Origin: Bryobacterales bacterium
GTDB taxonomy: Bacteria; Acidobacteriota; Terriglobia; Bryobacterales; Bryobacteraceae
Direction: 5' to 3'
Assembly (NCBI GenBank): GCA_003167495.1
Contig: PMSX01000204.1
Coordinates: 1 to 64,000 of the forward strand
Length of the DNA: 64,000 nt
The position numbers and the translations under genes were made by a program. Shown here one piece after another: positions 1-64,000 of the stretch. The notes beneath the pieces are model-generated. The model was given only the letters and a program-made list of their open reading frames with translations. It did not search any database and was not told where the DNA came from. Numbering within the stretch: the first letter of the stretch is position 1; the number at the start of each line of letters is the position of its first letter.

Positions 1-173
1 TCGCCGACGTGGCCGCGCGGGTTCGCCGCTGCTTGCGATACGCCGCACCCGAGCACATATCTTTCGCGCCCGATTGCGGACTCAGCCAGACGGCGCGTTG
101 GGCGGCGCGGGCGAAACTTGCCAACATGGTAGCGGGTGTTCAGGTTGTCAAAAAAGAGCTTGGCATTGCATGA
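1..173 (+). CDS. MetE-like cobalamin-independent methionine synthase, C-terminal end (partial)
   Basis: The window opens inside a gene read in the frame starting at base 3; 56 residues and the TGA at 171-173 are visible. The tail matches the end of the cobalamin-independent methionine synthase (MetE/UROD-like) barrel: a segment reading SFAPDCGLSQTARW, followed by an AKLANMVAGV helix. In E. coli MetE the Cys of the PDCG loop is a zinc ligand that activates homocysteine, so the zinc site looks kept. Whether it is full MetE or a short MetE-like archaeal-type paralogue cannot be told from the tail. The stop overlaps the next start as ATGA, which implies co-translation with the metallo-hydrolase. 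Confidence 0.8.
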   Translation, partial: ADVAARVRRCLRYAAPEHISFAPDCGLSQTARWAARAKLANMVAGVQVVKKELGIA

Positions 174-988
174 TTGAGCCTTTTTTGAAAGACGGCGCCT
201 TCCTGGCTTCTGTTCGTGAAGCGCGACAGCTGAAAGACGAAGTGCATATCTGGTGGCTGGGGCAGAGCGGGTTTCTGATTCATTCCGGCGATGCTTTTGC
301 CCTGATTGATCCCTACCTTTCTGACTCACTGACGAAAAAATATGTGGCGACTGACAAGCCGCATGTGCGAATGACGGCGCGCGTGGTTGAGCCGGAGAGG
401 CTTGATTTTATCGATGTCGTGACTTCGAGTCACAACCATACGGACCATCTCGATGCCGAAACGCTCATACCGTTGCGAGCGGCGAATCCTAACCTCAAGA
501 TGATCATCCCGGAAGTGAACCGAGCGTTTGTCGCTGATCGGCTCAAGACAAATCCCGCGTGGCCGATTGGATTGAGCGACGGCGAACGAACCTCCCTGGC
601 AGGATTCGATTTCATAGCAGTTCCAGCGGCGCACGAAACCATCGAGCCGCAGTTTCTCGGATATGTGATTCAGACTGGTGGAGTAAGTATTTATCACAGC
701 GGCGATACTATTCTTTACGAAGGTATGGCGGAACGGCTCAAGTACTTCCACCTTGACCTCGCGCTTTTGCCCATTAACGGCGCGAAGCCTGAGCGGCGGG
801 TGGCTGGCAATCTCAACGGCGTTGAAGCTGCGCGGCTTGCCTATGACGCGGGTGTGGTTTGCGTTGTGCCGTGCCACTATGAGATGTTCGAGTTCAACAC
901 GGCTTCGCCGGATGAATTTGTGAGTGAGGCGCGGCGGCTTCAACAGAAGTACCGTGTGTTACGTGCGGGGGAGAGAATGGATTTATGA
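170..988 (+). CDS. UlaG-like MBL-fold metallo-hydrolase
   Basis: Predicted cytoplasmic hydrolase of the metallo-beta-lactamase fold, 272 residues. Metal-binding motifs are visible: SSHNHTDHLD (the HxHxDH signature), a later histidine in VPAAHETIE, YHSGDTILYEG with the bridging aspartate, and a C-terminal PCHYEMF histidine. The order and spacing resemble UlaG (L-ascorbate-6-phosphate lactonase) and its many uncharacterised relatives, so the true substrate is open. A start at 170 is chosen over an upstream one at 74 because it gives an ATGA overlap with the MetE-like stop and because the family similarity begins just after it. It also overlaps the next gene by ATGA. Confidence 0.85.
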   Translation: MIEPFLKDGAFLASVREARQLKDEVHIWWLGQSGFLIHSGDAFALIDPYLSDSLTKKYVATDKPHVRMTARVVEPERLDFIDVVTSSHNHTDHLDAETLIPLRAANPNLKMIIPEVNRAFVADRLKTNPAWPIGLSDGERTSLAGFDFIAVPAAHETIEPQFLGYVIQTGGVSIYHSGDTILYEGMAERLKYFHLDLALLPINGAKPERRVAGNLNGVEAARLAYDAGVVCVVPCHYEMFEFNTASPDEFVSEARRLQQKYRVLRAGERMDL

Positions 989-1641
989 CGTTGCGTGCTC
1001 TCGCGTTCGCGCTGCTGGCCACGCGGTTGATGGCGCATGACATTATTACCACGAACCTCACTTTCACGCGCGATATTTCGCGTATTTTTGATCGCCATTG
1101 CGCAACCTGCCATGGTCCATCGTCTGAGATTCCACTCAGCACTTACGAACAAGCACGCCCGTGGGCTGTGGCTATCAAGGAGCAGATCCTCTCACGTGCT
1201 ATGCCGCCTTGGGGAGCAGTTAAGGGCTTTGGAAATCTGAAACCAGATCACGCTCTCACACAGGAGGAGATCATGATCATTGCGGCCTGGGTGATAGGAG
1301 GCGCACCGCAAGGAAACCCGGAGTGGCTGCCCAAACAAGCCCATGGCAAACCCGCCAGTCCGTCTCCCAGCATCGGGGATGCACTGACTGGGAGCAACGA
1401 AACTAAATTGACTGAACCTATCCGGCTAGCCGGGATTCGTCCGTTGGCCGACGCTACGGTTGAATCGGCGCGCATAACAGCTCGCTTGCCAAACGGAGCC
1501 GTTCAGCCTTTGATTTGGCTCTACCGCTACAACCCGAAATGGAACCGCGATTTTCTGTTCCGCGAGCCCATCACGTTGCCAAAAGGCGCGGTGATCGAAA
1601 CCACCGCGCCCGTTCGTTTTGTACTTGAAACCATTAACTGA
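985..1641 (+). CDS. secreted monohaem c-type cytochrome protein
   Basis: A 218-residue protein with a short hydrophobic signal peptide (about residues 1-17) followed by a haem-binding CATCH motif (Cys39, Cys42, His43). The following helix carries AMPPW, a likely place for the axial methionine, and the segment resembles cytochrome c domains that precede copper-monooxygenase-like beta domains in Acidobacteria and Planctomycetes. The C-terminal third is beta-rich and resembles the end of such domains, but no copper ligands are evident. Start overlaps the preceding stop (ATGA). The 3' end overlaps the convergent NHL gene by 8 bases. Confidence 0.75.
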   Translation: MTLRALAFALLATRLMAHDIITTNLTFTRDISRIFDRHCATCHGPSSEIPLSTYEQARPWAVAIKEQILSRAMPPWGAVKGFGNLKPDHALTQEEIMIIAAWVIGGAPQGNPEWLPKQAHGKPASPSPSIGDALTGSNETKLTEPIRLAGIRPLADATVESARITARLPNGAVQPLIWLYRYNPKWNRDFLFREPITLPKGAVIETTAPVRFVLETIN

Positions 1642-2662
1642 CTTTTGTCAGCTTGGATACGCGCCCGACTTCCACCCATTCGACAACAAAGATGTTGCCG
1701 GCATGGTCAAAACATGCGCCATGCGGACAAACAAACTTGCCGGGTTTGAAATGATCGCGCGTCAACTTCCGTGTTTCCATATACGGGCTGGAAGAATCGT
1801 CGCCGAGTTGAGCGACCACTTTATTTTCGCGATTGACTATCGTTACGCGGGCGAAGAGGTCGGGCACCACCATGTCGCCATTCTTGTAAATGTTGAAGTA
1901 GCAGGGGGCAGGGAAGTCTTCAACAAAATCGATGTGCTTGCCATCGAGCGTGAAGCGCTGCAGGCGCTTATTAGACCGATCGGCAACGGTAAGATTCGGC
2001 TCGCTGCCGCGCGCATCCAGAATGATGCCGTGCGGGCAATCTAGCTGGCCCGCTTCTTTGCCTTTTCCGCCAAAGGTACGGATGTATTTCCCGCTGCTAT
2101 CGTACTGGTTGACGTAGCTCGAACCGTAGCCGTCGCCAATATAGATATCGCCGTTAGGCGCAATGGCCAGGTTCGTGGGGCTGTATTTAATCTGCTTTGT
2201 ATAAGGCTCAGACTCTTTCGGATATCCCAACGTGAAGACTTCTTCGCCGTTCAGCGTGGTCTTCACCATCAGGCCGCGCTTGGTGTCGCACAGGTACAGG
2301 AACTCCTGCTTGCCTTCTTTGCGGATATGCAAGCCGTGCGCGCCGCCCTTGAAGTCTTTGCCCCAACTTTTTACAAATTTTCCTTTGTGATCGAACACCA
2401 CCATGCTGTCCGATTTTTCGCTATTGGCGTTCACCGTGTGGTGGATGTAAATTTGACCGTGCGAATCTTCGCAGACGCCATGCGTGTTGCCGTAGCTGAT
2501 ATCAGCCGGCAATGCGCCCCAATCGTGCGTCACCTCATATTTGTGATCGCCATCTCCCAAAACAGGTTTTTGTGAACCTGACTTATTGTCCGCTCCCAAA
2601 ATGAGCGGGGCCGTGAGGCCGGTGCTTACTTTCGTCAGAAACGTTCGACGCGATGTGGACAT
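1634..2662 (-). CDS. Tat-exported NHL-repeat beta-propeller protein
   Basis: 342 residues. The N terminus carries a twin-arginine type signal (SRRTFLTK followed by a hydrophobic stretch), so the protein is probably exported folded. The body shows NHL/six-bladed propeller repeats, with recurring patterns such as GNTHGVCEDSHGQIYI, PTNLAIAPNGDIYIGDGYG and CPHGIILDARG. No catalytic residues can be assigned; members bind or lyse small substrates or act as scaffolds. An AAGGA sequence lies just before the ATG. It is the third gene of an operon after the DUF1553 and DUF1501 genes (15-base gap), a common arrangement in Acidobacteria and Planctomycetes. Confidence 0.8.
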   Translation of the reverse strand: MSTSRRTFLTKVSTGLTAPLILGADNKSGSQKPVLGDGDHKYEVTHDWGALPADISYGNTHGVCEDSHGQIYIHHTVNANSEKSDSMVVFDHKGKFVKSWGKDFKGGAHGLHIRKEGKQEFLYLCDTKRGLMVKTTLNGEEVFTLGYPKESEPYTKQIKYSPTNLAIAPNGDIYIGDGYGSSYVNQYDSSGKYIRTFGGKGKEAGQLDCPHGIILDARGSEPNLTVADRSNKRLQRFTLDGKHIDFVEDFPAPCYFNIYKNGDMVVPDLFARVTIVNRENKVVAQLGDDSSSPYMETRKLTRDHFKPGKFVCPHGACFDHAGNIFVVEWVEVGRVSKLTKVS

Positions 2663-2677
2663 TGTCCTTTTCTCTCC

Positions 2678-4135
2678 CTACGCTAAAATCTTTTCATTCA
2701 CGTTGCCCGCCACGTCCGTTAGACGGAAATGGCGGCCTTGAAACTTGTATGTAAGCTGCTTGTGATCGACACCCAAGCAGCGCAGCACGGTGGCCTGGAT
2801 ATCGTGAATCGGCACGGGGTCGGAAACGGGATTGTACGAATAGTCATCCGTCTCGCCCAAGCTGAAGCCGCGTTTTATGCCACCGCCGGCGAACCACATG
2901 GTGAAGCACCGAGGGTGGTGATCGCGGCCATAATTCTCTTTTGTAAGATGTCCCTGGCAATACACCGTTCGCCCGAATTCACCGCCCCAAATGACCAGCG
3001 TGTCATCCAACAAGCCGCGCTGCTTTAAATCCTGCACCAATGCAGCGGAAGCCTGATCTGTGCCTTTGCATTGCAGCGCAAGATCGCGCGGCAGATCGTT
3101 ATGTTGATCCCAGCCGCGATGATACAACTGAATAAACCGCACGCCGCGTTCAGCCAGGCGGCGTGCCATCAGACAGTTTGCCGCATACGTCCCGGGCTTG
3201 CGCGAATCAGCGCCATATAGTTCGAACGTGCTTTCAGGCTCCTTCGAGAGATCAGTCAGCTCAGGAACTGATGTTTGCATACGGTACGCCATCTCATACT
3301 GCGAAATGCGCGCGCTGATTTCCGGATCGCCATAAGTCTCTTCCGTAATCTGATTCAGCTCGCCCAAACTATCGAGCATCGCGCGCCGATCGTTGGCGTC
3401 TATGCCTTCGGGATTCGCCAAGAACAGCACCGGATCTCCGGAAGCACGGAAGCGCACGCCCTGATACTTAGACGGCAAAAACCCAGCCGACCAAAGCCTG
3501 CTAAAGAGCGGTTGATCGCGATTCAGGGCATTCGCTTGCGACAGCAGAACAACGAACGACGGCAGATTGTGGTTCTCACTGCCCAAGCCATAACTCACCC
3601 ACGCACCCAGGCTTGGACGGCCGGGTTGAGTGAAGCCGGTTTGGATAAACGTAATGGCGGGATCGTGATTGATGGCGTCGGTATTCACGGTTTTGATGAG
3701 CGTAATGTCGTCGATAACCTTTGCTGTATGCGGTAGCAGTTCGCTCAGCCAGGCGCCCTGCTCGCCGGCGCGCGAGAACTTGAAGATGGACGGCGCCACC
3801 GGCAAGGAATTCTGTCCCGACGTCATACCCGTGATGCGCTGGCCTTGGCGAACGGAATCGGGCAGTTCGGAACCGGCCACATCCATCAGCTTAGGTTTGT
3901 AATCGAACAAATCAATCTGCGAAGGAGCGCCGGATTGATGCAGATAAATCACGCGCTTCGCTTTTGGCGGAAAGTTCGGCAGGCCCGGCAAGCCGCCTGT
4001 CGCCGAAGCGTCAGCTGCAGCAAGCAACCGCGGATTGAGAAGCGAGGCGAGGGCGGCCACGCCAATCCCTGTGCTGGTTTTGCCGAGCAACTGCCGGCGC
4101 GTCATGATTAATTGCTCTTGTCTAATGGGGTCCAT
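2678..4135 (-). CDS. DUF1501 family Tat-exported protein
   Basis: 485 residues. The start codon at 4135 lies 8 bases after the upstream stop; a longer reading from 4201 would run deep into the previous gene and is less likely. A twin-arginine motif (TRRQLLGK) and hydrophobic segment lie near the N terminus. The body is typical of DUF1501, a sulfatase/alkaline-phosphatase-fold family: [19 protein letters not shown] near the start, [16 protein letters not shown] in the middle, [11 protein letters not shown] and [17 protein letters not shown] near the end, with histidines and aspartates placed as in metal-dependent phosphatase-fold proteins. It nearly always pairs with a DUF1549/DUF1553 cytochrome protein, as here. 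Substrate unknown. Confidence 0.9.
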
Positions 4136-4143
4136 GTCATTTC

Positions 4144-7100
4144 TCAATTCTTTGTTACCGTCTCGTCCATGTTCAAGATGGTGCTGGCCACCATTGTCCA
4201 AGCTGCCAGTTCCACGGGTTCGAACCGCGCATTGGGTTTTGATTCGCCGATGGCGAGCAATTTCTGGGCCGCCTCTTTGTGGGTATCATAGTGCGCCCGC
4301 TCTTTCTCATATAGCTTGGTGAGAATCTCCGCCTCTTTCGGCGAAGGATCACGATCGGTGACTAACCGAAACGCCCAGCGCACGCGTTCCTGCTCATTCG
4401 CCGGGGCTTCCGTGAGATCCCTTTGCGCCAGCGCTCGCGAAGCTTCAAGATAAGTGGGATCGTTCATTAGCAGCAACGCCTGCAAAGGAGTATTTGTGAT
4501 GGTGCGGCGCGCGGAACATTTTTCGCGATCGGGCGCGTCGAACGTGTTCAATCCCGGATACGGTACGGTGCGTTTCCAAAAGGTATACATGCTGCGGCGG
4601 TAGAGATCGGCGCCGTGGCTCTGTTCGTACGTCTGCGCGGAAAAATCTCCGCCAAACGCCATCTCCTCCCACAAACCTTTCGGCTGATACGGCAGCACAC
4701 TCGGGCCACCAATTTTGTCGTTGATCAAGCCGCTGACGAACAGCGCATTGTCGCGAATCATTTCCGCGGGCAAACGGAAGCGCGGACCATGTCCGAGCAG
4801 GCGGTTCTCCGGATCTTTCTCAAAAAGTTCGGGCGTCACTTTCGACGATTGCCGGTAAACCGCCGACGTCACAATCAACCGCTGCATCGCTTTCACATCC
4901 CACTTGCTCTGGACAAATTCGGTGGCCAGCCAATCGAGCAGCGCTTGATTCGCGGGCGGATCGCCTTGTGATCCGAAATCTTCAGCCGTCTTCACCAAGC
5001 CAATGCCGAAATACATCTGCCAAAAATGATTCACCGCAACGCGCGCAGTGAGCGGGTTCGCCGGATCGACAATCCACTTCGCCAGAGTCAGACGATTGCG
5101 CGGCGCATCGGCGGGCAAAGCGGGCAGAACAATCGGCGTGTTGGGAGTGACTTTATCGGCTGGAAGGCGGTAATCGCCACGCTTCAGCACGAACGTATCG
5201 CGTGGCTTATCCATGTCGGCCATCACCATCGTCGACGGAATTTCGCGGTTCAACTGATCGAGTCCGCGGTTGAGCGTTGCCAGGTCTTGCTTCTGTTGCT
5301 TTTCAAGAGGGTTAGCTACGTTCGCGACGAAATAATCGCGCAAATATTTTTGCTGCGCTTCCGACCGTCGTGCGGCGGGAACATCCAGTACCTTATGGAG
5401 CGGACCGAACACTCCGAGTTCCTGCACTTCGTTCGCGTAAAGGCGTCGGTCGTAAAATCGCAAATCGCTCAACTGACCTTTGAATGGTGTGCCCCATTCT
5501 TTGTTTCCTGTTTGCAGTTCGCCTTTATCGAAGACCACATTCAGCGGCTGATCGCGCACAACGTCCACCGGCACGGCTTGGCCATCGACGTAGATCTGCA
5601 GACCCTTGGCCTTTCCGGAGCCGTCATACGCGACAGCAATATGGCTCCACGCTTCTAAGGTGGCACCACGCTGGGACTTCACTTCGATGCCGGAACCGGC
5701 ACCCTTATCTCTAAGCCTGACAATCACATCACAGGTATTCTTCGCGCAATAGTCGAGCCCAATTTCATACCCGGCACCCTCTTTCGCAGACTTCTCAAAG
5801 CGCTGAAAAACTGCCATGCCCGACGGCCCGTCGGCCTTGATCCAGAACGCGAAGGCAAACGGTTTCGCGCTGGAAAAAACGCCAATGGCTCCAAAAGAGA
5901 CCTGCGGCTCGCCATCGAAATCCGCCGCGCGTCCGGCCAATCCGTTAACATATTCGAGCTTTCCGTTCAATAACTTAGGTGATACATCTGAATGTAAACG
6001 ATCAGCCAAAGAATCGTCGAATGGGTACTCAGCGACAAGGCCAGCCGTTACATCGGCCACAGGCATCTCACGTTGCTGCCGTTCCCAAGCTGCCTGGGCT
6101 TGAAGCAACTCCTCATCTTTTTGTTTAACAGCTTTTACCAGCAGTTCCTTCATGGCCGTCTGCTTTTCATTTGGCAGTTGAAGGAATGGTTTAGCATTTC
6201 CTTTATATCCGTCCAAACCCTCCTCAGGCACCGCGTTGAAAAATGCCCCGAAGCTATAGAAATCTTTCTGGGTTAGGGGATCGTATTTATGATCGTGACA
6301 ACGGGCGCAGCCGAGAGTGATTCCCAGCCAAGTGGTGGAAGTCGCTTCGATGCGGTCGACTATATATTCGTTTTGATACTCTTCCGGAATCGCGCCCCCT
6401 TCGAAATTGATCATGTGGTTGCGGTTGAAGCCGGTGGCAATCTGTTGAGCCTGCGTTGCGTTCGGCAAAAGGTCGCCGGCAATCTGCTCAATCGTGAACT
6501 CGTCATACGGCATGTTGTGGTTGAAAGCTTGAATGACCCAATCGCGCCACGGCCACATTTCGCGGGCGCTATCGATGTGATAACCGTGCGTGTCGGAATA
6601 GCGAGCGAGGTCGAGCCACGGTACGGACATACGCTCACCATAGTGAGGTGACGCGAGCAGGCGGTCGACAACTTTTTCATACGCGTTGGCGGATGTGTCA
6701 CTGAGGAAGGCTTTGAGTTCGGAGGGGGTCGGCGGCAAGCCGGTCAGGTCAAAGGTGACGCGCCGAAGCAAAGTAGCCTTATCGGTTTCGGGCGATGGCG
6801 CGAGCCCTTCTTTTTCGAGGCGAGCCAAAACAAAACGGTCGATGGGCGTGCGGGCCCAGGCTTCGTTCTTGACCGCCGGCAATTCCGGACGAACCGGTAC
6901 TGCGAAGGCCCAATGCGTTTCCCACTTAGCGCCGGAATCGATCCAGGCTTTGATGGTTTCAATTTGCGCGGATGTGAGTTTGTGTCCGCTTGAAACGGGC
7001 GGCATGCGCATGGCTTCGTTGGGATTCGAGATGCGCAAGTACATTTTGCTGTGAGCCGAATCGCCCGGGACGATGACTCCCGGTTTGCCGAACGCACCTT

Positions 7101-7284
7101 CCTTAGTATCGAAGTGCAGACCGACCATGCGCTTGGTGGCATCGGGGCCGTGACAGGCGAAGCAGTTGTCGGAGAGGATAGGCCGGACACTCCGGTCGAA
7201 ATCGACGGCTGGCGCGGCGAGAACTGGCACGCGTGCGGCGCCTACCGCTAACAGGGCCATAGCGGATAAAGTACGTACAGTCAT
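4144..7284 (-). CDS. PSD1 (DUF1549/DUF1553) protein with planctomycete-type cytochrome c and LamG domain
   Basis: 1046 residues starting at 7284, where a signal peptide of about 24 residues begins; the open frame extends further upstream but without signal or family similarity. Order of domains: planctomycete cytochrome c with haem motif CFACH (Cys41, Cys44, His45), DUF1549 ([15 protein letters not shown] type start and [15 protein letters not shown], a second CxxCH), a concanavalin/LamG-like insert in the middle ([21 protein letters not shown]), then DUF1553 ([33 protein letters not shown]). Probably a periplasmic multi-haem, possibly carbohydrate-binding redox protein working with the DUF1501 protein encoded 8 bases downstream. 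The reaction is not known. Confidence 0.9.
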
Positions 7285-7366
7285 TTTGTTTGGGCTGTGT
7301 TGAGTATATCGAAAAAGATAGTAATCGTAATGCAGTAGGCAGAAAATGACTCGCCAGACAGCGCGG

Positions 7367-9799
7367 TTATTGCCCAAGCCGCAAGGCGAGTATCGGATCA
7401 ATCCGCGCGGCGCGTCTGGCTGGCAGCCAGCAGGCGACTGCCGCTACTGCTGCAAGAAGGCAAGAAATACTCACCAGAGTTAAGCCATCGTGCGGCTGAA
7501 CGTCGAACAGCAAAGCTGAGATAAAACGAGTGATGGCCCAGGCACCCGCCAGTCCGACAGTAAGGCCGGCAGCAACGAGCCGCAGTCCTTGCTTCATGAT
7601 CATACCGGTGACAGCGCTTGTCTGTGCTCCCAAAGCGAGGCGTATACCAAACTCTTTTGTTCGTTGAGCCACGAGATAAGAGATCAGACCGTAAAGACCG
7701 ATACTGGCGAGTAGCAGCGCGAGCGCGGCGAACCCGCTGAGGAGTAATGCCGGGAAACGCCGGTTCGTGGTTTGGTAGTCAACGTACCAAGCCATATTCC
7801 GGAAGTCGTAGAGCGGGACGTCTGGATCTAGCTGGCGTGCGGCGCGAATGATTTCGGGGAACATCCGCAAAGGCTCCCGCAGGTGTGTCCGTATTACGAG
7901 TTCAAGCGCGTCGGGGCCAACTTGACTCGCTGCTAAAGATACCTCCGGGACTGGCGGCACGTCGGGGGAATCGCGGCGGACATCGCCGATTACGCCTACG
8001 ATTTGATAGATGTTCTTGTTGCCGCCATAACCTTCGCGAATTCGTCTTCCGATGGGTTCCTCGCGCGGGAAGAATTTGCGGGCGAAGCTCTGGTTGATCA
8101 GAATGACACGCTCACTGTTTAGATCGTCGTGTTGATTTAGATCTCTTCCGCGCAGCAGAGGAATCTGCATGGCCTGTAAGTAACCGGGTTCGATGGCGTT
8201 GAAGTGCGCGTGCAACATATCTCCCGAACGAGGCGTTGGCTGGCCTTCGATGAGGAATGCGGAGGGCCAGCAGTCTTTGCCGGCGAGCGGCACGCAGGTA
8301 GCCGCGCTCGCCTTTACAATATCTGGGATCGCATCGATCCGATCAATCAACGCAGCGAAGAAGGTGGCTCGCTCGGGATTGTCTGGATAGTGAGTGGATG
8401 GGAGTTTCAAGCGCACTGTGAGTAATTGGTCGGGACGAAACCCCAAGCCTGTGTTTAGGAGGCGGAGCAAGCTCTGCGTCAAGAGGCCCGCACCCACAAG
8501 CAGAACTACCGCCAGAGCGATCTGTGAGACGACCAGCAAATTGCGGATAGAAAGTTTATGAAAGCCGGTGCCTGTCGCTCGCGTGCTCGAACGTAAAGAA
8601 TCGGGGCTGGCAGGCGACATTCGCCAAGCGGGCAAGAGGCCACATAAAAGCGTTGTGAAGACCGTTAAGCAAACCGTAAAACTGAGAACCCGCAGATTAA
8701 CCGTGGCGCGAACGTACTGTTCCATTTCGCCCTGATCCACCGGCACCAAATTTACCAACAGAGGAAGGATGGCCGCCGCCAAGGCACATCCGGCAACTGC
8801 GCCCGCGGCCGCCAGTAAGCCACTTTCCGTAAGCAGTTGCGAGGTGAGCCGCCTACGATTCGCACCGACCGCAACGCGAATGGAGATTTCCAGTTGCCTG
8901 CTCCTCGCCCGCGCGAGCAGTAAGCTCGCGACGTTCGAACAGGCGATCAGTAGAAGAAATCCGACACCGATCGAGAGTGTCAGCAATCCCGTTCGAGCAG
9001 GGGCGGAAACCAGTTCCGCAAAGGGACGGAGTGTTGCTTCAACTCCGTTGTCGTATTCCGGATACGCGCGTGCAAGCCGCTGCGCGATTGTCTTCATTTC
9101 GCTGATGGCCGAGCCAATCGAAACATTGGGTTTCAACCTGCCAAGAACTCGCGGGACGTCTCGCACGCCGCGATTGGGTTCCTTGTCCGCGTCGAGTCCG
9201 ATTGGTATGTATGCGTCCCTGGCGTATAGAAAACGGAACGTGGGCGGCAGCACGCCTGCGACTCCATATAAGCGGCCGTCCAAGTTAATCTTGCGGCCTA
9301 TGATGGTTGCGTCGCCAGCGAAGCGGCGCTGCCAAAGCTGGTTCGAGATGATGACGACAGGAGCTGCTCCCGGTTGATCGTCAGAGTTTGAGAAATCGCG
9401 CCCCAGTTGCGGGCGAACGCCCAAGACAGAGAGAAGCGAAGCCGAGACGCGCAGGCCATGGAGCCGTTCGGCCTGACTGTTCCCGGTCAGATTGAAGTTA
9501 ATTCCTCTCAAGGCCGCCAAATCGCTAAAGCTGTTGCTTTGACTCCGCCAGTCGACGAAGTCGGGCCACGATACCGTGAGATCATTTCGCTGCCGGTCGG
9601 CCTCCGAAAGCGCCATTATCCGATCCGCCCCTGCGTATGGGAGAGGCCGCAAGATGGTGGCGTCAACCAAACTGAAGATGGCTGTGTTGGCGCCGATGCC
9701 AAAGGCCAGAGTAAGGACGACAATCGCCGCAAAGCCTGGACTCTGAGAGAAAACACGCAGCGCGTATCTGGCGTCGCGAATTAAATTTTCGATTAACAA
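7367..9799 (-). CDS. ADOP-type FtsX/MacB-like permease (orphan ABC permease)
   Basis: 810 residues. Begins with the short alpha-helical N-terminal piece RDARYALRVFSQSPGF typical of acidobacterial duplicated orphan permeases, then a membrane segment, a MacB_PCD periplasmic domain, three FtsX membrane helices (about residues 270-400), and the whole unit a second time ending in the last FtsX block (SGFAALALLLASIGLYGLISYLV). Such proteins lack a linked ATPase gene, as here. They are presumed to be mechanotransmission or export permeases, but function is undetermined. Encoded 20 bases after an AraC-like regulator gene, suggesting that the regulator and permease are co-transcribed. Confidence 0.9.
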   Translation of the reverse strand: MLIENLIRDARYALRVFSQSPGFAAIVVLTLAFGIGANTAIFSLVDATILRPLPYAGADRIMALSEADRQRNDLTVSWPDFVDWRSQSNSFSDLAALRGINFNLTGNSQAERLHGLRVSASLLSVLGVRPQLGRDFSNSDDQPGAAPVVIISNQLWQRRFAGDATIIGRKINLDGRLYGVAGVLPPTFRFLYARDAYIPIGLDADKEPNRGVRDVPRVLGRLKPNVSIGSAISEMKTIAQRLARAYPEYDNGVEATLRPFAELVSAPARTGLLTLSIGVGFLLLIACSNVASLLLARARSRQLEISIRVAVGANRRRLTSQLLTESGLLAAAGAVAGCALAAAILPLLVNLVPVDQGEMEQYVRATVNLRVLSFTVCLTVFTTLLCGLLPAWRMSPASPDSLRSSTRATGTGFHKLSIRNLLVVSQIALAVVLLVGAGLLTQSLLRLLNTGLGFRPDQLLTVRLKLPSTHYPDNPERATFFAALIDRIDAIPDIVKASAATCVPLAGKDCWPSAFLIEGQPTPRSGDMLHAHFNAIEPGYLQAMQIPLLRGRDLNQHDDLNSERVILINQSFARKFFPREEPIGRRIREGYGGNKNIYQIVGVIGDVRRDSPDVPPVPEVSLAASQVGPDALELVIRTHLREPLRMFPEIIRAARQLDPDVPLYDFRNMAWYVDYQTTNRRFPALLLSGFAALALLLASIGLYGLISYLVAQRTKEFGIRLALGAQTSAVTGMIMKQGLRLVAAGLTVGLAGAWAITRFISALLFDVQPHDGLTLVSISCLLAAVAAVACWLPARRAARIDPILALRLGQ

Positions 9800-9819
9800 G
9801 GTTCCTCACGTTTCGCAGG

Positions 9820-10728
9820 TCAAGCATGCAGAGGCCAAAAAACTTCCGTTTTCCAATCCTCCGGGTTGGGATGATCGGCGGGGTCATTTAAGTATGTTTC
9901 CCACGGTGCGCCATCTGGGTGGAATCCGTTTGCAGCGATCCACTCCTCTAGCGCGGCATAAGCGGCTTGCAGCTGGTCATAGGGTCCGGAATGAACAGTT
10001 ACTGCGGCTGGGCCGCTCGGCAGCGTTTCGGCCAAAACGTCGCCATCGCCGTCGGCCACCGTCCATTCGCTGTTGTGAGCCGTGACCCGCATTCCAGTCT
10101 CCAGCGTCACCAAGCCCATGCTTGTTTCCAGATACCGGGTGATCGGGTAGCCGGTGATGGCGATGCCCCGCAGTTGCGAGTGAACGAACACCTTAGGTAA
10201 CTCCGCTCCAATTGTGGCTGCAATATCAGTACGTCGCACCCGCCGCCGGACAACCAGGACCGGCTGCGCGCTGAGTTCCTGTTTCGAAATTGTGTATTCC
10301 ATAGTTTCTTGCGAACGCCTTTCTCTCAACTCGACATGGTACAGCCCCACGCAGGGCCCAATTTCATTCACCAAATCCGCATGCATGCGAGCGTCGGGTC
10401 CGACCACGCCGCGTTTTCGATAGGCGCTCGGACTCATCCGAAAACGCCGTCGAAACGCGCGGCAAAACGCTTCGTGGCTTTCGAATCCGCACGCTAATGC
10501 GATATCCAGAATCGAACCTTCGGAACTGACCAACGCACCACCTGCGCGGTCCAGACGCATTCGTAACGTGAACTGTTTGGGGGTCTCTCCCAGAGCGGCG
10601 CGGAGCGTTCGATGAGCGTGAAATGAGGATTGATCTGTCTTGCCGGCCAACTCGCACAGCATCACATTCCTGTCGACGTTTTGGATAGCGTACTTGAGCG
10701 CTCGCTGGAGCCTTAGCCAATCCTTCAT
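9820..10728 (-). CDS. AraC-family regulator with GyrI-like effector domain
   Basis: 302 residues. Residues about 5-105 form a double helix-turn-helix of the AraC/XylS type (ILDIALACGFESHEAFCRAFRRRF followed by MSPSAYR). From about residue 150 onward there is a GyrI-like/SOUL-like small-molecule binding domain (VHSGPYDQLQAAYAALEEWI, WETYLNDP). This order, DNA-binding domain first, is that of Rob and related multidrug- or stress-responsive activators. Likely controls its own operon: it overlaps the preceding membrane-protein gene (ATGA) and precedes the orphan permease by 20 bases. Confidence 0.9.
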   Translation of the reverse strand: MKDWLRLQRALKYAIQNVDRNVMLCELAGKTDQSSFHAHRTLRAALGETPKQFTLRMRLDRAGGALVSSEGSILDIALACGFESHEAFCRAFRRRFRMSPSAYRKRGVVGPDARMHADLVNEIGPCVGLYHVELRERRSQETMEYTISKQELSAQPVLVVRRRVRRTDIAATIGAELPKVFVHSQLRGIAITGYPITRYLETSMGLVTLETGMRVTAHNSEWTVADGDGDVLAETLPSGPAAVTVHSGPYDQLQAAYAALEEWIAANGFHPDGAPWETYLNDPADHPNPEDWKTEVFWPLHA

Positions 10729-11126
10729 CGAGTTTCCCTGCGCTTGTAGAGAATTCCTCCTGCCAGTGCGGCCGGTACGCTAAACATGGCAGTCGTGATC
10801 CACTGCAATCGTGAAGCGTGGTTCCCTTCCGGCGACAGCATCGCCACAATCGTTAGGCATGCTTGAACTATCCCCATCGTAGCCGCGTGCTCAATCGGTA
10901 AGCGCCGCGCCAGGCGAGCCGTTATATATCCACCGGCGGCCAAGCACATAAATCCATAGGTAAACGTTAGAGTCTTGACCCACTGATTCGCAGAAAGTGC
11001 CGCCGGGCCGGGCAGGGCTCGCGGAAATACCCGGAGCAACAGAGGGTTCACTGCCGCCTCGATGGCGAAGGATGCCGCCGTAAGCACCGCGATTCCTGCG
11101 AGTACCGACAACACACTACGAAGCAT
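10725..11126 (-). CDS. small four-helix membrane protein, unknown function
   Basis: 133 residues with four hydrophobic stretches (near residues 5-27, 48-68, 83-97 and 108-126) and an Arg/Lys-rich end, so an inner-membrane protein. I do not recognise a characterised family. Its stop overlaps the start of the AraC-like regulator as ATGA, so the two are translated together and it may sense or protect in the same response. Confidence 0.6.
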   Translation of the reverse strand: MLRSVLSVLAGIAVLTAASFAIEAAVNPLLLRVFPRALPGPAALSANQWVKTLTFTYGFMCLAAGGYITARLARRLPIEHAATMGIVQACLTIVAMLSPEGNHASRLQWITTAMFSVPAALAGGILYKRRETR

Positions 11127-11310
11127 AGGGGCAGTCTAACCCATCGAATGCCCAATAGCTTGATCTTTCTTGCGAATTTTGCGATGTGACAAAACCTATA
11201 ATTCTGCCGAGGTCACCCATATCTTGCCGGAGCACAAATTAAGCGCCTACCTCGCCGGGCGCCACTCTACGATAACGGCGTGTTTCGGCCACCACTCATC
11301 ACTCAAACAG

Positions 11311-12081
11311 TCAGTTCGCTGACGGCTTCTCCAAATGATCGATAACGATTGTCTCTATCGGCCCGCGCGAGCGGTCTAGCTTCAGCCCCAACGCGCGCAC
11401 GGTCCTCTGGGCAATTGTCGCCAGGTCGTCCTCTCCAGGATCATAAACGTGCTCCAGCGTGAAGTCGAATGGCCCAGTCAGGCCAGTTCGATCCAGCACC
11501 GGCGCGCCCACCGAACCGCTGATTTGCGAAGCGATGAAGTCGATCGTCGCATTTCCACCTGATACAGTTCCGTCTCCGCCGCCGAGCAGTCCCTCGAAGA
11601 ACATCCGATAATCCGGGTGCTTAGGTGGCTCGAACTTTGGCACCTTGGATCCTTTGGTGAGCAGATAAACTACCCCTTCCTTTGATTCGCGATGGAATTT
11701 CAAATGGAATCGATCCATCAAGAGGGCCAGTAGCATCTGCCCCTGCTCCTCGACTAGCGGCGCCTCGCGGTTCGATGGTCTGAACGAACTCAACTCCGAC
11801 GATGCGGGGGGCTTGGCCTCGATCATGAACCGCTCAGAGTCGATCCACGCGGGAGCGCCCACGAGCTGGAACCGCCGCACGCCAAGCGACTCGTCAAGGA
11901 GCAGCGCTAATGTGTAGAGGCTGATCACAACTCTGCCGCCGGGATAATTGTACAGCGCGATGGTGCGATCGTGCGGCCCCGGCGATTTGACAGTCGCGAT
12001 CTCGAACTGCGGCAGCGTGTTCTGAGCAAACGCGACGGCGAACGCGTTTATGAAAAACGTAGCTAGCAGAGATCGGCGCAT
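11311..12081 (-). CDS. TIGR03435 family protein (Acidobacteria-specific)
   Basis: 256 residues with a signal peptide ending near AVAFAQ. Recognisable family landmarks: FEIATVKSPG near the mature N terminus, a VGAPAWIDSERFMIEAKPP segment, LLALLMDRFHLKFHRE, VPVYxL-like VVYLLTKGSKVPK and PVLDRTGLTGPFDFTLE near the end. The family is greatly expanded in Solibacter-type genomes and has no known function; the predicted location is periplasmic. It stands alone here; a broken relative lies just upstream at 12336-12654 on the same strand. Confidence 0.9.
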   Translation of the reverse strand: MRRSLLATFFINAFAVAFAQNTLPQFEIATVKSPGPHDRTIALYNYPGGRVVISLYTLALLLDESLGVRRFQLVGAPAWIDSERFMIEAKPPASSELSSFRPSNREAPLVEEQGQMLLALLMDRFHLKFHRESKEGVVYLLTKGSKVPKFEPPKHPDYRMFFEGLLGGGDGTVSGGNATIDFIASQISGSVGAPVLDRTGLTGPFDFTLEHVYDPGEDDLATIAQRTVRALGLKLDRSRGPIETIVIDHLEKPSAN

Positions 12082-12335
12082 TTCTCACTCCTTTCTTAAC
12101 GCAGAAAATGCAAGGTTTGCCGACATTAACGCATATCATAGTAACCGCAGCGCGATCGATAGCCCCCCGGCTCCCTGATCCCGGGAAAGGGGCTGTGCCA
12201 TATCGGGGGTCTCCTCAAAAGCCACTTACGTTCAAATTGACGCTCAGTTGGACCGCGAGGTACCTCGAAGGTCAACCTCTGGTGGCTGACAATCTGCCCA
12301 CGGCCGCCGACGCATATCCGCTTGGGTAGGGCGTT

Positions 12336-12654
12336 TTACGTCCCTGTGGACGTCAACGCCGCCCTGGTAGTGGGTGTTTTCCCTTCGATGTCGTACCTCT
12401 CGACGATGGTCCAGTCTGGAAGAGAGGAGAGACGCGGCGATGGGTTGGCAGGCACGTCGTAACCGTAACTCAAAAGCGTGATCACTGGGACTGCCTTGGC
12501 TTTCAGTTCGCCGTTAGGTAGGACTTTGCGCGCGAATGCTGCCCGGATCGGCTGAAGGAGCAGGTTTTATGACGATCTTTTCGAATGCCTGCGGCGGAGC
12601 GGCGGCGGTCAAGGCCACAAGGAAAAACACAACGGCTTGGTAGACCATAGACAT
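12336..12654 (-). pseudogene. TIGR03435 family remnant, frameshifted and truncated
   Basis: Reading the minus strand from the ATG at 12654 (preceded by GGAGGT with a 7-base spacer) gives a signal peptide and FEKIVIKPAPSADPGSIRAQS, then a stop. In the next frame the family pattern continues without a gap: LPNGELKAKAVPVITLLSYG, then YDVPANPSPRL, LPDWTIVERYDIEGK, ending at a stop at 12336-12338. One base appears gained near 12525. Only about the first 105 residues of a family member remain; the rest is missing. The good ribosome site suggests recent inactivation. Confidence 0.7.
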
Positions 12655-12902
12655 GAACCGCACCTCCCGACAACTGCGCTACCAATTTACCCGAAGAAGA
12701 TTTGCGCAGCACCACGCGGGACTGTCTAACAATGGTAAGTTTCGGGACTCCCCTACTTTCCGATAACGGCTTCTTTCGACCACAACATAAACTGGGTGGT
12801 GAAGGTTTGGCACGCTTAGATGTGCTCAGATTCTTGGAGCGCGATCATCGTAAATCAATCTCAACGAGCTCGACTCGTTTACCGTGTCGGAGCTGACCTA
12901 CT

Positions 12903-13195
12903 GACCGGATTGGCGGCAGTAGCTGGGCTCCATTTATTCAGGGCACGCATCAATCGGAGCCGTCATTTGTCTTCTGGCTGCCGGGATTGATGGCTACAGT
13001 GATCGCAACGTCAGGCACGTGTGGATTCACGGAGTCGTGATGATGTCGCCGGAGATTCTCGCGATGTTGTTTGGCGCGGAGGTTTGCGATCCTAGCAAAA
13101 GTTGGGGTTGCGGTGCATTGCCAATTGGGTTAGCTTTGGCAGCGCTTTCCAGTCTCTTACTAATTGGAGTGTCATACGGCTGGTTCGGTCCGTAA
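12903..13195 (+). pseudogene. possible frameshifted small membrane protein
   Basis: Two adjoining frames read like one membrane protein. The first ends ...SFVFWLPGLMATVIATSGT and GFTES before a stop near 13036-13038; the second, from ATG 13040, reads MMSPEILAMLFGAEV, then a helix ALPIGLALAALSSLLLIGVS and ends at 13193-13195. One missing base near 13030 would join them. The second part alone could be a 51-residue protein. No family was recognised. The rest of the 12655-13412 stretch shows nothing I can call coding. Confidence 0.3.
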
Positions 13196-13412
13196 TCGAA
13201 TCGGCCCAACCTCGCGAGCACACGCAAACGCCACGTCTAAATACCTGAAGTGACTTTGTGGACCCTAACTGGCGTTATCGAACTTAAGAAAATTGCGCGT
13301 CCTTCCCGCCGGTTGGACCCCAAAAAGCGCCGCAGCGGCAGTGAAATGGGTATAGTCACATCCGAGCCCCCGCGCCCGGGAACGCGTGAAATGAGAACTA
13401 CCCGTTTGTTGC

Positions 13413-14765
13413 CTACGTTAAAAGAGCCCCAAGCTTCTTCGTAGCTGTCGGGAACTTTCCAATGCCCGCGCCCACCACTTCATCGGCCACTGTCACATAG
13501 ACATCGCCCACCGTACCTGTCACACGAGTATGCGAACCTTTGGCGAGCTTTTTGCTCCCACCGGCAACGATCATCGCCAAACCGCTGTTCTTGTGCGGAT
13601 TCGCCTCGGCATGTTCATGGGCGAATATCAGGCTCGTATGGTCGAACAGGTTACCGTCGCCCTCGGGAACCGATTCCAGCTTGGCCACCAGATACGCAAA
13701 CTCTTCCACATGCCAGCGGCAGATATCGCGCAGCACGTGAATACCGTCGGTACCATCCGCTCCCGAGGTCTTGTCTGCGGCATGCGTGTAATCATGATGC
13801 CTTGCCGACGTATATCCAAGCCATGGGAACCGCGTCAGACTCTGGCATTTCGTCAACATGTAAGAGGCTACCCGCGTCTGCCGCATAGCCAGCGCTTGCA
13901 CCAGCAAGTCGCTTTGCAATTTCGCGATGCGCGGCCAATCCTTCATATCACCATCGAAATCGGGTGGATCGATATGCGCATACTGCGGCGGCAGACCCGC
14001 AATGGCGCGTTCCAAGTCCCGAATGCCCGACAAATGCTCGTCTATCCGTGTCTTATCGTCGCCGGGCAGCTTCTTTTCGAGAGCGGAAGCATCCGCCATC
14101 ACTGTGTCCAAAATGCTGCGCTTCCGATTCACCCAGCCTTCTTCGCGCGCACCGAACAAGCGATCAAATAACCGGTGTGGGATCATCTCGGGCGGCAACG
14201 CCTGCTCATACCCGGCCCAACTCATATTGCGCTGCATGCTTTCGCCGAAAGATTCCTGCGCCACACCAATCTGCAAAGAACGGAAACGCGAATCGCCGCC
14301 AATCTTATTGGCAATAATCTGGTCAATCGAAGGTCCGCTCGGTCCGCGGCCCGTGAAATCCATGCCGGTCATCAAACCGCTCATTGAATTGGTATGGCCG
14401 TTGCCCTTGCCGCTGGCGGCGGCGTTATCCACTCCGCTCAGCACATGAACGTCTTTGCGCCAAGCCGCTAGCGGAGCAAGGCAAGGCGTTAGCTCATAAT
14501 CACAGCCCTCTTCGGCGGGAATCCAATAGCGCTCGGGAATGCCGTTGCCGTTGAACCAGAGAACGAAGCGGCTTTCAATCGGTTTTTCCAACGGGGCCGC
14601 GCCGGCTGCCACCGTTTCGGGCGTTGCCGCATAGGCGGTTCCCAATGAGTTAAACATCGAAGTCAGCGGAGGCAGACCAATGGCGATTCGCGCTCCCGCT
14701 GCAGTAAGCCCTTTCAGTAGCGACCTGCGAGACGTTCTAACGCGCTGAGTGATGATCTGCGACAT
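13413..14765 (-). CDS. DUF1552 family Tat-exported protein
   Basis: 450 residues. The N terminus has a twin-arginine motif (TSRRSLLKG) followed by a hydrophobic run. Landmarks of DUF1552: [86 protein letters not shown] and MIVAGGSKK. Like DUF1501 it is an alkaline-phosphatase/sulfatase-like fold family of unknown reaction that pairs with a DUF1592-type cytochrome protein, encoded directly upstream with a 29-base overlap. An AGGAG site sits about 11 bases before the ATG inside that gene. Confidence 0.9.
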
Positions 14766-16758
14766 GCTGCAAAAGTTCTCCTGTAAGTGTACTGTTCTTG
14801 CCGGACTCGGTCTCGGTGCCGGGAAACTCGCGCAGCACCACTAAAGACAATATTAGCTGTTTGAATTGAAAACCCGAATCGCGAAAGTTTTCCGTGACCA
14901 TCCGCAGCAACGGGCGGTCCGCCGGCGTATCCGTTCTCCCCGCCTGAAAACGGAAATACTGCTTGACCACGCACTCCTGGCACTGAGCGCTTTTCGCCAG
15001 TACGGCGCCCAATTGCAAAGGCGATGTAAACTCCGAATTGGGAATGCCGGCCACGTAGGCTTTGGTATCGAGCGGCAGAGTCACTGTCCGCTTAGGCGCG
15101 TGAACATCCTCATCATCCTCTTCGCCTTTTTTCTTGTCGCGAAACTCCAGCACAAGCTGCTCACGCTTTGCACCGATGGCATCGAATTTCTCGAGCCCAA
15201 AGCCGACCCCATCCATCAACCTGTGGCAAGTGGCGCACGACGCATTGCTGGTATGTTCCGCCATGCGGTCGCGATTGGTCTGCGGCTTGGCCTCTGTCAC
15301 CGGAGGCAGATTGGTATTGACGCCCGGCGGCGGATCGGGCACATGTTGGCAAAGGAATTGCTCGCGCACAAACAGTCCGCGCGCCGTGGGTGACGAATCT
15401 TCCGGTTTCGCGGTGAGCGCCAGAAATAAACCCTCCCCCAAAATGCCCGCGCGTTCGGAGCCGGCCGGGAAAGGAACCCGGTCGAAATCCTTGGCTGGCG
15501 CCGTGACGCGATAAATACGAGCCAATTCGGGGCTGACGTAACCGTAATCAGCAGTAAACAGCTTCATGAAGTTGTCATCGTTCCAAACCAGGTCGGACAC
15601 AAACGTACGTGCTTCGGTGGTCATGGCGTTGACGGTTTCGCGCGTAAAGTAAGGAAACTTACGCCTGTCCTTACTCGCGGTAACGAGCCTGTCGAAACGC
15701 AACCACTGGCTTACGAACTCATCTAGCGCTTCGTGCGCTCGCGGGTCTGCCAGCAGGCGTCGTGCCTGTTTCTCCACCCCGGCCCGCGTGGCCAATTCCC
15801 CGCGCTCGGCGGCGGCAAAGAGTTCAGCATCGGGCATCGTATCCCAAAGCGAATAAGACAGTCTGCTGGCTGTCGCCCATGCCTTCATTTTGGGGTCGGG
15901 CGTGGTCTCCAACCAAAACAGGAAGTTGGGCGATTGCAGCATGGCTTCCACTACCAATTGCGCCCCTTTGAGGAAATCCGGATCACTCGCCAGGAGTTGC
16001 TCGTAGCGCTGCTGCTCGTCTCCCGTCAGCGGTCGGCGGAAGGCCTTCTGTCCGAATTCCCGAACGAAGCGCTTTCCGCAGTCGCCCGAAGGCTTGCAAG
16101 GAATAAGACCATGCGTGTCGCCACCGCGAAAGGCGCCACGCGCCAGTTTCTCCGCCGCATTACTATAACCTTCCACTAATAACGGCGACAGGCTCTGGCC
16201 GCGCGACTGGTTGCGGAAGCCGTTTACAAAATCTTCCGGTGGAAACTGGAGCGCCGGTGAGGTTTGGTCGCCCAGCAAATCACGCACAGTGTGGTTGTAC
16301 TGGCTATGCGTCAATCGCCGGAGTTCCGCATCAGCCGCCGCGCCAGTGCCGGCACTTTCCAGCTCGCGATATTTCAGCGCTTTCGTAAGATCAGGCCCTG
16401 ACAACTGCGCCAGTTTCGCAATCCAGGCTTTCAACACCGCTTCTTCCGGGCTTCCCGGCTTAATGCGCTCGCCGCCCGTATGCGGAATGCGCGCGGTGGG
16501 CTTCTTGAGCAGCAGCGATGCTTCGGGCTGAGCGCGGTCGATCAAAATGACGAGCGAATTTCCGAAATCCTCAACCTTTTGCGCGTCCGCATCCGCTTCC
16601 GGAAAATGCAGCCGCGTGGCTGACGCAACGCCGTCGGCATTGTGGCAGGCGCCGCAGTTCGCCTTCTCCAGAATCGGGTAAAGGTCGGTGCGGAAGTCGA
16701 CGCTCTGCGCCTGCAGCGCTGCAGCAGTCAACCCCAGCAAAATCAGCCATTTAAGCAA
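14737..16758 (-). CDS. DUF1592/DUF1588-type secreted cytochrome c protein
   Basis: 673 residues with a signal peptide (about residues 1-18). Haem motif CGACH at residues 35-39, then blocks typical of DUF1587 ([19 protein letters not shown]), DUF1595, DUF1592 ([23 protein letters not shown]), DUF1588 with a second CxxCH ([22 protein letters not shown]) and DUF1585 at the end. Predicted periplasmic redox protein, partner of the DUF1552 protein. It is transcribed divergently from the LRR genes across a 55-base gap, so the two units may share control. Confidence 0.9.
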
Positions 16759-16813
16759 AAGAACTCCTCATCGGTAAGTCAGCGTCACCTTACATCCAGT
16801 AGAATAACGCAAG

Positions 16814-18793
16814 ATGCGCCAAATTATCGGGGCCCTTTTTGTTTTTTCGCTTGCGGCGCAGGCCGCCAGCGAACGCGAGGTCGCCGAATGGGTCCTGCGC
16901 TGGGAAGGCAGTTTGATTGTAGAGGGCTCAAACACGCCCTTGCACGACCTTTCCCAACTGCCGCCAGGCGATTTCCACATCGCCTCCATCGATCTCACCG
17001 CCGTCGTCATGCACCCCGTGGAGTTGCGCAAGCTCGAAGGCCTCACGCATCTGCGGGAACTGTATCTTCCTGGCCGCATCTGGAATCCTGGAGATGGCAA
17101 CGAAGACAAAACCGGTGTTTTCGAAGCGCTCGCTTCACTGACGGGCGTAGAACGCCTGGCCTTCGGCTGGCACTTTAACGCAGACATTCACGTGGAAGAT
17201 AATGATATCCGCAAGCTCGCTTCCTGGTCGGGCCTGAAACAGTTGCGCTGCTCGCAATGCAGTCTGGCCAACGCCGACCTGTCGGTTTTCCCCCAATTGC
17301 GCGATCTCGATCTGAGCTTTGCACCCTTCACCGATGAAGGCATGCGCTCGTTGGCGAAGCTAAAGAATTTGCAGCGGCTGATGTTGCGCGACACGCTGGT
17401 GACCGACGACGGCCTGAAATATCTCAAGGATTTGACAAATCTCGAAGAGCTCGATTTGTCGGGAACGCGCGTCACCGGTCGCGGCGTTGAATATCTCAGC
17501 AACTTGAAATCGCTGCGCAGCTTGAGCCTGCTGGGCGCGCAGGTGCCCGATGCGTCCATGGAAATTCTTTCTGGCATGAAGTCTTTGCAGGTTCTGAATC
17601 TTTACCGGACCCTCGTGACCAATTCCGGTCTCGCCAAACTTGAGTCCCTGAAGAATCTGACCGACGTCGATGTGCGCTACAGCCGCGTCACGCCGAATGG
17701 AGTGGAGGCGCTCCGTGCCGCGCTGCCCGAAGTGAAAGTTCGTTTCGTCGGGGCTCCCGTTCCCAAGACCAAAATCGCCGGAGCCGCCAAGCCTGCGAAC
17801 GCTTCCAGCGAGGCGATTGCCGAATGGGTCAAGAAAATGGGTGGAAACGCCGAACAGGCCGGCGGTCGGTTGATAGCCATCAACCTGGCATCCACTTCGC
17901 TGAGTGACGCACAACTCAGCTACCTCGAAAATCTCCACGATCTTCAAAAACTCGAACTCGAGGTAACACAGGTCTCGGATCTGGGCTTGTCGTCCTTGCA
18001 GCGGCTAACCGGTCTGCGAGAACTTAATTTGAGCGACACCACCGTCTCCTCGGCGGGATTGGCGAAACTTTCCGCGTTGAGCCATCTCGAGACCCTCAAC
18101 TTGGCACGCACACTGGTGGACGGTCCGGGCCTGGCGCAGTTGAAAGAGTTAAAAAGCCTGCGCGAGCTTGACCTTTCGGGCTCTCATGTAGCCGATCGAG
18201 GACTGGAATCGCTCTGCCTGCTATCCGGGCTCCGCGAACTGCGGCTGCGCTATCTCGACATCAGCGACTCGGGCTTGCCGTCCCTTGCGAAAATGACGCA
18301 GCTCGAGAAGCTGGATCTCTCAAGCACCGAAATAACCGACGCTGGCGTCAAACAACTCGCCGCCCTCAGCAACTTGCGGGAATTGTGTTTGAACTTCACT
18401 GGCGTCAAGAACGAAGGCCTCGCCCAACTGCAGCCATTGCAGAAGCTGGAACGCATTGAACTCTTCCGCACGCGCACAACAGACGAAGGCATTGCCTCCC
18501 TCGCCGGATTGAAGAACCTGCTAGTTGTGAAGCTCGACTACACATCGCTTGATGACAAGGCCATTGTCTCTCTAAAAACACTCCCCAAGCTTCGCGAGTT
18601 GAGTCTGGATGCAACCAGCATTACCGATCAAGGTGCGCAAGGCTTGCAATCGATGAGCGCGCTACGGTATCTGAACATTTATCACACCCTTGTTACCGAG
18701 AAAGGCATGCTCGCTCTGAAAACCGCTCTTCCCGATTGTCAGATCGTCTTTGACCGCGATTCCGCTTTACCCAACCGGAGAATCCGCCAATGA
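16814..18793 (+). CDS. secreted leucine-rich-repeat protein, two LRR blocks
   Basis: 659 residues with a signal peptide (FVFSLAAQAAS). About 20 LRR units of the cysteine-containing/RNI-like or GALA type, consensus LxxLxxLxLxxTxVTDxGLxxLxxL, form two blocks separated near residues 310-340 by a short EAIAEWVKKMGG element that echoes the EREVAEWVLRWEG sequence at the mature N terminus; the protein is thus an internal duplication. No transmembrane anchor is seen. LRR proteins of this kind accompany planctomycete-type cytochrome clusters and are presumed binding modules. The next LRR gene overlaps its stop (ATGA). Confidence 0.85.
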   Translation: MRQIIGALFVFSLAAQAASEREVAEWVLRWEGSLIVEGSNTPLHDLSQLPPGDFHIASIDLTAVVMHPVELRKLEGLTHLRELYLPGRIWNPGDGNEDKTGVFEALASLTGVERLAFGWHFNADIHVEDNDIRKLASWSGLKQLRCSQCSLANADLSVFPQLRDLDLSFAPFTDEGMRSLAKLKNLQRLMLRDTLVTDDGLKYLKDLTNLEELDLSGTRVTGRGVEYLSNLKSLRSLSLLGAQVPDASMEILSGMKSLQVLNLYRTLVTNSGLAKLESLKNLTDVDVRYSRVTPNGVEALRAALPEVKVRFVGAPVPKTKIAGAAKPANASSEAIAEWVKKMGGNAEQAGGRLIAINLASTSLSDAQLSYLENLHDLQKLELEVTQVSDLGLSSLQRLTGLRELNLSDTTVSSAGLAKLSALSHLETLNLARTLVDGPGLAQLKELKSLRELDLSGSHVADRGLESLCLLSGLRELRLRYLDISDSGLPSLAKMTQLEKLDLSSTEITDAGVKQLAALSNLRELCLNFTGVKNEGLAQLQPLQKLERIELFRTRTTDEGIASLAGLKNLLVVKLDYTSLDDKAIVSLKTLPKLRELSLDATSITDQGAQGLQSMSALRYLNIYHTLVTEKGMLALKTALPDCQIVFDRDSALPNRRIRQ

Positions 18794-19794
18794 AAGCCGT
18801 TTGTTTAATGCTGTTGTTCTGCGCCTTATCCGCTTACTCCGCCGATCCGGAGCGCGCCTCCTCAAAAGAAGACACCCAGTGGATCAGCGATCTCGATGGC
18901 TCGGTCACTCGCAACGCCCAAGGCCAGGTCACCGCAATCAGCCTGCGCGGGACATGGGTGGAAGACGCTGATCTGCGCCGGCTCAACCAATATCCTGCTT
19001 TGAGCGTTCTGGATCTCTCCCTCACCCACATCACCGACGGCGGTATGCAGGATATCAGTAACCTCCGCGGCATCACCGACTTCAGCCTCTATTTCGCCGA
19101 GTACGTCACTGATGAGGGAGTCGCCGCCATCAAAGATTGGAAGCAGCTCAAACACCTGAACCTGCATGGCACGAAGGCCGGCGATTCGGCTCTGGAACAT
19201 ATTGCGGGCATCACTTCGCTTGAGTCGCTCGACGTGGGATCTACTTTGATGACCGACGTGGGGTTGGAACGGCTGACCACGCTAACGAACTTGAAGGAAT
19301 TGACCATGGGCGGCAATGAACTCGGTGATGCGGGCCTGCAGGCGCTCCGGCAGATGCCCAACTTGACTTACCTGGATCTGAGCGGACGCCAGGGGAACGA
19401 CAAGAACGTCTGGACCGTCTCCATGTCCAACGTGGGTCTGCAGGCCCTGTTGACATTGAAGAACCTGCGCGACCTGCGCTTCGCCTGCACCTCCACCACA
19501 GTGGGAATCGAAGGCACCAAGTTGGGAGAAGTCAGCACCCTGAACATTACCGAGAAATGGCTAGAGCAACTGGGATCGCTGGTTAAGCTCCAGCGGCTGA
19601 AGGTGCAAGGCTGCAGCCGCGTAAACGACGAAGCCGTGGCTGCGCTGATCGCCATGCCGGCGCTGCGCGAAGTAGACTTGAAAGGCACCTCCGTGACCGA
19701 AAAAGGAGCTGTCAGGCTACAAGCGGCGAAACCGGGTGCTGTCGTCTACATCGGACCTTGGGAAGCCAAAGCCGCCGCCTATCGCAATAATTGA
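18790..19794 (+). CDS. secreted leucine-rich-repeat protein, single block
   Basis: 334 residues with a signal peptide (LLFCALSAYSA). After a short head (EDTQWISDLDGSV) come roughly ten LRR units of the same type as the preceding gene (LSVLDLSLTHITDGGMQDIS, LKHLNLHGTKAGDSALEHIA), interrupted by an irregular insert near residue 200-240. Probably a paralogue of one half of the upstream protein. Translationally coupled to it by ATGA; the 3' end faces the permease gene with a 14-base gap. Confidence 0.85.
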   Translation: MKAVCLMLLFCALSAYSADPERASSKEDTQWISDLDGSVTRNAQGQVTAISLRGTWVEDADLRRLNQYPALSVLDLSLTHITDGGMQDISNLRGITDFSLYFAEYVTDEGVAAIKDWKQLKHLNLHGTKAGDSALEHIAGITSLESLDVGSTLMTDVGLERLTTLTNLKELTMGGNELGDAGLQALRQMPNLTYLDLSGRQGNDKNVWTVSMSNVGLQALLTLKNLRDLRFACTSTTVGIEGTKLGEVSTLNITEKWLEQLGSLVKLQRLKVQGCSRVNDEAVAALIAMPALREVDLKGTSVTEKGAVRLQAAKPGAVVYIGPWEAKAAAYRNN

Positions 19795-19808
19795 AACGGC
19801 CACAAGAC

Positions 19809-21275
19809 TTACTTAACAGGCGCTTCGGCCGGTACTTCCCGCGTATTTAACTTGCTGTGGAAGCGGCTGTAGCCGAAATAAACAATCAAGCCGATGAGCA
19901 TCCACCCGAACGCCGTGATCTGCGTTCGCGTATCAAGCGAAATAATCATTGCGCCGCAAACAATCATTCCCAGAATAGGCACCAGCGGCACCAGTGGTGT
20001 CCGGAACGGCCGATCAAGACCGGGCTGCTTCTTACGCAGAATCCAAACGCCGACACAAACGAGCGTGAAAGCGAATAAGGTTCCAATGGATGTCAAATCT
20101 CCCGCCAGTGAGCCCGGAATAAATCCGCCAAAAGCACCGACGAAGAAGTACAACAAAATATTCGATTTGTAGGGCGTGCGGAATTTGGGGTGAATGTCCG
20201 AGAACAGTTTGGGCAAAAGGCCGTCGTTAGACATCGAAAAAAAGACGCGGCTTTGACCCAACAGCATGACCAGCATCACCGAAGAGAATCCGGCCAAAAT
20301 CGCAACCGTTACCAGTATCTCCAGCCAGCCATACCCTGGCATGTAGTGCTTAATTGCGTATGCCACGGACGCTTCTTTGCCGGCGATTTTGAATTCCTTC
20401 CAGTTACAAATGCCCGTCAGCACGTGGCCGAAAACCACGTAAAGAAACGTGCAGATGGCAAGGGAGCCAAGAATGCCGATGGGCATATCGCGTGCCGGAT
20501 TTTTCGTCTCCTGTGCGGCCGTAGACACCGCATCAAAGCCGATATAGGCAAAAAACACGATTCCCGCGCCCTTCAACACCCCTCCCCATCCGTGCGCAAA
20601 GAACGCTTCATGGCCAGGTACCGCAGCCGGCACGAGAAATGGCGTATAGTTTGCGGGATTAATAAATTGCCAACCGAGCGCAATGATCAGGAGCACAATC
20701 GAAACCTTGATCGCGACGATGATGGAGTTCAGCGTGGCCGATTCTTGCGTGCCCTTGATAAGAACTAACGAGAGTATCGCCAGAATGAAAAGAGCCGGCG
20801 CGTTGATAATTCCATGCACGCCGGAAAGCGATGTTTCCATCGGTGAATGGCACCATTCGTACGGTATCCGGCCACCGAACAAGTTGTTCAGATACTCGCT
20901 CCAGGCAATAGAGAGCGTAGCCGCGCCAAGCGCATACTCAAGCACCAACGCCCAGCCGATGACCCAGGCGACAAACTCACCCATGGTTGCATATGCATAC
21001 GTGTAGGCGCTGCCGGCAATGGGAAGCATGGCCGCGAATTCGGCGTAACAAAGTCCGGCAAAAGCGCACCCGACAGCCGCGACGATAAACGAAAGCACCA
21101 CCGAAGGCCCCGCAGCTTCGGCCGAGGCTGCCGCTGTGCGGACAAAAAGTCCCGCTCCAATCACGGCTCCAATGCCCAGCGCAATCAAGCTGGTGGCGGT
21201 CAGCGTCCGTTTCAGGTCGCTGTGGCTGGCTTGCTCCAGCAACGATTCGATTGATTTCCTTCGTGTCAGGGTCAT
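19809..21275 (-). CDS. APC-family amino acid permease
   Basis: 488 residues with about 12-13 hydrophobic segments. N-terminal TATSLIALGIGAVIGAGLFV is the substrate-binding broken helix 1 of the APC fold (GxG loop), and GFDAVSTAAQETKNPARDMP is the helix 6-7 signature of the cationic amino acid transporter subgroup (YfnA/CAT-like). Predicted inner-membrane, proton-coupled uptake of amino acids. A second member of the same subgroup is at 35375-36916. Substrate cannot be set from sequence. Confidence 0.9.
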   Translation of the reverse strand: MTLTRRKSIESLLEQASHSDLKRTLTATSLIALGIGAVIGAGLFVRTAAASAEAAGPSVVLSFIVAAVGCAFAGLCYAEFAAMLPIAGSAYTYAYATMGEFVAWVIGWALVLEYALGAATLSIAWSEYLNNLFGGRIPYEWCHSPMETSLSGVHGIINAPALFILAILSLVLIKGTQESATLNSIIVAIKVSIVLLIIALGWQFINPANYTPFLVPAAVPGHEAFFAHGWGGVLKGAGIVFFAYIGFDAVSTAAQETKNPARDMPIGILGSLAICTFLYVVFGHVLTGICNWKEFKIAGKEASVAYAIKHYMPGYGWLEILVTVAILAGFSSVMLVMLLGQSRVFFSMSNDGLLPKLFSDIHPKFRTPYKSNILLYFFVGAFGGFIPGSLAGDLTSIGTLFAFTLVCVGVWILRKKQPGLDRPFRTPLVPLVPILGMIVCGAMIISLDTRTQITAFGWMLIGLIVYFGYSRFHSKLNTREVPAEAPVK

Positions 21276-21349
21276 GAAATTACCCGCTACGTTACCATAT
21301 CAGCGGCGTCGGACGGTACTCCGCGTACTCGAATAGTAATAGAACTCTG

Positions 21350-22882
21350 ATGAAGAATCTCATTCTTTTAGCTTTGGTGGCCTCGGCGACCCCTGTCGCC
21401 CCTCCGCTGCCTGCCAACGTGGAACGCGCGCTCGCGGAAGTGAGGGCGAACGAACTAAAGGGTGATCTCTCGTTTCTGGCGTCGGATGTGTTGCAGGGGC
21501 GCTTTACGCCATCGCCGGGGCTCGAAGTGGCCGCCGAATTCATTGCCTCGAAGTTTCGCGCTGCCGGATTAGAGCCAGGCGGCGACCACGATTATTTCCA
21601 AATGGCGGAAATGGTGGACCGGCGTCTGCCCACCATGACCGCGAACCTTACGCTGTATTCAGGTGATCGCACCTTCCTCGTACCGGCCGGCGACTTGGCT
21701 GTGGAGGCAACGAGTCAAGCCGCGCATCTGGATCGTGTGCCTGTTGTTTTCTTTGCCACAAAAGACCCCGCGCTATTGAAAGGCGCAGATATGCGAGGCA
21801 AAGCGCTAGTTAGCGTTGAGGCAGATGCGCGAAATCTAAGCGGCGAGCAAGTCAGGGCAGAGAGGCGCAGGGCTCGGGCGTTTGATCAGGCAGCTGCTTT
21901 GTCCGGAGCGCTGTTGAGCCTTACCGTTTTGCATAACAAGCGCACGGTTTTTGGACCGCCGCACTTGCTCTTCATGGAACAGGCTACCGCCTCACGTACG
22001 CCAATGCTTGTCGCGCCCAGCGAAGAACTCGCGAAGTTTATAGCCGAAGCAAGCCATGAGGCGGCTACAATCTCTGTGGACATTCCCGCTCCGTTTGACA
22101 ACAAAGTGATCGTGAAAAATGTCATCGGCGTTTTGCGCGGCACCGATCCAGCGCTCGCCAAGACAGCAGTGTTACTGACCGCGCACTATGACCACATTGG
22201 CACGGTGGAAACCGCTGGCCAAATGTCGATGCAGGCGGCGGGTGACTCGCTCGACCGCATATACAACGGAGCCAACGACGACGGCAGTGGCACAGTTTCT
22301 GTAATTGAAGTGGCGCGGGCGCTTTCCAAGATCGAACCGCGACCCAAACGGTCGATTGTATTTATGACGTTTTTCGGTGAAGAGCGCGGTGAACTCGGTT
22401 CGCAATTCTACGGCAAGCACCCGGTGTTCCCCATCGCTCAGACCGTGGCTGATTTAAATCTTGAGCAAGTCGGCCGCACCGATTCCACAACCGGCCGCCA
22501 ACTAAGTAATGCCACCGTCACTGGGTTCGATTATTCCGATGTCACCACGTTCTTGACGCGCGCCGGAGAACGAGTCGGAATTAAAGTGTACCGCGACGCG
22601 CAGGGGAGCGACGAATACTTTACACGCAGTGATAACGACGCTTTGGCTGAGCAGGGTGTGCCCGCGCACACAATTTGCGTCGCATTTGATTATCCCGATT
22701 ATCACGGCTTGGGGGATGAGTGGCCGAAAATCGACTACGACAATATGGCAAAAGTAGACCGCATGGTTTTGCTCGCTTTGCTCGATTTGGCGAACACTGA
22801 AAAAGAGCCTCAGTGGAACGCACAGAACCCTAAAACCGAGCATTTTCGCGCCGCACGCGCCGCCTCGCAAGGTGGCAAATAG
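21350..22882 (+). CDS. M28 family zinc metallopeptidase
   Basis: 510 residues with a signal peptide (about 1-20). The first part holds LKGDLSFLASDVLQGRFTPS and EFIASKFRAAGLEPGG, typical of exported M28 aminopeptidases. A protease-associated-like insert follows, then the catalytic domain: LLTAHYDHIG (first zinc His), NGANDDGSGT (bridging Asp), FMTFFGEERGELGS (catalytic Glu and zinc Glu), LNLEQVGR and VPAHTICVAFDYPDYHGLGD with the last His. All main ligands look present, so it should be an active periplasmic or secreted aminopeptidase or a related amidohydrolase. Divergent from the permease gene, which suggests peptide-nitrogen use. Confidence 0.88.
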   Translation: MKNLILLALVASATPVAPPLPANVERALAEVRANELKGDLSFLASDVLQGRFTPSPGLEVAAEFIASKFRAAGLEPGGDHDYFQMAEMVDRRLPTMTANLTLYSGDRTFLVPAGDLAVEATSQAAHLDRVPVVFFATKDPALLKGADMRGKALVSVEADARNLSGEQVRAERRRARAFDQAAALSGALLSLTVLHNKRTVFGPPHLLFMEQATASRTPMLVAPSEELAKFIAEASHEAATISVDIPAPFDNKVIVKNVIGVLRGTDPALAKTAVLLTAHYDHIGTVETAGQMSMQAAGDSLDRIYNGANDDGSGTVSVIEVARALSKIEPRPKRSIVFMTFFGEERGELGSQFYGKHPVFPIAQTVADLNLEQVGRTDSTTGRQLSNATVTGFDYSDVTTFLTRAGERVGIKVYRDAQGSDEYFTRSDNDALAEQGVPAHTICVAFDYPDYHGLGDEWPKIDYDNMAKVDRMVLLALLDLANTEKEPQWNAQNPKTEHFRAARAASQGGK

Positions 22883-22916
22883 GGCAGGGAACTTAGCTGC
22901 ACGCTTCTGCGTATCT

Positions 22917-23123
22917 ATGAATGTCATGATCAAATTCCTGCTCTGGTGCCTGTTGTTGATTTTCTGTTGGCCACTGGCGCTTGTGGCTCTGGTGCTCTAT
23001 CCCATAGTGTGGTTGATTTTGCTGCCGTTCCGTATCGTCGGTATCGCCGTCGAAGGCGTTTTGGAACTGGTCAAGGGCATCATTTTCCTGCCTGGCCGAT
23101 TGCTCCGCACGAGCAAGGCGTAG
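22917..23123 (+). CDS. small membrane protein, unknown
   Basis: 68 residues from ATG 22917 (a second ATG at 22926 is possible). Two close hydrophobic segments, FLLWCLLLIFCWPLALVALV and an amphipathic IVWLILLPFRIVGIAV, then a basic tail LPGRLLRTSKA. The frame is open further upstream but would overlap the peptidase gene. It starts 34 bases after that gene and may be co-transcribed. No family recognised. Confidence 0.55.
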   Translation: MNVMIKFLLWCLLLIFCWPLALVALVLYPIVWLILLPFRIVGIAVEGVLELVKGIIFLPGRLLRTSKA

Positions 23124-23135
23124 CGCGCAGTTCAA

Positions 23136-23819
23136 CTACTTCTTCGACGCTGCCAGATGAGCTACAAACTCCGCGTGTTCCGGCGTCGCGAGTCCTCGTT
23201 GGACTACGGCGAAAAGCTCCAGCGTGTCGCGTCTCCAGAGCGCATCCGCTTTCAGCCACAATCCGGGAAAGCACCGCGAATGGAAGATTCCATCCGCATC
23301 CGGCTCCACCGGTTGATAGCGCAAATCCGGCATCAATTCCTTCCACAAAAACTGCTGTTTGCCTGCGTCTGCGATCAGATATTCGCGGACGCCCATACGT
23401 TCGTACAATTTCAGTTTTTTGCCAAGGTCGCGGCCGCGGCTGGACTTGGTGACTTCCACAATCAGCTCCGGAGCGCCCGCCGTAAAGTCACCCTGCTCCT
23501 GCGATTGGCCACCGAAGTCCGGAAGAATGCGAAGTGTGATGTCGGGCTGCGGTACGTTTCGTTCACCCATCAGCCAAGTGCCCTCCAAACCGGCCCAACA
23601 TCCCGGAGTGTTAGCCGCGTATATGGCGAGCCATGCGGTCAACGGCAAATGAAAATCGGCGTGCGGGCGGCCAACAGGCGAGGGCATATGGACAATTCCG
23701 TCAATCAACTCGGCGTGCTTGAGATCGGGCATCGCCTCCCAGCGGCGCATAAACTCATCGCTCGTCAAATAGTCGCCTTCGCGCAACGGCGGGGGCAATC
23801 TGTGAGCGGCCATCGGCAT
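23136..23819 (-). CDS. Uma2 family PD-(D/E)XK endonuclease-like protein
   Basis: About 227 residues from the ATG at 23819 (one also at 23813); the longer open frame upstream lacks similarity. Uma2/DUF820 pattern: LTSDEFMRRWEAMPDLKHAELIDGIV-like start (split here), MPSPVGRPHADFHLPL, NVPQPDITLRIL with the catalytic Asp, APELIVEVTKSSRGRD with the E-x-V block, GKKLKLYERMGVREYLI. These residues form the PD-(D/E)XK nuclease core, which appears intact. The family is widespread, often multi-copy, and of unclear biological role. A broken paralogue lies directly upstream in the same direction. Confidence 0.85.
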   Translation of the reverse strand: MPMAAHRLPPPLREGDYLTSDEFMRRWEAMPDLKHAELIDGIVHMPSPVGRPHADFHLPLTAWLAIYAANTPGCWAGLEGTWLMGERNVPQPDITLRILPDFGGQSQEQGDFTAGAPELIVEVTKSSRGRDLGKKLKLYERMGVREYLIADAGKQQFLWKELMPDLRYQPVEPDADGIFHSRCFPGLWLKADALWRRDTLELFAVVQRGLATPEHAEFVAHLAASKK

Positions 23820-23872
23820 CGGTTGAGTCTCCTGGTGATTCCTCTTCAGGTTATCAACTGCCTGGTGCCAAA

Positions 23873-24534
23873 CTATTCGGGAGCACGGGCGGCTAACCGG
23901 CGGGCGAATGCAGCGTGTTCCGGCGAGCGGACGCCTTTCTCCACTGCTGTTCGGACGGAACGCTTCGGATTCCACAACGCCGCCGGATCAAGCCACAGGC
24001 CTGGAAACACGCGCGAGCGGAGCAGTCCGTCTTCCTGCGGCTTGATCTCGCGATAACGGCCCCGCACCAATTGCCGGCAGACGATTTGCTCTGTATCGAG
24101 AAGCACAGTGAGGTATTCGCGCACACCCGCGCTTCGATAGAGCTCAAGTTTGATGCCGAGGTCGCGCGAAAGGCTCGATCCGCTGACCTCCACGATCAGT
24201 TCTGCGGCACCAGCAGGATATGCGCCATCCATCCGAGAGTTGCCGCCATATTCGGGAAGTATCCGCAGGAAGAAGTCCGGCTGGGGAACGTCTCGGGGCC
24301 CCATCTTCCAAGTGCAGTCTATCTCGGTGTGACAGCCGGGGGTCGCTTCTTTATAGATCCACAACCACGGGCACATTCGACCTGGGCGTCGGAGTGCCAA
24401 ACGCTTACCGGAGATGGCATGAAAAATACAGTCCCTTTTATCAGCTCCCCATGCTTCAACTCCGGCATCGCTTCCCAGCGGCGCAGGAATTCCTCGCTAT
24501 CGAGCCGATCGCCCTCGCGCAAAGGCGGCGGCAT
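23873..24534 (-). pseudogene. Uma2 family gene broken by one-base frameshift
   Basis: From ATG 24534 the reading gives MPPPLREGDRLDSEEFLRRW and a MPSPVS segment, then loses similarity. In the next frame, from about 24398 onward, the family pattern resumes: PWLWIYKEATPGC, DVPQPDFFLRILPEYGG, AAELIVEVSGSSLSRDLGIK, GVREYL, to the stop at 23873. One base is missing near 24397-24402. Alignable by eye with the intact neighbour along its whole length, so this is a tandem duplicate. Both the Asp and Glu of the nuclease core are still encoded, so the break is either recent or a base-calling error. Confidence 0.8.
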
Positions 24535-24618
24535 AACATCGCTGTGGCTGGCATCGGAGTAGATCCAAAATCAGCGTAACATGCAATCAAAAGTGTGCCG
24601 TGAAAGAATAGCAAAACC

Positions 24619-25614
24619 ATGTTTGTCCTGCACAGCTTACCCGTCGCCATCTTCTTTTGCTTCATCACCATGCTCGGTTGGGGTTCCTGGGCCAATACAC
24701 AAAAGCTCTCCGGCAAAGATCAATGGCGCTTCGAACTGTACTATTGGGATTACGCCGTCGGCGTCTTATTATTCGGCCTCATCTTCGCCTTCACCCTAGG
24801 CAGCATCGGCGCGGGCGGCCAATCGGCGGTCGCGAATTTCCAACAAGCGAGCTATCACGCCATGTATTACGCGTTGCTGAGCGGCCTCGTTTTCAACGTC
24901 GGTAACATCATGCTGGTGGTCGGCATTGACGCAGCGGGCATGGCAGTTGCCTTCCCCCTGGGCGTGGGCCTCGCGTTAGTAATCGGCACCGTCAAGAGTT
25001 ATTCGCAAACTCCTAAAGGCGACATCCCGCTCTTGTTCGGCGGCGTGATCTGCATTCTATTCGCCATGGTTATGTCGGGGTTAGCACATCGGAAACTGCC
25101 GCAGAGCGCGGGCAAGAAGCCACTACGTGGAATCATCTTTTCTGTTTTGGCCGGCTGTATTATGGGTTTCTTTTACCCGCTCCTTCAGCGCGCCATTTCC
25201 GCGAATTTCAACAATGACCCGATTCAACCCGGCATGCTTACACCCTACGTTGCGCTCGTGCTGTTCGGCGTTGGCGTATTCGCCAGCAATTTTATTGTGA
25301 ACGCCATTTTCATGCGCGCCGGAAAATTGACCTACGCCGATTACTTCCGCGGCACCGCCAAACTTCATTTCATTGGCATTCTCGGCGGCGTGATCTGGAT
25401 GATCGCTCTTTGCTTCAACGTCATCGCTTCCGGTGTAGCCGGACCCGCCATTTCCTACGCACTCGGCCAAGGCGCAACCCTTATTGCCGCCATCTGGGGT
25501 GTGCTGGTGTGGAAGGAACTCGCCGCTGGTCCAAAAGGCACCGGCATTCTCACCGGCCTGATGTTCGCTGGTTACGCAACTGGCTTGGTCCTTATCGGCT
25601 TTGCTACGCGCTAG
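24619..25614 (+). CDS. DMT-superfamily transporter, GRP/ureide-permease-like
   Basis: 331 residues with ten hydrophobic segments, the usual number for the drug/metabolite transporter fold. N-terminal FITMLGWGSWANTQKL and FELYYWDYAVGVLL resemble the bacterial relatives of glucose/ribose porters (GRP) and plant ureide permeases. No soluble domain. Substrate could be a sugar or a ureide such as allantoin; the sequence does not decide. Stands alone between the Uma2 pair and a decayed coiled-coil gene. Confidence 0.75.
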   Translation: MFVLHSLPVAIFFCFITMLGWGSWANTQKLSGKDQWRFELYYWDYAVGVLLFGLIFAFTLGSIGAGGQSAVANFQQASYHAMYYALLSGLVFNVGNIMLVVGIDAAGMAVAFPLGVGLALVIGTVKSYSQTPKGDIPLLFGGVICILFAMVMSGLAHRKLPQSAGKKPLRGIIFSVLAGCIMGFFYPLLQRAISANFNNDPIQPGMLTPYVALVLFGVGVFASNFIVNAIFMRAGKLTYADYFRGTAKLHFIGILGGVIWMIALCFNVIASGVAGPAISYALGQGATLIAAIWGVLVWKELAAGPKGTGILTGLMFAGYATGLVLIGFATR

Positions 25615-25652
25615 GCACGAGACTATCGTATGATTTGGAAAGGAGCAAGTTC

Positions 25653-25984
25653 TTGGACGATAGAAACGCCCCAGCCACAAAAGGCGATATCGCAGACCTC
25701 GACGAGAAGTTCGAGCAGAAGTTTGACCAACTTCGCTCTGAAATGAATCACGGCTACGCCGACCTTGTAGAGCGCTTTTCTGACGTGAGACCCGCCTTCT
25801 GAAAGCCTTCCACGACTTCGCTCAGAGCAACCAGAAGCGTATGACTGAAATCGAAAGCAACGAAGCCGCAATCCGCAACCGGCTCGCCACCGTTGAAGAC
25901 CGCTTACTGCAGGTCGAAAAGCGGCTCAATATGCCGCCCGCAGCCTATTCACACAAAACCCGATCACAAGCGTTCGCAAATTAG
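25653..25984 (+). pseudogene. small coiled-coil protein gene, frameshifted
   Basis: A TTG start at 25653 with AAAGGAG 7 bases upstream reads DDRNAPATKGDIADLDEKFE and a coiled coil, but stops at 25800-25802. One base missing near 25790 restores LLKAFHDFAQSNQKRMTEIE, a second coiled coil EDRLLQVEKRLNMPPAA and a stop at 25982-25984. Together about 110 residues with heptad character, matching a short coiled-coil family I associate with Solibacter-like genomes. Function unknown; broken in this copy unless the base is an error. Confidence 0.6.
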
Positions 25985-26151
25985 TTTTCCTCTTTTAACT
26001 CTCTCAAAACAACTGCCTTTGCCGCTTTCCCCGCAGGCATTTGCTTCACCACGCGAACAGCGTAAGGTAGTCTGAAGCCCGGTTTTACATTGGTCGGGAA
26101 TCGCCGCAAGGTGTTCGAAGCGTTGGCCGACAGTTCTTTGGACAACGTGAA
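25981..26151 (-). pseudogene. possible gene tail (remnant), unknown
   Basis: A 57-codon open stretch between stops on the minus strand, without a start codon of its own upstream of Met37. It ends PGFRLPYAVRVVKQMPAGKA then AKAVVLRELKEEN and a stop that overlaps the coiled-coil gene stop. The K-x-M-P-x-G-K pattern recalls the C-terminal subdomain of AMP-forming acyl-CoA ligases, but it is too short to assign. Composition looks coding rather than random. Confidence 0.3.
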
Positions 26152-26192
26152 TCACAACCAAGCTGGCCCATGCCACTGTTGCGAGGATTGGG

Positions 26193-26330
26193 TTCGTTTC
26201 GCAAAAACGCCCTTTCTTCGGCTGAACTTTTTATTTTCATCCGAAGGGATAGCCCAGCGGACCGTTGGCTTCGTTGCGTAAAAACGGTTTAAACGACGAG
26301 TGTCGTTTCGCAAAAAACGCCTTCTCTTCG
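26193..26330. repeat. imperfect direct repeat upstream of aminotransferase gene
   Basis: Copies at 26193-26220 (TTCGTTTCGCAAAAACGCC...) and 26302-26330 (GTCGTTTCGCAAAAAACGCC...) share about 26 of 29 bases, and a weaker third copy (TTCGTTGCGTAAAAACGGT) starts near 26269. Spacing is about 76 and 33 bases. They occupy the 425-base stretch before the aminotransferase start, which has no other convincing gene. Could be binding sites or a relic of local duplication. Confidence 0.5.
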
Positions 26331-26408
26331 CCTTTGGGGCAAATCGGCGTGCTCCCATTGAATATTCAACCTCACTGCGATCATCGGCGCGGCGGTTACT
26401 ATGTAGAT

Positions 26409-27638
26409 ATGCCACTGCCACCCAACGAGGAGTTTTACCGGATCAAGAAGCTCCCTCCCTACGTCTTTGCCGTCATCAACGAGATGAGGGACAAGGCACG
26501 AGCAGCGGGCATCGACATTGTGGATATGGGCATGGGGAACCCCGACGGAGCGTCCCCAGAGCCGGTCGTCGAAAAAGCGATCGAAGCCATTCGTAACCCG
26601 CTGAATCATCGCTATTCTGTTTCGCGCGGCATCGCGCCGTTGCGGGAAGCGATTGTCGCCCGTTACGCCAAACAGTACGGTGTCTTGCTCGATTCAGAAA
26701 CGGAAGCCATCGCCACCATTGGCGCCAAAGACGCCCTCGCCCATTTACTGTTCGCCATCATCGGACCCGGCGATGTCGTCGTCTCCCCTAACCCCGCGTA
26801 TCCCATCCACCAGTACGGCGTCATTATGGCTGAGGGCGAGGCGTGCATGCTGCCCATGCCCGATGCGGCCACCTTCCTGGCTGAGTTGAAACATCTATAC
26901 CGCACTGCGGCCAAAAAGCCCAAAGTGATTCTAATTTCGTTTCCGCATAATCCAACAACCATTTGCGTTGATTACGATTTCATGCGCCAAGTGGTGGAGC
27001 TGGCACGCGAATACGGTGCCTACATCGTCCACGATTTCGCCTACGCCGAACTCGGCTTCGACGGCTACCGGCCCCCCAGCATTTTGCAGGTTCCCGGCGC
27101 GGCCGATCACGCGGTAGAGATCTATTCGATGACGAAAAGCTACAACATGGCCGGCTGGCGCGTGGGTTTCTGCTTGGGCAACCGCAAATTGATTGCCGCA
27201 CTAGCGCGCATCAAGAGCTATCTCGATTACGGCATCTTCCAACCGCTGCAGATCGCTGCCGTCACCGGTTTGCGCGAATGTGACGATGCGCCCGGCAAAA
27301 TCTGTGCTGTCTACCAAGCCCGCCGCGATGTTCTGATTGAGGGCTTGCGCGAAGCCGGCTGGATAGTGCCGCCCCCCAAGGCTTCCATGTTCACATGGGC
27401 AAGGATTCCCGAGCCGTTTCAGAAGATCGGCTCACTCGAATTCGCCAAGGTTTTGATGCAGGAAACACAGTTGGCAGTCTCCCCAGGCATTGGTTTCGGC
27501 CCTATGGGCGAAGGCTTCGTACGCTTCAGCCTGATTGAAGATCACGAGCGGGTCCGCCAGGCATTGGCGAGGCTCGGCGAGTTCTTTAAGAAGCACGGTG
27601 TGCGCGCCCTCGCCACCCCCGAGCCCGTACACGTATAA
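26409..27638 (+). CDS. alaC: AlaC-like PLP-dependent aminotransferase
   Basis: 409 residues from ATG 26409, close to the usual 412 of AlaC; the open frame upstream lacks similarity. Class I/II fold: YRIKKLPPYVFAVINEM, DMGMGNPDGASP, SYNMAGWRVGF following the PLP-binding lysine (SMTK, Lys243), ISFPHNPTT and FVRFSLIEDHERVRQAL. These features point to the alanine transaminase AlaC/YfdZ group (pyruvate plus glutamate to alanine plus 2-oxoglutarate); aspartate or LL-DAP aminotransferase relatives are the alternatives. Cytoplasmic. Followed after 8 bases by a GNAT gene, so probably co-transcribed. Confidence 0.82.
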   Translation: MPLPPNEEFYRIKKLPPYVFAVINEMRDKARAAGIDIVDMGMGNPDGASPEPVVEKAIEAIRNPLNHRYSVSRGIAPLREAIVARYAKQYGVLLDSETEAIATIGAKDALAHLLFAIIGPGDVVVSPNPAYPIHQYGVIMAEGEACMLPMPDAATFLAELKHLYRTAAKKPKVILISFPHNPTTICVDYDFMRQVVELAREYGAYIVHDFAYAELGFDGYRPPSILQVPGAADHAVEIYSMTKSYNMAGWRVGFCLGNRKLIAALARIKSYLDYGIFQPLQIAAVTGLRECDDAPGKICAVYQARRDVLIEGLREAGWIVPPPKASMFTWARIPEPFQKIGSLEFAKVLMQETQLAVSPGIGFGPMGEGFVRFSLIEDHERVRQALARLGEFFKKHGVRALATPEPVHV

Positions 27639-27646
27639 TTCTTGCA

Positions 27647-28615
27647 ATGGCGGCGCGCGTTGAAGCCCCGTTTCCTGAGATTGTCGAGCTAACCAGCCTG
27701 ACCGTGGCGGAGCTTGCTCCGTTGATGGAAGAAGAGATCTCGGAATGGCGCCGCTACTTTACGTGGGACTTCCGTCCTTCAGCTGATCTGCTGCGCCGTT
27801 TTCTTAATCTGCGTTCGCTGTGTGGTTACGCGCTACGTGTTGGGCGCACCGTGGTTGGCTATTCCTACCACGTCTGCGAAGGGCGCAAAGGACTCATTGG
27901 CGACTTCTATCTGCGGCGCGATTATGCCGACCCTTCGAATGAAATGATGCTATTGGGCGCTGCTGTGCAGGGCCTAATGCTGGTGCCCGGATTGCACCGC
28001 ATCGAATCGCAATTGCTGTTACTGAATGCGCCGCCCGCGCAAACGCTGCCCTTCAGCCGGTTCTTGTCGCGGTATGAGCGTTATTTTATGGAAGTGAGCC
28101 GTGCCGCTGTCATGGCTATGAAGCCGCGCGCCCTGTCGAGCCGCGTCATTTTCTTGCCCTGGAGCGACGCGTTCCGCGAAGAAACTGCCCATCTGATGGC
28201 GAATTCTTACCACGGCCACGTGGATAGCGAAATTAATGATCAGTACCGTACCGTCCCGGGCGCCCGTCACTTTCTTACCAACATCATTCAGTTTCCCGGC
28301 TGCGGCCATTTTTCAAGCAAAGCTTCCATGGTGGCGATCGACAAGGTGAGCGGACACGTCTGCGGGGTCAGTCTGGCCAGCATGGTGTCTGAAACTTCTG
28401 GACACGTGACGCAGTTGTGCATTTTGCCGGATTCACGCGGTACGGGTTTAGGATATGAGTTGATGCGCCAATCCATGATGCGGCTGCTCGATCTGGGGTG
28501 CCAATCGATTAGCTTGACGGTGACGGCGGCGAATACGGAAGCGCTGCGGTTGTATGAATCGGTGGGGTTCAGTGTGACGTCGCTGTTTCCCGCCTTGGTG
28601 TGGGAAGGGTTTTAG
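27647..28615 (+). CDS. GNAT family N-acetyltransferase
   Basis: 322 residues. The C-terminal half has the acetyl-CoA site of GNAT enzymes (VTQLCILPDSRGTGLGYELM, the R/Q-x-x-G-x-G/A loop, then LTVTAANTEALRLYESVGF). The N-terminal half (PSADLLRRFLNLRSLCGYAL, VVGYSYHVCEGRKGLIGDFY) looks like a degenerate second GNAT fold, giving a tandem-domain protein. Substrate unknown; it follows the aminotransferase gene by 8 bases. Confidence 0.85.
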   Translation: MAARVEAPFPEIVELTSLTVAELAPLMEEEISEWRRYFTWDFRPSADLLRRFLNLRSLCGYALRVGRTVVGYSYHVCEGRKGLIGDFYLRRDYADPSNEMMLLGAAVQGLMLVPGLHRIESQLLLLNAPPAQTLPFSRFLSRYERYFMEVSRAAVMAMKPRALSSRVIFLPWSDAFREETAHLMANSYHGHVDSEINDQYRTVPGARHFLTNIIQFPGCGHFSSKASMVAIDKVSGHVCGVSLASMVSETSGHVTQLCILPDSRGTGLGYELMRQSMMRLLDLGCQSISLTVTAANTEALRLYESVGFSVTSLFPALVWEGF

Positions 28616-28675
28616 CTCGCCTCTTCTGACGTTTTGGGGCGCCAATCTGCCCGCCATGCCAAACTGAAATCGCAG

Positions 28676-29533
28676 GTGCATGACTACGATACCGTTCTCA
28701 AATCCTTGCTAACGGATTCCGAAAATTCCATGTTTGCGCGGATTACCGGCGCCCACAGCGGCCGCTGGCTGAACGTTGAATTGCCAAGCGTCACCCAGAC
28801 TCGCGTCGATCTGCTCTTCGAAACGCTTGAGATAGGCGCCGATCGCCGTCTCATCGCCATGGAGTTGCAGAGCACCAACGATCCCTTGTTGCCTCTGCGC
28901 ATGGCCGAATACTCCCTGCGCGTCTATCGCCTTCACAAGCAGTTTCCAGAACAGTACGTTCTTTATGTGGGTACCGCCAGACTGAGCATGCCGGCCGCTC
29001 TAAAAGGTCCCAACCACTTCTGCCGCTACACCATCATCGATATTCGTAAATTCCGTGCTGAAACGCTCGTAAACAGTCCTTTCCCCGCTGACGCCGTCAT
29101 CGCGATCCTGGCCCGCTATGCCGAACGTCCTGAAATTGTCCGGCGAATCCTTGCGCGAATCGCTAAAATAGGAAAAGGAGCGGCGCTCGACGCAGCTTTT
29201 TCCAAGCTAATGATTCTGGCTGGGATTCGAGAGTTGGAAGAGGTAGTCCGAACGGAGGCCAAACACATGCCCATTCTCAATGACATCATGAACCACAAAG
29301 TGATCGGCCCCGCCATCCGCCAGGGTATGGAGCAAGGTCGAGAGCTAGGCAGCCAAATAGGCAGGCACGAGGAGGCCCTTGCCATACTTCGACGTCTGAT
29401 CACCAAGCGCTTTGGCCCGCTTCCGGCTCCCGCCGAAGACCGTTTGAGCAAGTTGTCCACCGCTGAACTTGAAGATCTCGGCGACCGTTTTGTCGACGCC
29501 ACCACCCTAGCCGACCTGTTTGACCGCGCTTGA
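28676..29533 (+). CDS. Rpn-like PD-(D/E)XK nuclease-type protein (DUF4351-like), copy 1
   Basis: 285 residues from a GTG start in the sequence CGCAGGTGCA, which is also found at the start of copy 2. Begins HDYDTVLKSLLTDSENSMF. The core resembles Rpn/PDDEXK_2 nucleases: TRVDLLFE with a catalytic-type Asp and LIAMELQSTNDP with the E-x-Q pair, then LRMAEYSLRVYRLH. A C-terminal part with ALAILRRLITKRFGPLPA and LSTAELEDLGDRF resembles DUF4351. Such proteins are related to recombination-promoting nucleases; the role here is unproven. It precedes the SWIM-SNF2 gene by 123 bases. Confidence 0.75.
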   Translation: MHDYDTVLKSLLTDSENSMFARITGAHSGRWLNVELPSVTQTRVDLLFETLEIGADRRLIAMELQSTNDPLLPLRMAEYSLRVYRLHKQFPEQYVLYVGTARLSMPAALKGPNHFCRYTIIDIRKFRAETLVNSPFPADAVIAILARYAERPEIVRRILARIAKIGKGAALDAAFSKLMILAGIRELEEVVRTEAKHMPILNDIMNHKVIGPAIRQGMEQGRELGSQIGRHEEALAILRRLITKRFGPLPAPAEDRLSKLSTAELEDLGDRFVDATTLADLFDRA

Positions 29534-29656
29534 TTCCCTTCCAACGTCCATGCGCATTAGAGGCCGGATAACGCCACTGCTTCTCCTCCGCCAAAGATTC
29601 CAATAAACGCAGTTGTTATCCTCGCTCATCGTCAAACTCAACCGGGAGAACCTGTC

Positions 29657-31954
29657 ATGTTGATCGAACAGCAAATTGCCGAACGCCAAGCAAGGGCGAC
29701 CAATGCCATCGCTCGATTGTTGGAGCGCCCCGCGGATAGTGCCCAATATGGCGATTACAAAATCAAGTCGAGCAGCGGCCAGACCTACCGTATAGCCCTG
29801 CGCGGCCCTAGCCTGTTCGAAAACTATTGCTCCTGCCCGGACTTCGCCGTCAATACGCTCGGAACCTGCAAGCACATTGAAGCCATGCTATCGCGGCTCA
29901 AGCCGCGGCGCCGCAAAACGTTGGAAACGGCAGCGTATCATCGCAACCGTGCATCCATATCGCTCAAGTATGGCGAGACCATCGAGGTATGGCTGCATTT
30001 GCCCGCCTCACCTTCGCAAGCCTTACGTTCGCTTGCGGCCCAATACTTCGATTCGGGAGCCCTTTTGGAGCGCAAACACTATGGGCAATTCGCCGAAGTG
30101 CTTGCTGAAATACAAAAGGCAGACGATCAAGCGGTCGTCTACAGCGACGTTCTGGATTACCTTGATCGCGAAAACGAACTGGCCGAGGGGGTCGAGTTGG
30201 AACGCAAACTTCTCGCGAAGTTGAAGCAAGGTAAAGATCCGGCCGCTGGCCTTCTAAGAACCGAACTACTTCCCTATCAGACGCGCGGCGCCGTCTTCGC
30301 CGCCTGCCGTGGCCGGGTGGTTCTGGCAGATGATATGGGCCTCGGCAAAACAGTGCAAGCGCTGGCCGCCACAGAACTGCTGCGCCGCCGCAAGGGCATC
30401 GAACGAGTGCTGGTGATTGCGCCCGCTTCCGTCAAATACCAGTGGAAAACGGAAATCGAAAAGTTCACCGATCACTCTGCGCAAGTTATCGACGGCCTGT
30501 TGCCCCGGCGGCAGGCGCAATACGCGTCCCGGTCGTTCTTCACTCTCACCAGCTATGAACTGGCGCTCAAGGATGTGCAGTACATGCACGACTTGAAGCC
30601 TGACTTGATCATTCTTGACGAGGCCCAGCGCATCCGCAACTGGACCACAGCCACCGCCCGCACCATTAAGCAACTCAAGAGCCGTTACGCCTTCGTCCTC
30701 ACAGGTACGCCGCTTGAGAACAAATTGGAAGAACTCTTCTCCGTGGTCGAGTTCGTCGACGGCCGCAGATTAGGTCCCGCCTTCCGCTTCCTTCACGAAC
30801 ACCGCATGGAAGATGAGAAAGGTAAATTGCTCGGGCATCGCGGCTTGGACCGCATTCACGATCAGATGGCGCCAGTCCTGCTTCGTCGCACCCGTGCTGA
30901 GGTTCTCAAAGAACTCCCGGAGCGCACCGATCAGATCTTCCGTGTACCCTTAACTCCTGAGCAAGCCGAGCCATATGATCAGCAAAGCGACATTCTCGCC
31001 AAGCTCATGCGCAAGTGGGAACAACAAGGCCGGCTATCCGAGATCGATCACAAGCGCATTCTGTGCTGCATTCAAAACATGCGCATGCTTTGTAACTCGA
31101 CATTTCTTTTTGACAAGATCACTCACCGTTCACCAAAGCTCGAAGAGTTCCGCGAAATCCTCACCGAACTCGCGATTGAGGAAAACCGCAAAGTGGTGGT
31201 ATTCAGCGAGTACGAGCGCATGACCTATCTTGCCGGCCAGGAGCTTCGCAAATTGAAGATTGGCTTTGTCTCTCTCCATGGGGGCGTGCCTTCTCGCCAG
31301 CGTGGAGCTCTCATCGAGAAATTCCGCAACGATCCGGAGTGCAAAGTCTTCCTCTCAACGGACGCGGGCGGTGTTGGGCTCAACCTCCAAGCCGCGTCTG
31401 CGGTAATAAACTTCGAGCCGCCCTGGAATCCGGCCCGGTTAGAGCAAAGGATTGGGCGTGTTCACCGCCTGGGCCAGTCGCGGCCGGTCCACGTGATCCA
31501 CATGCTTACTTCCGGTAGCATCGAAGAGCGTGTTTGGGAAACGTTGCGCCTAAAGAAGTCGCTCTTTGCGGGAGTGTTCGATTCGCCAACCGGTGAGATC
31601 AGCTTTGCCAAGCTCGGCCGCAAGACAGGCTTGGAACAGGTGAAGGAAATCTTTGCGGGTCAACCCAACAGGCTCAAACCAGCCGTCAAACCACCCCCTC
31701 CGCAGCCCAGCGCAATCGCAAACACTGGCGGTGCCATCGAGAGTGCCGTCGCTGGCTTGTTTGAGGCTGGCGCCAAGTTGATTGAGTCGATTGCAACTGA
31801 GGCTTCCACCAACTCTCTTGAACGGTTGTTATCCGGATTGTTTAAACGCGATGCCGTCACGCAGAAGCCCACGATATCCATTCCACTGCCCGAATCCCTC
31901 AGCCAGGAGCGCCTCGCAAAGGCGCTTTCAGGCTTGCTGCGTGCAAGACTGTAA
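29657..31954 (+). CDS. SWIM zinc finger SNF2-family ATPase/helicase
   Basis: 765 residues. SWIM finger near the N terminus (Cys58, Cys60, Cys71, His73 in NYCSCPDFAVNTLGTCKH). SNF2 ATPase: LADDMGLGKTVQA (Walker A, about 223-235), LVIAPASVKYQWK, IILDEAQRIRN (DEAQ at 321-324), VLTGTPLENKLEEL, then helicase C with VVFSEYERM, LHGGVPSRQR, STDAGGVGLNLQAAS, RIGRVHRLGQSRPVHV. All helicase motifs appear intact. A Pro-rich linker and helical tail follow (about 675-765). Probably remodels or translocates on DNA. Flanked closely by two Rpn-like nuclease genes, the second only 6 bases downstream. Confidence 0.9.
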   Translation: MLIEQQIAERQARATNAIARLLERPADSAQYGDYKIKSSSGQTYRIALRGPSLFENYCSCPDFAVNTLGTCKHIEAMLSRLKPRRRKTLETAAYHRNRASISLKYGETIEVWLHLPASPSQALRSLAAQYFDSGALLERKHYGQFAEVLAEIQKADDQAVVYSDVLDYLDRENELAEGVELERKLLAKLKQGKDPAAGLLRTELLPYQTRGAVFAACRGRVVLADDMGLGKTVQALAATELLRRRKGIERVLVIAPASVKYQWKTEIEKFTDHSAQVIDGLLPRRQAQYASRSFFTLTSYELALKDVQYMHDLKPDLIILDEAQRIRNWTTATARTIKQLKSRYAFVLTGTPLENKLEELFSVVEFVDGRRLGPAFRFLHEHRMEDEKGKLLGHRGLDRIHDQMAPVLLRRTRAEVLKELPERTDQIFRVPLTPEQAEPYDQQSDILAKLMRKWEQQGRLSEIDHKRILCCIQNMRMLCNSTFLFDKITHRSPKLEEFREILTELAIEENRKVVVFSEYERMTYLAGQELRKLKIGFVSLHGGVPSRQRGALIEKFRNDPECKVFLSTDAGGVGLNLQAASAVINFEPPWNPARLEQRIGRVHRLGQSRPVHVIHMLTSGSIEERVWETLRLKKSLFAGVFDSPTGEISFAKLGRKTGLEQVKEIFAGQPNRLKPAVKPPPPQPSAIANTGGAIESAVAGLFEAGAKLIESIATEASTNSLERLLSGLFKRDAVTQKPTISIPLPESLSQERLAKALSGLLRARL

Positions 31955-31960
31955 ACGCAG

Positions 31961-32875
31961 GTGCACGATTACGATACTGTTCTCAAATCCTTGCTCACGG
32001 ACTCCGAGAACTCCATTTTTCAGCTCATCACCGGCGCACGCCATGGCCGCTGGCTCAACGTTGAATTGCCAGATGTAACTCAGACTCGCGTCGATCTCCT
32101 GTTCGAAGCCATTGAGGACACGCGCCGGCTGATTGCTATGGAGCTGCAAAGCACCAACGACCCAAACTTGCCACTCCGCATGGCCGAATACTCTCTGCGC
32201 GTGTATCGCATTCACAAGCAATTCCCTGAGCAGTATGTTCTCTACGTAGGCACCGACGAAATGCGCATCCCTTCTGCCTTGCTTGGTCCGAATCACACCT
32301 GCCGCTATACCATCTTCGATATTCGTGAGTGGGATGCTGAAACGTTCTTAAATAGACCTTTCCCCGCCGATACCGTCATCGCGATTCTCGCCCGCTATTC
32401 TGAACGCCCCGAAACCATCCAGCGGATCCTTGCGCGAATCGCTAAACTAGAAATGTCAGCACTTGCGGCGGCTTTTTCCAAGCTGATGATTCTCGCTGGA
32501 ATACGAGAACTGGAAGAGGTAGTCCGAACGGAGGCCAAACATATGCCAATTCTCAACAACATCATGGATCACAAAGTAATCGTCCCTGCGATCCGCCAAG
32601 GCCTGGAGCAAGGTAGGCGGGAAAGCCGCGAAGCCGCCAAGCAAGAAGAAGCCGTCATCATACTCAGGCGACTGATCGCCAAGCGCTTCGGCACCCTTCC
32701 CACTTCCGTCGAAGATCGCGACCGCTTTGTGGACGCCACCAGCATGACCGACTTGTTCGATTGCGAGCCGAACAAGAAACGCGCCGGAAGCTACAACAGC
32801 CGCACAATCACAATCGTCATATCATCGTGCTGGTCCGCGCCCGCTGTAAACGCATCCACCCGTTCGAGGATATAG
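31961..32875 (+). CDS. Rpn-like PD-(D/E)XK nuclease-type protein, copy 2, with altered C terminus
   Basis: 304 residues from a GTG start (CGCAGGTGCA context as in copy 1), 6 bases after the SWIM-SNF2 stop. Very similar to copy 1, with TRVDLLFEAIE and LIAMELQSTNDP keeping the nuclease-type Asp and E-x-Q. Two changes: about 13 residues corresponding to LSKLSTAELEDLG are gone in frame after SVEDR, and the normal stop after LFD is lost, so translation runs into sequence shared with the 3' end of the convergent phosphatase gene (85-base overlap). The added tail is not family-like. Likely still folded in its core; the end is decayed. Confidence 0.75.
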   Translation: MHDYDTVLKSLLTDSENSIFQLITGARHGRWLNVELPDVTQTRVDLLFEAIEDTRRLIAMELQSTNDPNLPLRMAEYSLRVYRIHKQFPEQYVLYVGTDEMRIPSALLGPNHTCRYTIFDIREWDAETFLNRPFPADTVIAILARYSERPETIQRILARIAKLEMSALAAAFSKLMILAGIRELEEVVRTEAKHMPILNNIMDHKVIVPAIRQGLEQGRRESREAAKQEEAVIILRRLIAKRFGTLPTSVEDRDRFVDATSMTDLFDCEPNKKRAGSYNSRTITIVISSCWSAPAVNASTRSRI

Positions 32876-35358
32876 CTGGAAATGGTCGCCGCTGAACCGG
32901 CGGGACAGTTGCGAATCGCCTCCATCAGCCGTTCTTCATCGAACTCTTCTTCGGCATGATTCATAGCCTCGCTAATGCCGTCGGTAAAAGCAACGAGAAC
33001 GTCACCGGATTGCAGTTCAATCTCTGTCTCTTTGTATGGAAAATCTGGGAATACTCCAATGACCGTGCCACCCTCTTCGAGTCGCAGAAATTCATAATCG
33101 TCGCCCTTCTTGCGGCGCAGCATCGGCGGATTGTGCCCAGCGTTCACGTAACGAAGTTTGCGCGTTACCGGATCATATTGCGCATAGAAAAACGTGGCGT
33201 AACGGTTGGCGGCAGACGCCTCATACACCAGCCCGTTGATGTGATGAATCATCTCCGATAACGTGTCGCATGGCTTGATCGTTTGTCCGCGCAAAGAAGC
33301 TTGCAGACTCGCCATCATCAAAGCGGCCGCAATCCCTTTGCCCGAGACGTCCCCAACGGCAATCCCCAGAGAGCCGGTAGCCAGATGAATGAAATCGTAA
33401 TAATCGCCGCCCACGCCCTGCGCCGGCCGGCAATAACCCGCAAAATCCAGGCCCTTCACGAACGGCAATTTTTGCGGAAAAAGACGCTGCTGAACGTCGC
33501 GCGCAATTTCGAGTTCACGATCAAGCCGCTCCCTCTGCGCGATCTCGCGCCGGATGCTCTCTGTGAGACGAGCGTTCTCCAGCGCCAGCCCAGTCTGTGC
33601 TGCTACCGCGCCCAACAGTTGCAGATCGGCCCTGGAATATGGTAACTCAGACCGCTTCGAACCAAGGCTGATGATGCCCAGCATCTTGGCGTCGAGACTT
33701 ACCGGCAAAAGCACCTGCGTCTCCAGAGCTTGCAGCGTGCTTTGTTCCACTTCGCTGGTCCCATGCACCCACGATTGCGGATCGTCAAAATAGACCTTCG
33801 AAGGTCCGTTCACCCGCTTGAGGGTGCGAATCGTAGACTCTTGCTCGGAGAGTTGCACCGCTGGCGCAACGCCGTTGAAGCCTAGCGCGTAGGCGGGTTG
33901 AAACAGTCCACCTTGATCGAGCATAAAGGCGACGCGCCGAACGTGCAAGGAATCCGCGATGCGGTGGGAGACCGTCTCCATGAGCCGTTTCGTGTCGCGT
34001 ATCCCGGCAACGGAACTGCTGAGATCCGTGAGAATCCGCTCAGCGTTGTAAGCCTCGCGGAAGAATCGCCGATCGATCCACCGCCCCACCCAGCGAGCCA
34101 GGCGGCTGAGAAGAATCACCGCAACCGCCCCAGTCGCGAAAATAGCAATCCCTTCCGCACGGTGTTCACTCTGCTGAACAAGATGAATCGTAAGCAGCGC
34201 CACTCCAGTCACAAGCAAAACGCGCAAGACTTTGATGCCCGTGCTTGCCAGCGCATACTGCAGTCCGCTGCGCACCACCATGCGCACGTCCATCGCGCGT
34301 TGAACCACAATGACGTAGGCGATCGTAAGTGGAAAGAAAAGCAGCATTAGCAGGGCAGGCACGGCCAGCCAAGGCGGCATCATCGGCAAAAATCCCGCCT
34401 GCGCTAACGCAAATGGGATCAAAGGCGTGAGCGAGATGCCACAACCTACGCTCATCACGCGCAGGCGGCGGCTGGCGTCAGGAGATGTGAGGCGTCTCCG
34501 TTTGAGCGCCAGACAGATAAAGAAGGCCCAGACATAGCCGATAGAGAGAATGATGTGAGGCCCGGCCAAGGCACGGTGGAGCAGGTAGAGCCACCTCAAG
34601 TTCGCGAGGTGATTCCCCTGCATAAGGCTGCCGTGGATGCTGAGTCCGGCGAACAAAGCTGGCAGGAATGCAATGGCATAGATCACCCAACGGCGCTCTC
34701 GCAAAAAGGGAAACGGCTGCGGAAAGTAGAGGGCGAATAGCAGCATCCAAAGCGGCCAAGTGTTGCTGAGCACTGCCTGGTAAATCATCAACAATTCACG
34801 CCATGGCGACCAGATCGACCATGGGATAAACCGCCCTTCGGCAGCGAGTTGACCGAACGACGCAAGCATGGCCATCGTGATCCACGCCAGCGGATCGAGT
34901 GGACGCGCGAAAGCGATGTAGAATCCGACCAGCAGACAGATCACGGGCAGAGCAACCAAAACGCCGATCACATAGGTCCATAGAATCGGTGGCCGCGACT
35001 CAGGCCCGATCTCCAGTGGAATGGTCAGAGTTTTGGTCTGTGCGCCTTCTGTTCGTTTGACGGTCACCAACACCGTAACACCGGGCCGTAAACGCCCGTT
35101 CACAGCGGCGATGGTGGCGTGGCCTGTTACCGGTTCGCCGTCGAGCGCAATCACTTCGTCACCCGGCCTGAAGGCACTGTACCGGTAGTTAGGCTGAACA
35201 CGGTCCACAATCGCGCTGTAGTCTCGAAACGAAAAGGGTAAGCGCAATGGTTGATTCGACTGACTAATCGCAAGGCCTGAGAAGATGCCTTGTGCGATCA
35301 GCGCCCAAAGCAGCAACACCCCGAGCAGGGCGTTTTGTTTGGTAGCCGATATTTTCAT
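32791..35358 (-). CDS. membrane-anchored RsbU/SpoIIE-type PP2C phosphatase with PDZ-like and GAF domains
   Basis: 855 residues. One N-terminal membrane segment, then a periplasmic PDZ-like piece (FRPGDEVIALDGEPVTG), several membrane helices (about 125-400), a GAF domain (about 440-600, ending LGAVAAQTGLALENARL), a coiled linker with ARDVQQRLFPQKLP, and the SpoIIE catalytic domain: GVGGDYYDFI, VGDVSGKGIAAALMMA, NAGHNPP, VAFTDGISEAM and HDDMTIVIV with the metal-binding aspartates. Expected to dephosphorylate an anti-anti-sigma factor in response to a membrane or small-molecule signal; no partner switch genes are nearby. Confidence 0.88.
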   Translation of the reverse strand: MKISATKQNALLGVLLLWALIAQGIFSGLAISQSNQPLRLPFSFRDYSAIVDRVQPNYRYSAFRPGDEVIALDGEPVTGHATIAAVNGRLRPGVTVLVTVKRTEGAQTKTLTIPLEIGPESRPPILWTYVIGVLVALPVICLLVGFYIAFARPLDPLAWITMAMLASFGQLAAEGRFIPWSIWSPWRELLMIYQAVLSNTWPLWMLLFALYFPQPFPFLRERRWVIYAIAFLPALFAGLSIHGSLMQGNHLANLRWLYLLHRALAGPHIILSIGYVWAFFICLALKRRRLTSPDASRRLRVMSVGCGISLTPLIPFALAQAGFLPMMPPWLAVPALLMLLFFPLTIAYVIVVQRAMDVRMVVRSGLQYALASTGIKVLRVLLVTGVALLTIHLVQQSEHRAEGIAIFATGAVAVILLSRLARWVGRWIDRRFFREAYNAERILTDLSSSVAGIRDTKRLMETVSHRIADSLHVRRVAFMLDQGGLFQPAYALGFNGVAPAVQLSEQESTIRTLKRVNGPSKVYFDDPQSWVHGTSEVEQSTLQALETQVLLPVSLDAKMLGIISLGSKRSELPYSRADLQLLGAVAAQTGLALENARLTESIRREIAQRERLDRELEIARDVQQRLFPQKLPFVKGLDFAGYCRPAQGVGGDYYDFIHLATGSLGIAVGDVSGKGIAAALMMASLQASLRGQTIKPCDTLSEMIHHINGLVYEASAANRYATFFYAQYDPVTRKLRYVNAGHNPPMLRRKKGDDYEFLRLEEGGTVIGVFPDFPYKETEIELQSGDVLVAFTDGISEAMNHAEEEFDEERLMEAIRNCPAGSAATISSYILERVDAFTAGADQHDDMTIVIVRLL

Positions 35359-35374
35359 GATTCCAGACTTACGT

Positions 35375-36916
35375 CTATTGACGAAGCAAACTGCGTTTGT
35401 TGCTGTATAAAAAGTAAATAACGAGTCCTATGATGAGCCATACTACGAATCCCAGCCAAGCTAATAAAGGCAGTCCCAGCATAAGTCCCAGGCAGCACAC
35501 GACAGATAAGATGGGTGTCACCGGGGAAAAAGGTACCTTGAACGAGCGCGGCCGGTCAGGCTGCGTCCGCCGCAAAATGATCACTGCACAGGATACGAAT
35601 ACGAAAGCGAACAAGGTCCCGATATTTGCAAGGTCGGCAAAGAAGTCAATGTCCATAATGCCTGCGGGAATGCCAACCGCTAAGCCCGCCAACCATGTAC
35701 TGACGTACGGTGTCTTATATTGTTTGTGAACTTTTGAAAAAAGGCCCGGGAGTAAGCGATCCCGCGACATCGCGAACCAAATGCGCGCCTGTCCATATTG
35801 ATAAACGAGTAGCGAAGAAAGCATCCCAAGCAGCGCGCCCACTGTCACGATGAATTTCAACCGGTCCATGCCGATGGCGGCGAGCGCATTAGCCACGGGA
35901 GCCGCATTATCTAGCGTTTTCCAGTTCACGATGCCGGTAAGTACAAGAGAGACGGACGTGTACAGAATGGTGCAGGCTATTAGCGTGCCAATAATGCCGA
36001 TGGGCATATTGCGCTGCGGATTGCGGCACTCCTCCGCCGCCGTCGAGACGGAATCAAAACCAATGAATGTAAAAAACACGATGGCCGCCCCGCTTAACAC
36101 CCCCGCGCCGCCATTAGGAAAGAACGGATGCAAATTGGAAGCCTTAACGGCATGCGCCGCGCCGAAGACGAACAACAATATTGCTGAAATTTTGATGGCC
36201 ACCATTGCGTTGTTGGCCCGCGAACTTTCTTTAACGCCGCGTACCAAAATCCAACTCAGCGCCATTAGCACTAGAAGCGCGGGAAGGTTGAAAATCGCAC
36301 CAGTGTATTTCATGTCGGCGATGATCGGGTGCGACAGAGTGAAGGGCAGCGCTAAGTTCACGTGGAAATGGAGATGAAGCAAAGCTACGAGGTGATTCGA
36401 CACGTCATTGATATAGGTCAAGAGTTCATTGATGTATGCCGAAAATCCAACCGCGACCGTCATGTTGGAAACCGCATACTCCAGAATGAGATCCCAGCCA
36501 ATGATCCAAGCAAAGATCTCGCCCAGCGCCGCGTATGCATAGGTATAGGCGCTGCCGGCGATAGGAATCATCGAAGCGAGCTCCGCATAGCACAAAGCTG
36601 CGAAGCCGCAGGTGAGGGCCACGACGATGAACGATAGCGCTAGACCCGGCCCCGCGCCAGGTCTGCCACCCAGCGTTGTAGCGGCGGAACCGTGCAAAAG
36701 CAGATCGAGCAGCGGCGCATTGAAGACTGAGGGAGTCATGCTTTGCTGGCCGGCCGCCGCCGTTCCGGTCACCGTAAAAATGCCAGCTCCAATAACGGCA
36801 CCGATGCCGAAAGCGATTAAGCTCCACGGCCCAAGGGTGCGTTTGAGTCGCGTCCCCTCGGCTTGGGTGTCTTCTACCAGGGAATCGATGTCTTTCGTTT
36901 TTAGCAGTGATGACAT
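35375..36916 (-). CDS. APC-family amino acid permease
   Basis: 513 residues, about 12-13 hydrophobic segments. LGPWSLIAFGIGAVIGAGIF is helix 1 with its substrate-binding break; FIGFDSVSTAAEECRNPQRNMP is the CAT/YfnA-type signature. A 30-residue loop rich in Ser/Gly sits between helices 1 and 2 (SMTPSVFNAPLLDLLLHG region), longer than in the paralogue at 19809-21275. Inner-membrane amino acid uptake. The gene ends 16 bases from the phosphatase start on the same strand, so it is the upstream partner of that transcript. Confidence 0.9.
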   Translation of the reverse strand: MSSLLKTKDIDSLVEDTQAEGTRLKRTLGPWSLIAFGIGAVIGAGIFTVTGTAAAGQQSMTPSVFNAPLLDLLLHGSAATTLGGRPGAGPGLALSFIVVALTCGFAALCYAELASMIPIAGSAYTYAYAALGEIFAWIIGWDLILEYAVSNMTVAVGFSAYINELLTYINDVSNHLVALLHLHFHVNLALPFTLSHPIIADMKYTGAIFNLPALLVLMALSWILVRGVKESSRANNAMVAIKISAILLFVFGAAHAVKASNLHPFFPNGGAGVLSGAAIVFFTFIGFDSVSTAAEECRNPQRNMPIGIIGTLIACTILYTSVSLVLTGIVNWKTLDNAAPVANALAAIGMDRLKFIVTVGALLGMLSSLLVYQYGQARIWFAMSRDRLLPGLFSKVHKQYKTPYVSTWLAGLAVGIPAGIMDIDFFADLANIGTLFAFVFVSCAVIILRRTQPDRPRSFKVPFSPVTPILSVVCCLGLMLGLPLLAWLGFVVWLIIGLVIYFLYSNKRSLLRQ

Positions 36917-36997
36917 TACTGCGAAGTATAGCGAGTAGGGCGAGGGACAGAGCCCCGTTTTACAATGAAAGTAGTCTTCAACTAAAGTCTAGTTCCA

Positions 36998-38386
36998 TTG
37001 AAAGCTGTGAGTTCCAAACCACTTGGCCCATCGCGCAGAGAGTTTCTGTGCGCCGGTGCATCTCTCCTGGCAGCACGAGACGTTTTCTCTGCTCCCGCTC
37101 CCGTGCAGCCTCCGTCCGCCATCAAGCCGGACGAGGCTAAGTTCCTGGAGGACTGTGCTCACCGGTCGTTCGGATATTTTTGGGATCATTGGAGCCCGCG
37201 CACTGGCCTGGTGCAAGATCGCGCCGGTGTCGACGGTTCGCCGAGCGGGAACAATGTGGCCAGCATCGCAGCCACCGGCTTCGGCCTTTCGGCTATGTGC
37301 ATTGCGGCCAATCGGGCTTGGGTGCCCAAGGAACAAGCACGCCAGCGTGTGCTCGCCACTTTGCGGTTTTTGTGGGGGCATGCCTTTCACGATCACGGCT
37401 GGTATCTGCATTTCATGGACGCCGATACCGGGCAGCGCCGCCTGAATTCTGAAGTCTCGAGTATCGATACTGCGTTGTTATTGGCCGGTATTCTGAACGC
37501 GGAAGGTTATTTTCCGGAAGACCGCGAAATCAGAACGCTGGCGCGCCAAATCTTCGAACGAGTCGATTTCGCCTGGATGCTGAACGGTAGTCCCAAGATT
37601 CTCTCGCATGGAGTGAAGCCGGGGTCGGGCTTTTTGGAGGCTCGCTGGCAAACCTATAGCGAGGCGTCCATTCTTTATCTACTCGCGATTGGCTCGCCGC
37701 GCCATTCCATTCCCGTCGATAGCTGGTATGCCTGGCTGCGGCCCGAAGTCCGCTTTGATAGCTGGCAGTTCATCAGCGGGGGTGCTCTATTTACTCATCA
37801 GTATTCCCACGCCTGGATCGATTTCCGCCATCTACGCGATGGCGATCCTTCGCTTGTCGACTATTTCCAGAACTCGCAGATTGCTACCTACGCGCATCGC
37901 GATTTTTGCATCAGTCTGAAGAACAAGTATGGCGATTTTGGTCCGAACATGTGGGGCGTGACGGTTTCAGACAGCCCGCTTGGTTACGTGGATTGGGGTG
38001 CGACCACTACTACCATGCAAAGTTCCGTAGACGGCACTCTTGTGCCGTGCGCCGCGGCCGGATCTTTGATGTTTGCCCCTGAAATTTGCCTGCCTGTTTT
38101 GCGCGAAATGTTCAACCAATATGGCGACCGGATTTACCGCCGGTATGGCTTTGTCGACGCCTTCAACCCGAACTGGAAGGACAAGAAATTTTGGGTCGAT
38201 CACGATGTCGTCGGCATAGACGTCGGCATCACGCTCCTTAGTATCGAAAACCTACTGACGAGCAACGTGTGGCGCTACTTCATGCGCAACTCCTATATTC
38301 AAAGCGCCATGGAAAAAGTCGGCTTCCGCCTCTCCACTCCCGGCACCGGTATTCGCGAAGTAAGAACTGGGGCGAGCCGTGGATGA
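36998..38386 (+). CDS. exported glucoamylase-family glycoside hydrolase-like protein
   Basis: 462 residues from a TTG start at 36998 (a GTG at 37007 is an alternative). Tat-like signal PSRREFLCAGASLLAA. The body is an alpha/alpha-barrel protein of the glucoamylase family (Pfam Glycoamylase, related to GH144 beta-1,2-glucanases): FLEDCAHRSFGYFWDHWSP, GNNVASIAATGFGLSAMCIA, GWYLHFMDADTG, SSIDTALLLAGIL, TYSEASILYLLAIGSP, FTHQYSHAWIDFR. Probably periplasmic breakdown of a beta-glucan. Divergent from the permease across 81 bases. Confidence 0.85.
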   Translation: MKAVSSKPLGPSRREFLCAGASLLAARDVFSAPAPVQPPSAIKPDEAKFLEDCAHRSFGYFWDHWSPRTGLVQDRAGVDGSPSGNNVASIAATGFGLSAMCIAANRAWVPKEQARQRVLATLRFLWGHAFHDHGWYLHFMDADTGQRRLNSEVSSIDTALLLAGILNAEGYFPEDREIRTLARQIFERVDFAWMLNGSPKILSHGVKPGSGFLEARWQTYSEASILYLLAIGSPRHSIPVDSWYAWLRPEVRFDSWQFISGGALFTHQYSHAWIDFRHLRDGDPSLVDYFQNSQIATYAHRDFCISLKNKYGDFGPNMWGVTVSDSPLGYVDWGATTTTMQSSVDGTLVPCAAAGSLMFAPEICLPVLREMFNQYGDRIYRRYGFVDAFNPNWKDKKFWVDHDVVGIDVGITLLSIENLLTSNVWRYFMRNSYIQSAMEKVGFRLSTPGTGIREVRTGASRG

Positions 38387-38432
38387 AACGTGGACAAACC
38401 ACTCGCCCCTTTGCGTTCTAACACTAACGCCT

Positions 38433-38591
38433 TTACCTCTTACGTTGGCCCTTGGCGATCTTCTTAACCTTCTTCTTGTTGGCGCCGCGCGCTACTCCTG
38501 CGGCTCTCTTCGTCTTAGGCGCGGCTTTTTTCCGGGCGGCGCGCTTCAGCTTCTTACGTTCGTCTTTGTCAGTAACTTTCGTCGTATTCAT
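38433..38591 (-). CDS. 52-residue strongly basic protein coupled to UvrD/PcrA
   Basis: A short gene missed by size filters: ATG 38591 to TAA 38433, 52 residues, 16 Lys and 7 Arg against 3 acidic residues, all of the acids in the first 11 positions (KVTDKDERKKLKRAARKK). Repeating Ala-Lys-Lys blocks recall histone H1-like tails or small ribosome-associated basic proteins. Its start overlaps the stop of the helicase gene as ATGA, which strongly suggests translational coupling and argues it is real. The opposite-strand frames here are shadows. Likely nucleic-acid binding; no family recognised. Confidence 0.65.
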   Translation of the reverse strand: MNTTKVTDKDERKKLKRAARKKAAPKTKRAAGVARGANKKKVKKIAKGQRKR

Positions 38592-40975
38592 TCTTCGATT
38601 TTTATACCTGCGTACTTTTCTACAATCTTCTTCAACCCGTAACCAGGGAAACTAATTGTTAGTTTCGCATCGTCGCCATCTCCTTCGCGCCGCAAAACCG
38701 TTCCGCGTCCGTATTTGGGGTGGTTCACAACTGTGCCGTTCTTGGCGCCCGGCGTGCGCGGGCCTGTTCCGCGGAACGCTGAAACAACGCGCGCAGGGGC
38801 GGGTAAGGGCGGCGCTGGCGGCTTCGGTTCAGGGCTGTTGACGCCGAGTCCCAGTTTTCCTTGCTCCGGACGGCGCGTCAATCCTGACGGCGGCGGCATG
38901 CCGCGTTCAGCGAAAAACTGCGCAATGTTGTCTACCGAGTTATAGGTCTTGCCGGTGAACAGATTACGTTTGGCCGAATCGCGTACTTCGTATTGTTCGG
39001 AATCCAGGTCTACTTCGCCGCCACGCATTCCACTCACAGGCGAGAGCCTCTGGCACAGACTCGGCGGTACCTCTTTCAGAAACCGCGAGGGCAAGCTCAC
39101 TTCCGGTTGGCCTCCGCCAAACCGTCTCCGGTAGCGTGCGTTTGAGAGGTAGAGCCGCTTTTCGGCGCGCGTCATGCCCACATAACAAAGCCGGCGCTCC
39201 TCTTCCATAGCCGCTTCGGTAGTGAGTGAGCGGCTGTGTGGAAACAAACCTTCCTCCATACCCGCCAAAAAAACGTTGGGAAACTCCAACCCTTTGGCGT
39301 TGTGGATCGTAAGCAAAGAGACGGCGGCCTTTTCGTCTACCCCATCGGCATCGGCCACGAGCGCGGCATGGTCCAGAAACTCGGCCGCGTTTTCGCCTCT
39401 TTCAGCAGCCTCCGCTGCCGCATTGATCAGTTCTTCCAGATTTGCCAACCGAGTTTCCGCTTCCGGCGAATTGTCGCTCTTGAGCATCTGCTCATAACCC
39501 GTCTTCTCAAGAATCGCGCCCAGCAATTCGTGTACAGGCTGCTCACTGGCGATTTCCGTAAGGCGTTCAATCACTGTCACGAAAGAGCGCAACGCGGCAT
39601 CCGCACGAGTAGGGAACGCTCTCGCTTCGATCATGGCGGGCAACGCCTTCCAGACGCTCATGCCGTTCTGCAAAGCGTATTGTTCCAGTTGTTCTACCGT
39701 GCCTTTGCCAACGCCGCGCGCCGGCGTGTTGATAATGCGCAACAACGCAATCGAATCCTGCGGGCTAAACAAAATCCGCAAATATGCGAGCAGATCTTTC
39801 ACTTCGGCTCGCTGGTAAAAACTAAAGCCCCCCACCACCAAATACTTCCGTCCGTAGCGCCGCAACGCTTCTTCAATCTGGCGCGATTGCGAGTTTGTGC
39901 GATACAAAACCGCAACGCGGTCCAGCGGATTGCGCGAAATGATCTTCTCAATCGTGTCGGCAATGAACAACGCTTCGTTTTCCCCGTCGGGCGCTTCATA
40001 GTACCCGATCTTTGTGCCTTCTTCGGAATCAGTCCACAGCCATTTGCCCTTGCGTTCTTTGTTGTTGGCAACCACCGCGCTGGCGGCTTCCAGAATGTTC
40101 TTTGTCGACCGGTAGTTCTGTTCCAGCCGGATCACCACCGCGTCCGGATAATCGCGCTCAAAATCCAAAATGTTGCGAATATCGGCCCCGCGCCAACCGT
40201 AAATTGATTGATCTTCGTCGCCCACAACGCAAACATTCTTGCGGGTTTCCGTCAAAAGCCGCATGAGCTGGTATTGGCTCGCGTTGGTATCTTGATATTC
40301 GTCGATCATGACGAATTCAAAATTGCGGTTGTACATCGCCCGCAAGGCGTCGTCATGCTTGAGCAGCCGCACGGTTTCCAGCAGCAGATCGTCAAAATCA
40401 AGCGCATTGGCCTGCCGAAGGCGCTCCTGGTAAAGTTCGTAAATCTTGGCTTGCCTTGTGGCCTTCGGATCTGTCGCCGCTTTCAGCCAGTCGAGCGGAG
40501 ATTCGTCATGACTCTTACCGTGGCTGATCCGCGAAAGCATGCCGCGGTACGGCATGAACTTCTCATCGAGGCCAATTTGCTTGTAGATCGACTTGATCAG
40601 CGCCACTTGGTCGTCGGCGTCGTAGATCGTAAACTGCCGCGTGAAGCCTTCGCGGATCTCGGCTAACGACGCTCCATCGCGGCGCAGAGTTCGCACGCAG
40701 AATGAGTGAAATGTGGAAACAACCGGGGTTTTCGAGCGCGAAGAATCACCCAATAGGTGATTTACGCGATCGCGCATTTCCTGCGATGCCTTGTTAGTAA
40801 AGGTAACGGCCAAAACCGCTGGGCCGGGAATGTGATGAGCCTCAATCAAATGTGCAATACGGTGGGTAATGACGCGCGTTTTTCCGCTTCCAGCTCCTGC
40901 CAGCAGCAGCAACGGCCCTTCAACGTGCGCAACTGCGTTGCGCTGTTGCGGATTTAGACCTTTCAGAAAATCCAT
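38588..40975 (-). CDS. pcrA: UvrD/PcrA-type superfamily 1 DNA helicase
   Basis: 795 residues, normal for the family. Helicase motifs in order: LNPQQRNAVAH (Q motif), LLAGAGSGKTRVITHR (Walker A), FTNKASQEMRDRV, DEYQDTNASQY (DExx), VVGDEDQSIYGWRGAD, LEQNYRSTKNIL, a 2B region, VSLLTIHNAKGLEFPNVFLAG (motif V) and CYVGMTRAEKRLYL (motif VI). The C terminus ends with a Pro-rich linker and a small PcrA-type domain (HPKYGRGTVLRREGDG...KIVEKYAGIK). Works in nucleotide excision repair and removal of RNA polymerase or RecA from DNA. Couples by ATGA to the tiny basic protein. Confidence 0.92.
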   Translation of the reverse strand: MDFLKGLNPQQRNAVAHVEGPLLLLAGAGSGKTRVITHRIAHLIEAHHIPGPAVLAVTFTNKASQEMRDRVNHLLGDSSRSKTPVVSTFHSFCVRTLRRDGASLAEIREGFTRQFTIYDADDQVALIKSIYKQIGLDEKFMPYRGMLSRISHGKSHDESPLDWLKAATDPKATRQAKIYELYQERLRQANALDFDDLLLETVRLLKHDDALRAMYNRNFEFVMIDEYQDTNASQYQLMRLLTETRKNVCVVGDEDQSIYGWRGADIRNILDFERDYPDAVVIRLEQNYRSTKNILEAASAVVANNKERKGKWLWTDSEEGTKIGYYEAPDGENEALFIADTIEKIISRNPLDRVAVLYRTNSQSRQIEEALRRYGRKYLVVGGFSFYQRAEVKDLLAYLRILFSPQDSIALLRIINTPARGVGKGTVEQLEQYALQNGMSVWKALPAMIEARAFPTRADAALRSFVTVIERLTEIASEQPVHELLGAILEKTGYEQMLKSDNSPEAETRLANLEELINAAAEAAERGENAAEFLDHAALVADADGVDEKAAVSLLTIHNAKGLEFPNVFLAGMEEGLFPHSRSLTTEAAMEEERRLCYVGMTRAEKRLYLSNARYRRRFGGGQPEVSLPSRFLKEVPPSLCQRLSPVSGMRGGEVDLDSEQYEVRDSAKRNLFTGKTYNSVDNIAQFFAERGMPPPSGLTRRPEQGKLGLGVNSPEPKPPAPPLPAPARVVSAFRGTGPRTPGAKNGTVVNHPKYGRGTVLRREGDGDDAKLTISFPGYGLKKIVEKYAGIKIEE

Positions 40976-41014
40976 GAATTATTTTTGAGGTGGGGGTAGG
41001 CGATTTCAGAATAG

Positions 41015-41081
41015 CACCGCTAGTGCACATCCTCCCCGGCGGTCGAAAACGCTTACCCATGTACTCTAGAAGCTAGCGGTG
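41015..41081. repeat. 9-bp inverted repeat ending on the GTG start of the zincin gene
   Basis: CACCGCTAG at 41015-41023 is matched by its exact reverse complement CTAGCGGTG at 41073-41081, with 49 bases between. The right arm contains the GTG that may start the following gene, so pairing in the mRNA could hide that start, or the arms could be protein sites. It could be chance at this length. Confidence 0.35.
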
Positions 41082-42356
41082 TCCCTCCCATCCATGTTCC
41101 GTCGCTCTGGCTTGTTTCTGGCTTTGTTAGTCATCGGCTTGCCGTGTATCTTGGCATTCGAGAAGACGAGTAAAGACCCGGCTTTTGCCGAGATTGACTC
41201 TATTGTCAAATCGCTTTCCGAGATTACCGGACTCACTGAGAAACACTCGGTGCCGTACGGCCGCATGACCAAACGCCAGTTGCGCCAGTTTCTCAACAAG
41301 CGCATCAAGAAAACGCTCAAACCCGATGAGATCCGCGCCGATGAACTGTCGCTGAAGATGTTTGGCTTGGTACCGCAGGATTTCGACCTGAAGAAATCCA
41401 CCATCGATTTGCTGACTGAGCAGGCAGCTGCCTTTTACGACTACGACGAAAAGAAATTATTTCTGCTGGAAGATGCCAACGTTGGCGGTGAAACGACGAC
41501 CCTGGCTCACGAGTTGTCGCACGCCCTCGCCGACCAGTATTTCAACCTCGAAAATTTCATGGAGGAGACGCCTAGCAACGACGATGAAAATCTCGCCCAT
41601 ACCGCGGTAGTAGAAGGGCAGGCGTCCTGGCTGATGATCGCTTACGAGTTGAAGCGTGGAGGTCAAAATCCTGTTCCTACTGAGGAGATGTTGAAGTCCG
41701 TGGCCGATTCCGGCGAATCTTCCATGACCGATTATCCGGTGCTCAAGAATTCACCGCTTTATATTCAGCAGTCTTTGCTTTTCCCTTACGCCGCTGGAAC
41801 GCTTTTTTTCGATGCCGTCTACCACAAGCTCGGCAACGCCGCCTTTGCCGAAGTGTTTACCCACCCGCCGGCGAATTCCGCGCAGATCATTCACCCGGAA
41901 AAGTATTTTGGGCATGAAAAACCGGCCCAACCGGTGCTTCCGAAACTTTCATCGAAAGAAAAGGAAGTGACTGACGGCTCCATGGGGGAGTTCGATCATC
42001 AAATGCTGCTGCAGCAATATTTGGGCGCGCCCAGGGCAAACGAGCTTGCCCCGCACCTGCGCGGCGGCCAGTTTCGCATTGTGACACCGCATGGACGAGA
42101 TTCGAAACCGGTCCTCCTCTACGCGGCGGAGTGGGATTCATTGGATAGCGCAGAGGAGTATTTTGAAGCCTATCGCAAAATTCTTCAGGCAAAGTGGCAA
42201 CATTGCGAATTTATGGTCGAGAAGCCCAACATGATCGCCGGAACCGGCGACAACGGATCGTTCGTAGTATGGCTGTCCGGAAAGGTGCTTTCGAGCGTTG
42301 AGGGCTTGAAAGATCCCGCCGAGTGGCAACGCCTGCAGAGGGTAGGTGGCACTTAA
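41079..42356 (+). CDS. exported zincin-like protein with HELSH motif
   Basis: 425 residues from GTG 41079; an ATG at 41094 (MFRRSG) is equally possible and leaves the same signal peptide (LFLALLVIGLPCILA). The motif TLAHELSHALADQYF fits the HExxH zinc-metalloprotease signature and is followed by LAHTAVVEGQASWLMI, whose Glu in a helix about 35 residues later could be the third ligand. I do not recognise a characterised family; such proteins are common in Acidobacteria next to redox genes. Predicted periplasmic. A TlpA-like gene follows after 28 bases. Confidence 0.65.
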   Translation: MSLPSMFRRSGLFLALLVIGLPCILAFEKTSKDPAFAEIDSIVKSLSEITGLTEKHSVPYGRMTKRQLRQFLNKRIKKTLKPDEIRADELSLKMFGLVPQDFDLKKSTIDLLTEQAAAFYDYDEKKLFLLEDANVGGETTTLAHELSHALADQYFNLENFMEETPSNDDENLAHTAVVEGQASWLMIAYELKRGGQNPVPTEEMLKSVADSGESSMTDYPVLKNSPLYIQQSLLFPYAAGTLFFDAVYHKLGNAAFAEVFTHPPANSAQIIHPEKYFGHEKPAQPVLPKLSSKEKEVTDGSMGEFDHQMLLQQYLGAPRANELAPHLRGGQFRIVTPHGRDSKPVLLYAAEWDSLDSAEEYFEAYRKILQAKWQHCEFMVEKPNMIAGTGDNGSFVVWLSGKVLSSVEGLKDPAEWQRLQRVGGT

Positions 42357-42384
42357 GTTACACTGTTGGTTGGAGTTTCATCCC

Positions 42385-42984
42385 ATGAAAACCATTCTTG
42401 CCGCCATAACCGCTACCGTTCTAATGGGTGTTTCACTTTTCGCCGCCGATACGGGAAACGTGCGCAAAGCGCCCGATTTCACGTTTACGCTTCCCGACAA
42501 AGGGCCGCAGCAGTTGAGCCAGTATCGCGGCAAGGTAGTGGCGCTGGCGTTCATGTTTACTACGTGTCCTCATTGCCAGGCAAAATCGAAGGAACTGACA
42601 AAGCTCCAAGAGGAGTTTGGCGGTCGTGGGTTGCAGGTCATTGGGGTGGCGACAAATCCCAACGCCGATTTGTTAGTCGAAAATTTCGTCAGGGATTTTA
42701 AGGTAGGGTTTCCGGTCGGCTGGGCGAGTGGGGATAAGCTAGTTTCCTTTATGGGTTTCGATCCGAAAGACCGTTGGGTCGTTCCGCAACTAGCCTTGAT
42801 TGATCGCAAGGGAATCATTCACTACCAGACCACGGCGACCGAAACCCCGGAGTGGGACAAGCTGATGGAACCGGAATCGCTCCGCGCGCACATTGAAGAA
42901 TTGCTTAATTTGGGCACCGGAGCAACTGCTTCCACAGCGCATAAGAAGGCGCTGACCGGCCTGGATGTGCCTGTCCGGTATTGA
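42385..42984 (+). CDS. TlpA/ResA-like thioredoxin-fold protein
   Basis: 199 residues from ATG 42385, where a signal peptide begins (TILAAITATVLMGVSLFAA). Thioredoxin/AhpC-TSA fold with KAPDFTFTLPDKG, YRGKVVALAFMFTTCPHCQ (active-site CPHC), LQVIGVATNP and a cis-Pro region near VVPQLALIDRKG. A periplasmic thiol reductase, of the kind that keeps cytochrome c apoprotein cysteines or CuA ligands reduced. It lies just before tRNA-Arg and the oxidase cluster, a fitting but not proven link. Confidence 0.85.
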   Translation: MKTILAAITATVLMGVSLFAADTGNVRKAPDFTFTLPDKGPQQLSQYRGKVVALAFMFTTCPHCQAKSKELTKLQEEFGGRGLQVIGVATNPNADLLVENFVRDFKVGFPVGWASGDKLVSFMGFDPKDRWVVPQLALIDRKGIIHYQTTATETPEWDKLMEPESLRAHIEELLNLGTGATASTAHKKALTGLDVPVRY

Positions 42985-43001
42985 CGTTAGTTTGTGAGAA
43001 T

Positions 43002-43079
43002 GCGCCCGTAGCTCAGCCTGGATAGAGCGTTTGCCTCCGGAGCAAAAGGTCGTAGGTTCGAATCCTACCGGGCGTACCA
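43002..43079 (+). tRNA. tRNA-Arg (anticodon CCG)
   Basis: Full cloverleaf: acceptor GCGCCCG with CGGGCGT (one G-U closing pair), D arm GCTC/GAGC, anticodon stem TTTGC/GCAAA with loop CTCCGGA (anticodon CCG), T arm GTAGG/CCTAC with TTCGAAT loop, discriminator A and encoded CCA (43077-43079). Reads CGG arginine codons. The two protein genes upstream read into it on the same strand; the oxidase cluster begins 215 bases downstream, and 43080-43294 shows no gene. Confidence 0.95.
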
Positions 43080-43294
43080 AAAAATCGACAACTTAGCTGG
43101 AAGAGGTTCAATATCGCGTGACGCTCTGGTATGGTTGGCATACTCGTCGATACGGCTGCGCCACCTCGGAGCATTCACTTTGACGGGTTTCGGGCCTGCC
43201 GAAATGTGAGCACGTCAGTAGTGATCGTGCATCGTGCGCCTCGTCTTCGATTAAGCTGGTGCAGTTGAGACCCTCATTGACTAGCCAGGCGGCT

Positions 43295-44197
43295 TTAGAT
43301 CTTATCGAGCACCATCAATGCGAACACCAGCGGCAGGTAGACAATGGAAATCATTAGTAAGCGGCGGGCGGCCCCATTAGATCTTCGAAACGCCAGACGG
43401 GCGCTAAAGAAGAAAAATCCCGCGCTCATTGCGAAGTCTAAGGCAAAATATACGAGACCGGCGTGGCCAGTCAATGTTGGGCTCAAGCTGACTGGAATGA
43501 GAACAAGCGCGGGCACGGCGGCTTGCCAGGACATAAAGTGTCGGCTTTGTTCCCCCCGGGGAAGAACCAGATATCCAGCCCGGGCGTAGTCCTCGCGATA
43601 CATCCACGCTATGGCCATGAAGTGAGGGAACTGCCACAGGAACAGCATGGCGAAGAGTATCCATGCTTCGAAGCTCAACTTCCCGGACGCAGCAGCCCAT
43701 CCGATCAGCGGAGGCGTGGCGCCGGACAGACCGCCGGCCAGCGTACAGAACGGCGTCTTTCGCTTGAGCGGCGTGTACAAAGCTAAGTAACTTCCCAGCG
43801 TGAGCAAAGCGATTAGACTCGCCAAGGCGTTGACGGTTAGGGCCAGATATGTGCCGCCTGCGAGGGACAGCAGGATACCCAACCAGAGAGCCGACGAAGG
43901 CTCGATCCTGCCCGCCGTTAGCGGCCGTCTCGCAGTCCGCCGCATCAGGGCGTCGAAACGCCGCTCAACGTACTGGTTCAGCGCACCCGCGCCGCCAGCG
44001 ACCAGCATCGTTCCCAGCAAAGTGTGAGTGAGCAGCACGAACGGGAAGCCATGAGGCTCCGCCGGCAAACCCAGGCAGAAGCCGGCTAAGGTCGCGATTG
44101 CAATCAGGAAATTAATTTCCGGTTTGGTCAGGGCCCAATAATCGGCTGCTTTTGTATTGAACGTCACCACGCAGGGTTGTGGCCTGGCCGTTGTCAT
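43295..44197 (-). CDS. cyoE: protohaem IX farnesyltransferase (haem O synthase)
   Basis: 300 residues with about eight hydrophobic segments. UbiA-type prenyltransferase signature: NQYVERRFDALMRRTARRPL, which matches the N-x-x-x-D-x-x-M-x-R-T-x-x-R-P box of CyoE/CtaB, a TPLKRKTPFCTLAGGLSGATPPLIGW segment in two parts and the second Asp-rich loop (MAIAWMYREDYARAGYL). Converts haem B to haem O with farnesyl diphosphate, the first step to haem A for the oxidase encoded at 49396-52888. No ctaA (haem A synthase) is visible in the window. Confidence 0.92.
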   Translation of the reverse strand: MTTARPQPCVVTFNTKAADYWALTKPEINFLIAIATLAGFCLGLPAEPHGFPFVLLTHTLLGTMLVAGGAGALNQYVERRFDALMRRTARRPLTAGRIEPSSALWLGILLSLAGGTYLALTVNALASLIALLTLGSYLALYTPLKRKTPFCTLAGGLSGATPPLIGWAAASGKLSFEAWILFAMLFLWQFPHFMAIAWMYREDYARAGYLVLPRGEQSRHFMSWQAAVPALVLIPVSLSPTLTGHAGLVYFALDFAMSAGFFFFSARLAFRRSNGAARRLLMISIVYLPLVFALMVLDKI

Positions 44198-44286
44198 CGT
44201 ATGCCTTTCCGGTAAGCTGGCCGTGGCCCCGAATAGATGTGCCGCAAGGAGTAGATCGAATCGGGGCCTGTGCCGGTGACCTTAGA

Positions 44287-45480
44287 TTAGGCCGCTTTTT
44301 TCAGCAGTCCATGTGGATCGAGCACGAACTTCTTGGCAACACCTTTGTCAAAATCCGCGTAACCCTGTGGCGCCTGCTCCAGCGGAATTACCGTCACGTT
44401 CACCGCCTTTGCCGGGTGGGTTCTATCATTCAGGATCGCCATCATGAGTTGGCGGTGGTACCGAATGACTGGACACTGGCCAGTAAATAAGCTATGAGAT
44501 CTGGCCCATCCGAGGCCGATGCGGAGGCCGAGTACACCATGTTGCGCAGCCGGGTCTTTGCTGCCCGGATCGTCAGTGACATAAAGACCGGGAATCCCGA
44601 TCGCGCCACCAGCGCGAGTTACTTCCATAAGTCCATTTAAGACCGTGGCGGGCGCTTCTTGGTGTTTTTCGCCTTCTGCCTTCGCCTCAAATCCGACGCA
44701 GTCCACGGCCGAATCCACTTCCGGCACACCTAGTATCTGAGCGATGTGCTCACCGAGTCCCGCCTTAGTCCGCAAATCGATCGTTTCGCATCCGAAGCTT
44801 TTGGCTTGCGCAAGCCGTTCGGGAATCATGTCGCCGACGATGGTCACGGCTGCGCCCAGCAAACGGCATGCCTCTGCGCACGCCAGGCCGACCGGACCCG
44901 CACCGGCAACGTATACTGTGGAACCGGTGGTGACACCCGCCGTAACAGCGCCGTGATAGCCGGTTGGGAAAATATCGGATAGCAGGGTCAGATCAGTGAT
45001 CTTCTCCATTGCCTTGGCTTTATCTGGAAACTTCAGCAAATTGAAGTCGGCATATGGGCACATCACGTAGTCGGCCTGCCCGCCAATCCATCCACCCATA
45101 TCGACGTATCCATAAGCTCCACCAGGGCGGCCTGGATTCACGTTCAGGCACACGCCGGTCTTCCCTTCTTTGCAATTGCGGCACCGTCCGCAGGCGACGT
45201 TAAACGGAGCTGAAACGATGTCCCCGAGTTCGAGGAGTTCGACGTCGGCTCCTTTCTCGACGACTTCGCCGGTGATCTCATGACCGAGGATCATGCCTAG
45301 CGGGGCGGTCGTACGGCCACGCACCATGTGCTGATCGCTGCCGCAGATATTCGTCGCGACCAGCTTCAATATGACCGCATGTTCCAGCTTGCGTCCGTTG
45401 TGCTCCAGCTTTGGGTAGTCGATTGTTCTCACCTCGACCTTGCCCGGGCCGACATATGCCACACCACGATTTCCTTGCAT
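44287..45480 (-). CDS. fdhA: glutathione-independent formaldehyde dehydrogenase (zinc, NAD)
   Basis: 397 residues, matching the 398-400 of Pseudomonas putida FdhA. Zinc alcohol dehydrogenase fold: catalytic zinc Cys in NICGSDQHMVRG and GHEITGEVVEKG, structural zinc cluster CGRCRNCKEGKTGVC, NAD Rossmann loop VYVAGAGPVGLACAEAC. The long insert after the structural zinc (GGAYGYVDMGGWIGGQADYV) is a hallmark of the FdhA group. Oxidises formaldehyde to formate in the cytoplasm without glutathione. Ribosome site AAAGGAG before the ATG. Follows the HbpS-like gene by 55 bases on the same strand and suits the XoxF gene facing the other way. Confidence 0.88.
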   Translation of the reverse strand: MQGNRGVAYVGPGKVEVRTIDYPKLEHNGRKLEHAVILKLVATNICGSDQHMVRGRTTAPLGMILGHEITGEVVEKGADVELLELGDIVSAPFNVACGRCRNCKEGKTGVCLNVNPGRPGGAYGYVDMGGWIGGQADYVMCPYADFNLLKFPDKAKAMEKITDLTLLSDIFPTGYHGAVTAGVTTGSTVYVAGAGPVGLACAEACRLLGAAVTIVGDMIPERLAQAKSFGCETIDLRTKAGLGEHIAQILGVPEVDSAVDCVGFEAKAEGEKHQEAPATVLNGLMEVTRAGGAIGIPGLYVTDDPGSKDPAAQHGVLGLRIGLGWARSHSLFTGQCPVIRYHRQLMMAILNDRTHPAKAVNVTVIPLEQAPQGYADFDKGVAKKFVLDPHGLLKKAA

Positions 45481-45535
45481 TGATTTGCTCCTTTGTATCT
45501 ATACCGTTCTCTTGTTGCGGTGTTCGGGAGAGACT

Positions 45536-45928
45536 TCAAAACGCCGCGGCCCCAGCTTCAGCTACAGCATGGTCTTGTTCGCCGGAGCCGCCACTAACGC
45601 CCACCGCGCCGACGACCTTCCCATCTCGCTTCAAGGGAATCCCTCCAGCAAAGATCATCACGCGCCCGTGATTCGATACGTGGATGCCGAAAAACTGATC
45701 CCCAGACTGGGAGTTCTTGCCCAGATCCTTTGTGGTGATGTCGAACGCTCGCGACGTAAAAGCTTTGTTGATTGAAATGTCAATACTCCCGAGCCAAGCT
45801 CCATCCATTCGCACGTGTGAGACGAGGTTGCCCCCTTCATCGACAACCGCGATATTCATGGGTTGTTTAATCTCGTGTGCCTTCTTCTCAGCTGCCGCCG
45901 TTATTTTGCGGGCGTCCGCTAGCGTCAT
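45536..45928 (-). CDS. GlcG/HbpS-like (DUF336) protein
   Basis: 130 residues, the whole GlcG/HbpS domain: LADARKITAAAEKKAHEI, PMNIAVVDEGGNLVSHVRMDGA, then GIHVSNHGRVMIFAGGIPL, VVGAVGVSGGSGEQDHAVAEA. Ribosome site AAGGAG before ATG. Members bind haem or corrinoids, or act as small accessory proteins in C1 and diol catabolism; a role in alcohol metabolism is suggested only by its place at the head of the fdhA transcript, divergent from xoxF. Confidence 0.85.
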   Translation of the reverse strand: MTLADARKITAAAEKKAHEIKQPMNIAVVDEGGNLVSHVRMDGAWLGSIDISINKAFTSRAFDITTKDLGKNSQSGDQFFGIHVSNHGRVMIFAGGIPLKRDGKVVGAVGVSGGSGEQDHAVAEAGAAAF

Positions 45929-46095
45929 AATTGTTTCTCCTTGTTTCAGGCTCTCGAGCCTCTCAGGACTTGAGAACTACCAGCCGGAATAGACTTATGC
46001 AACTATCGAACCAAAGGAGGAAATGCGGATTTCCCGTTCCATTATGTACAAGCAATTCACCTACTCAGTCATCTGGTCAGTCTTTAGAAGATTGA

Positions 46096-46139
46096 TGAAA
46101 GGTGCAATGTCAACTCTCGTGTTGATATAGCACCTTTCA
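46096..46139. promoter_or_regulatory. long near-perfect hairpin in the divergent fdhA/xoxF control region
   Basis: Outer arms TGAAAGGTGC (46096-46105) and GCACCTTTCA (46130-46139) are exact complements. Inside, ATGTCAAC pairs with GTTGATAT using one G-T pair, after a single A-A mismatch, leaving a six-base loop TCTCGT. It lies 119 bases upstream of the xoxF start and 168 bases from the HbpS-like start. No T run follows, so it is not a simple terminator. It is either a large operator palindrome or a leader RNA structure. The rest of 45929-46257 carries no convincing gene; a 35-codon reading from 46023 has GGAGG only 2 bases before its ATG. Confidence 0.55.
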
Positions 46140-46257
46140 ACGCCGGGCTATGACTCTCGCGGGCCTCGATAGCTGGCGGTTTATCGTCATTTGGCCGCCA
46201 CGGTATTGCTTTTTTCTCTGGTCGATGAATTGCTGCTTTCCTTGCTAGAGGAATTCG

Positions 46258-48105
46258 ATGCTTGTTGTATTCGGTTTACCCTCCCGCTTAGCCAGGTGGA
46301 TCGTGCCGCTTGCCTTTGCGCCCTTGCTCGGCAATCTGACTGGATGCGGCTCGGGAGTTCACGCCCAATCTAAGGAACCTGTCGCGCTCACTGTGAAGGC
46401 GCTTAACGAGCCTCCAGCGGAAGATGGCCAATGGGTGATGCCCGCAAAAGATTACGGAAGCACACGCTATAGCCAGCTCACCGATATCAGCACCAGCAAT
46501 GTAGGAACGCTGAAGCTGGCTTGGACATTCTCCACGGGAATGCTCCACGGCCATGAGGGTGCGCCGCTCGTGGTTGGCGACACAATGTATTTGACAACCC
46601 CCTACCCCAACGTTCTTTACGCGCTGGACCTAAGTAAAGGAGGGACCGTTAAGTGGGCATACAAGCCCAACCCTGTCGCCTCGGCTCAGGGTGAGGCGTG
46701 CTGCGATGTCGTGAATCGCGGCGCGTCCTACTCGAACAATCGTATCTTCTTCAACAGCCTGGATGGGAACGCAATTGCCGTCGACGCCCAAACCGGAAAG
46801 GAGATCTGGAAAACCAAAATCGGCGACCTCAATAGAGGGGAAACCATCACAATGGCGCCTCTGGTCGTAAAGGATCGTGTCCTCGTAGGCGATAGTGGCG
46901 GCGAGATGGGCATTCGAGGAAAGCTGTCGGGGCTTGACATAAACACCGGCAAGATCGTTTGGCAGGCCTTTACTTGCGGGCCGGACAAGGATGTTCTCAT
47001 CGGCCCGAACTTCAAGCCATTCTACGAGTCTGAGCGCGGAAAAGATTTAGGTGTCGCAACTTGGCCGAAGGATCTTTGGAAGATTGGTGGCGGCTCGGTG
47101 TGGGCCTGGATCTCCTACGATCCTGAATTGGACCTCATCTATTACGGAACTTCGAATCCCAGTCCCTGGAATCCCGAGGTGCGGCCGGGGGACAACAAGT
47201 GGACGTCGACTGTTTTCGCGAGGCATCCCGAGACCGGCGAGGCGGTCTGGGCTCACCAATACAGCCCTCATGATAACTACGATTACGATGCTGTCAATGA
47301 GCATATACTCGTCGATTTGAAGATCGACGGTCGAATCCGCAAAGTGCTCCTTCATCCCAATCGCGACGGCCGCATGTATGTTATGGACCGAGCCACCGGT
47401 GAAGTGTTGAGCGCAAATACATTCGCTTACGTTACGACCACCACCGGCGTCGACATGAAAACCGGCCGGCCACTTGACGTTAAATCGCTGACGCCGGGTT
47501 TTGGCAGAACCGTCCGCGGCATTTGCCCGGCGGCTCCTGGAGGAAAGGATTGGCAACCCTCTGCTTATTCGTTTAAGACGGGTCTTCTTTACATGCCGCA
47601 AAACAACTTGTGCCAGGAAGAGCAGGGCGTGGAAGCAAATTACGTATCTGGAACGCCATACGTCGGCGCAATTGTGCGGATGTATGCCGCCCCGGGCGGA
47701 AACCGCGGTTTTTATACAGCATGGGATCCAGTGGCAGGTAAACCGGTCTGGCAGATCAAAGAGAGGTTTCCGGTTTGGAGCGGCACTGTGGTAAACGCGG
47801 GCAACGTTGCGTTCTACGGCACGATGGATGGCTATTTCAAAGCAGTGGACGCCACCAATGGCAACCCGCTCTGGCAGTTCAAGGTCGGCTCCGGTATCGT
47901 GGGCCAGCCGGTCATCTACAAGGGACCCGACCACAAGGAATACGTAGCGATCTATTCCGGTGTGGGCGGCTGGTCGGGAGCCATTGTGCCCGGCGAGCTC
48001 GATCCGCGCGATGGAACCTCAGCATTGGGTTTCGTCAACGCTATGTCGGATCTGCCTCAATACACAACGGCAGGGGGGACTCTCTATGCGTTCACGCTTC
48101 CTTAA
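46258..48105 (+). CDS. xoxF: XoxF-type PQQ-dependent alcohol (methanol) dehydrogenase
   Basis: 615 residues, eight-bladed quinoprotein propeller. Signal peptide has a possible lipobox (NLTGC, Cys30). Active-site residues can be placed: adjacent cysteines 148-149 (GEACCDVVNRG, the PQQ disulfide), Glu216 (SGGEMGIRG), Asn300 (YYGTSNPSPWNPE) and Asp342 in DNYDYDAVNE. The D-Y-D at 342-344 is the motif that sets lanthanide-using XoxF apart from calcium MxaF, which has Ala two residues after the catalytic Asp. Glu to Asn spacing of 84 equals that known for MDHs. Expected to oxidise methanol or another primary alcohol in the periplasm, handing electrons to cytochrome c. xoxJ-like and cytochrome genes follow directly. 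Confidence 0.9.
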   Translation: MLVVFGLPSRLARWIVPLAFAPLLGNLTGCGSGVHAQSKEPVALTVKALNEPPAEDGQWVMPAKDYGSTRYSQLTDISTSNVGTLKLAWTFSTGMLHGHEGAPLVVGDTMYLTTPYPNVLYALDLSKGGTVKWAYKPNPVASAQGEACCDVVNRGASYSNNRIFFNSLDGNAIAVDAQTGKEIWKTKIGDLNRGETITMAPLVVKDRVLVGDSGGEMGIRGKLSGLDINTGKIVWQAFTCGPDKDVLIGPNFKPFYESERGKDLGVATWPKDLWKIGGGSVWAWISYDPELDLIYYGTSNPSPWNPEVRPGDNKWTSTVFARHPETGEAVWAHQYSPHDNYDYDAVNEHILVDLKIDGRIRKVLLHPNRDGRMYVMDRATGEVLSANTFAYVTTTTGVDMKTGRPLDVKSLTPGFGRTVRGICPAAPGGKDWQPSAYSFKTGLLYMPQNNLCQEEQGVEANYVSGTPYVGAIVRMYAAPGGNRGFYTAWDPVAGKPVWQIKERFPVWSGTVVNAGNVAFYGTMDGYFKAVDATNGNPLWQFKVGSGIVGQPVIYKGPDHKEYVAIYSGVGGWSGAIVPGELDPRDGTSALGFVNAMSDLPQYTTAGGTLYAFTLP

Positions 48106-48892
48106 CACGCTGTTGGCGTTCTCGTTTTTGGGCGCGACGGCGAGGATTTACGCGGCAGAGGATGTCCTGCGAGTTTGCGCGGACCCGAACAACCTGCCGT
48201 TTTCCAACGCACAAGAACAGGGGTTTGAGAACAAAATCGCCTCCCTCCTGGCCAGCACCCTGCATGAGACCCTCAGCTATACCTGGTGGGTTGAACGCAA
48301 CAGCCTTGCGAAGAACACGGTAAACGCAAACCGCTGCGACGTATTGCTGGGGGTGCCTGCCGCGTTTGAGCATGTGGCAACCACCAAGCCTTATTACAGG
48401 TCTACTTACGTCTTTGTCTATCGACAGGACCGGCAACTCCATTTGAAATCGCTGTACGATCCGGCGCTGGAGCGGCTCCACATTGGAGTTCACATGCTTG
48501 GCAACGGATTTTGTCCGCCTGAAGTTGTGCTGGCGAGGCGCGGTATCCGCTCTAACGTGACCGGATATAGCATGCGTGGGTCTTATGGGCAGGCAAACCC
48601 GCCCGCCCGGTTGATCGAAGCAGTCGAAAAGAAGGATGTTGACGTGGCGATTGTTTGGGGACCGTTGGGCGGATACTTTGCGCAACAGCAACCTGCACCG
48701 CTCGTTGTTGTGCCTGTCTCCCCTGACCACCTTGGCGAGGTCCCATTCAGTTATGACATTGCGTTGGCTGTGCGAACACGCAATGTAGCGCTTAAAGACC
48801 GTCTGGATAACGCACTGACGAGCAAAGCCAAAGAGATTCGGGCGATCCTCGTTTCCTACGGCGTTCCCGAATCAGAGACCACAAAGGAGTGA
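48086..48892 (+). CDS. xoxJ: XoxJ/MoxJ-like periplasmic binding protein
   Basis: 268 residues from ATG 48086, overlapping the xoxF end by 20 bases; a longer open frame upstream is only a shadow of xoxF. Signal peptide ends near IYAAED. Mature start DVLRVCADPNNLPFSNAQEQGFENKIA is the classic start of the quinoprotein-dehydrogenase-associated SBP_bac_3 group; also VLLGVPAAFEHV, GVHMLGNGFCPPEVVLARRG and VDVAIVWGPLGGYFA. MoxJ/XoxJ proteins are needed for active MDH, probably in folding or cofactor loading. Order xoxF-xoxJ-cytochrome differs from the xoxFGJ order of many methylotrophs. Confidence 0.88.
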   Translation: MRSRFLNTLLAFSFLGATARIYAAEDVLRVCADPNNLPFSNAQEQGFENKIASLLASTLHETLSYTWWVERNSLAKNTVNANRCDVLLGVPAAFEHVATTKPYYRSTYVFVYRQDRQLHLKSLYDPALERLHIGVHMLGNGFCPPEVVLARRGIRSNVTGYSMRGSYGQANPPARLIEAVEKKDVDVAIVWGPLGGYFAQQQPAPLVVVPVSPDHLGEVPFSYDIALAVRTRNVALKDRLDNALTSKAKEIRAILVSYGVPESETTKE

Positions 48893-48894
48893 AC

Positions 48895-49389
48895 ATGCGG
48901 GCGATGAGTCTAGCTGTGCTTTTGGTGCTGACTGTCTCTTGTAAGCGAGAACAGCGTCAGCTGCGCGTGGAACCGGACCAGCGAGCAGTGTCCCTGGAAG
49001 CCCGCGAGGGTGAGATCCAACCGGGTGGACCTGTGCAGGAGCTTGTCGTGAAGAATCCTTATGAAGGAAATGCGGATGCCATCGCCGAAGGAGAGCGTCT
49101 TTACGGTTGGTATAACTGCTCCGTTTGTCATGGGACGCACGGAGGTGGAGGTATGGGCTTGAACCTGCTTGCCCCCGCGCTAGTCTATGGCGACGCATCC
49201 GATAACCTCTTCGACACCATTAACAAAGGGCGCCCCAAAGGTATGCCGTCATGGGGAGGACGCATTCCGACGAATCAGATTTGGGAGATTGTCACCTTCA
49301 TCCGCTCACTGAGGGGCTTGGAGCCGAAGGCGGTGACACCGGCCCGCGAAGAAGCTTTGCAGTATCAATCTCCGGCAGGCAGCAGGTAG
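48895..49389 (+). CDS. c-type cytochrome, likely XoxF electron acceptor
   Basis: 164 residues from ATG 48895 (AAGGAG 5 bases before it). Short hydrophobic leader ending VSC, a weak lipobox with Cys16. One haem motif CSVCH (75-79) and a methionine in RPKGMPSWGG as likely sixth ligand, i.e. class I cytochrome c. Sits between xoxJ and coxB, 6 bases before coxB, so the likely route of electrons from the dehydrogenase to the oxidase. Whether it counts as true XoxG by phylogeny cannot be judged by eye. Confidence 0.85.
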   Translation: MRAMSLAVLLVLTVSCKREQRQLRVEPDQRAVSLEAREGEIQPGGPVQELVVKNPYEGNADAIAEGERLYGWYNCSVCHGTHGGGGMGLNLLAPALVYGDASDNLFDTINKGRPKGMPSWGGRIPTNQIWEIVTFIRSLRGLEPKAVTPAREEALQYQSPAGSR

Positions 49390-49395
49390 GTAGAA

Positions 49396-50379
49396 GTGTA
49401 CGATCAATTCGTTTTGCCAATAATATTGGCCTCGCTTCCGGCTTCAATCAGTCAGTCGGCTCTTTACCCCGCGGGGCCGCAAGCTGCCAAAGTCTATCTT
49501 CTCTGGGAAATCTTTGGCTGGCTTTTCGCAGCTATCTGGACAATCGTCATCGGTTTCCTGCTGGTGGCACTCTTCCGCCGGCACCGCGCCGCTGTGTTGG
49601 CGCCCAACGCCGGTGAAAGAGCGGTTGCCGTGGCGGGAAGCATCACCATCGGGATCCTGTTTATCCTCATCATCGTCAGTTCGGTGGCGGCGCGCGATAT
49701 TCATGCGAGCCACGCGCCCTCCGATGAGCTGAGAATCCACGTCATTGGACGCCAGTGGTGGTGGGAATTCCAGTATCAAAACGGTTCCGCGGATCACTTG
49801 CTCACCACCGCAAATGAGTTTCACATTCCGGTGGGCCGCCGGGTGCGCTTCGAGGTCACGTCTAACGACGTGATTCACAGCTTCTGGGTCCCCAATCTGT
49901 CGCCAAAAATGGACGCTATCCCGGACCACTTCAACACGATTGCTTTTCAGGCCGATCGCGAAGGAACGTATCGCGGCCAGTGCGCCGAGTTTTGCGGGCT
50001 ACAGCACGCCCATATGGGCTTCATCGTTGTTGTCGAAAGCCCGGACAAGTTTCAGGAGTGGTTCAAGAATCAGCTAACACCGTCGGCAGAGAATCTCACT
50101 GCGGAACAGCAGAAGGGCCGGCAGATTTTTCTCGCTTCACCTTGCGTGATTTGCCACTCGATTCGCGGAACGGACGCTTTCGGTTCTGTCGCTCCTGATC
50201 TGACTCACCTGGCGAGCCGGAGCACGATAGCGGCAGCTGAACTGGAGAATACGCCCGGCAATCTCAGCGGGTGGATTACCGATTCGCAGCGGCTTAAGCC
50301 AGGCACCAAGATGCCGCCCATCGACATCGCTTCTCAAGACATGCAACCCCTGCTCTCGTATTTGGAGGCTCTCAAGTGA
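49396..50379 (+). CDS. coxB: caa3-type cytochrome c oxidase subunit II with fused cytochrome c
   Basis: 327 residues from GTG 49396. Two membrane helices (about 30-62 and 75-100), then the cupredoxin domain with the CuA site: QWWWEFQY, HSFWVPNLSPKMD and GQCAEFCGLQHAHM. A C-terminal cytochrome c domain (about 230-327) has CVICH and a KMPP methionine region, which makes this a caa3-type subunit that takes electrons from other cytochromes. Overlaps coxA (GTGA). All CuA ligands are visible. Confidence 0.92.
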   Translation: MYDQFVLPIILASLPASISQSALYPAGPQAAKVYLLWEIFGWLFAAIWTIVIGFLLVALFRRHRAAVLAPNAGERAVAVAGSITIGILFILIIVSSVAARDIHASHAPSDELRIHVIGRQWWWEFQYQNGSADHLLTTANEFHIPVGRRVRFEVTSNDVIHSFWVPNLSPKMDAIPDHFNTIAFQADREGTYRGQCAEFCGLQHAHMGFIVVVESPDKFQEWFKNQLTPSAENLTAEQQKGRQIFLASPCVICHSIRGTDAFGSVAPDLTHLASRSTIAAAELENTPGNLSGWITDSQRLKPGTKMPPIDIASQDMQPLLSYLEALK

Positions 50380-52283
50380 CACCCGTCAGCCAGCAAACGC
50401 CCGTCGACCGCGAGAATTTGGAACTCGCGCGGACTTGGGCGCCGCCTACCGGTCCTTTTCGTTGGTTCCGGGAAGTAAATGCTCAAGTCATCGGCAAGCG
50501 CTATATCGTCACCGCGTTTATCTTCTTTCTTATCGCAGGGCTCGAGGCGCTCTTGATTCGAGTACAACTCGCCGCACCTGAAAACCACTTCCTCAATCCC
50601 GATCTCTATAACCAGATTTTTACGATGCACGGCAGCACCATGATGTTCCTCTTCGCGGTGCCAGTTCTTGAGGGATTCGGCGTATACCTCGTACCTTTGA
50701 TGTTGGGTGCACGCAACGTCTCACTGCCCAGACTGAACGCGTTCGGTTATTACATTTATTTGTTTGGTGGAATCTTCCTCTATATCGGGCTGCTTACGAA
50801 CACAGGTCCGGATGCAGGCTGGTTTTCCTATACGCCTTTGTCGGGACCGCAGTTTTCTCCTGGTGAGCGGCTGAATTTCTGGACGCAGATGATTATCTAC
50901 ACGAACCTTTCGGCACTCTGCGTGGCCGTGGTCATTATTGTGACCGCGTTAAAGCAGAAGCCACCTGGAATGTCTCTGAACCGGATGCCCGTGTTTGTCT
51001 GGGCCGTGACCATCCAGTCTTTCATGGTGCTCTTCGCCATGCCGGTGGTGGTGGCCGCGAGCACCATGCTCTTTCTCGACCGCCGGATCGGAACCAATAT
51101 CTTTAATTCCGCGCAAGGCGGCGACCCATTACTTTGGCAACATCTGTTCTGGTTCTTCGGCCATCCGGATGTGTATATCGTCTTCATCCCCCCAATGGGA
51201 ATGATTGCGGAGGTTGTGGCTACTTTCTGCCGTCGCCCGCTGGTGGGCTATCAGGCAATTGTGTTGGCCGAAATCGCCACGGGTTTCATCAGTTTCGGTT
51301 TGTGGGTGCACCACATGTTCGCCACTGGAATTCCGCAGCTGGGTGAGGCGTTCTTCACCGCGGCGAGCATGATGATCGCAATTCCTACCGGCGTTCAGAT
51401 TTTCTGCTGGATCGCCACCATTTGGACGGGAAGGCCGCGTCTGGAAGTGCCGATTTATTGGGCCGCAGGCGTCGTCGCGACCTTTGTCATTGGCGGGTTG
51501 AGCGGCGTGATGATGGCTGCAGTTCCGTTCGACGTGCAAGTACATGATACGTTCTTCGTGGTTGGTCATATTCACTACGTCTTGATTGGGTCAACCGTGT
51601 TCGGGGTCATGGCCGCGCTCTATTTCTGGTTTCCAAAAATGAGCGGCCGTCTGTTCAACGTCGCGCTGGGAAAATGGAGCTTCTGGCTGTCATTCATAGG
51701 ATTCAATGTGACGTTCTTTCCGATGCACGTGCTCGGACTGCTCGGCATGCCCCGGCGCATTTACACGTATCAGCCCGGGCTGGGCTGGGATGGTTTGAAC
51801 CTGCTTTCGACCGTGGGCGCATTCATCCTCGCCACCGGATTCCTGTTGAGTCTCGTGAATGTGTTGAAGTCGTTAAGGGACGGAAGAGAGGCCGGCAGTA
51901 ATCCCTGGGATGCACCAACAATGGAGTGGAGGACGCCATCCCCTCCGCCTTCCTACACTTTCCTGGAGTTACCGGTTGTGTGGGGCAGCGGACCTCCGTC
52001 GTGGGACGAAAAGCCCGAAGGAGCCGTACGGGGACTTGATCCTTCGCGGCGCGAAGTTCTGATCACGAAGATCGTTGATGCTTCTCCGGACCATCGCTAC
52101 ATCGTTCCGGGACCGAGCATATGGCCTTTCCTGCTCGGCCTTCTGGGTGCTCTTACTTTCGCTGCAATCGCGTTCTATATTCGCTGGGCGCCCATCGGCG
52201 CGGGCCTGTGCGTGTTGGCGCTGATCGGGTGGTTTTGGCCCTCCCGAGGCTCGGTAACTGACACTTTCGGAGGCGCTGAATGA
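50376..52283 (+). CDS. coxA: cytochrome c oxidase subunit I
   Basis: 635 residues from a GTG that overlaps the coxB stop. Twelve core helices with the metal sites: FTMHGSTMMFLFAVP (haem a His), WFFGHPDVYIVFIPPMG (CuB His and the cross-linked His-Tyr), HHMFATGI, and HDTFFVVGHIHYVLIGS (haem a and a3 histidines). The HPDVY tyrosine and the loop that follows match A-type oxidases. A C-terminal extension of about 110 residues with two more helices (from PSPPPSYTFLELP on) resembles the fused subunit IV region. Reduces O2 to water and pumps protons. Confidence 0.93.
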   Translation: MTPVSQQTPVDRENLELARTWAPPTGPFRWFREVNAQVIGKRYIVTAFIFFLIAGLEALLIRVQLAAPENHFLNPDLYNQIFTMHGSTMMFLFAVPVLEGFGVYLVPLMLGARNVSLPRLNAFGYYIYLFGGIFLYIGLLTNTGPDAGWFSYTPLSGPQFSPGERLNFWTQMIIYTNLSALCVAVVIIVTALKQKPPGMSLNRMPVFVWAVTIQSFMVLFAMPVVVAASTMLFLDRRIGTNIFNSAQGGDPLLWQHLFWFFGHPDVYIVFIPPMGMIAEVVATFCRRPLVGYQAIVLAEIATGFISFGLWVHHMFATGIPQLGEAFFTAASMMIAIPTGVQIFCWIATIWTGRPRLEVPIYWAAGVVATFVIGGLSGVMMAAVPFDVQVHDTFFVVGHIHYVLIGSTVFGVMAALYFWFPKMSGRLFNVALGKWSFWLSFIGFNVTFFPMHVLGLLGMPRRIYTYQPGLGWDGLNLLSTVGAFILATGFLLSLVNVLKSLRDGREAGSNPWDAPTMEWRTPSPPPSYTFLELPVVWGSGPPSWDEKPEGAVRGLDPSRREVLITKIVDASPDHRYIVPGPSIWPFLLGLLGALTFAAIAFYIRWAPIGAGLCVLALIGWFWPSRGSVTDTFGGAE

Positions 52284-52888
52284 ATAAACACGACGTAGAT
52301 GCCAGCCATTTGCCGACAATTGGGTTCGGCGCGCGCGCCCCGGTCTGGTGGGCCGGGATACTCTCGATGATCATGCTGAGCACGATCTTTGCGCTCTTAT
52401 TCTCGAGTTATTCTTATCTGCGCACCGGCTTTTCCAGTTGGCCGGCCCCGGGAGCGCCGACGCCTGACTTGGTTCTCCCGACCATCAGCCTACTGGTGTT
52501 GCTGACCGGTTGTGTCCCGACGCATATGGCAAGTAAGGCGGCGCAGCGAGGCGAGCACCGCAAAGCTGGTTCCGGGTTATTCATCGCCCTGATTTTGGCC
52601 GGTATATTTCTGGCTTTGAGATTCCTTACCTTCGCGCGTCTTGGATTTACCTGGTACACGAGCGTGTACGGCTCCCTGGTATGGATCGTTTTGGGTTTTC
52701 ACACGCTTTTGGCAATCGCGAGCGCGGCGCAAACCTGCATCGTCTTCGGGACCCTGGTTGGTAGCGGATACCGCGAGAAACAGCGGCTCGGAGTGCAGAT
52801 CGACGCAACGTATTGGTACTTTCTTGCCTTAAGCTGGATACCTTTCTATTTTCTGTTCTTTGTGTATCCGAACATTCAGGGGAGTTGA
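52280..52888 (+). CDS. coxC: cytochrome c oxidase subunit III
   Basis: 202 residues, five hydrophobic segments, typical of the short bacterial form. WWAGILSMIMLSTIFALLF near the N terminus, YTSVYGSLVWIVLGFHTLLA with the conserved His of subunit III helix, and DATYWYFLALSWIPFYFLFF at the end. Start overlaps the coxA stop (ATGA). Stabilises subunit I and the proton uptake path. Confidence 0.88.
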   Translation: MNKHDVDASHLPTIGFGARAPVWWAGILSMIMLSTIFALLFSSYSYLRTGFSSWPAPGAPTPDLVLPTISLLVLLTGCVPTHMASKAAQRGEHRKAGSGLFIALILAGIFLALRFLTFARLGFTWYTSVYGSLVWIVLGFHTLLAIASAAQTCIVFGTLVGSGYREKQRLGVQIDATYWYFLALSWIPFYFLFFVYPNIQGS

Positions 52889-52889
52889 T

Positions 52890-53264
52890 ATGTCGAATGC
52901 CGCTTCAGAATCTATTCGCGCGCACCACGCCGGTCCGCTTTGGCTCAATCTGATTCCAGGCCCGGCAATCTGGGCTATTCAGGCATCCACTAATTACGCC
53001 CTCGTCCAATACGCATGCACATCCGAGATTGCCGCAGCGGCGATCCATACAATCGGCATCGCGGCGCTGGTAGTGCTCGCCCTTTGCATGGCTTCAGCCA
53101 GGCGCAGATATAAAGCGGTATCGGTTCAATCGGAGAACGTTGACGTTGAGGCTTGGCCGCCTCAGCGTTGGGTGCCGGCAGCCGGCTTTATCCTGTGCAT
53201 GGTCTTCTTTGTGGTGACTCTGGCGGAGACGATTCCACCTTTTATTGTGAACCGATGCGAATGA
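52890..53264 (+). CDS. small membrane protein of the cox operon
   Basis: 124 residues from ATG 52890 (GGGGAG upstream). Three hydrophobic helices (near 17-35, 48-65 and 92-112), short soluble parts. Starts one base after coxC ends and overlaps ctaG, so part of the same mRNA. No family recognised; similar-sized membrane proteins occur in caa3 operons as subunit IV or assembly helpers. Confidence 0.65.
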   Translation: MSNAASESIRAHHAGPLWLNLIPGPAIWAIQASTNYALVQYACTSEIAAAAIHTIGIAALVVLALCMASARRRYKAVSVQSENVDVEAWPPQRWVPAAGFILCMVFFVVTLAETIPPFIVNRCE

Positions 53265-54151
53265 ATTTCAAATGGACCGTTCTGCTGGTCTTCGCGAATT
53301 TCGCGTCCGCACATCCGGGCGAACGTCTGGAACCGCATGATCTTTGGACGGCATGGGAGTTTGATCCGGGCGTGGTTATACCGCTGGTGTTGAGCGCATT
53401 CCTCTACTATTTTGGTGTCTACCGCAGCGGCTCGATCCCCCGGTCGCATATAGCCGCTTTCACAGCCGGGTGGCTGTCGTTAGTAGTGGCGCTGGTCTCG
53501 CCGCTGCACCCGCTCGGCGAGTCTTTATTCTCCGCTCATATGACCCAGCATGAAATTCTCATGCTCATTTCAGCGCCGCTTCTCGTACTGGGCCGGCCCA
53601 TGGTTCCGATGCTGTGGGCGCTCCCCATCTCGTGGCGACGCGCCTTGGGGAGCGCGGCAAAAGCACCTCCTGTCCACGCCGTGTGGCAGACAATTACATA
53701 CCCGCTGGTTGCGTGGGCAATTGAACTCGTTGTTTTGTGGGGCTGGCATCTACCCGCTCTTTTTGAAAGGACGCTGACCAGTGATCTTGCCCATGCTGCC
53801 CAGCACGCCAGCTTCCTGAGCGCGTCACTTCTCTTTTGGTGGGCTGTCTTCCAGGGAGGCGAACGGCGTTTCGGTTACGGGATGTCGGTGATGTACCTCT
53901 TTACAACAGCTGTCTACTCCGGCATTCTGGGCGCTCTGCTTACGTTCTCACAACGCGTGTGGTATCCGGCATATAACGGATCAACGGCCGTTTGGGGTTT
54001 GACACCGCTCGAAGATCAGCAGATTGGCGGGCTTATTATGTGGGTCCCCGCGAGCATCGTGTACATTGTCGCGGGTTTATGGTTATTCGCACTTTGGCTC
54101 GCGGAGTCGGATTTCCGATCGGCGCAGGCGAGCGCACGAAACAGCATATGA
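53255..54151 (+). CDS. ctaG: CtaG family caa3 oxidase assembly protein
   Basis: 298 residues from ATG 53255, or 296 from 53261, which would give an ATGA overlap with the previous stop. A cleavable leader (VLLVFANFASA), then seven helices with LHPLGESLFSAHMTQHEILMLI in two parts, PLVLGRPM, WGWHLPALFE and LFWWAVFQGG. This is the Bacillus-type CtaG (PF09678), needed for CuB insertion in caa3 oxidases, distinct from the Cox11 protein also named CtaG. Its histidine and methionine-rich loops suit copper handling. Confidence 0.88.
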   Translation: MRMNFKWTVLLVFANFASAHPGERLEPHDLWTAWEFDPGVVIPLVLSAFLYYFGVYRSGSIPRSHIAAFTAGWLSLVVALVSPLHPLGESLFSAHMTQHEILMLISAPLLVLGRPMVPMLWALPISWRRALGSAAKAPPVHAVWQTITYPLVAWAIELVVLWGWHLPALFERTLTSDLAHAAQHASFLSASLLFWWAVFQGGERRFGYGMSVMYLFTTAVYSGILGALLTFSQRVWYPAYNGSTAVWGLTPLEDQQIGGLIMWVPASIVYIVAGLWLFALWLAESDFRSAQASARNSI

Positions 54152-54519
54152 AATGGATATTGGCAGCTGCTTTATTACTCCCTCTCATTTCGGTCTCATG
54201 CTCTGAGCTACTGGAACCAGCGGATGCTCCAGATTTCGGCGGCGATGCCGGCCGCGGGAAAGAAAAGATTGCCTATTACGGCTGCGGTTCGTGTCACACG
54301 ATCCCCGGAGTCATCGGGGCGCAGGGACTCTTAGGTCCGCCACTCACTGGCGTCGGAAACCGCGTCTATCTGACAGGTGTTCTGCTGAATAACTCGGATA
54401 ACATGGCGTTATGGATCCAGAATCCGCAAGCGGTGAACCAGCTTACTGTGATGCCCAACCTACATGTTACGCCGGGCGATGCTAATGACATCGCCAGCTA
54501 TCTGACCAGTCTGCGATAG
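54148..54519 (+). CDS. class I cytochrome c, last gene of the cox run
   Basis: 123 residues, start overlapping ctaG (ATGA). Leader ends VSCSE, possibly lipidated at Cys18. Haem motif CGSCH (46-50) and a late MPNLHV methionine. The pattern IPGVIGAQGLLGPPLTGVGNR is shared with cytochromes attached to caa3-type enzymes. Probably a second membrane-tethered electron shuttle for the oxidase. Confidence 0.87.
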   Translation: MKWILAAALLLPLISVSCSELLEPADAPDFGGDAGRGKEKIAYYGCGSCHTIPGVIGAQGLLGPPLTGVGNRVYLTGVLLNNSDNMALWIQNPQAVNQLTVMPNLHVTPGDANDIASYLTSLR

Positions 54520-54887
54520 GTTGGCGTCGGGTGGCGTCTATTTCCAATCGGCGTCTGGCACTGTCCTGCTGATACGTCTCGGCCCTCTCTTTCACCGCCC
54601 AACTTCTAGCCGAACCGCGACTGTTAAGGAGTCGGCAACGCCGCTCTCGTTTTGAGGCAGGACGGCAATTTTCCCGTTCACAGCTCTCGAAAATAAATCT
54701 CGGATTTTTTTACTCTCATCCCCTCAACCACTTACCGCCAAATCTCCCTTCCAAATCTCCTCACCATAGTTCGTTTTCACCCCTCCATTTGCTACATTCC
54801 TGTCAGGCCCGGCAGGGTGTTTACTCTGCGCGGGCCATTTCCGTTTCTGGCGCCTCGCAGCAAATCGGAAAAAGGAGAATCCAAATC
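54520..54887. other. intergenic stretch, no gene seen
   Basis: 368 bases between the last cytochrome gene and the next protein. I see no coding pattern or RNA gene. There is a T7 run near 54704-54710 without a matching stem, and a C/T-rich part after it. AAAAGGAG just before 54888 is the ribosome site of the next gene. Confidence 0.5.
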
Positions 54888-55553
54888 ATGACCACCGCAT
54901 CCGCCGCCCAATTCGCCGCCAACCGTACGAACGCCCAATCCTCCCAGGGTCCAACCACTCCTGAAGGAAAGGCGAAATCCTCCATGAACGCCGTCAAAAC
55001 CGGATTAACCGGCCGCACGGTCCTCCTCCCTTCCGACGCCGCCGCCATCTACCAACAACACCTCGACAGCCATTCCAAACAATTTGCCCCCGCCACCGAC
55101 GAAGAAAAATCGCTCGTCCAAACCATCGCCGATTTCGAATGGCGTCTCCTCCGCATCATGCCTCTCGAAGCCGGCATTTACGCCATCGGCATGCGCGAAC
55201 TCGCCAGTATGTTCCCCGAAGAATCCAATCCCCTCACTCGCGCCGCTCTTATCCAGGCACAAATCTTCCTCACCTATCGCAAGGACTTGACCAATCTCTC
55301 TCTTCAGGAACGCCGCCTCCGTAACCAACGCGACACCGATATCGCTCAACTCGAAAAGCTCCAAAGCGAACGCCGTACCAAACAAGCCGCCGACCTCAAA
55401 CGCGCCATCGCCCTCTACAAATCCGCCCAACAGCGCAACATCTCCTTCGATCCAGCCGCATTTGGGTTCGTTTTTTCAGTTCAGGAAATCGAGGTGCACA
55501 TCCAGCGTGAACAGGCCCTCGCCGCCCTCGGCATCACCCCAAAGGTCGCCTAA
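54888..55553 (+). CDS. acidobacterial GPTTPEGKAKSS-type hypothetical protein
   Basis: 221 residues from ATG 54888 with AAAAGGAG 9 bases before. Starts with an AANRTNAQSSQGPTTPEGKA head, followed by SSMNAVKTGLTGRTVLLPSD, then a long helical part (EEKSLVQTIADFEWRLLRIM, LQERRLRNQRDTDIAQLEKLQ) with coiled-coil tendency. No signal peptide or enzyme motif. I recognise this as a multi-copy hypothetical family in Acidobacteria; its function is unknown. Codon use is markedly richer in C-ending codons than the neighbours, which may mean strong selection or separate origin. Confidence 0.75.
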   Translation: MTTASAAQFAANRTNAQSSQGPTTPEGKAKSSMNAVKTGLTGRTVLLPSDAAAIYQQHLDSHSKQFAPATDEEKSLVQTIADFEWRLLRIMPLEAGIYAIGMRELASMFPEESNPLTRAALIQAQIFLTYRKDLTNLSLQERRLRNQRDTDIAQLEKLQSERRTKQAADLKRAIALYKSAQQRNISFDPAAFGFVFSVQEIEVHIQREQALAALGITPKVA

Positions 55554-55603
55554 AGTAGCTGAGCCTGGAGTTTCTACATTTTGGTTGCAGGACAAACATC
55601 TTC

Positions 55604-57043
55604 TCACCACACTGCTTGGCTCAAAGGTGGGGCAGGCTTCAGCCTGTCGAGGCGGAGCTCCGCTCCGCCGGTCGCCGAGATGATTATCGGCGCGGCAGAC
55701 ACGAGTGTCCGCGCCACAAATGGCCAAGAATGGCCCCACGAAAGCGTGACATTCAGCGAGTAGAACCTACGTGCTCTGTCGCCGCTGTCACGTTTGTACC
55801 GGTGGCGTGCAGCCCGCGTCCCGGATAATGCTATCTCCCTGCCTAAACGGACGGTCTCCAAGTACGCTGTGAGTTTTTTATCTGGCGGCCACTTAACGGT
55901 CTTTTCGATTCGCAGCACCAGCTTATGACCCGTAGCGCGATTTTCCGCTCCAAACTCCTGATAGGCGTTGGCGTAAAAGAACCAGCTACCGCTGTTCCAA
56001 ACCATTCCGGGCCCTATTGCACCCACTTGTTCAGGCGAGTTGTGAAGGGCCACAGCGTCAATCTTTCCATCGGTAATCTGCTTAAGGTAGTAGGCGTTAG
56101 GGCCGATCCACAGGCCTTTCCAAATTCTGTACGCAGCCGTCGCGTTGAAATGAATGGCCTGGCCGGCCTGAGTGGATCGCGCGCCTGTAATCATTGGAGG
56201 ATCATTGTTTGCGGAGTTCCAGAGGTAGTGAACCCGCCAACTCGTTTCAAGCCGTTTTGCCGGAAACGCGGTGATCGAGTAATACGGATGAACGGTGAAG
56301 GTGTTGGCCCCGATATTAACGTTAGACGTGCGCGAATATTGCCCCGTCGGCAGGTCGAAATCCGCCACTACGCGCTGGTCGATTGCAATACCCAAAACTC
56401 GATGTTCGCGCCATTGCAGAATGAACGGCGATACCGTCGTGCTGCCCAAGCCTACCGCCTCTCCCCGGGCTCCGGCATTCACATGCGCTACTGAGAGGAC
56501 AACTTCCACTCCGTACCAGGCTCCAAGAAATTGCTTAGGGCCCAGCCATGCAATGTGTGTCAAACCGCTGATGCTGTTCACTGCACCCGCGTCCTGCACG
56601 GCGTTTCCGGCTGAATCCGTGATTCGTCCGTCATGTGCCGCATCCCCAATTTGCTCGACGACGAAGCCCGGTCCCGCTGGTGCGTCGAGAAAGCTGGTAT
56701 CGCCAAGGTTGACGGCCGGCTCTGAAACGTGGCTCTGACCCGGCAAGGAATTGGACTGGAGGCCGATCAGCATAGCTACGTGCAAAAGTCTGGTCAACCA
56801 ACGGGCCCTCTCTCTGAACTGGCTTACTGCGTAAGCAAGCAAGCCGAATACGAGGACAAACACTGCTGCCGTAAGCGCGAGCACGAAGAGAGATAAGCCA
56901 TGGCTCGATTGCGCCGGAGTTGAAACCGGACTGAATATGCTTGTTGGGCTCGAAGGTCCGTGCGCGGGGTCATCGAGAACGATTCTGGCCGCGAAGCAAT
57001 GGACCGCGAGAGCTGTTACCTTCCGTGTAACGGCTTTGCTCAT
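55604..57043 (-). CDS. CoxB-type N terminus fused to SphA/MetA-pathway-like outer-membrane protein
   Basis: 479 residues with AGGAGG before the ATG. Residues about 30-80 (SIFSPVSTPAQSSHGLSLFV, then AYAVSQFRER) are those of a cytochrome oxidase subunit II N terminus with its first helix. They join, at about residue 82, a second signal-like stretch (RLLHVAMLIGLQSNSLPGQS) and then an SphA/phenol-MetA family beta-barrel (LPTGQYSRTSNVNIGANTFT, GLWIGPNAYYLKQITDGKID, WFFYANAYQEFGAENRATGH). After NVTLSW, a normal barrel end, the frame runs on for about 45 residues through the hairpin repeat at 55633-55715. The chimera may not be a functional protein; the barrel alone would be a porin-like protein seen near alcohol dehydrogenases. 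Confidence 0.7.
   Translation of the reverse strand: MSKAVTRKVTALAVHCFAARIVLDDPAHGPSSPTSIFSPVSTPAQSSHGLSLFVLALTAAVFVLVFGLLAYAVSQFRERARWLTRLLHVAMLIGLQSNSLPGQSHVSEPAVNLGDTSFLDAPAGPGFVVEQIGDAAHDGRITDSAGNAVQDAGAVNSISGLTHIAWLGPKQFLGAWYGVEVVLSVAHVNAGARGEAVGLGSTTVSPFILQWREHRVLGIAIDQRVVADFDLPTGQYSRTSNVNIGANTFTVHPYYSITAFPAKRLETSWRVHYLWNSANNDPPMITGARSTQAGQAIHFNATAAYRIWKGLWIGPNAYYLKQITDGKIDAVALHNSPEQVGAIGPGMVWNSGSWFFYANAYQEFGAENRATGHKLVLRIEKTVKWPPDKKLTAYLETVRLGREIALSGTRAARHRYKRDSGDRARRFYSLNVTLSWGHSWPFVARTLVSAAPIIISATGGAELRLDRLKPAPPLSQAVW
55633..55715. repeat. REP-like element with three consecutive hairpins
   Basis: Three palindromes in 83 bases: CAGGCT-TC-AGCCTG (55633-55646), GGCGGAG-CTCCG-CTCCGCC (55651-55669) and GGCGCG...GACAC-GA-GTGTC-CGCGCC (55689-55715). 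Such CAGGCT..AGCCTG and GACACGAGTGTC units are dispersed intergenic repeats in Acidobacteria and create false open frames on both strands. Here the element forms the coding tail of the SphA-like gene on the minus strand and lies 79 bases past the stop of the preceding plus-strand gene. Confidence 0.7.
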
Positions 57044-57077
57044 GATTAGCCTCCTGACGTTCTGTCCGTGGAACGCA

Positions 57078-58130
57078 TCAGACAGTGGAAATGGCCGCCA
57101 TTGTCTCCTTGCGAATGATGGGCGCTACTCGATCTCCAAACCTTTCGATGACTTTTGCGACCTCGCTGTAAGGAAGGCCTCCAATGTCAATCTGCGCGAG
57201 AAAGCGATCATGATGCACTATTTCGTACTCCGCGATGATTTTGTCGACAACTTCTTGAGCTGAGCCAACCATGAGGGCGTTTGTTGGTGCGGTCATCAAT
57301 GCAAACTCAGATTCGGAGATCTGAATCTGCTTCCTTCCACTCGGCAAAAACTCGCTCATATAGTGTTGATAATATGGCCGGAATATGTTGCGTGAGTTCT
57401 GTGGGTCTTCACCGACATAAGCATGGCTGTTTAGGCTGACTTTCAGTTTTGATTGAGGGTGTCCAGCACGCCTTCCAGCCTCGCGATACAGGGTCACGGT
57501 GCCAGCAATCCGAGTGATCGGCCCACCTAATACGGCAAGCGCCATCGGCAATCCAAGTTCCCCCGCTCTGACTGCACTTTCCGGTGAGCCACCGACTCCA
57601 ACCCAAAGAGGCAGTTGCGCCTGATGAGGGCGAGGGCTAATCTCAGCGTCCCGTAGGGAGCTCCGAAACTGCCCGGACCAAGTAATACGTCTGGCCTGAT
57701 TCAGCTTTTGCAAGAGATCAAGCTTTTCCTCGAAGAGCGCGTGATAATCGTCCAGGTCAAAACCAAAGAGCGGGAACGGCTCCGTGAAGACGCCACGCCC
57801 CACGATGAGTTCAGCGCGCCCGTGGGATATTAAGTCAAGCAGCGAGAAGTCCTCAAAGACTCTTACCGGATCGGCAGCACTCAGTACCGTAACAGCGCTC
57901 GTCAACCTGATCCGCTTGGTTGCGTTTGCAACGGCTCCCAGAATCACCGCTGGTGACGGGACAGCAAAGTCCAGGCGATGGTGTTCCCCAATACCAAACA
58001 CATCGAGACCTACCTCGTCCGCAAGTTGTGCCGCTGCGATCGTTTCTTTGATTCGGCGTTCTGCGTTAATGCGTACCCTGGTACTCGGGTCCGAACTCAA
58101 ATCTGAGAGTGTATATAGCCCAAGTTCCAT
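57078..58130 (-). CDS. LLM class flavin-dependent oxidoreductase
   Basis: 350 residues, a single bacterial luciferase-like TIM barrel. Landmarks: ELGLYTLSDL, LADEVGLDVFGIGEHHRLDF, RIRLTSAVTVLSAADPVRVF, FSLLDLISHGRAELIVGRG and LPLWVGVGGSPESAVRAGELG. FMN- or F420-dependent oxidoreductase or monooxygenase of unknown substrate; a reductase partner is not nearby. The SphA-like gene follows after 34 bases on the same strand. Confidence 0.88.
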   Translation of the reverse strand: MELGLYTLSDLSSDPSTRVRINAERRIKETIAAAQLADEVGLDVFGIGEHHRLDFAVPSPAVILGAVANATKRIRLTSAVTVLSAADPVRVFEDFSLLDLISHGRAELIVGRGVFTEPFPLFGFDLDDYHALFEEKLDLLQKLNQARRITWSGQFRSSLRDAEISPRPHQAQLPLWVGVGGSPESAVRAGELGLPMALAVLGGPITRIAGTVTLYREAGRRAGHPQSKLKVSLNSHAYVGEDPQNSRNIFRPYYQHYMSEFLPSGRKQIQISESEFALMTAPTNALMVGSAQEVVDKIIAEYEIVHHDRFLAQIDIGGLPYSEVAKVIERFGDRVAPIIRKETMAAISTV

Positions 58131-58375
58131 AAGGTCACCTCGATCAGGCTAATCAAGCGATGAGCAATGTTTTTGCGCATTCCGCGCGGTACGCAGTACT
58201 TGAGATCCTTCGCTCCGGGGAGCGGGGTTGGTCTTCCGTACTCATCTTCTCAACGCGCGTTATCCAATGTGCCAGCACTTAACACAGTGCATCTATGCTG
58301 CCGAAGTGGCGTTTTGTCGAAGGCCTTTTGTTGCCGCAAGGATGAGCGGCCATGCCGCGGAAAGTGTAGGGGCGG

Positions 58376-58391
58376 CCAACACTGGTGTTGG
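58376..58391. promoter_or_regulatory. operator-like palindrome in the divergent region
   Basis: CCAACAC-TG-GTGTTGG, 7-base arms with a 2-base centre, in the 426-base gap between the luciferase-like gene (minus) and the sensor-kinase gene (plus). A half-site TGGTGTTGG recurs about 95 bases downstream (58479-58487). It looks like a site for a dimeric regulator, but no regulator can be named. The rest of 58131-58556 shows no gene. Confidence 0.35.
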
Positions 58392-58556
58392 TATCTCAGC
58401 ATAGGGCCTATCCGGCATCCGCCGTGCGGAGGTCCATCGAGGATAGTCTGCAAAGGATGCGCCGACAACAGTCACTCTGGTGTTGGCCCCGCTGTTCGCG
58501 ATTAATACATCGCCCGTACACTATTGAAGAAGGGCGCTTGATCGCCTGTATTTCGT

Positions 58557-61500
58557 TTGGGCCTCTTGGTGCATACATTTCTGGGCTTGCGCGGCATATG
58601 CGAACGCGCCAAACTCGTGGAAGTGATTTTGAAGTCTTTTGCGAACGTGACCTGCAATAGCCGGCGAAGAAGGCTCTTCCATTGCTCAAGATGGCGTTTG
58701 CTTTTGCCTGGGGCACTCCACTGCGCGATTATCGTAACCACTTACGCGGAGACCTCGACCAGAGCAGAATATGCGCGGGCCGATTCTCTGCCGAAAAGGA
58801 TAACTGTCGTTGATGGACAAGATATTCGATTCAGGCGGCTGCCTGGAGAGCACGGTTTATCACAGACTAGAGTTGGCTGGGTGGTACAGGACGGTTTGGG
58901 CTTTATATGGTTTGGAACTCAGTACGGGCTCAATCGATATGACGGTTACAGATCGAAAGTGTTCAAACACGAACCCGGCCGTTCAGATAGCCTGAGCTGC
59001 GTATATATTCGCAGTCTCTTTGTTGATCATTCCGGGGCGCTATGGCTGGGCTGCGACCAATTTCTCGATAAGTTTGAACCGATCACCGAAACTTTTACTC
59101 ACTATCGCATCGGCACACAGGATCCTGGGAGTCTCCCGACGACTATCGAACGGATCAATGAAGATCACGCGGGAGACCTATGGTTGGCAACACCAAGAGG
59201 GCTTTACAAGTTTGATCCGGCTACGAGTCAAACTACCCGATATGTCCACGATCCGGCGGACCCAACCAGCATCGCTGGGAATCGCGTAAACTTCACAGGG
59301 GAGGATCGGGCGGGACGATTCTGGATAGCGAGTAACAGCGGACTGGACGAATTCGATCCAAAAGCCGTAAGGTTGTACGGCGTACCCCATTTCGATCAGA
59401 GGTCAGCCAATTCCACGAAGATGAATTCGGCGTCTTCTGGGTAACCGCCAGCACCGATTCATCGTGCACTCTAGCGACCTTGAACGTAAAGACCAATCTC
59501 GTTGCTTGTCACGCCATCGACTATAAATCGCGTGGGGTGACGTCGCCAGTAAACGCCTCCGCAATGCTTGAATCGCGCGACGGTACGATGTGGCTGAGTT
59601 CGTCGGACGGCCTACTCAAGCTTGATCGGGAAAATAATAAGATCGTCAATTATCGCAACCATCCTGCAGACAGCGAGAGCCTGGAATCAAACGTCATTTC
59701 GATATATCAAGACAAAGAAGGGAATATATGGACCTGTTTTCAGGAGATTCAGCCGAACTTTTTTTCTGAAAGGCCGCAGGCTTTTGAGAACTTTACATAT
59801 CAGCGAGGTAGTTTGGTCAACGCTCTTGTTACCTCTATCTATGAAGATCAGAACGGTATTCTCTGGATCGGCTCTATGGGAGGGCTTAATCGCATCGATC
59901 GGCGAACTGGAAAAAACACCGTGCCACCCAGATCGGGCGTTCGAAACGAAATACTTGCCATTCTCGAAGACCACTCGGGAGTTCTCTTCTCAGGCACCTA
60001 TCATCAAGGACTTGAACGGATTGACCGGGAAACAGGGAAGCTTATTCCTTATGTGCGCGGGCCGTCGAATCACGCCAGGAATCCGATAATGCGGCTGATA
60101 TTCGACCACGAGGGAACGCTATGGGCGGCGACTTTCGGAGGCGTGTGTCGTTTTGATCCTGAGACGGGTAACTTCATCACATACACGCCCGAAAAGCAAA
60201 ATACGATCCAATACCAGGAGATAAAGGAAGACAGCCACGGAATCCTGTGGCTGGGAGCGCAATCGGGGCTACATCGCTTCGATCCGCGGACCGGGCAGTT
60301 CACGATCTATGATCACGACCCAAACGACCCTCGGTCCGTGAGCGATAACCGGGTAGACTCCGTGCGCTTCGATCACTCCGGTAATATGTGGGTCGGCACG
60401 CAGAACGGTTTGGATAGATTTGACCCGCGCACACGGACCTTTAAGGCCTACCACGAGCAGGATGGTCTAGCAGGCGACGTGGTGAGCTGTATTTTGGAAG
60501 ACAAGCGTGACCTGCTTTGGATGAGCACCAACAATGGCTTGTCGAGCTTCGATCCCGACTCGCAGAGATTCCAGAATTTTTCCGCCGCCGCCGGACTTCC
60601 GGGCCCGACTTGACGGGCTGGGGCACGTGCTATGAGAGTCCTAGTGGGGAAATGTTCTTCGGCGGTTTCAGTGGCGCTACGGCATTCTATCCCAGCCGGA
60701 TTGCGAACGGTTCATTTGTCCCGCGGACAGTCTTAACTGACTTCCGGCTGTCGGGAAACCGGGTTCCGATTGGTGGCAAGTCGCCGCTCAAGCAATCCAT
60801 CAGTTACACCGATACCATCACATTGACTCACCAGCAGAATATCTTTTCGATCGAGTTTTCAGCGTTGAGTTATTTCAATGCGGAGACCAATCGCTATCGC
60901 TACAGACTCGATGGCCTGGACAATAGCTGGCACGAAGTGGGCAGTGACCAGCGCACTGCGAACTACACCACCCTACCGGCGCGTACTTACATTTTCGAAG
61001 TACAGAGCGCAACGAGCCGCGGGAAGTGGAGCGAGCCGGGCACAAGACTACGCATTGAAATTTTGCCTGCGTGGTACCAAACATTCTGGTTCCGTTGCGC
61101 TTGCGCTGTTGTGCTGCTGGTGTTGTTGTGGTGGATCTATCAACGGCGACTCAAACAACTTGAACGGCAATTCAACATGCAACTGGAAGCGCGAGTGGGC
61201 GAGCGCACGCGCATCGCCCGGGAGCTGCATGACACGCTGTTGCAAAGTTTCCACGGGCTGCTGTTCCGATTTCAAGCGGCTCGCAACATGCTGCCGGGAC
61301 GCCCCGAAGAATCGAGCCAAGCTTTAGATGGAGCAATCTCGAGGGCGGAAGAGGCAATCGCCGAGGGCCGGAATGCGATCCAGGATTTGCGTCCCGAACC
61401 GACCGCTCAGACGGATCTCGCGCAGTTGTTGGCATCCACGGGTAAAGAACTTGAGGGGGCTCAGTACTCTAATCAGGAAGAGAACCGCGATTCGGCGATC

Positions 61501-61908
61501 TTCCGGGTGACAGTAGAAGGGGAGAGACAGGCTTTGTCTCCGATCCTCCAGGACGAAGTCTACCGCATTGCTCGCGAGGTGTTACGAAATACTTTTCAGC
61601 ACGCATGCGCACGCGAGATCGAAGCCGAGATTCGTTACGACTACGGCCAACTGCGCGTGCGCATCCGCGATGACGGAAGGGGGATCGACCCGAGGGTTTT
61701 GCAAGAAGGCAATCGTGCCGGACACTGGGGGTTGCCCGGAATCCGTGAACGGGCGAAACAAATCGGCGCGCGATTGGACTTCTGGAGTGAGGCGGGGGCG
61801 GGCACGGAAGTTCAGTTGACTGTGCCGGGCTCTGTTGCTTACGCCAAATCCCGAGATGCCGGCGGATTAAGGCTCTTCAGCAAGAAGACGGGAACTCATG
61901 CGCGGTGA
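58557..61908 (+). pseudogene. two-component propeller sensor histidine kinase, split by two frameshifts
   Basis: Three consecutive frames (58557-59444, 59480-60613, 60517-61908 as open stretches) form one protein of about 1100 residues. Part one and two: two-component regulator propeller repeats (VQDGLGFIWFGTQYGLNRYD, EDQNGILWIGSMGGLNRIDR). Part three: Y_Y_Y domain (FSALSYFNAETNRYRYRLDG), one membrane helix (CACAVVLLVLLWWIY), HisKA_3 with phospho-accepting His in RIARELHDTLLQ, and HATPase_c (VRIRDDGRGIDPR, GLPGIRERA). Shifts lie near 59400 (between PHFDQ and QFHEDEFGVFW) and 60603-60612 (after GLPGP); each fits one missing base. The N-terminal start is not resolved, as no ATG lies before the propeller. 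The response regulator overlaps its end by 11 bases. Confidence 0.75.
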
Positions 61909-62530
61909 TCCTGGCTTGATTCGAGTGCTTACAGCGGACGACCATGCTCTTCTCCGCGAGGGGATTGCAGCGTTGGTCAACGCGGAAGCCGACATGAAGC
62001 TTGTGGCGGAAGCTTCGAACGGACAGGAGGCAATCGAAAAGTTCCGATTGCACCGGCCGGATATAACTTTAATGGATCTCCAGATGCCGGCCCTGAATGG
62101 CATTGAAGCAATCATCGGCATTCGTAGCGAATTCCCGAACGCCCGCATCGTTGTCCTGACCACGTATACGGGCGACATCCAGGTATTACGGGCTCTTAAA
62201 GCAGGGGCGCGCGGGTACATATTGAAGGGCCGGGTACACAGAGAACTGCTGGACACCATCCGTGCCGTGCATGCCGGCCAAAAGCGAATACCGCCGGAAA
62301 TTGCCGCCGAGCTTGCCGACCATGCGGCGGAGGATGAGTTGACCACACGCGAGATCGATGTTCTCCGGCTGATCGCGGCCGGGAGCGCAAACAAAGAGAT
62401 CGCCCACCAGCTTTCCATTGCGGAAGAGACAGTCAAGAGCCACGTCACCAACATACTCGCCAAGCTTGGCGCTAATGACCGGACGCATGCCGTCATGATA
62501 GGGCTGAAGCGCGGAATTCTGGAACTGTAG
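61898..62530 (+). CDS. NarL/FixJ-type response regulator
   Basis: 210 residues. Receiver domain with acidic pair LTADDHALLREG, phosphorylation site Asp60 in ITLMDLQMPALNG, Thr in VLTTYTGD and Lys in GYILKG. LuxR-type DNA-binding domain: LTTREIDVLRLIAAGSANKE, IAEETVKSHVTNILAKLGA. All key residues present, unlike the broken kinase gene it overlaps by 11 bases. Should activate transcription on phosphorylation; target unknown, perhaps the redox genes nearby. Confidence 0.92.
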   Translation: MRGDPGLIRVLTADDHALLREGIAALVNAEADMKLVAEASNGQEAIEKFRLHRPDITLMDLQMPALNGIEAIIGIRSEFPNARIVVLTTYTGDIQVLRALKAGARGYILKGRVHRELLDTIRAVHAGQKRIPPEIAAELADHAAEDELTTREIDVLRLIAAGSANKEIAHQLSIAEETVKSHVTNILAKLGANDRTHAVMIGLKRGILEL

Positions 62531-62581
62531 ATCCCCCAAAAGGGTGATTGGGCATTCCCAGTTTCGCGCGTTTCGGTTCTG

Positions 62582-63001
62582 TTGCGAATCCTTTACGCTG
62601 CAAGCAGGAACGTTTTGCAACGGCTATTCTCGACATTCGCTGACGGTTGGCCAGGCATAGGTCTTCTGCTCCTGCGGCTGCTTACGGGCGTTGCGCTGAT
62701 CCATTTCGGGATCGCCGACCTTCGCGAAGCGCCTCCGTTGGCAACAGTTGTCCTCGAAATCATCGGACTCGGTGCCGGAATACTGCTTCTGATCGGTCTA
62801 TCGACTCCGGTGGCAGGAGCGCTGGTAGCCATCGCCAAGGTGAGCGTTGCTTTTTTGCGATATTCCTCGCATTCGGACGATCCATGGATTCCCATCATGC
62901 TGGCATTTCTCGGCGTCGCGTTGGCTATGGTTGGAGCTGGCGCCTGGTCGATCGATGCCCGGCTCTTCGGCAGGAAGCACATCGATTTTCCAGAACCCTA
63001 G
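62582..63001 (+). CDS. DoxX-like small membrane protein
   Basis: 139 residues from TTG 62582 (start uncertain). Four helices: [54 protein letters not shown] and [20 protein letters not shown], the usual DoxX/DoxD layout ending with a short polar tail. DoxX proteins are linked to quinone or thiol redox at the membrane. 51 bases downstream of the response regulator. Confidence 0.7.
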
Positions 63002-63156
63002 TCGAGTTTTTTTCTCCCCCAATAGTGGGAGTGCCAAATGGCATGATTACGCGAAAGAACGGACCGACCTTCTGGGGTTGTTCGTCAGCCGAACCCGATC
63101 CACAATTAGCGAAAGAACGAAAGGCCGAAAGCGCAACGGACGAAAGGAGTCAAGAA

Positions 63157-64000
63157 ATGGCTGCAAACGCAACTTGGGCGATTGAATTACCCACAATCAA
63201 CCATCACGCACGCTTTGAAATCGAAGATACGAGGTCGGCGAAAGCCGCGATCGACAACAACGAACTCCGCGCCAACGGATTATTATCCCGCATCGTCGGT
63301 AACAGCGAGGCTCTCCGGCGCGTACTCGGCATGGTCCGGGTCGTCGCCCCGACCGACGCCACGGTGTTGATCAATGGGGAAACAGGTACTGGCAAGGAAC
63401 TGATTGCGGAAGCTGTCCACAAGTGCAGCGAGCGCTCAAGAGGCCCGTTTGTGAAGGTGAATTGCGCCGCAATTCCCGCAGGTCTGCTTGAAAGTGAGCT
63501 GTTCGGTCACGAGCGTGGCGCCTTCACGGGAGCGGTCGCGCGCGGCATTGGGCGGTTCGAACGCGCCAATGGAGGCACCTTATTCTTAGACGAGATAGGC
63601 GACCTCCCACTGGAGTTACAACCAAAGCTTCTGCAGGTCCTGCAGGAAAGACAGTTCGAGCGGCTAGGCGGCGGTGCCACGATTCGCACGGATGTGCGCG
63701 TGATCTGCGCGACACACCGGAATCTTGTGGAGATGGTGGACAACCGTGAATTCCGCGCTGATCTCTCTTACCGGCTTAGCGTGTTCCCTATGGAACTACC
63801 GCCGCTGCGTGACCTCCCCGAGGATATTCGTTTGTTGGTGCATCATTTTGCCATGGATTACGCTGCTCGGATGCGAAAGCGAATCACGGCCATTTCAGAG
63901 GAATTCATGACGGCTCTGGTACGTCATTCATGGCCGGGTAACGCTCGGGAGCTGCAAAACTTCATTGAGCGATCGGTAATTCTCTCGACCGGCGAAGTGC
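63157..64000 (+). CDS. sigma-54 interacting AAA+ transcription activator (partial, runs off the window)
   Basis: 281 codons visible from ATG 63157, preceded by AAAGGAG. After a 45-residue head without a receiver or GAF domain comes the AAA+ domain: [29 protein letters not shown] (Walker A), [17 protein letters not shown] with the GAFTGA loop that touches sigma-54, [17 protein letters not shown] (Walker B), [34 protein letters not shown] (with arginine finger region), [17 protein letters not shown]. The very short N terminus suggests control by a partner or by expression (PspF/HrpS-like). The DNA-binding end lies beyond the window. Confidence 0.9.

Follow-up and report, generated by a model that had tools for sequence, protein, structure and literature searches.

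Within a 64,000-nucleotide stretch of contig PMSX01000204.1 from a Bryobacterales bacterium (the window), nine plus-strand genes run from position 46258 to 54519, encoding in order XoxF, a XoxJ-like protein, a cytochrome c, CoxB, CoxA, CoxC, a 3-helix protein, CtaG, and a second cytochrome c. The eight joints between them comprise one 20-nt overlap, five 4-nt overlaps, and gaps of 6 and 1 nt, as measured from start codons (including that of the xoxJ-like gene) chosen in this analysis. Joints this tight would fit a single transcript. The initial annotation had described a tight row in which a dehydrogenase is joined to its own oxidase, and this description holds; all of the genes that it named are present, as judged by profile matches and reading frames.

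Three genes lie on the minus strand beside this row: one for an HbpS-like protein of the haem-binding/degrading family (45536..45928; PF03928, 153 bits, cut-off 25), fdhA for a glutathione-independent zinc formaldehyde dehydrogenase (44287..45480; TIGR02819, 720 bits, cut-off 637), and ctaB for haem O synthase (43295..44197; TIGR01473, 270 bits, cut-off 210). The 329 nt separating the two sets of genes (45929..46257) presumably serve as a promoter region for both directions. A foreign origin of the block was considered and rejected, given a GC content of 0.562 versus 0.558 in the rest of the window and a tetranucleotide correlation (r) of 0.912, a weak test since two loci from other genomes score higher (0.93 and 0.94).

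The XoxJ-like periplasmic binding protein (48086..48892, plus strand, as are all genes of the row) matches TIGR03871 with 285 bits (cut-off 212). The cytochrome c in the place of XoxG (48889..49389) has one CxxCH motif and matches PF13442 with 50.5 bits; its score against the NCBIfam MoxG model is 33 bits, below the cut-off of 148. The second cytochrome c (54148..54519) also has one CxxCH (PF00034, 24.5 bits, cut-off 21.3), and both cytochromes carry a sequence that fits the lipobox pattern. CtaG, an oxidase assembly factor of the caa3 type (53261..54151), scores 198 bits against PF09678 and 50 bits against the NCBIfam caa3_CtaG model, below the cut-off of 279.

The caa3 oxidase operon of Bacillus is ctaCDEFG. 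Its order of subunit II, subunit I, subunit III, a small 3-helix protein, and CtaG is that seen in the window, where the small protein is a 124-residue membrane protein (52890..53264) with three long predicted helices (AlphaFold2 pLDDT 87.5, pTM 0.76) and, in an alignment of 44 of its 54 relatives, conserved residues P25, C43, and C123. However, unlike the Bacillus small subunit, this protein gave no family over cut-off in Pfam and NCBIfam searches and does not resemble the one COX4_pro protein of its own genome that was compared with it (hhalign probability 0.1). Foldseek returned no match at E <= 0.001 (best E 0.63). Thus, despite the right place and number of helices, its identification as a CtaF/CyoD subunit IV is no more than a lead, for want of a match in sequence or fold. 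A published link of the small protein to vesicle-transport proteins looks equally weak: among the best 50 of 246 Foldseek matches, syntaxins appear amid many unrelated helix bundles, and a single relative matches PRA1, a family of vesicle proteins, at a score below the cut-off (E 0.03).

XoxF and its clade

The dehydrogenase gene (46258..48105) encodes a PQQ alcohol dehydrogenase of the XoxF3 type, which matches TIGR03075 with 625 bits (cut-off 480) and bears D342-Y343-D344, so that its earlier naming as XoxF is confirmed. Metal-ligand positions E216, N300, D342, and D344 are invariant in the 11 sequences aligned, and the extra Asp (D344), together with the Glu and Asn ligands, would place the enzyme among those of the lanthanide type. 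Ala is found at the extra-Asp position in the solved MxaF chain and in three rows that group with it. The two-Asp motif is nevertheless, in these alignments, needed but not sufficient for XoxF membership: both residues are also present in two Methylocella rows and several paralogues of the same genome outside the XoxF group, and by itself the motif is therefore little proof of XoxF. As to export, an LTGC sequence noted by eye may indicate a lipoprotein; the lipobox pattern rejects the window XoxF and accepts 21 of 78 rows.

In a tree that took 25 of the 80 loci of the scan described below, with labelled XoxF3 or XoxF4 references absent, the window XoxF falls within a 48-row clade (support 100/99), separate from the solved chains 7o6z, 4mae, 6oc5, and 4tqo, whose clade labels are presumed. 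This clade includes a Methylocella tundrae xoxF that has xoxJ and a cytochrome gene beside it, matching the xoxF3 cluster reported in strain T4 of that species (PMC11102522). Assignment of the window XoxF to clade 3 is thus likely rather than proven, the name resting on this match and on PMC10875860.

Distribution of the xoxF3-oxidase cluster

The arrangement of coxB, coxA, coxC, ctaG, and a cytochrome gene behind xoxF, as seen in the window, is that of the XoxF3-oxidase cluster. Among the best 80 of 426 xoxF relatives, 56 of the 60 loci with room for it have a coxA gene behind xoxF, in the same orientation and no more than 4.5 kb away. Since these loci were picked by likeness to acidobacterial XoxF3, the fraction should not be taken as the rate for XoxF at large. 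The order xoxF-xoxJ-cytochrome is likewise common among the related loci. PMC10875860 reports a cluster of the same content in each of its 12 Acidobacteria genomes that carry XoxF, most of them with a small protein encoded between CoxIII and CtaG, and in part also in its Gemmatimonadetes and Verrucomicrobia. For the presence of cox and ctaG genes within xoxF3 operons, that study refers in turn to an older mini-review. In cultured methylotrophs, oxidase-linked xoxF genes occur in Methylobacter marinus and Methylobacillus arboreus, and Novimethylophilus has a variant oxidase. Consequently, the earlier view that both the joining of xox to oxidase genes and the gene order are unusual does not stand; xoxF3 with its own oxidase is an arrangement already published and usual for the XoxF3 type, known methylotrophs included.

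The window differs from the clusters described in PMC10875860 in having fdhA and ctaB divergent beside the row, and an NRAMP gene is absent among the scanned flanks. A relative of ctaB at E 1e-20 was found in none of the 80 fetched loci, many of which are shorter than 10 kb. Weaker zinc dehydrogenase relatives of fdhA are present at 4 of the 80, and HbpS-like homologues with 72-74% identity lie behind the cluster in two relatives.

A proposed electron chain and its cofactors

It is quite probable that the XoxF3-type dehydrogenase and its caa3-type oxidase form a dedicated chain from XoxF3 through cytochrome to oxygen. Such a direct connection had been proposed in the initial annotation, along with a conjectural independence from the general respiratory chain, and gene content, spacing, and conservation of the cluster uphold the connection as the likely reading. 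In this chain, a periplasmic XoxF3 containing PQQ and probably a lanthanide would oxidize a small alcohol, methanol or another. The membrane-tethered cytochrome c encoded at 48889 would be the first acceptor, handing electrons on to the haem c of the CoxB fusion, from which they would reach CuA, haem a, and at last the haem a3-CuB site, at which CoxA would reduce oxygen. XoxJ, CtaG, the 3-helix protein, and the second cytochrome may aid in assembly or electron relay, and FdhA would clear formaldehyde.

Whether this chain would support growth on methanol is a separate matter. There is perhaps an even chance that XoxF3 acts mainly on other alcohols or aldehydes, in detoxification or overflow rather than methylotrophic growth, a role that is compatible with the dedicated chain. 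The adjoining fdhA and the failure to find a fae gene in the genome (four of four control genomes have one) are in keeping with such a role, as are the many carriers that, by record title, are soil bacteria without a record of methylotrophy. However, the names of several other carriers are those of methanotrophs or methylotrophs, and genes named as xoxF3 in Methyloversatilis are reported to be 1.6-3 fold up with methanol versus methylamine (PMC5023235).

A second alternative, which seems doubtful, gives the oxidase a general role as a spare or low-yield cytochrome c oxidase whose place in one transcript with xoxF3 is accidental; XoxF3 electrons would then enter a common cytochrome c pool, from which any oxidase or other acceptor could draw. 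The genome does contain further CoxA genes, with canonical channels. In addition, the same oxidase family is found without XoxF in one other genome (G167) and on a Caballeronia plasmid, and beside a molybdopterin oxidoreductase on Mesorhizobium pMLb. Of the 25 plasmid-borne CoxA matches listed among 957 records (identity 53.5-57.8%), 16 are rhizobial. By description, a lead connects this family to an alternative oxidase, coxMNOP, of Pseudomonas KF707, a type that PMC5492768 calls typical of Sinorhizobium, Mesorhizobium, and Cupriavidus; its subunit II has fused haem c like the window CoxB, although KF707 CoxM has two such haems and CoxB one. Transcripts of xoxF3 in M. tundrae T4 are reported to rise in anoxic cells growing on methanol with N2O relative to oxygen-replete growth (PMC11102522), a poor fit to a chain tied to oxygen; the M. 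tundrae oxidase is of a variant type (locus L180). A further point against the dedicated chain is that, in Methyloversatilis, the genes called xoxF3G3J3 by the authors of PMC5023235, which may or may not be of clade 3, are numbered at a distance from the cox loci listed there.

Against a spare oxidase, XoxF3 is present in 11 of the 12 genomes with the XoxF3-linked CoxA type among 396 sampled from the phylum, and, conversely, this CoxA is present in all 11 with a strong XoxF3; at most three candidate proteins were scored per genome, with cut-offs set in the analysis and the XoxF3 line drawn after inspection of the list. Also in favour of the dedicated chain, XoxF and CoxA distances are correlated over 58 pairs (r 0.787; 0 of 5000 permutations as high), which would arise partly through shared descent alone. 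A freely diffusing pool is also at odds with the lipobox found on the cytochrome, by a crude pattern, in at least 50 of 73 loci.

The dedicated chain cannot be called self-contained, as it was originally. The haem A synthase gene of this genome (9.39 Mb in 396 contigs, 93.9% complete, 7.6% contaminated) is on another contig. For PQQ synthesis, a profile search of the genome gave no PqqC, and its best PqqE match has 73 bits versus a cut-off of 381; four control genomes pass both cut-offs. (The PqqA search matched no control and so says nothing about PqqA.) XoxF would thus need outside PQQ, or it may be idle. Since 9 of the 10 other XoxF3 acidobacteria likewise lack PqqC and PqqE over cut-off (10 of 11 with the window genome), dependence on neighbours for the cofactor is suggested, and PMC10875860 states that not every XoxF genome in its set is able to make PQQ.

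Proton-path residues of CoxA

Three genes encode the core of the oxidase: coxB (49396..50379), for a subunit II with a CuA domain (PF00116) and a fused C-terminal cytochrome c (PF00034), matching TIGR02866 with 174 bits (cut-off 148); coxA (50376..52283), for the haem-copper subunit I, matching TIGR02891 with 701 bits (cut-off 671); and coxC (52280..52888), for subunit III, which scores 48.7 bits against PF00510 and lies under every NCBIfam cut-off. The His residues that bind haem and CuB in family A, along with its cross-link Tyr, are present in the window CoxA and in all 64 rows compared. The overall profile of the window CoxA is still that of family A, yet the K-channel Lys and D-channel Asp/Asn residues characteristic of that family are replaced, with Q at K362, N at D132, V at N121, V at N207, and D at E286. 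An alignment slip does not explain the missing Lys, as IPTGVQIF aligns gap-free with VPTGIKIF.

This loss is shared. None of 62 XoxF3-linked CoxA proteins keeps the K-channel Lys, and 59 of them have a new Glu in helix IV, counts that leave out frames of 350 residues or fewer and one further oxidase, situated at the margin of a locus (L173) but outside the cluster and with the Lys in place. At the Lys place, the 56 CoxA proteins behind related xoxF genes have Q (54), I (1), or A (1). Most likely, then, the XoxF3-linked oxidase would take up protons by a non-standard route, with pumping weak or absent. Further, it is possible, with the chances weighted against it, that these oxidases constitute a subfamily of their own within family A, in which the proton path has been rewired (Gln for the K-channel Lys, most of the D-channel mouth gone, and the nearly invariant helix-IV Glu gained), and that the module in the window is a low-yield or non-pumping electron sink; the latter would follow from the loss of the helix-IV Glu and the change of Glu286 to Asp. 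That the window oxidase is instead decaying, and may be inactive, is improbable: where the Lys is replaced by Q or I (64 rows), its CoxA is the sole one to lack the helix-IV Glu, and it has the Glu286 change too and sits on a long end branch (0.85, in a tree of 33 of 72 rows), but none of the nine reading frames is broken, the joints are tight, and every haem and CuB ligand and the Tyr are retained.

K-channel loss in XoxF-linked oxidases was not found in print in a search of titles and abstract openings, with most subscription journals outside its reach. Family A oxidases with altered K and D channels, K-channel variants and losses among them, are discussed in PMC8239418, mainly for archaea, and neither "methyl" nor "xoxf" occurs in its main text; "proton" does not occur in the text of PMC10875860. 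Thus, the missing proton-uptake residues of the XoxF3-linked oxidase may be new as a described property. XoxF3 accounts for 340 of 411 dehydrogenase sequences in metagenomes of soil and weathered granite, and XoxF3 systems are said to lack experimental study (PMC10875860). If the companion oxidase does not pump as standard enzymes do, the energy yields assumed for alcohol oxidation in soil would be wrong. Which residues oxygen reduction needs could also be tested on such a natural family A enzyme, one that has no K-channel Lys. Were the non-pumping reading true, alcohol would be burnt with oxygen, unchecked by the proton gradient.

The nine-gene row and its dehydrogenase

The tight row of nine plus-strand genes that the initial annotation placed at 46258-54519 is present, and its coordinates, profile matches and gene joints, with overlaps of up to 20 nt and gaps of no more than 6 nt, bear the description out. 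It runs from xoxF (46258-48105) and xoxJ (48086-48892) through a first cytochrome c (48889-49389), coxB with a fused cytochrome (49396-50379), coxA (50376-52283), coxC (52280-52888), a 124-aa membrane protein (52890-53264) and ctaG (53261-54151) to a second cytochrome c (54148-54519). The hbpS-like gene, fdhA and ctaB are divergent from this row, with 329 nt between. Six genes of the block, including xoxF, xoxJ, coxB and coxA, exceed NCBIfam cut-offs, which excludes an origin by chance; the assignments of CoxC, CtaG and the cytochromes come from Pfam. A crude pattern recognises a lipobox on the first cytochrome and its homologues in 50 or more of 73 loci; in 14 examples, ERE, KRE or a similar triplet mostly comes after the Cys. 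Elsewhere in the window, a Phenol_MetA_deg (PF13557) family protein is encoded on the minus strand (55604-57043), adjoined by a luciferase-like monooxygenase (57078-58130).

The nearest solved relatives of the window XoxF are methanol dehydrogenases: 4mae (670 bits), 7o6z (582 bits) and 6oc5 (569 bits), which we take to be XoxF2, XoxF1 and XoxF5, respectively. The four metal-ligand positions, E216, N300, D342 and D344, carry the same residues in the window protein and in ten acidobacterial relatives; because they are also present in some paralogues of the same genome outside the XoxF group, the motif alone is no proof of XoxF. In a tree of 72 rows, the window protein falls inside a 48-row clade (support 100/99) without the solved chains 7o6z, 4mae, 6oc5 and 4tqo. 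This tree contained no labelled XoxF3 or XoxF4 sequence, and the clade-3 name is taken from published clusters: acidobacterial XoxF with neighboring cox genes is named XoxF3 in PMC10875860, and the XoxF3 of Methylocella tundrae T4 lies within a xoxFGJ cluster [PMC11102522]. The M. tundrae xoxF (L180/L201, loci of isolate 2) belongs to the window's clade and has xoxJ and a cytochrome downstream.

The small membrane protein gave no significant match in family and fold searches. P25, C43 and C123 are conserved in at least 90% of 45 aligned sequences, and structure prediction gives three long helices (pLDDT 87.5, pTM 0.76). If the charged loop is inside, both cysteines would be periplasmic; a disulfide or copper role is our guess.

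Distribution of the arrangement

Of 396 genomes sampled across the phylum, a relative at E <= 1e-100 occurs in 27. The XoxF3 set consists of the 11 best genomes (E <= 4e-225, the window's own included), a line set after the list was seen. All 11 contain this CoxA (E <= 1e-180), which occurs in 12 of the 396 genomes in total. The xoxF-oxidase row is contiguous in nine relatives; in genome G192 the oxidase is on a different contig from xoxF, and in genome G167 it is present with no XoxF adjoining.

A scan of named genomes, in which the best 80 of 426 relatives were kept, extended to Acidobacteriota, Gemmatimonadota, Verrucomicrobiota, Rokubacteria, Myxococcota and Proteobacteria. Of this best 80, 60 loci have 5 kb or more downstream of xoxF, and in 56 of these coxA follows in the same orientation within 4.5 kb; this XoxF type is thus normally accompanied by the oxidase genes. 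The four exceptions have coxA upstream (L113), on the other strand (L164 and L180) or nowhere within the stretch (L163). Again within the best 80, the 52 loci that offer 9 kb or more contain coxA, coxB and coxC (48), ctaG (46), the first cytochrome (50), the small protein (44), xoxJ (43), the second cytochrome (23) and hbpS (9). In an Opitutus MAG (L139), a single xoxF is followed by a pair of consecutive CoxA genes of this type (7234, 9727). The same arrangement is reported for the 12 XoxF-bearing Acidobacteria genomes of PMC10875860. The block is a cluster of known kind, and the proposal that its arrangement is unusual is not supported. The Methyloversatilis genes called xoxF3G3J3, whose locus numbers are far from those of the cox genes listed in PMC5023235, are a possible exception to the linkage.

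Cofactor and formaldehyde genes

PqqE and PqqC each exceed the cut-off in 1 of the 11 XoxF3 acidobacteria (G281 for PqqE) and in 4/4 control genomes; PqqC matches below the cut-off occur in G197, G286 and G042. Neither protein exceeds it in the window's own genome, which is 93.9% complete, and the other nine genomes without them are 96-100% complete. According to PMC10875860, 16 of its 38 XoxF genomes are able to make PQQ, and import is a possible source. The PQQ dehydrogenase family has 36 match places in the window's genome, some of which are fragments of a single gene; eight of the 36 are over the cut-off. Relatives of PQQ-type alcohol dehydrogenases are thus very numerous in a genome where PqqC and PqqE were not found over the cut-off. 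CtaA is on another contig of this genome. The neighboring fdhA is the only formaldehyde enzyme seen; the search beyond the block covered fae, which was not found in this genome and was positive in 4/4 controls.

Proton channels of the linked oxidase

CoxA residue names follow Rhodobacter numbering; Paracoccus numbers for the same channels appear in PMC3084760. The place of the K-channel Lys, K362, is Gln in the window CoxA and all nine relatives compared (10/10). Among 62 CoxA frames of >350 aa near XoxF3 in the scan loci, it is Gln in 58, Ala in 3, Ile in 1 and Lys in 0; the D132 place is Asn in 49, Asp in 7, Ser in 4, Glu in 1 and Thr in 1; and position 177, which we assign to helix IV, is Glu in 59 and Gly in 3. 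The haem ligands, CuB ligands and Tyr are kept in all 64 rows counted for them. Among 64 rows with Gln or Ile at the Lys place, which include the window and four plasmid copies, position 177 is Glu in 63, canonical rows having Gly. The window, with Asn, is the sole exception, and no other row has Glu286 replaced by Asp. D132, N121, N207, Glu286 and K362 are all present in two further oxidases of this genome, on contigs C9 and C260; a third (C66) keeps the D, N, N and K and has Ala at E286. Laboratory mutants that lose the K-channel Lys are nearly devoid of activity; if the XoxF3-linked enzymes are functional, they must therefore use another path. PMC8239418 treats altered and missing K- and D-channels in family A, mainly among archaea, and its passages on these channels draw no link to XoxF.

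A second CoxA type, in which Trp replaces Glu286 and Ala replaces the Lys, accompanies XoxF in Methylocella tundrae, in Novimethylophilus and in a Hyphomicrobiales MAG. In M. tundrae T4, xoxF3 transcripts were higher with anoxic methanol plus N2O than in oxygen-replete cells [PMC11102522]. XoxF3 production thus does not require oxygen, which counts against an oxygen-tied chain, although the result may not carry over, because the M. tundrae oxidase of the scan (L180) is of the Trp type. In a partial CoxA on contig C369 of the window's genome, Glu286 is replaced by Trp and the Lys by Thr. The same contig (L076: 8983-14594) carries a second xoxF, 51% identical and with one in-frame TAG, that groups with the G192 xoxF outside the main XoxF3 clade; it adjoins coxB, a coxC-like frame and this contig-edge coxA, with a transposase gene near.

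In the CoxA tree, all Gln/Ile-type enzymes group together (100/99); the Trp type is their sister group, and the general oxidases lie elsewhere. Among the best 25 of 957 plasmid records, the top match is from Azospirillum (57.8%) and the remainder are mainly from rhizobia and burkholderias. This oxidase lies behind xoxFJ on a Sinorhizobium medicae plasmid and ahead of a PQQ dehydrogenase and its binding protein on a Bradyrhizobium plasmid; on a Caballeronia plasmid there is no PQQ dehydrogenase near it within the stretch shown. On Mesorhizobium japonicum pMLb (L191), it immediately follows genes for a molybdopterin oxidoreductase (FdhF/YdeP) and a cytochrome rather than XoxF, which suggests that the oxidase cassette has been exchanged between dehydrogenases. 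From these sequences we infer that the oxidase may be a portable cassette with an altered proton path, and its channel residues are the part of the cluster worth following.
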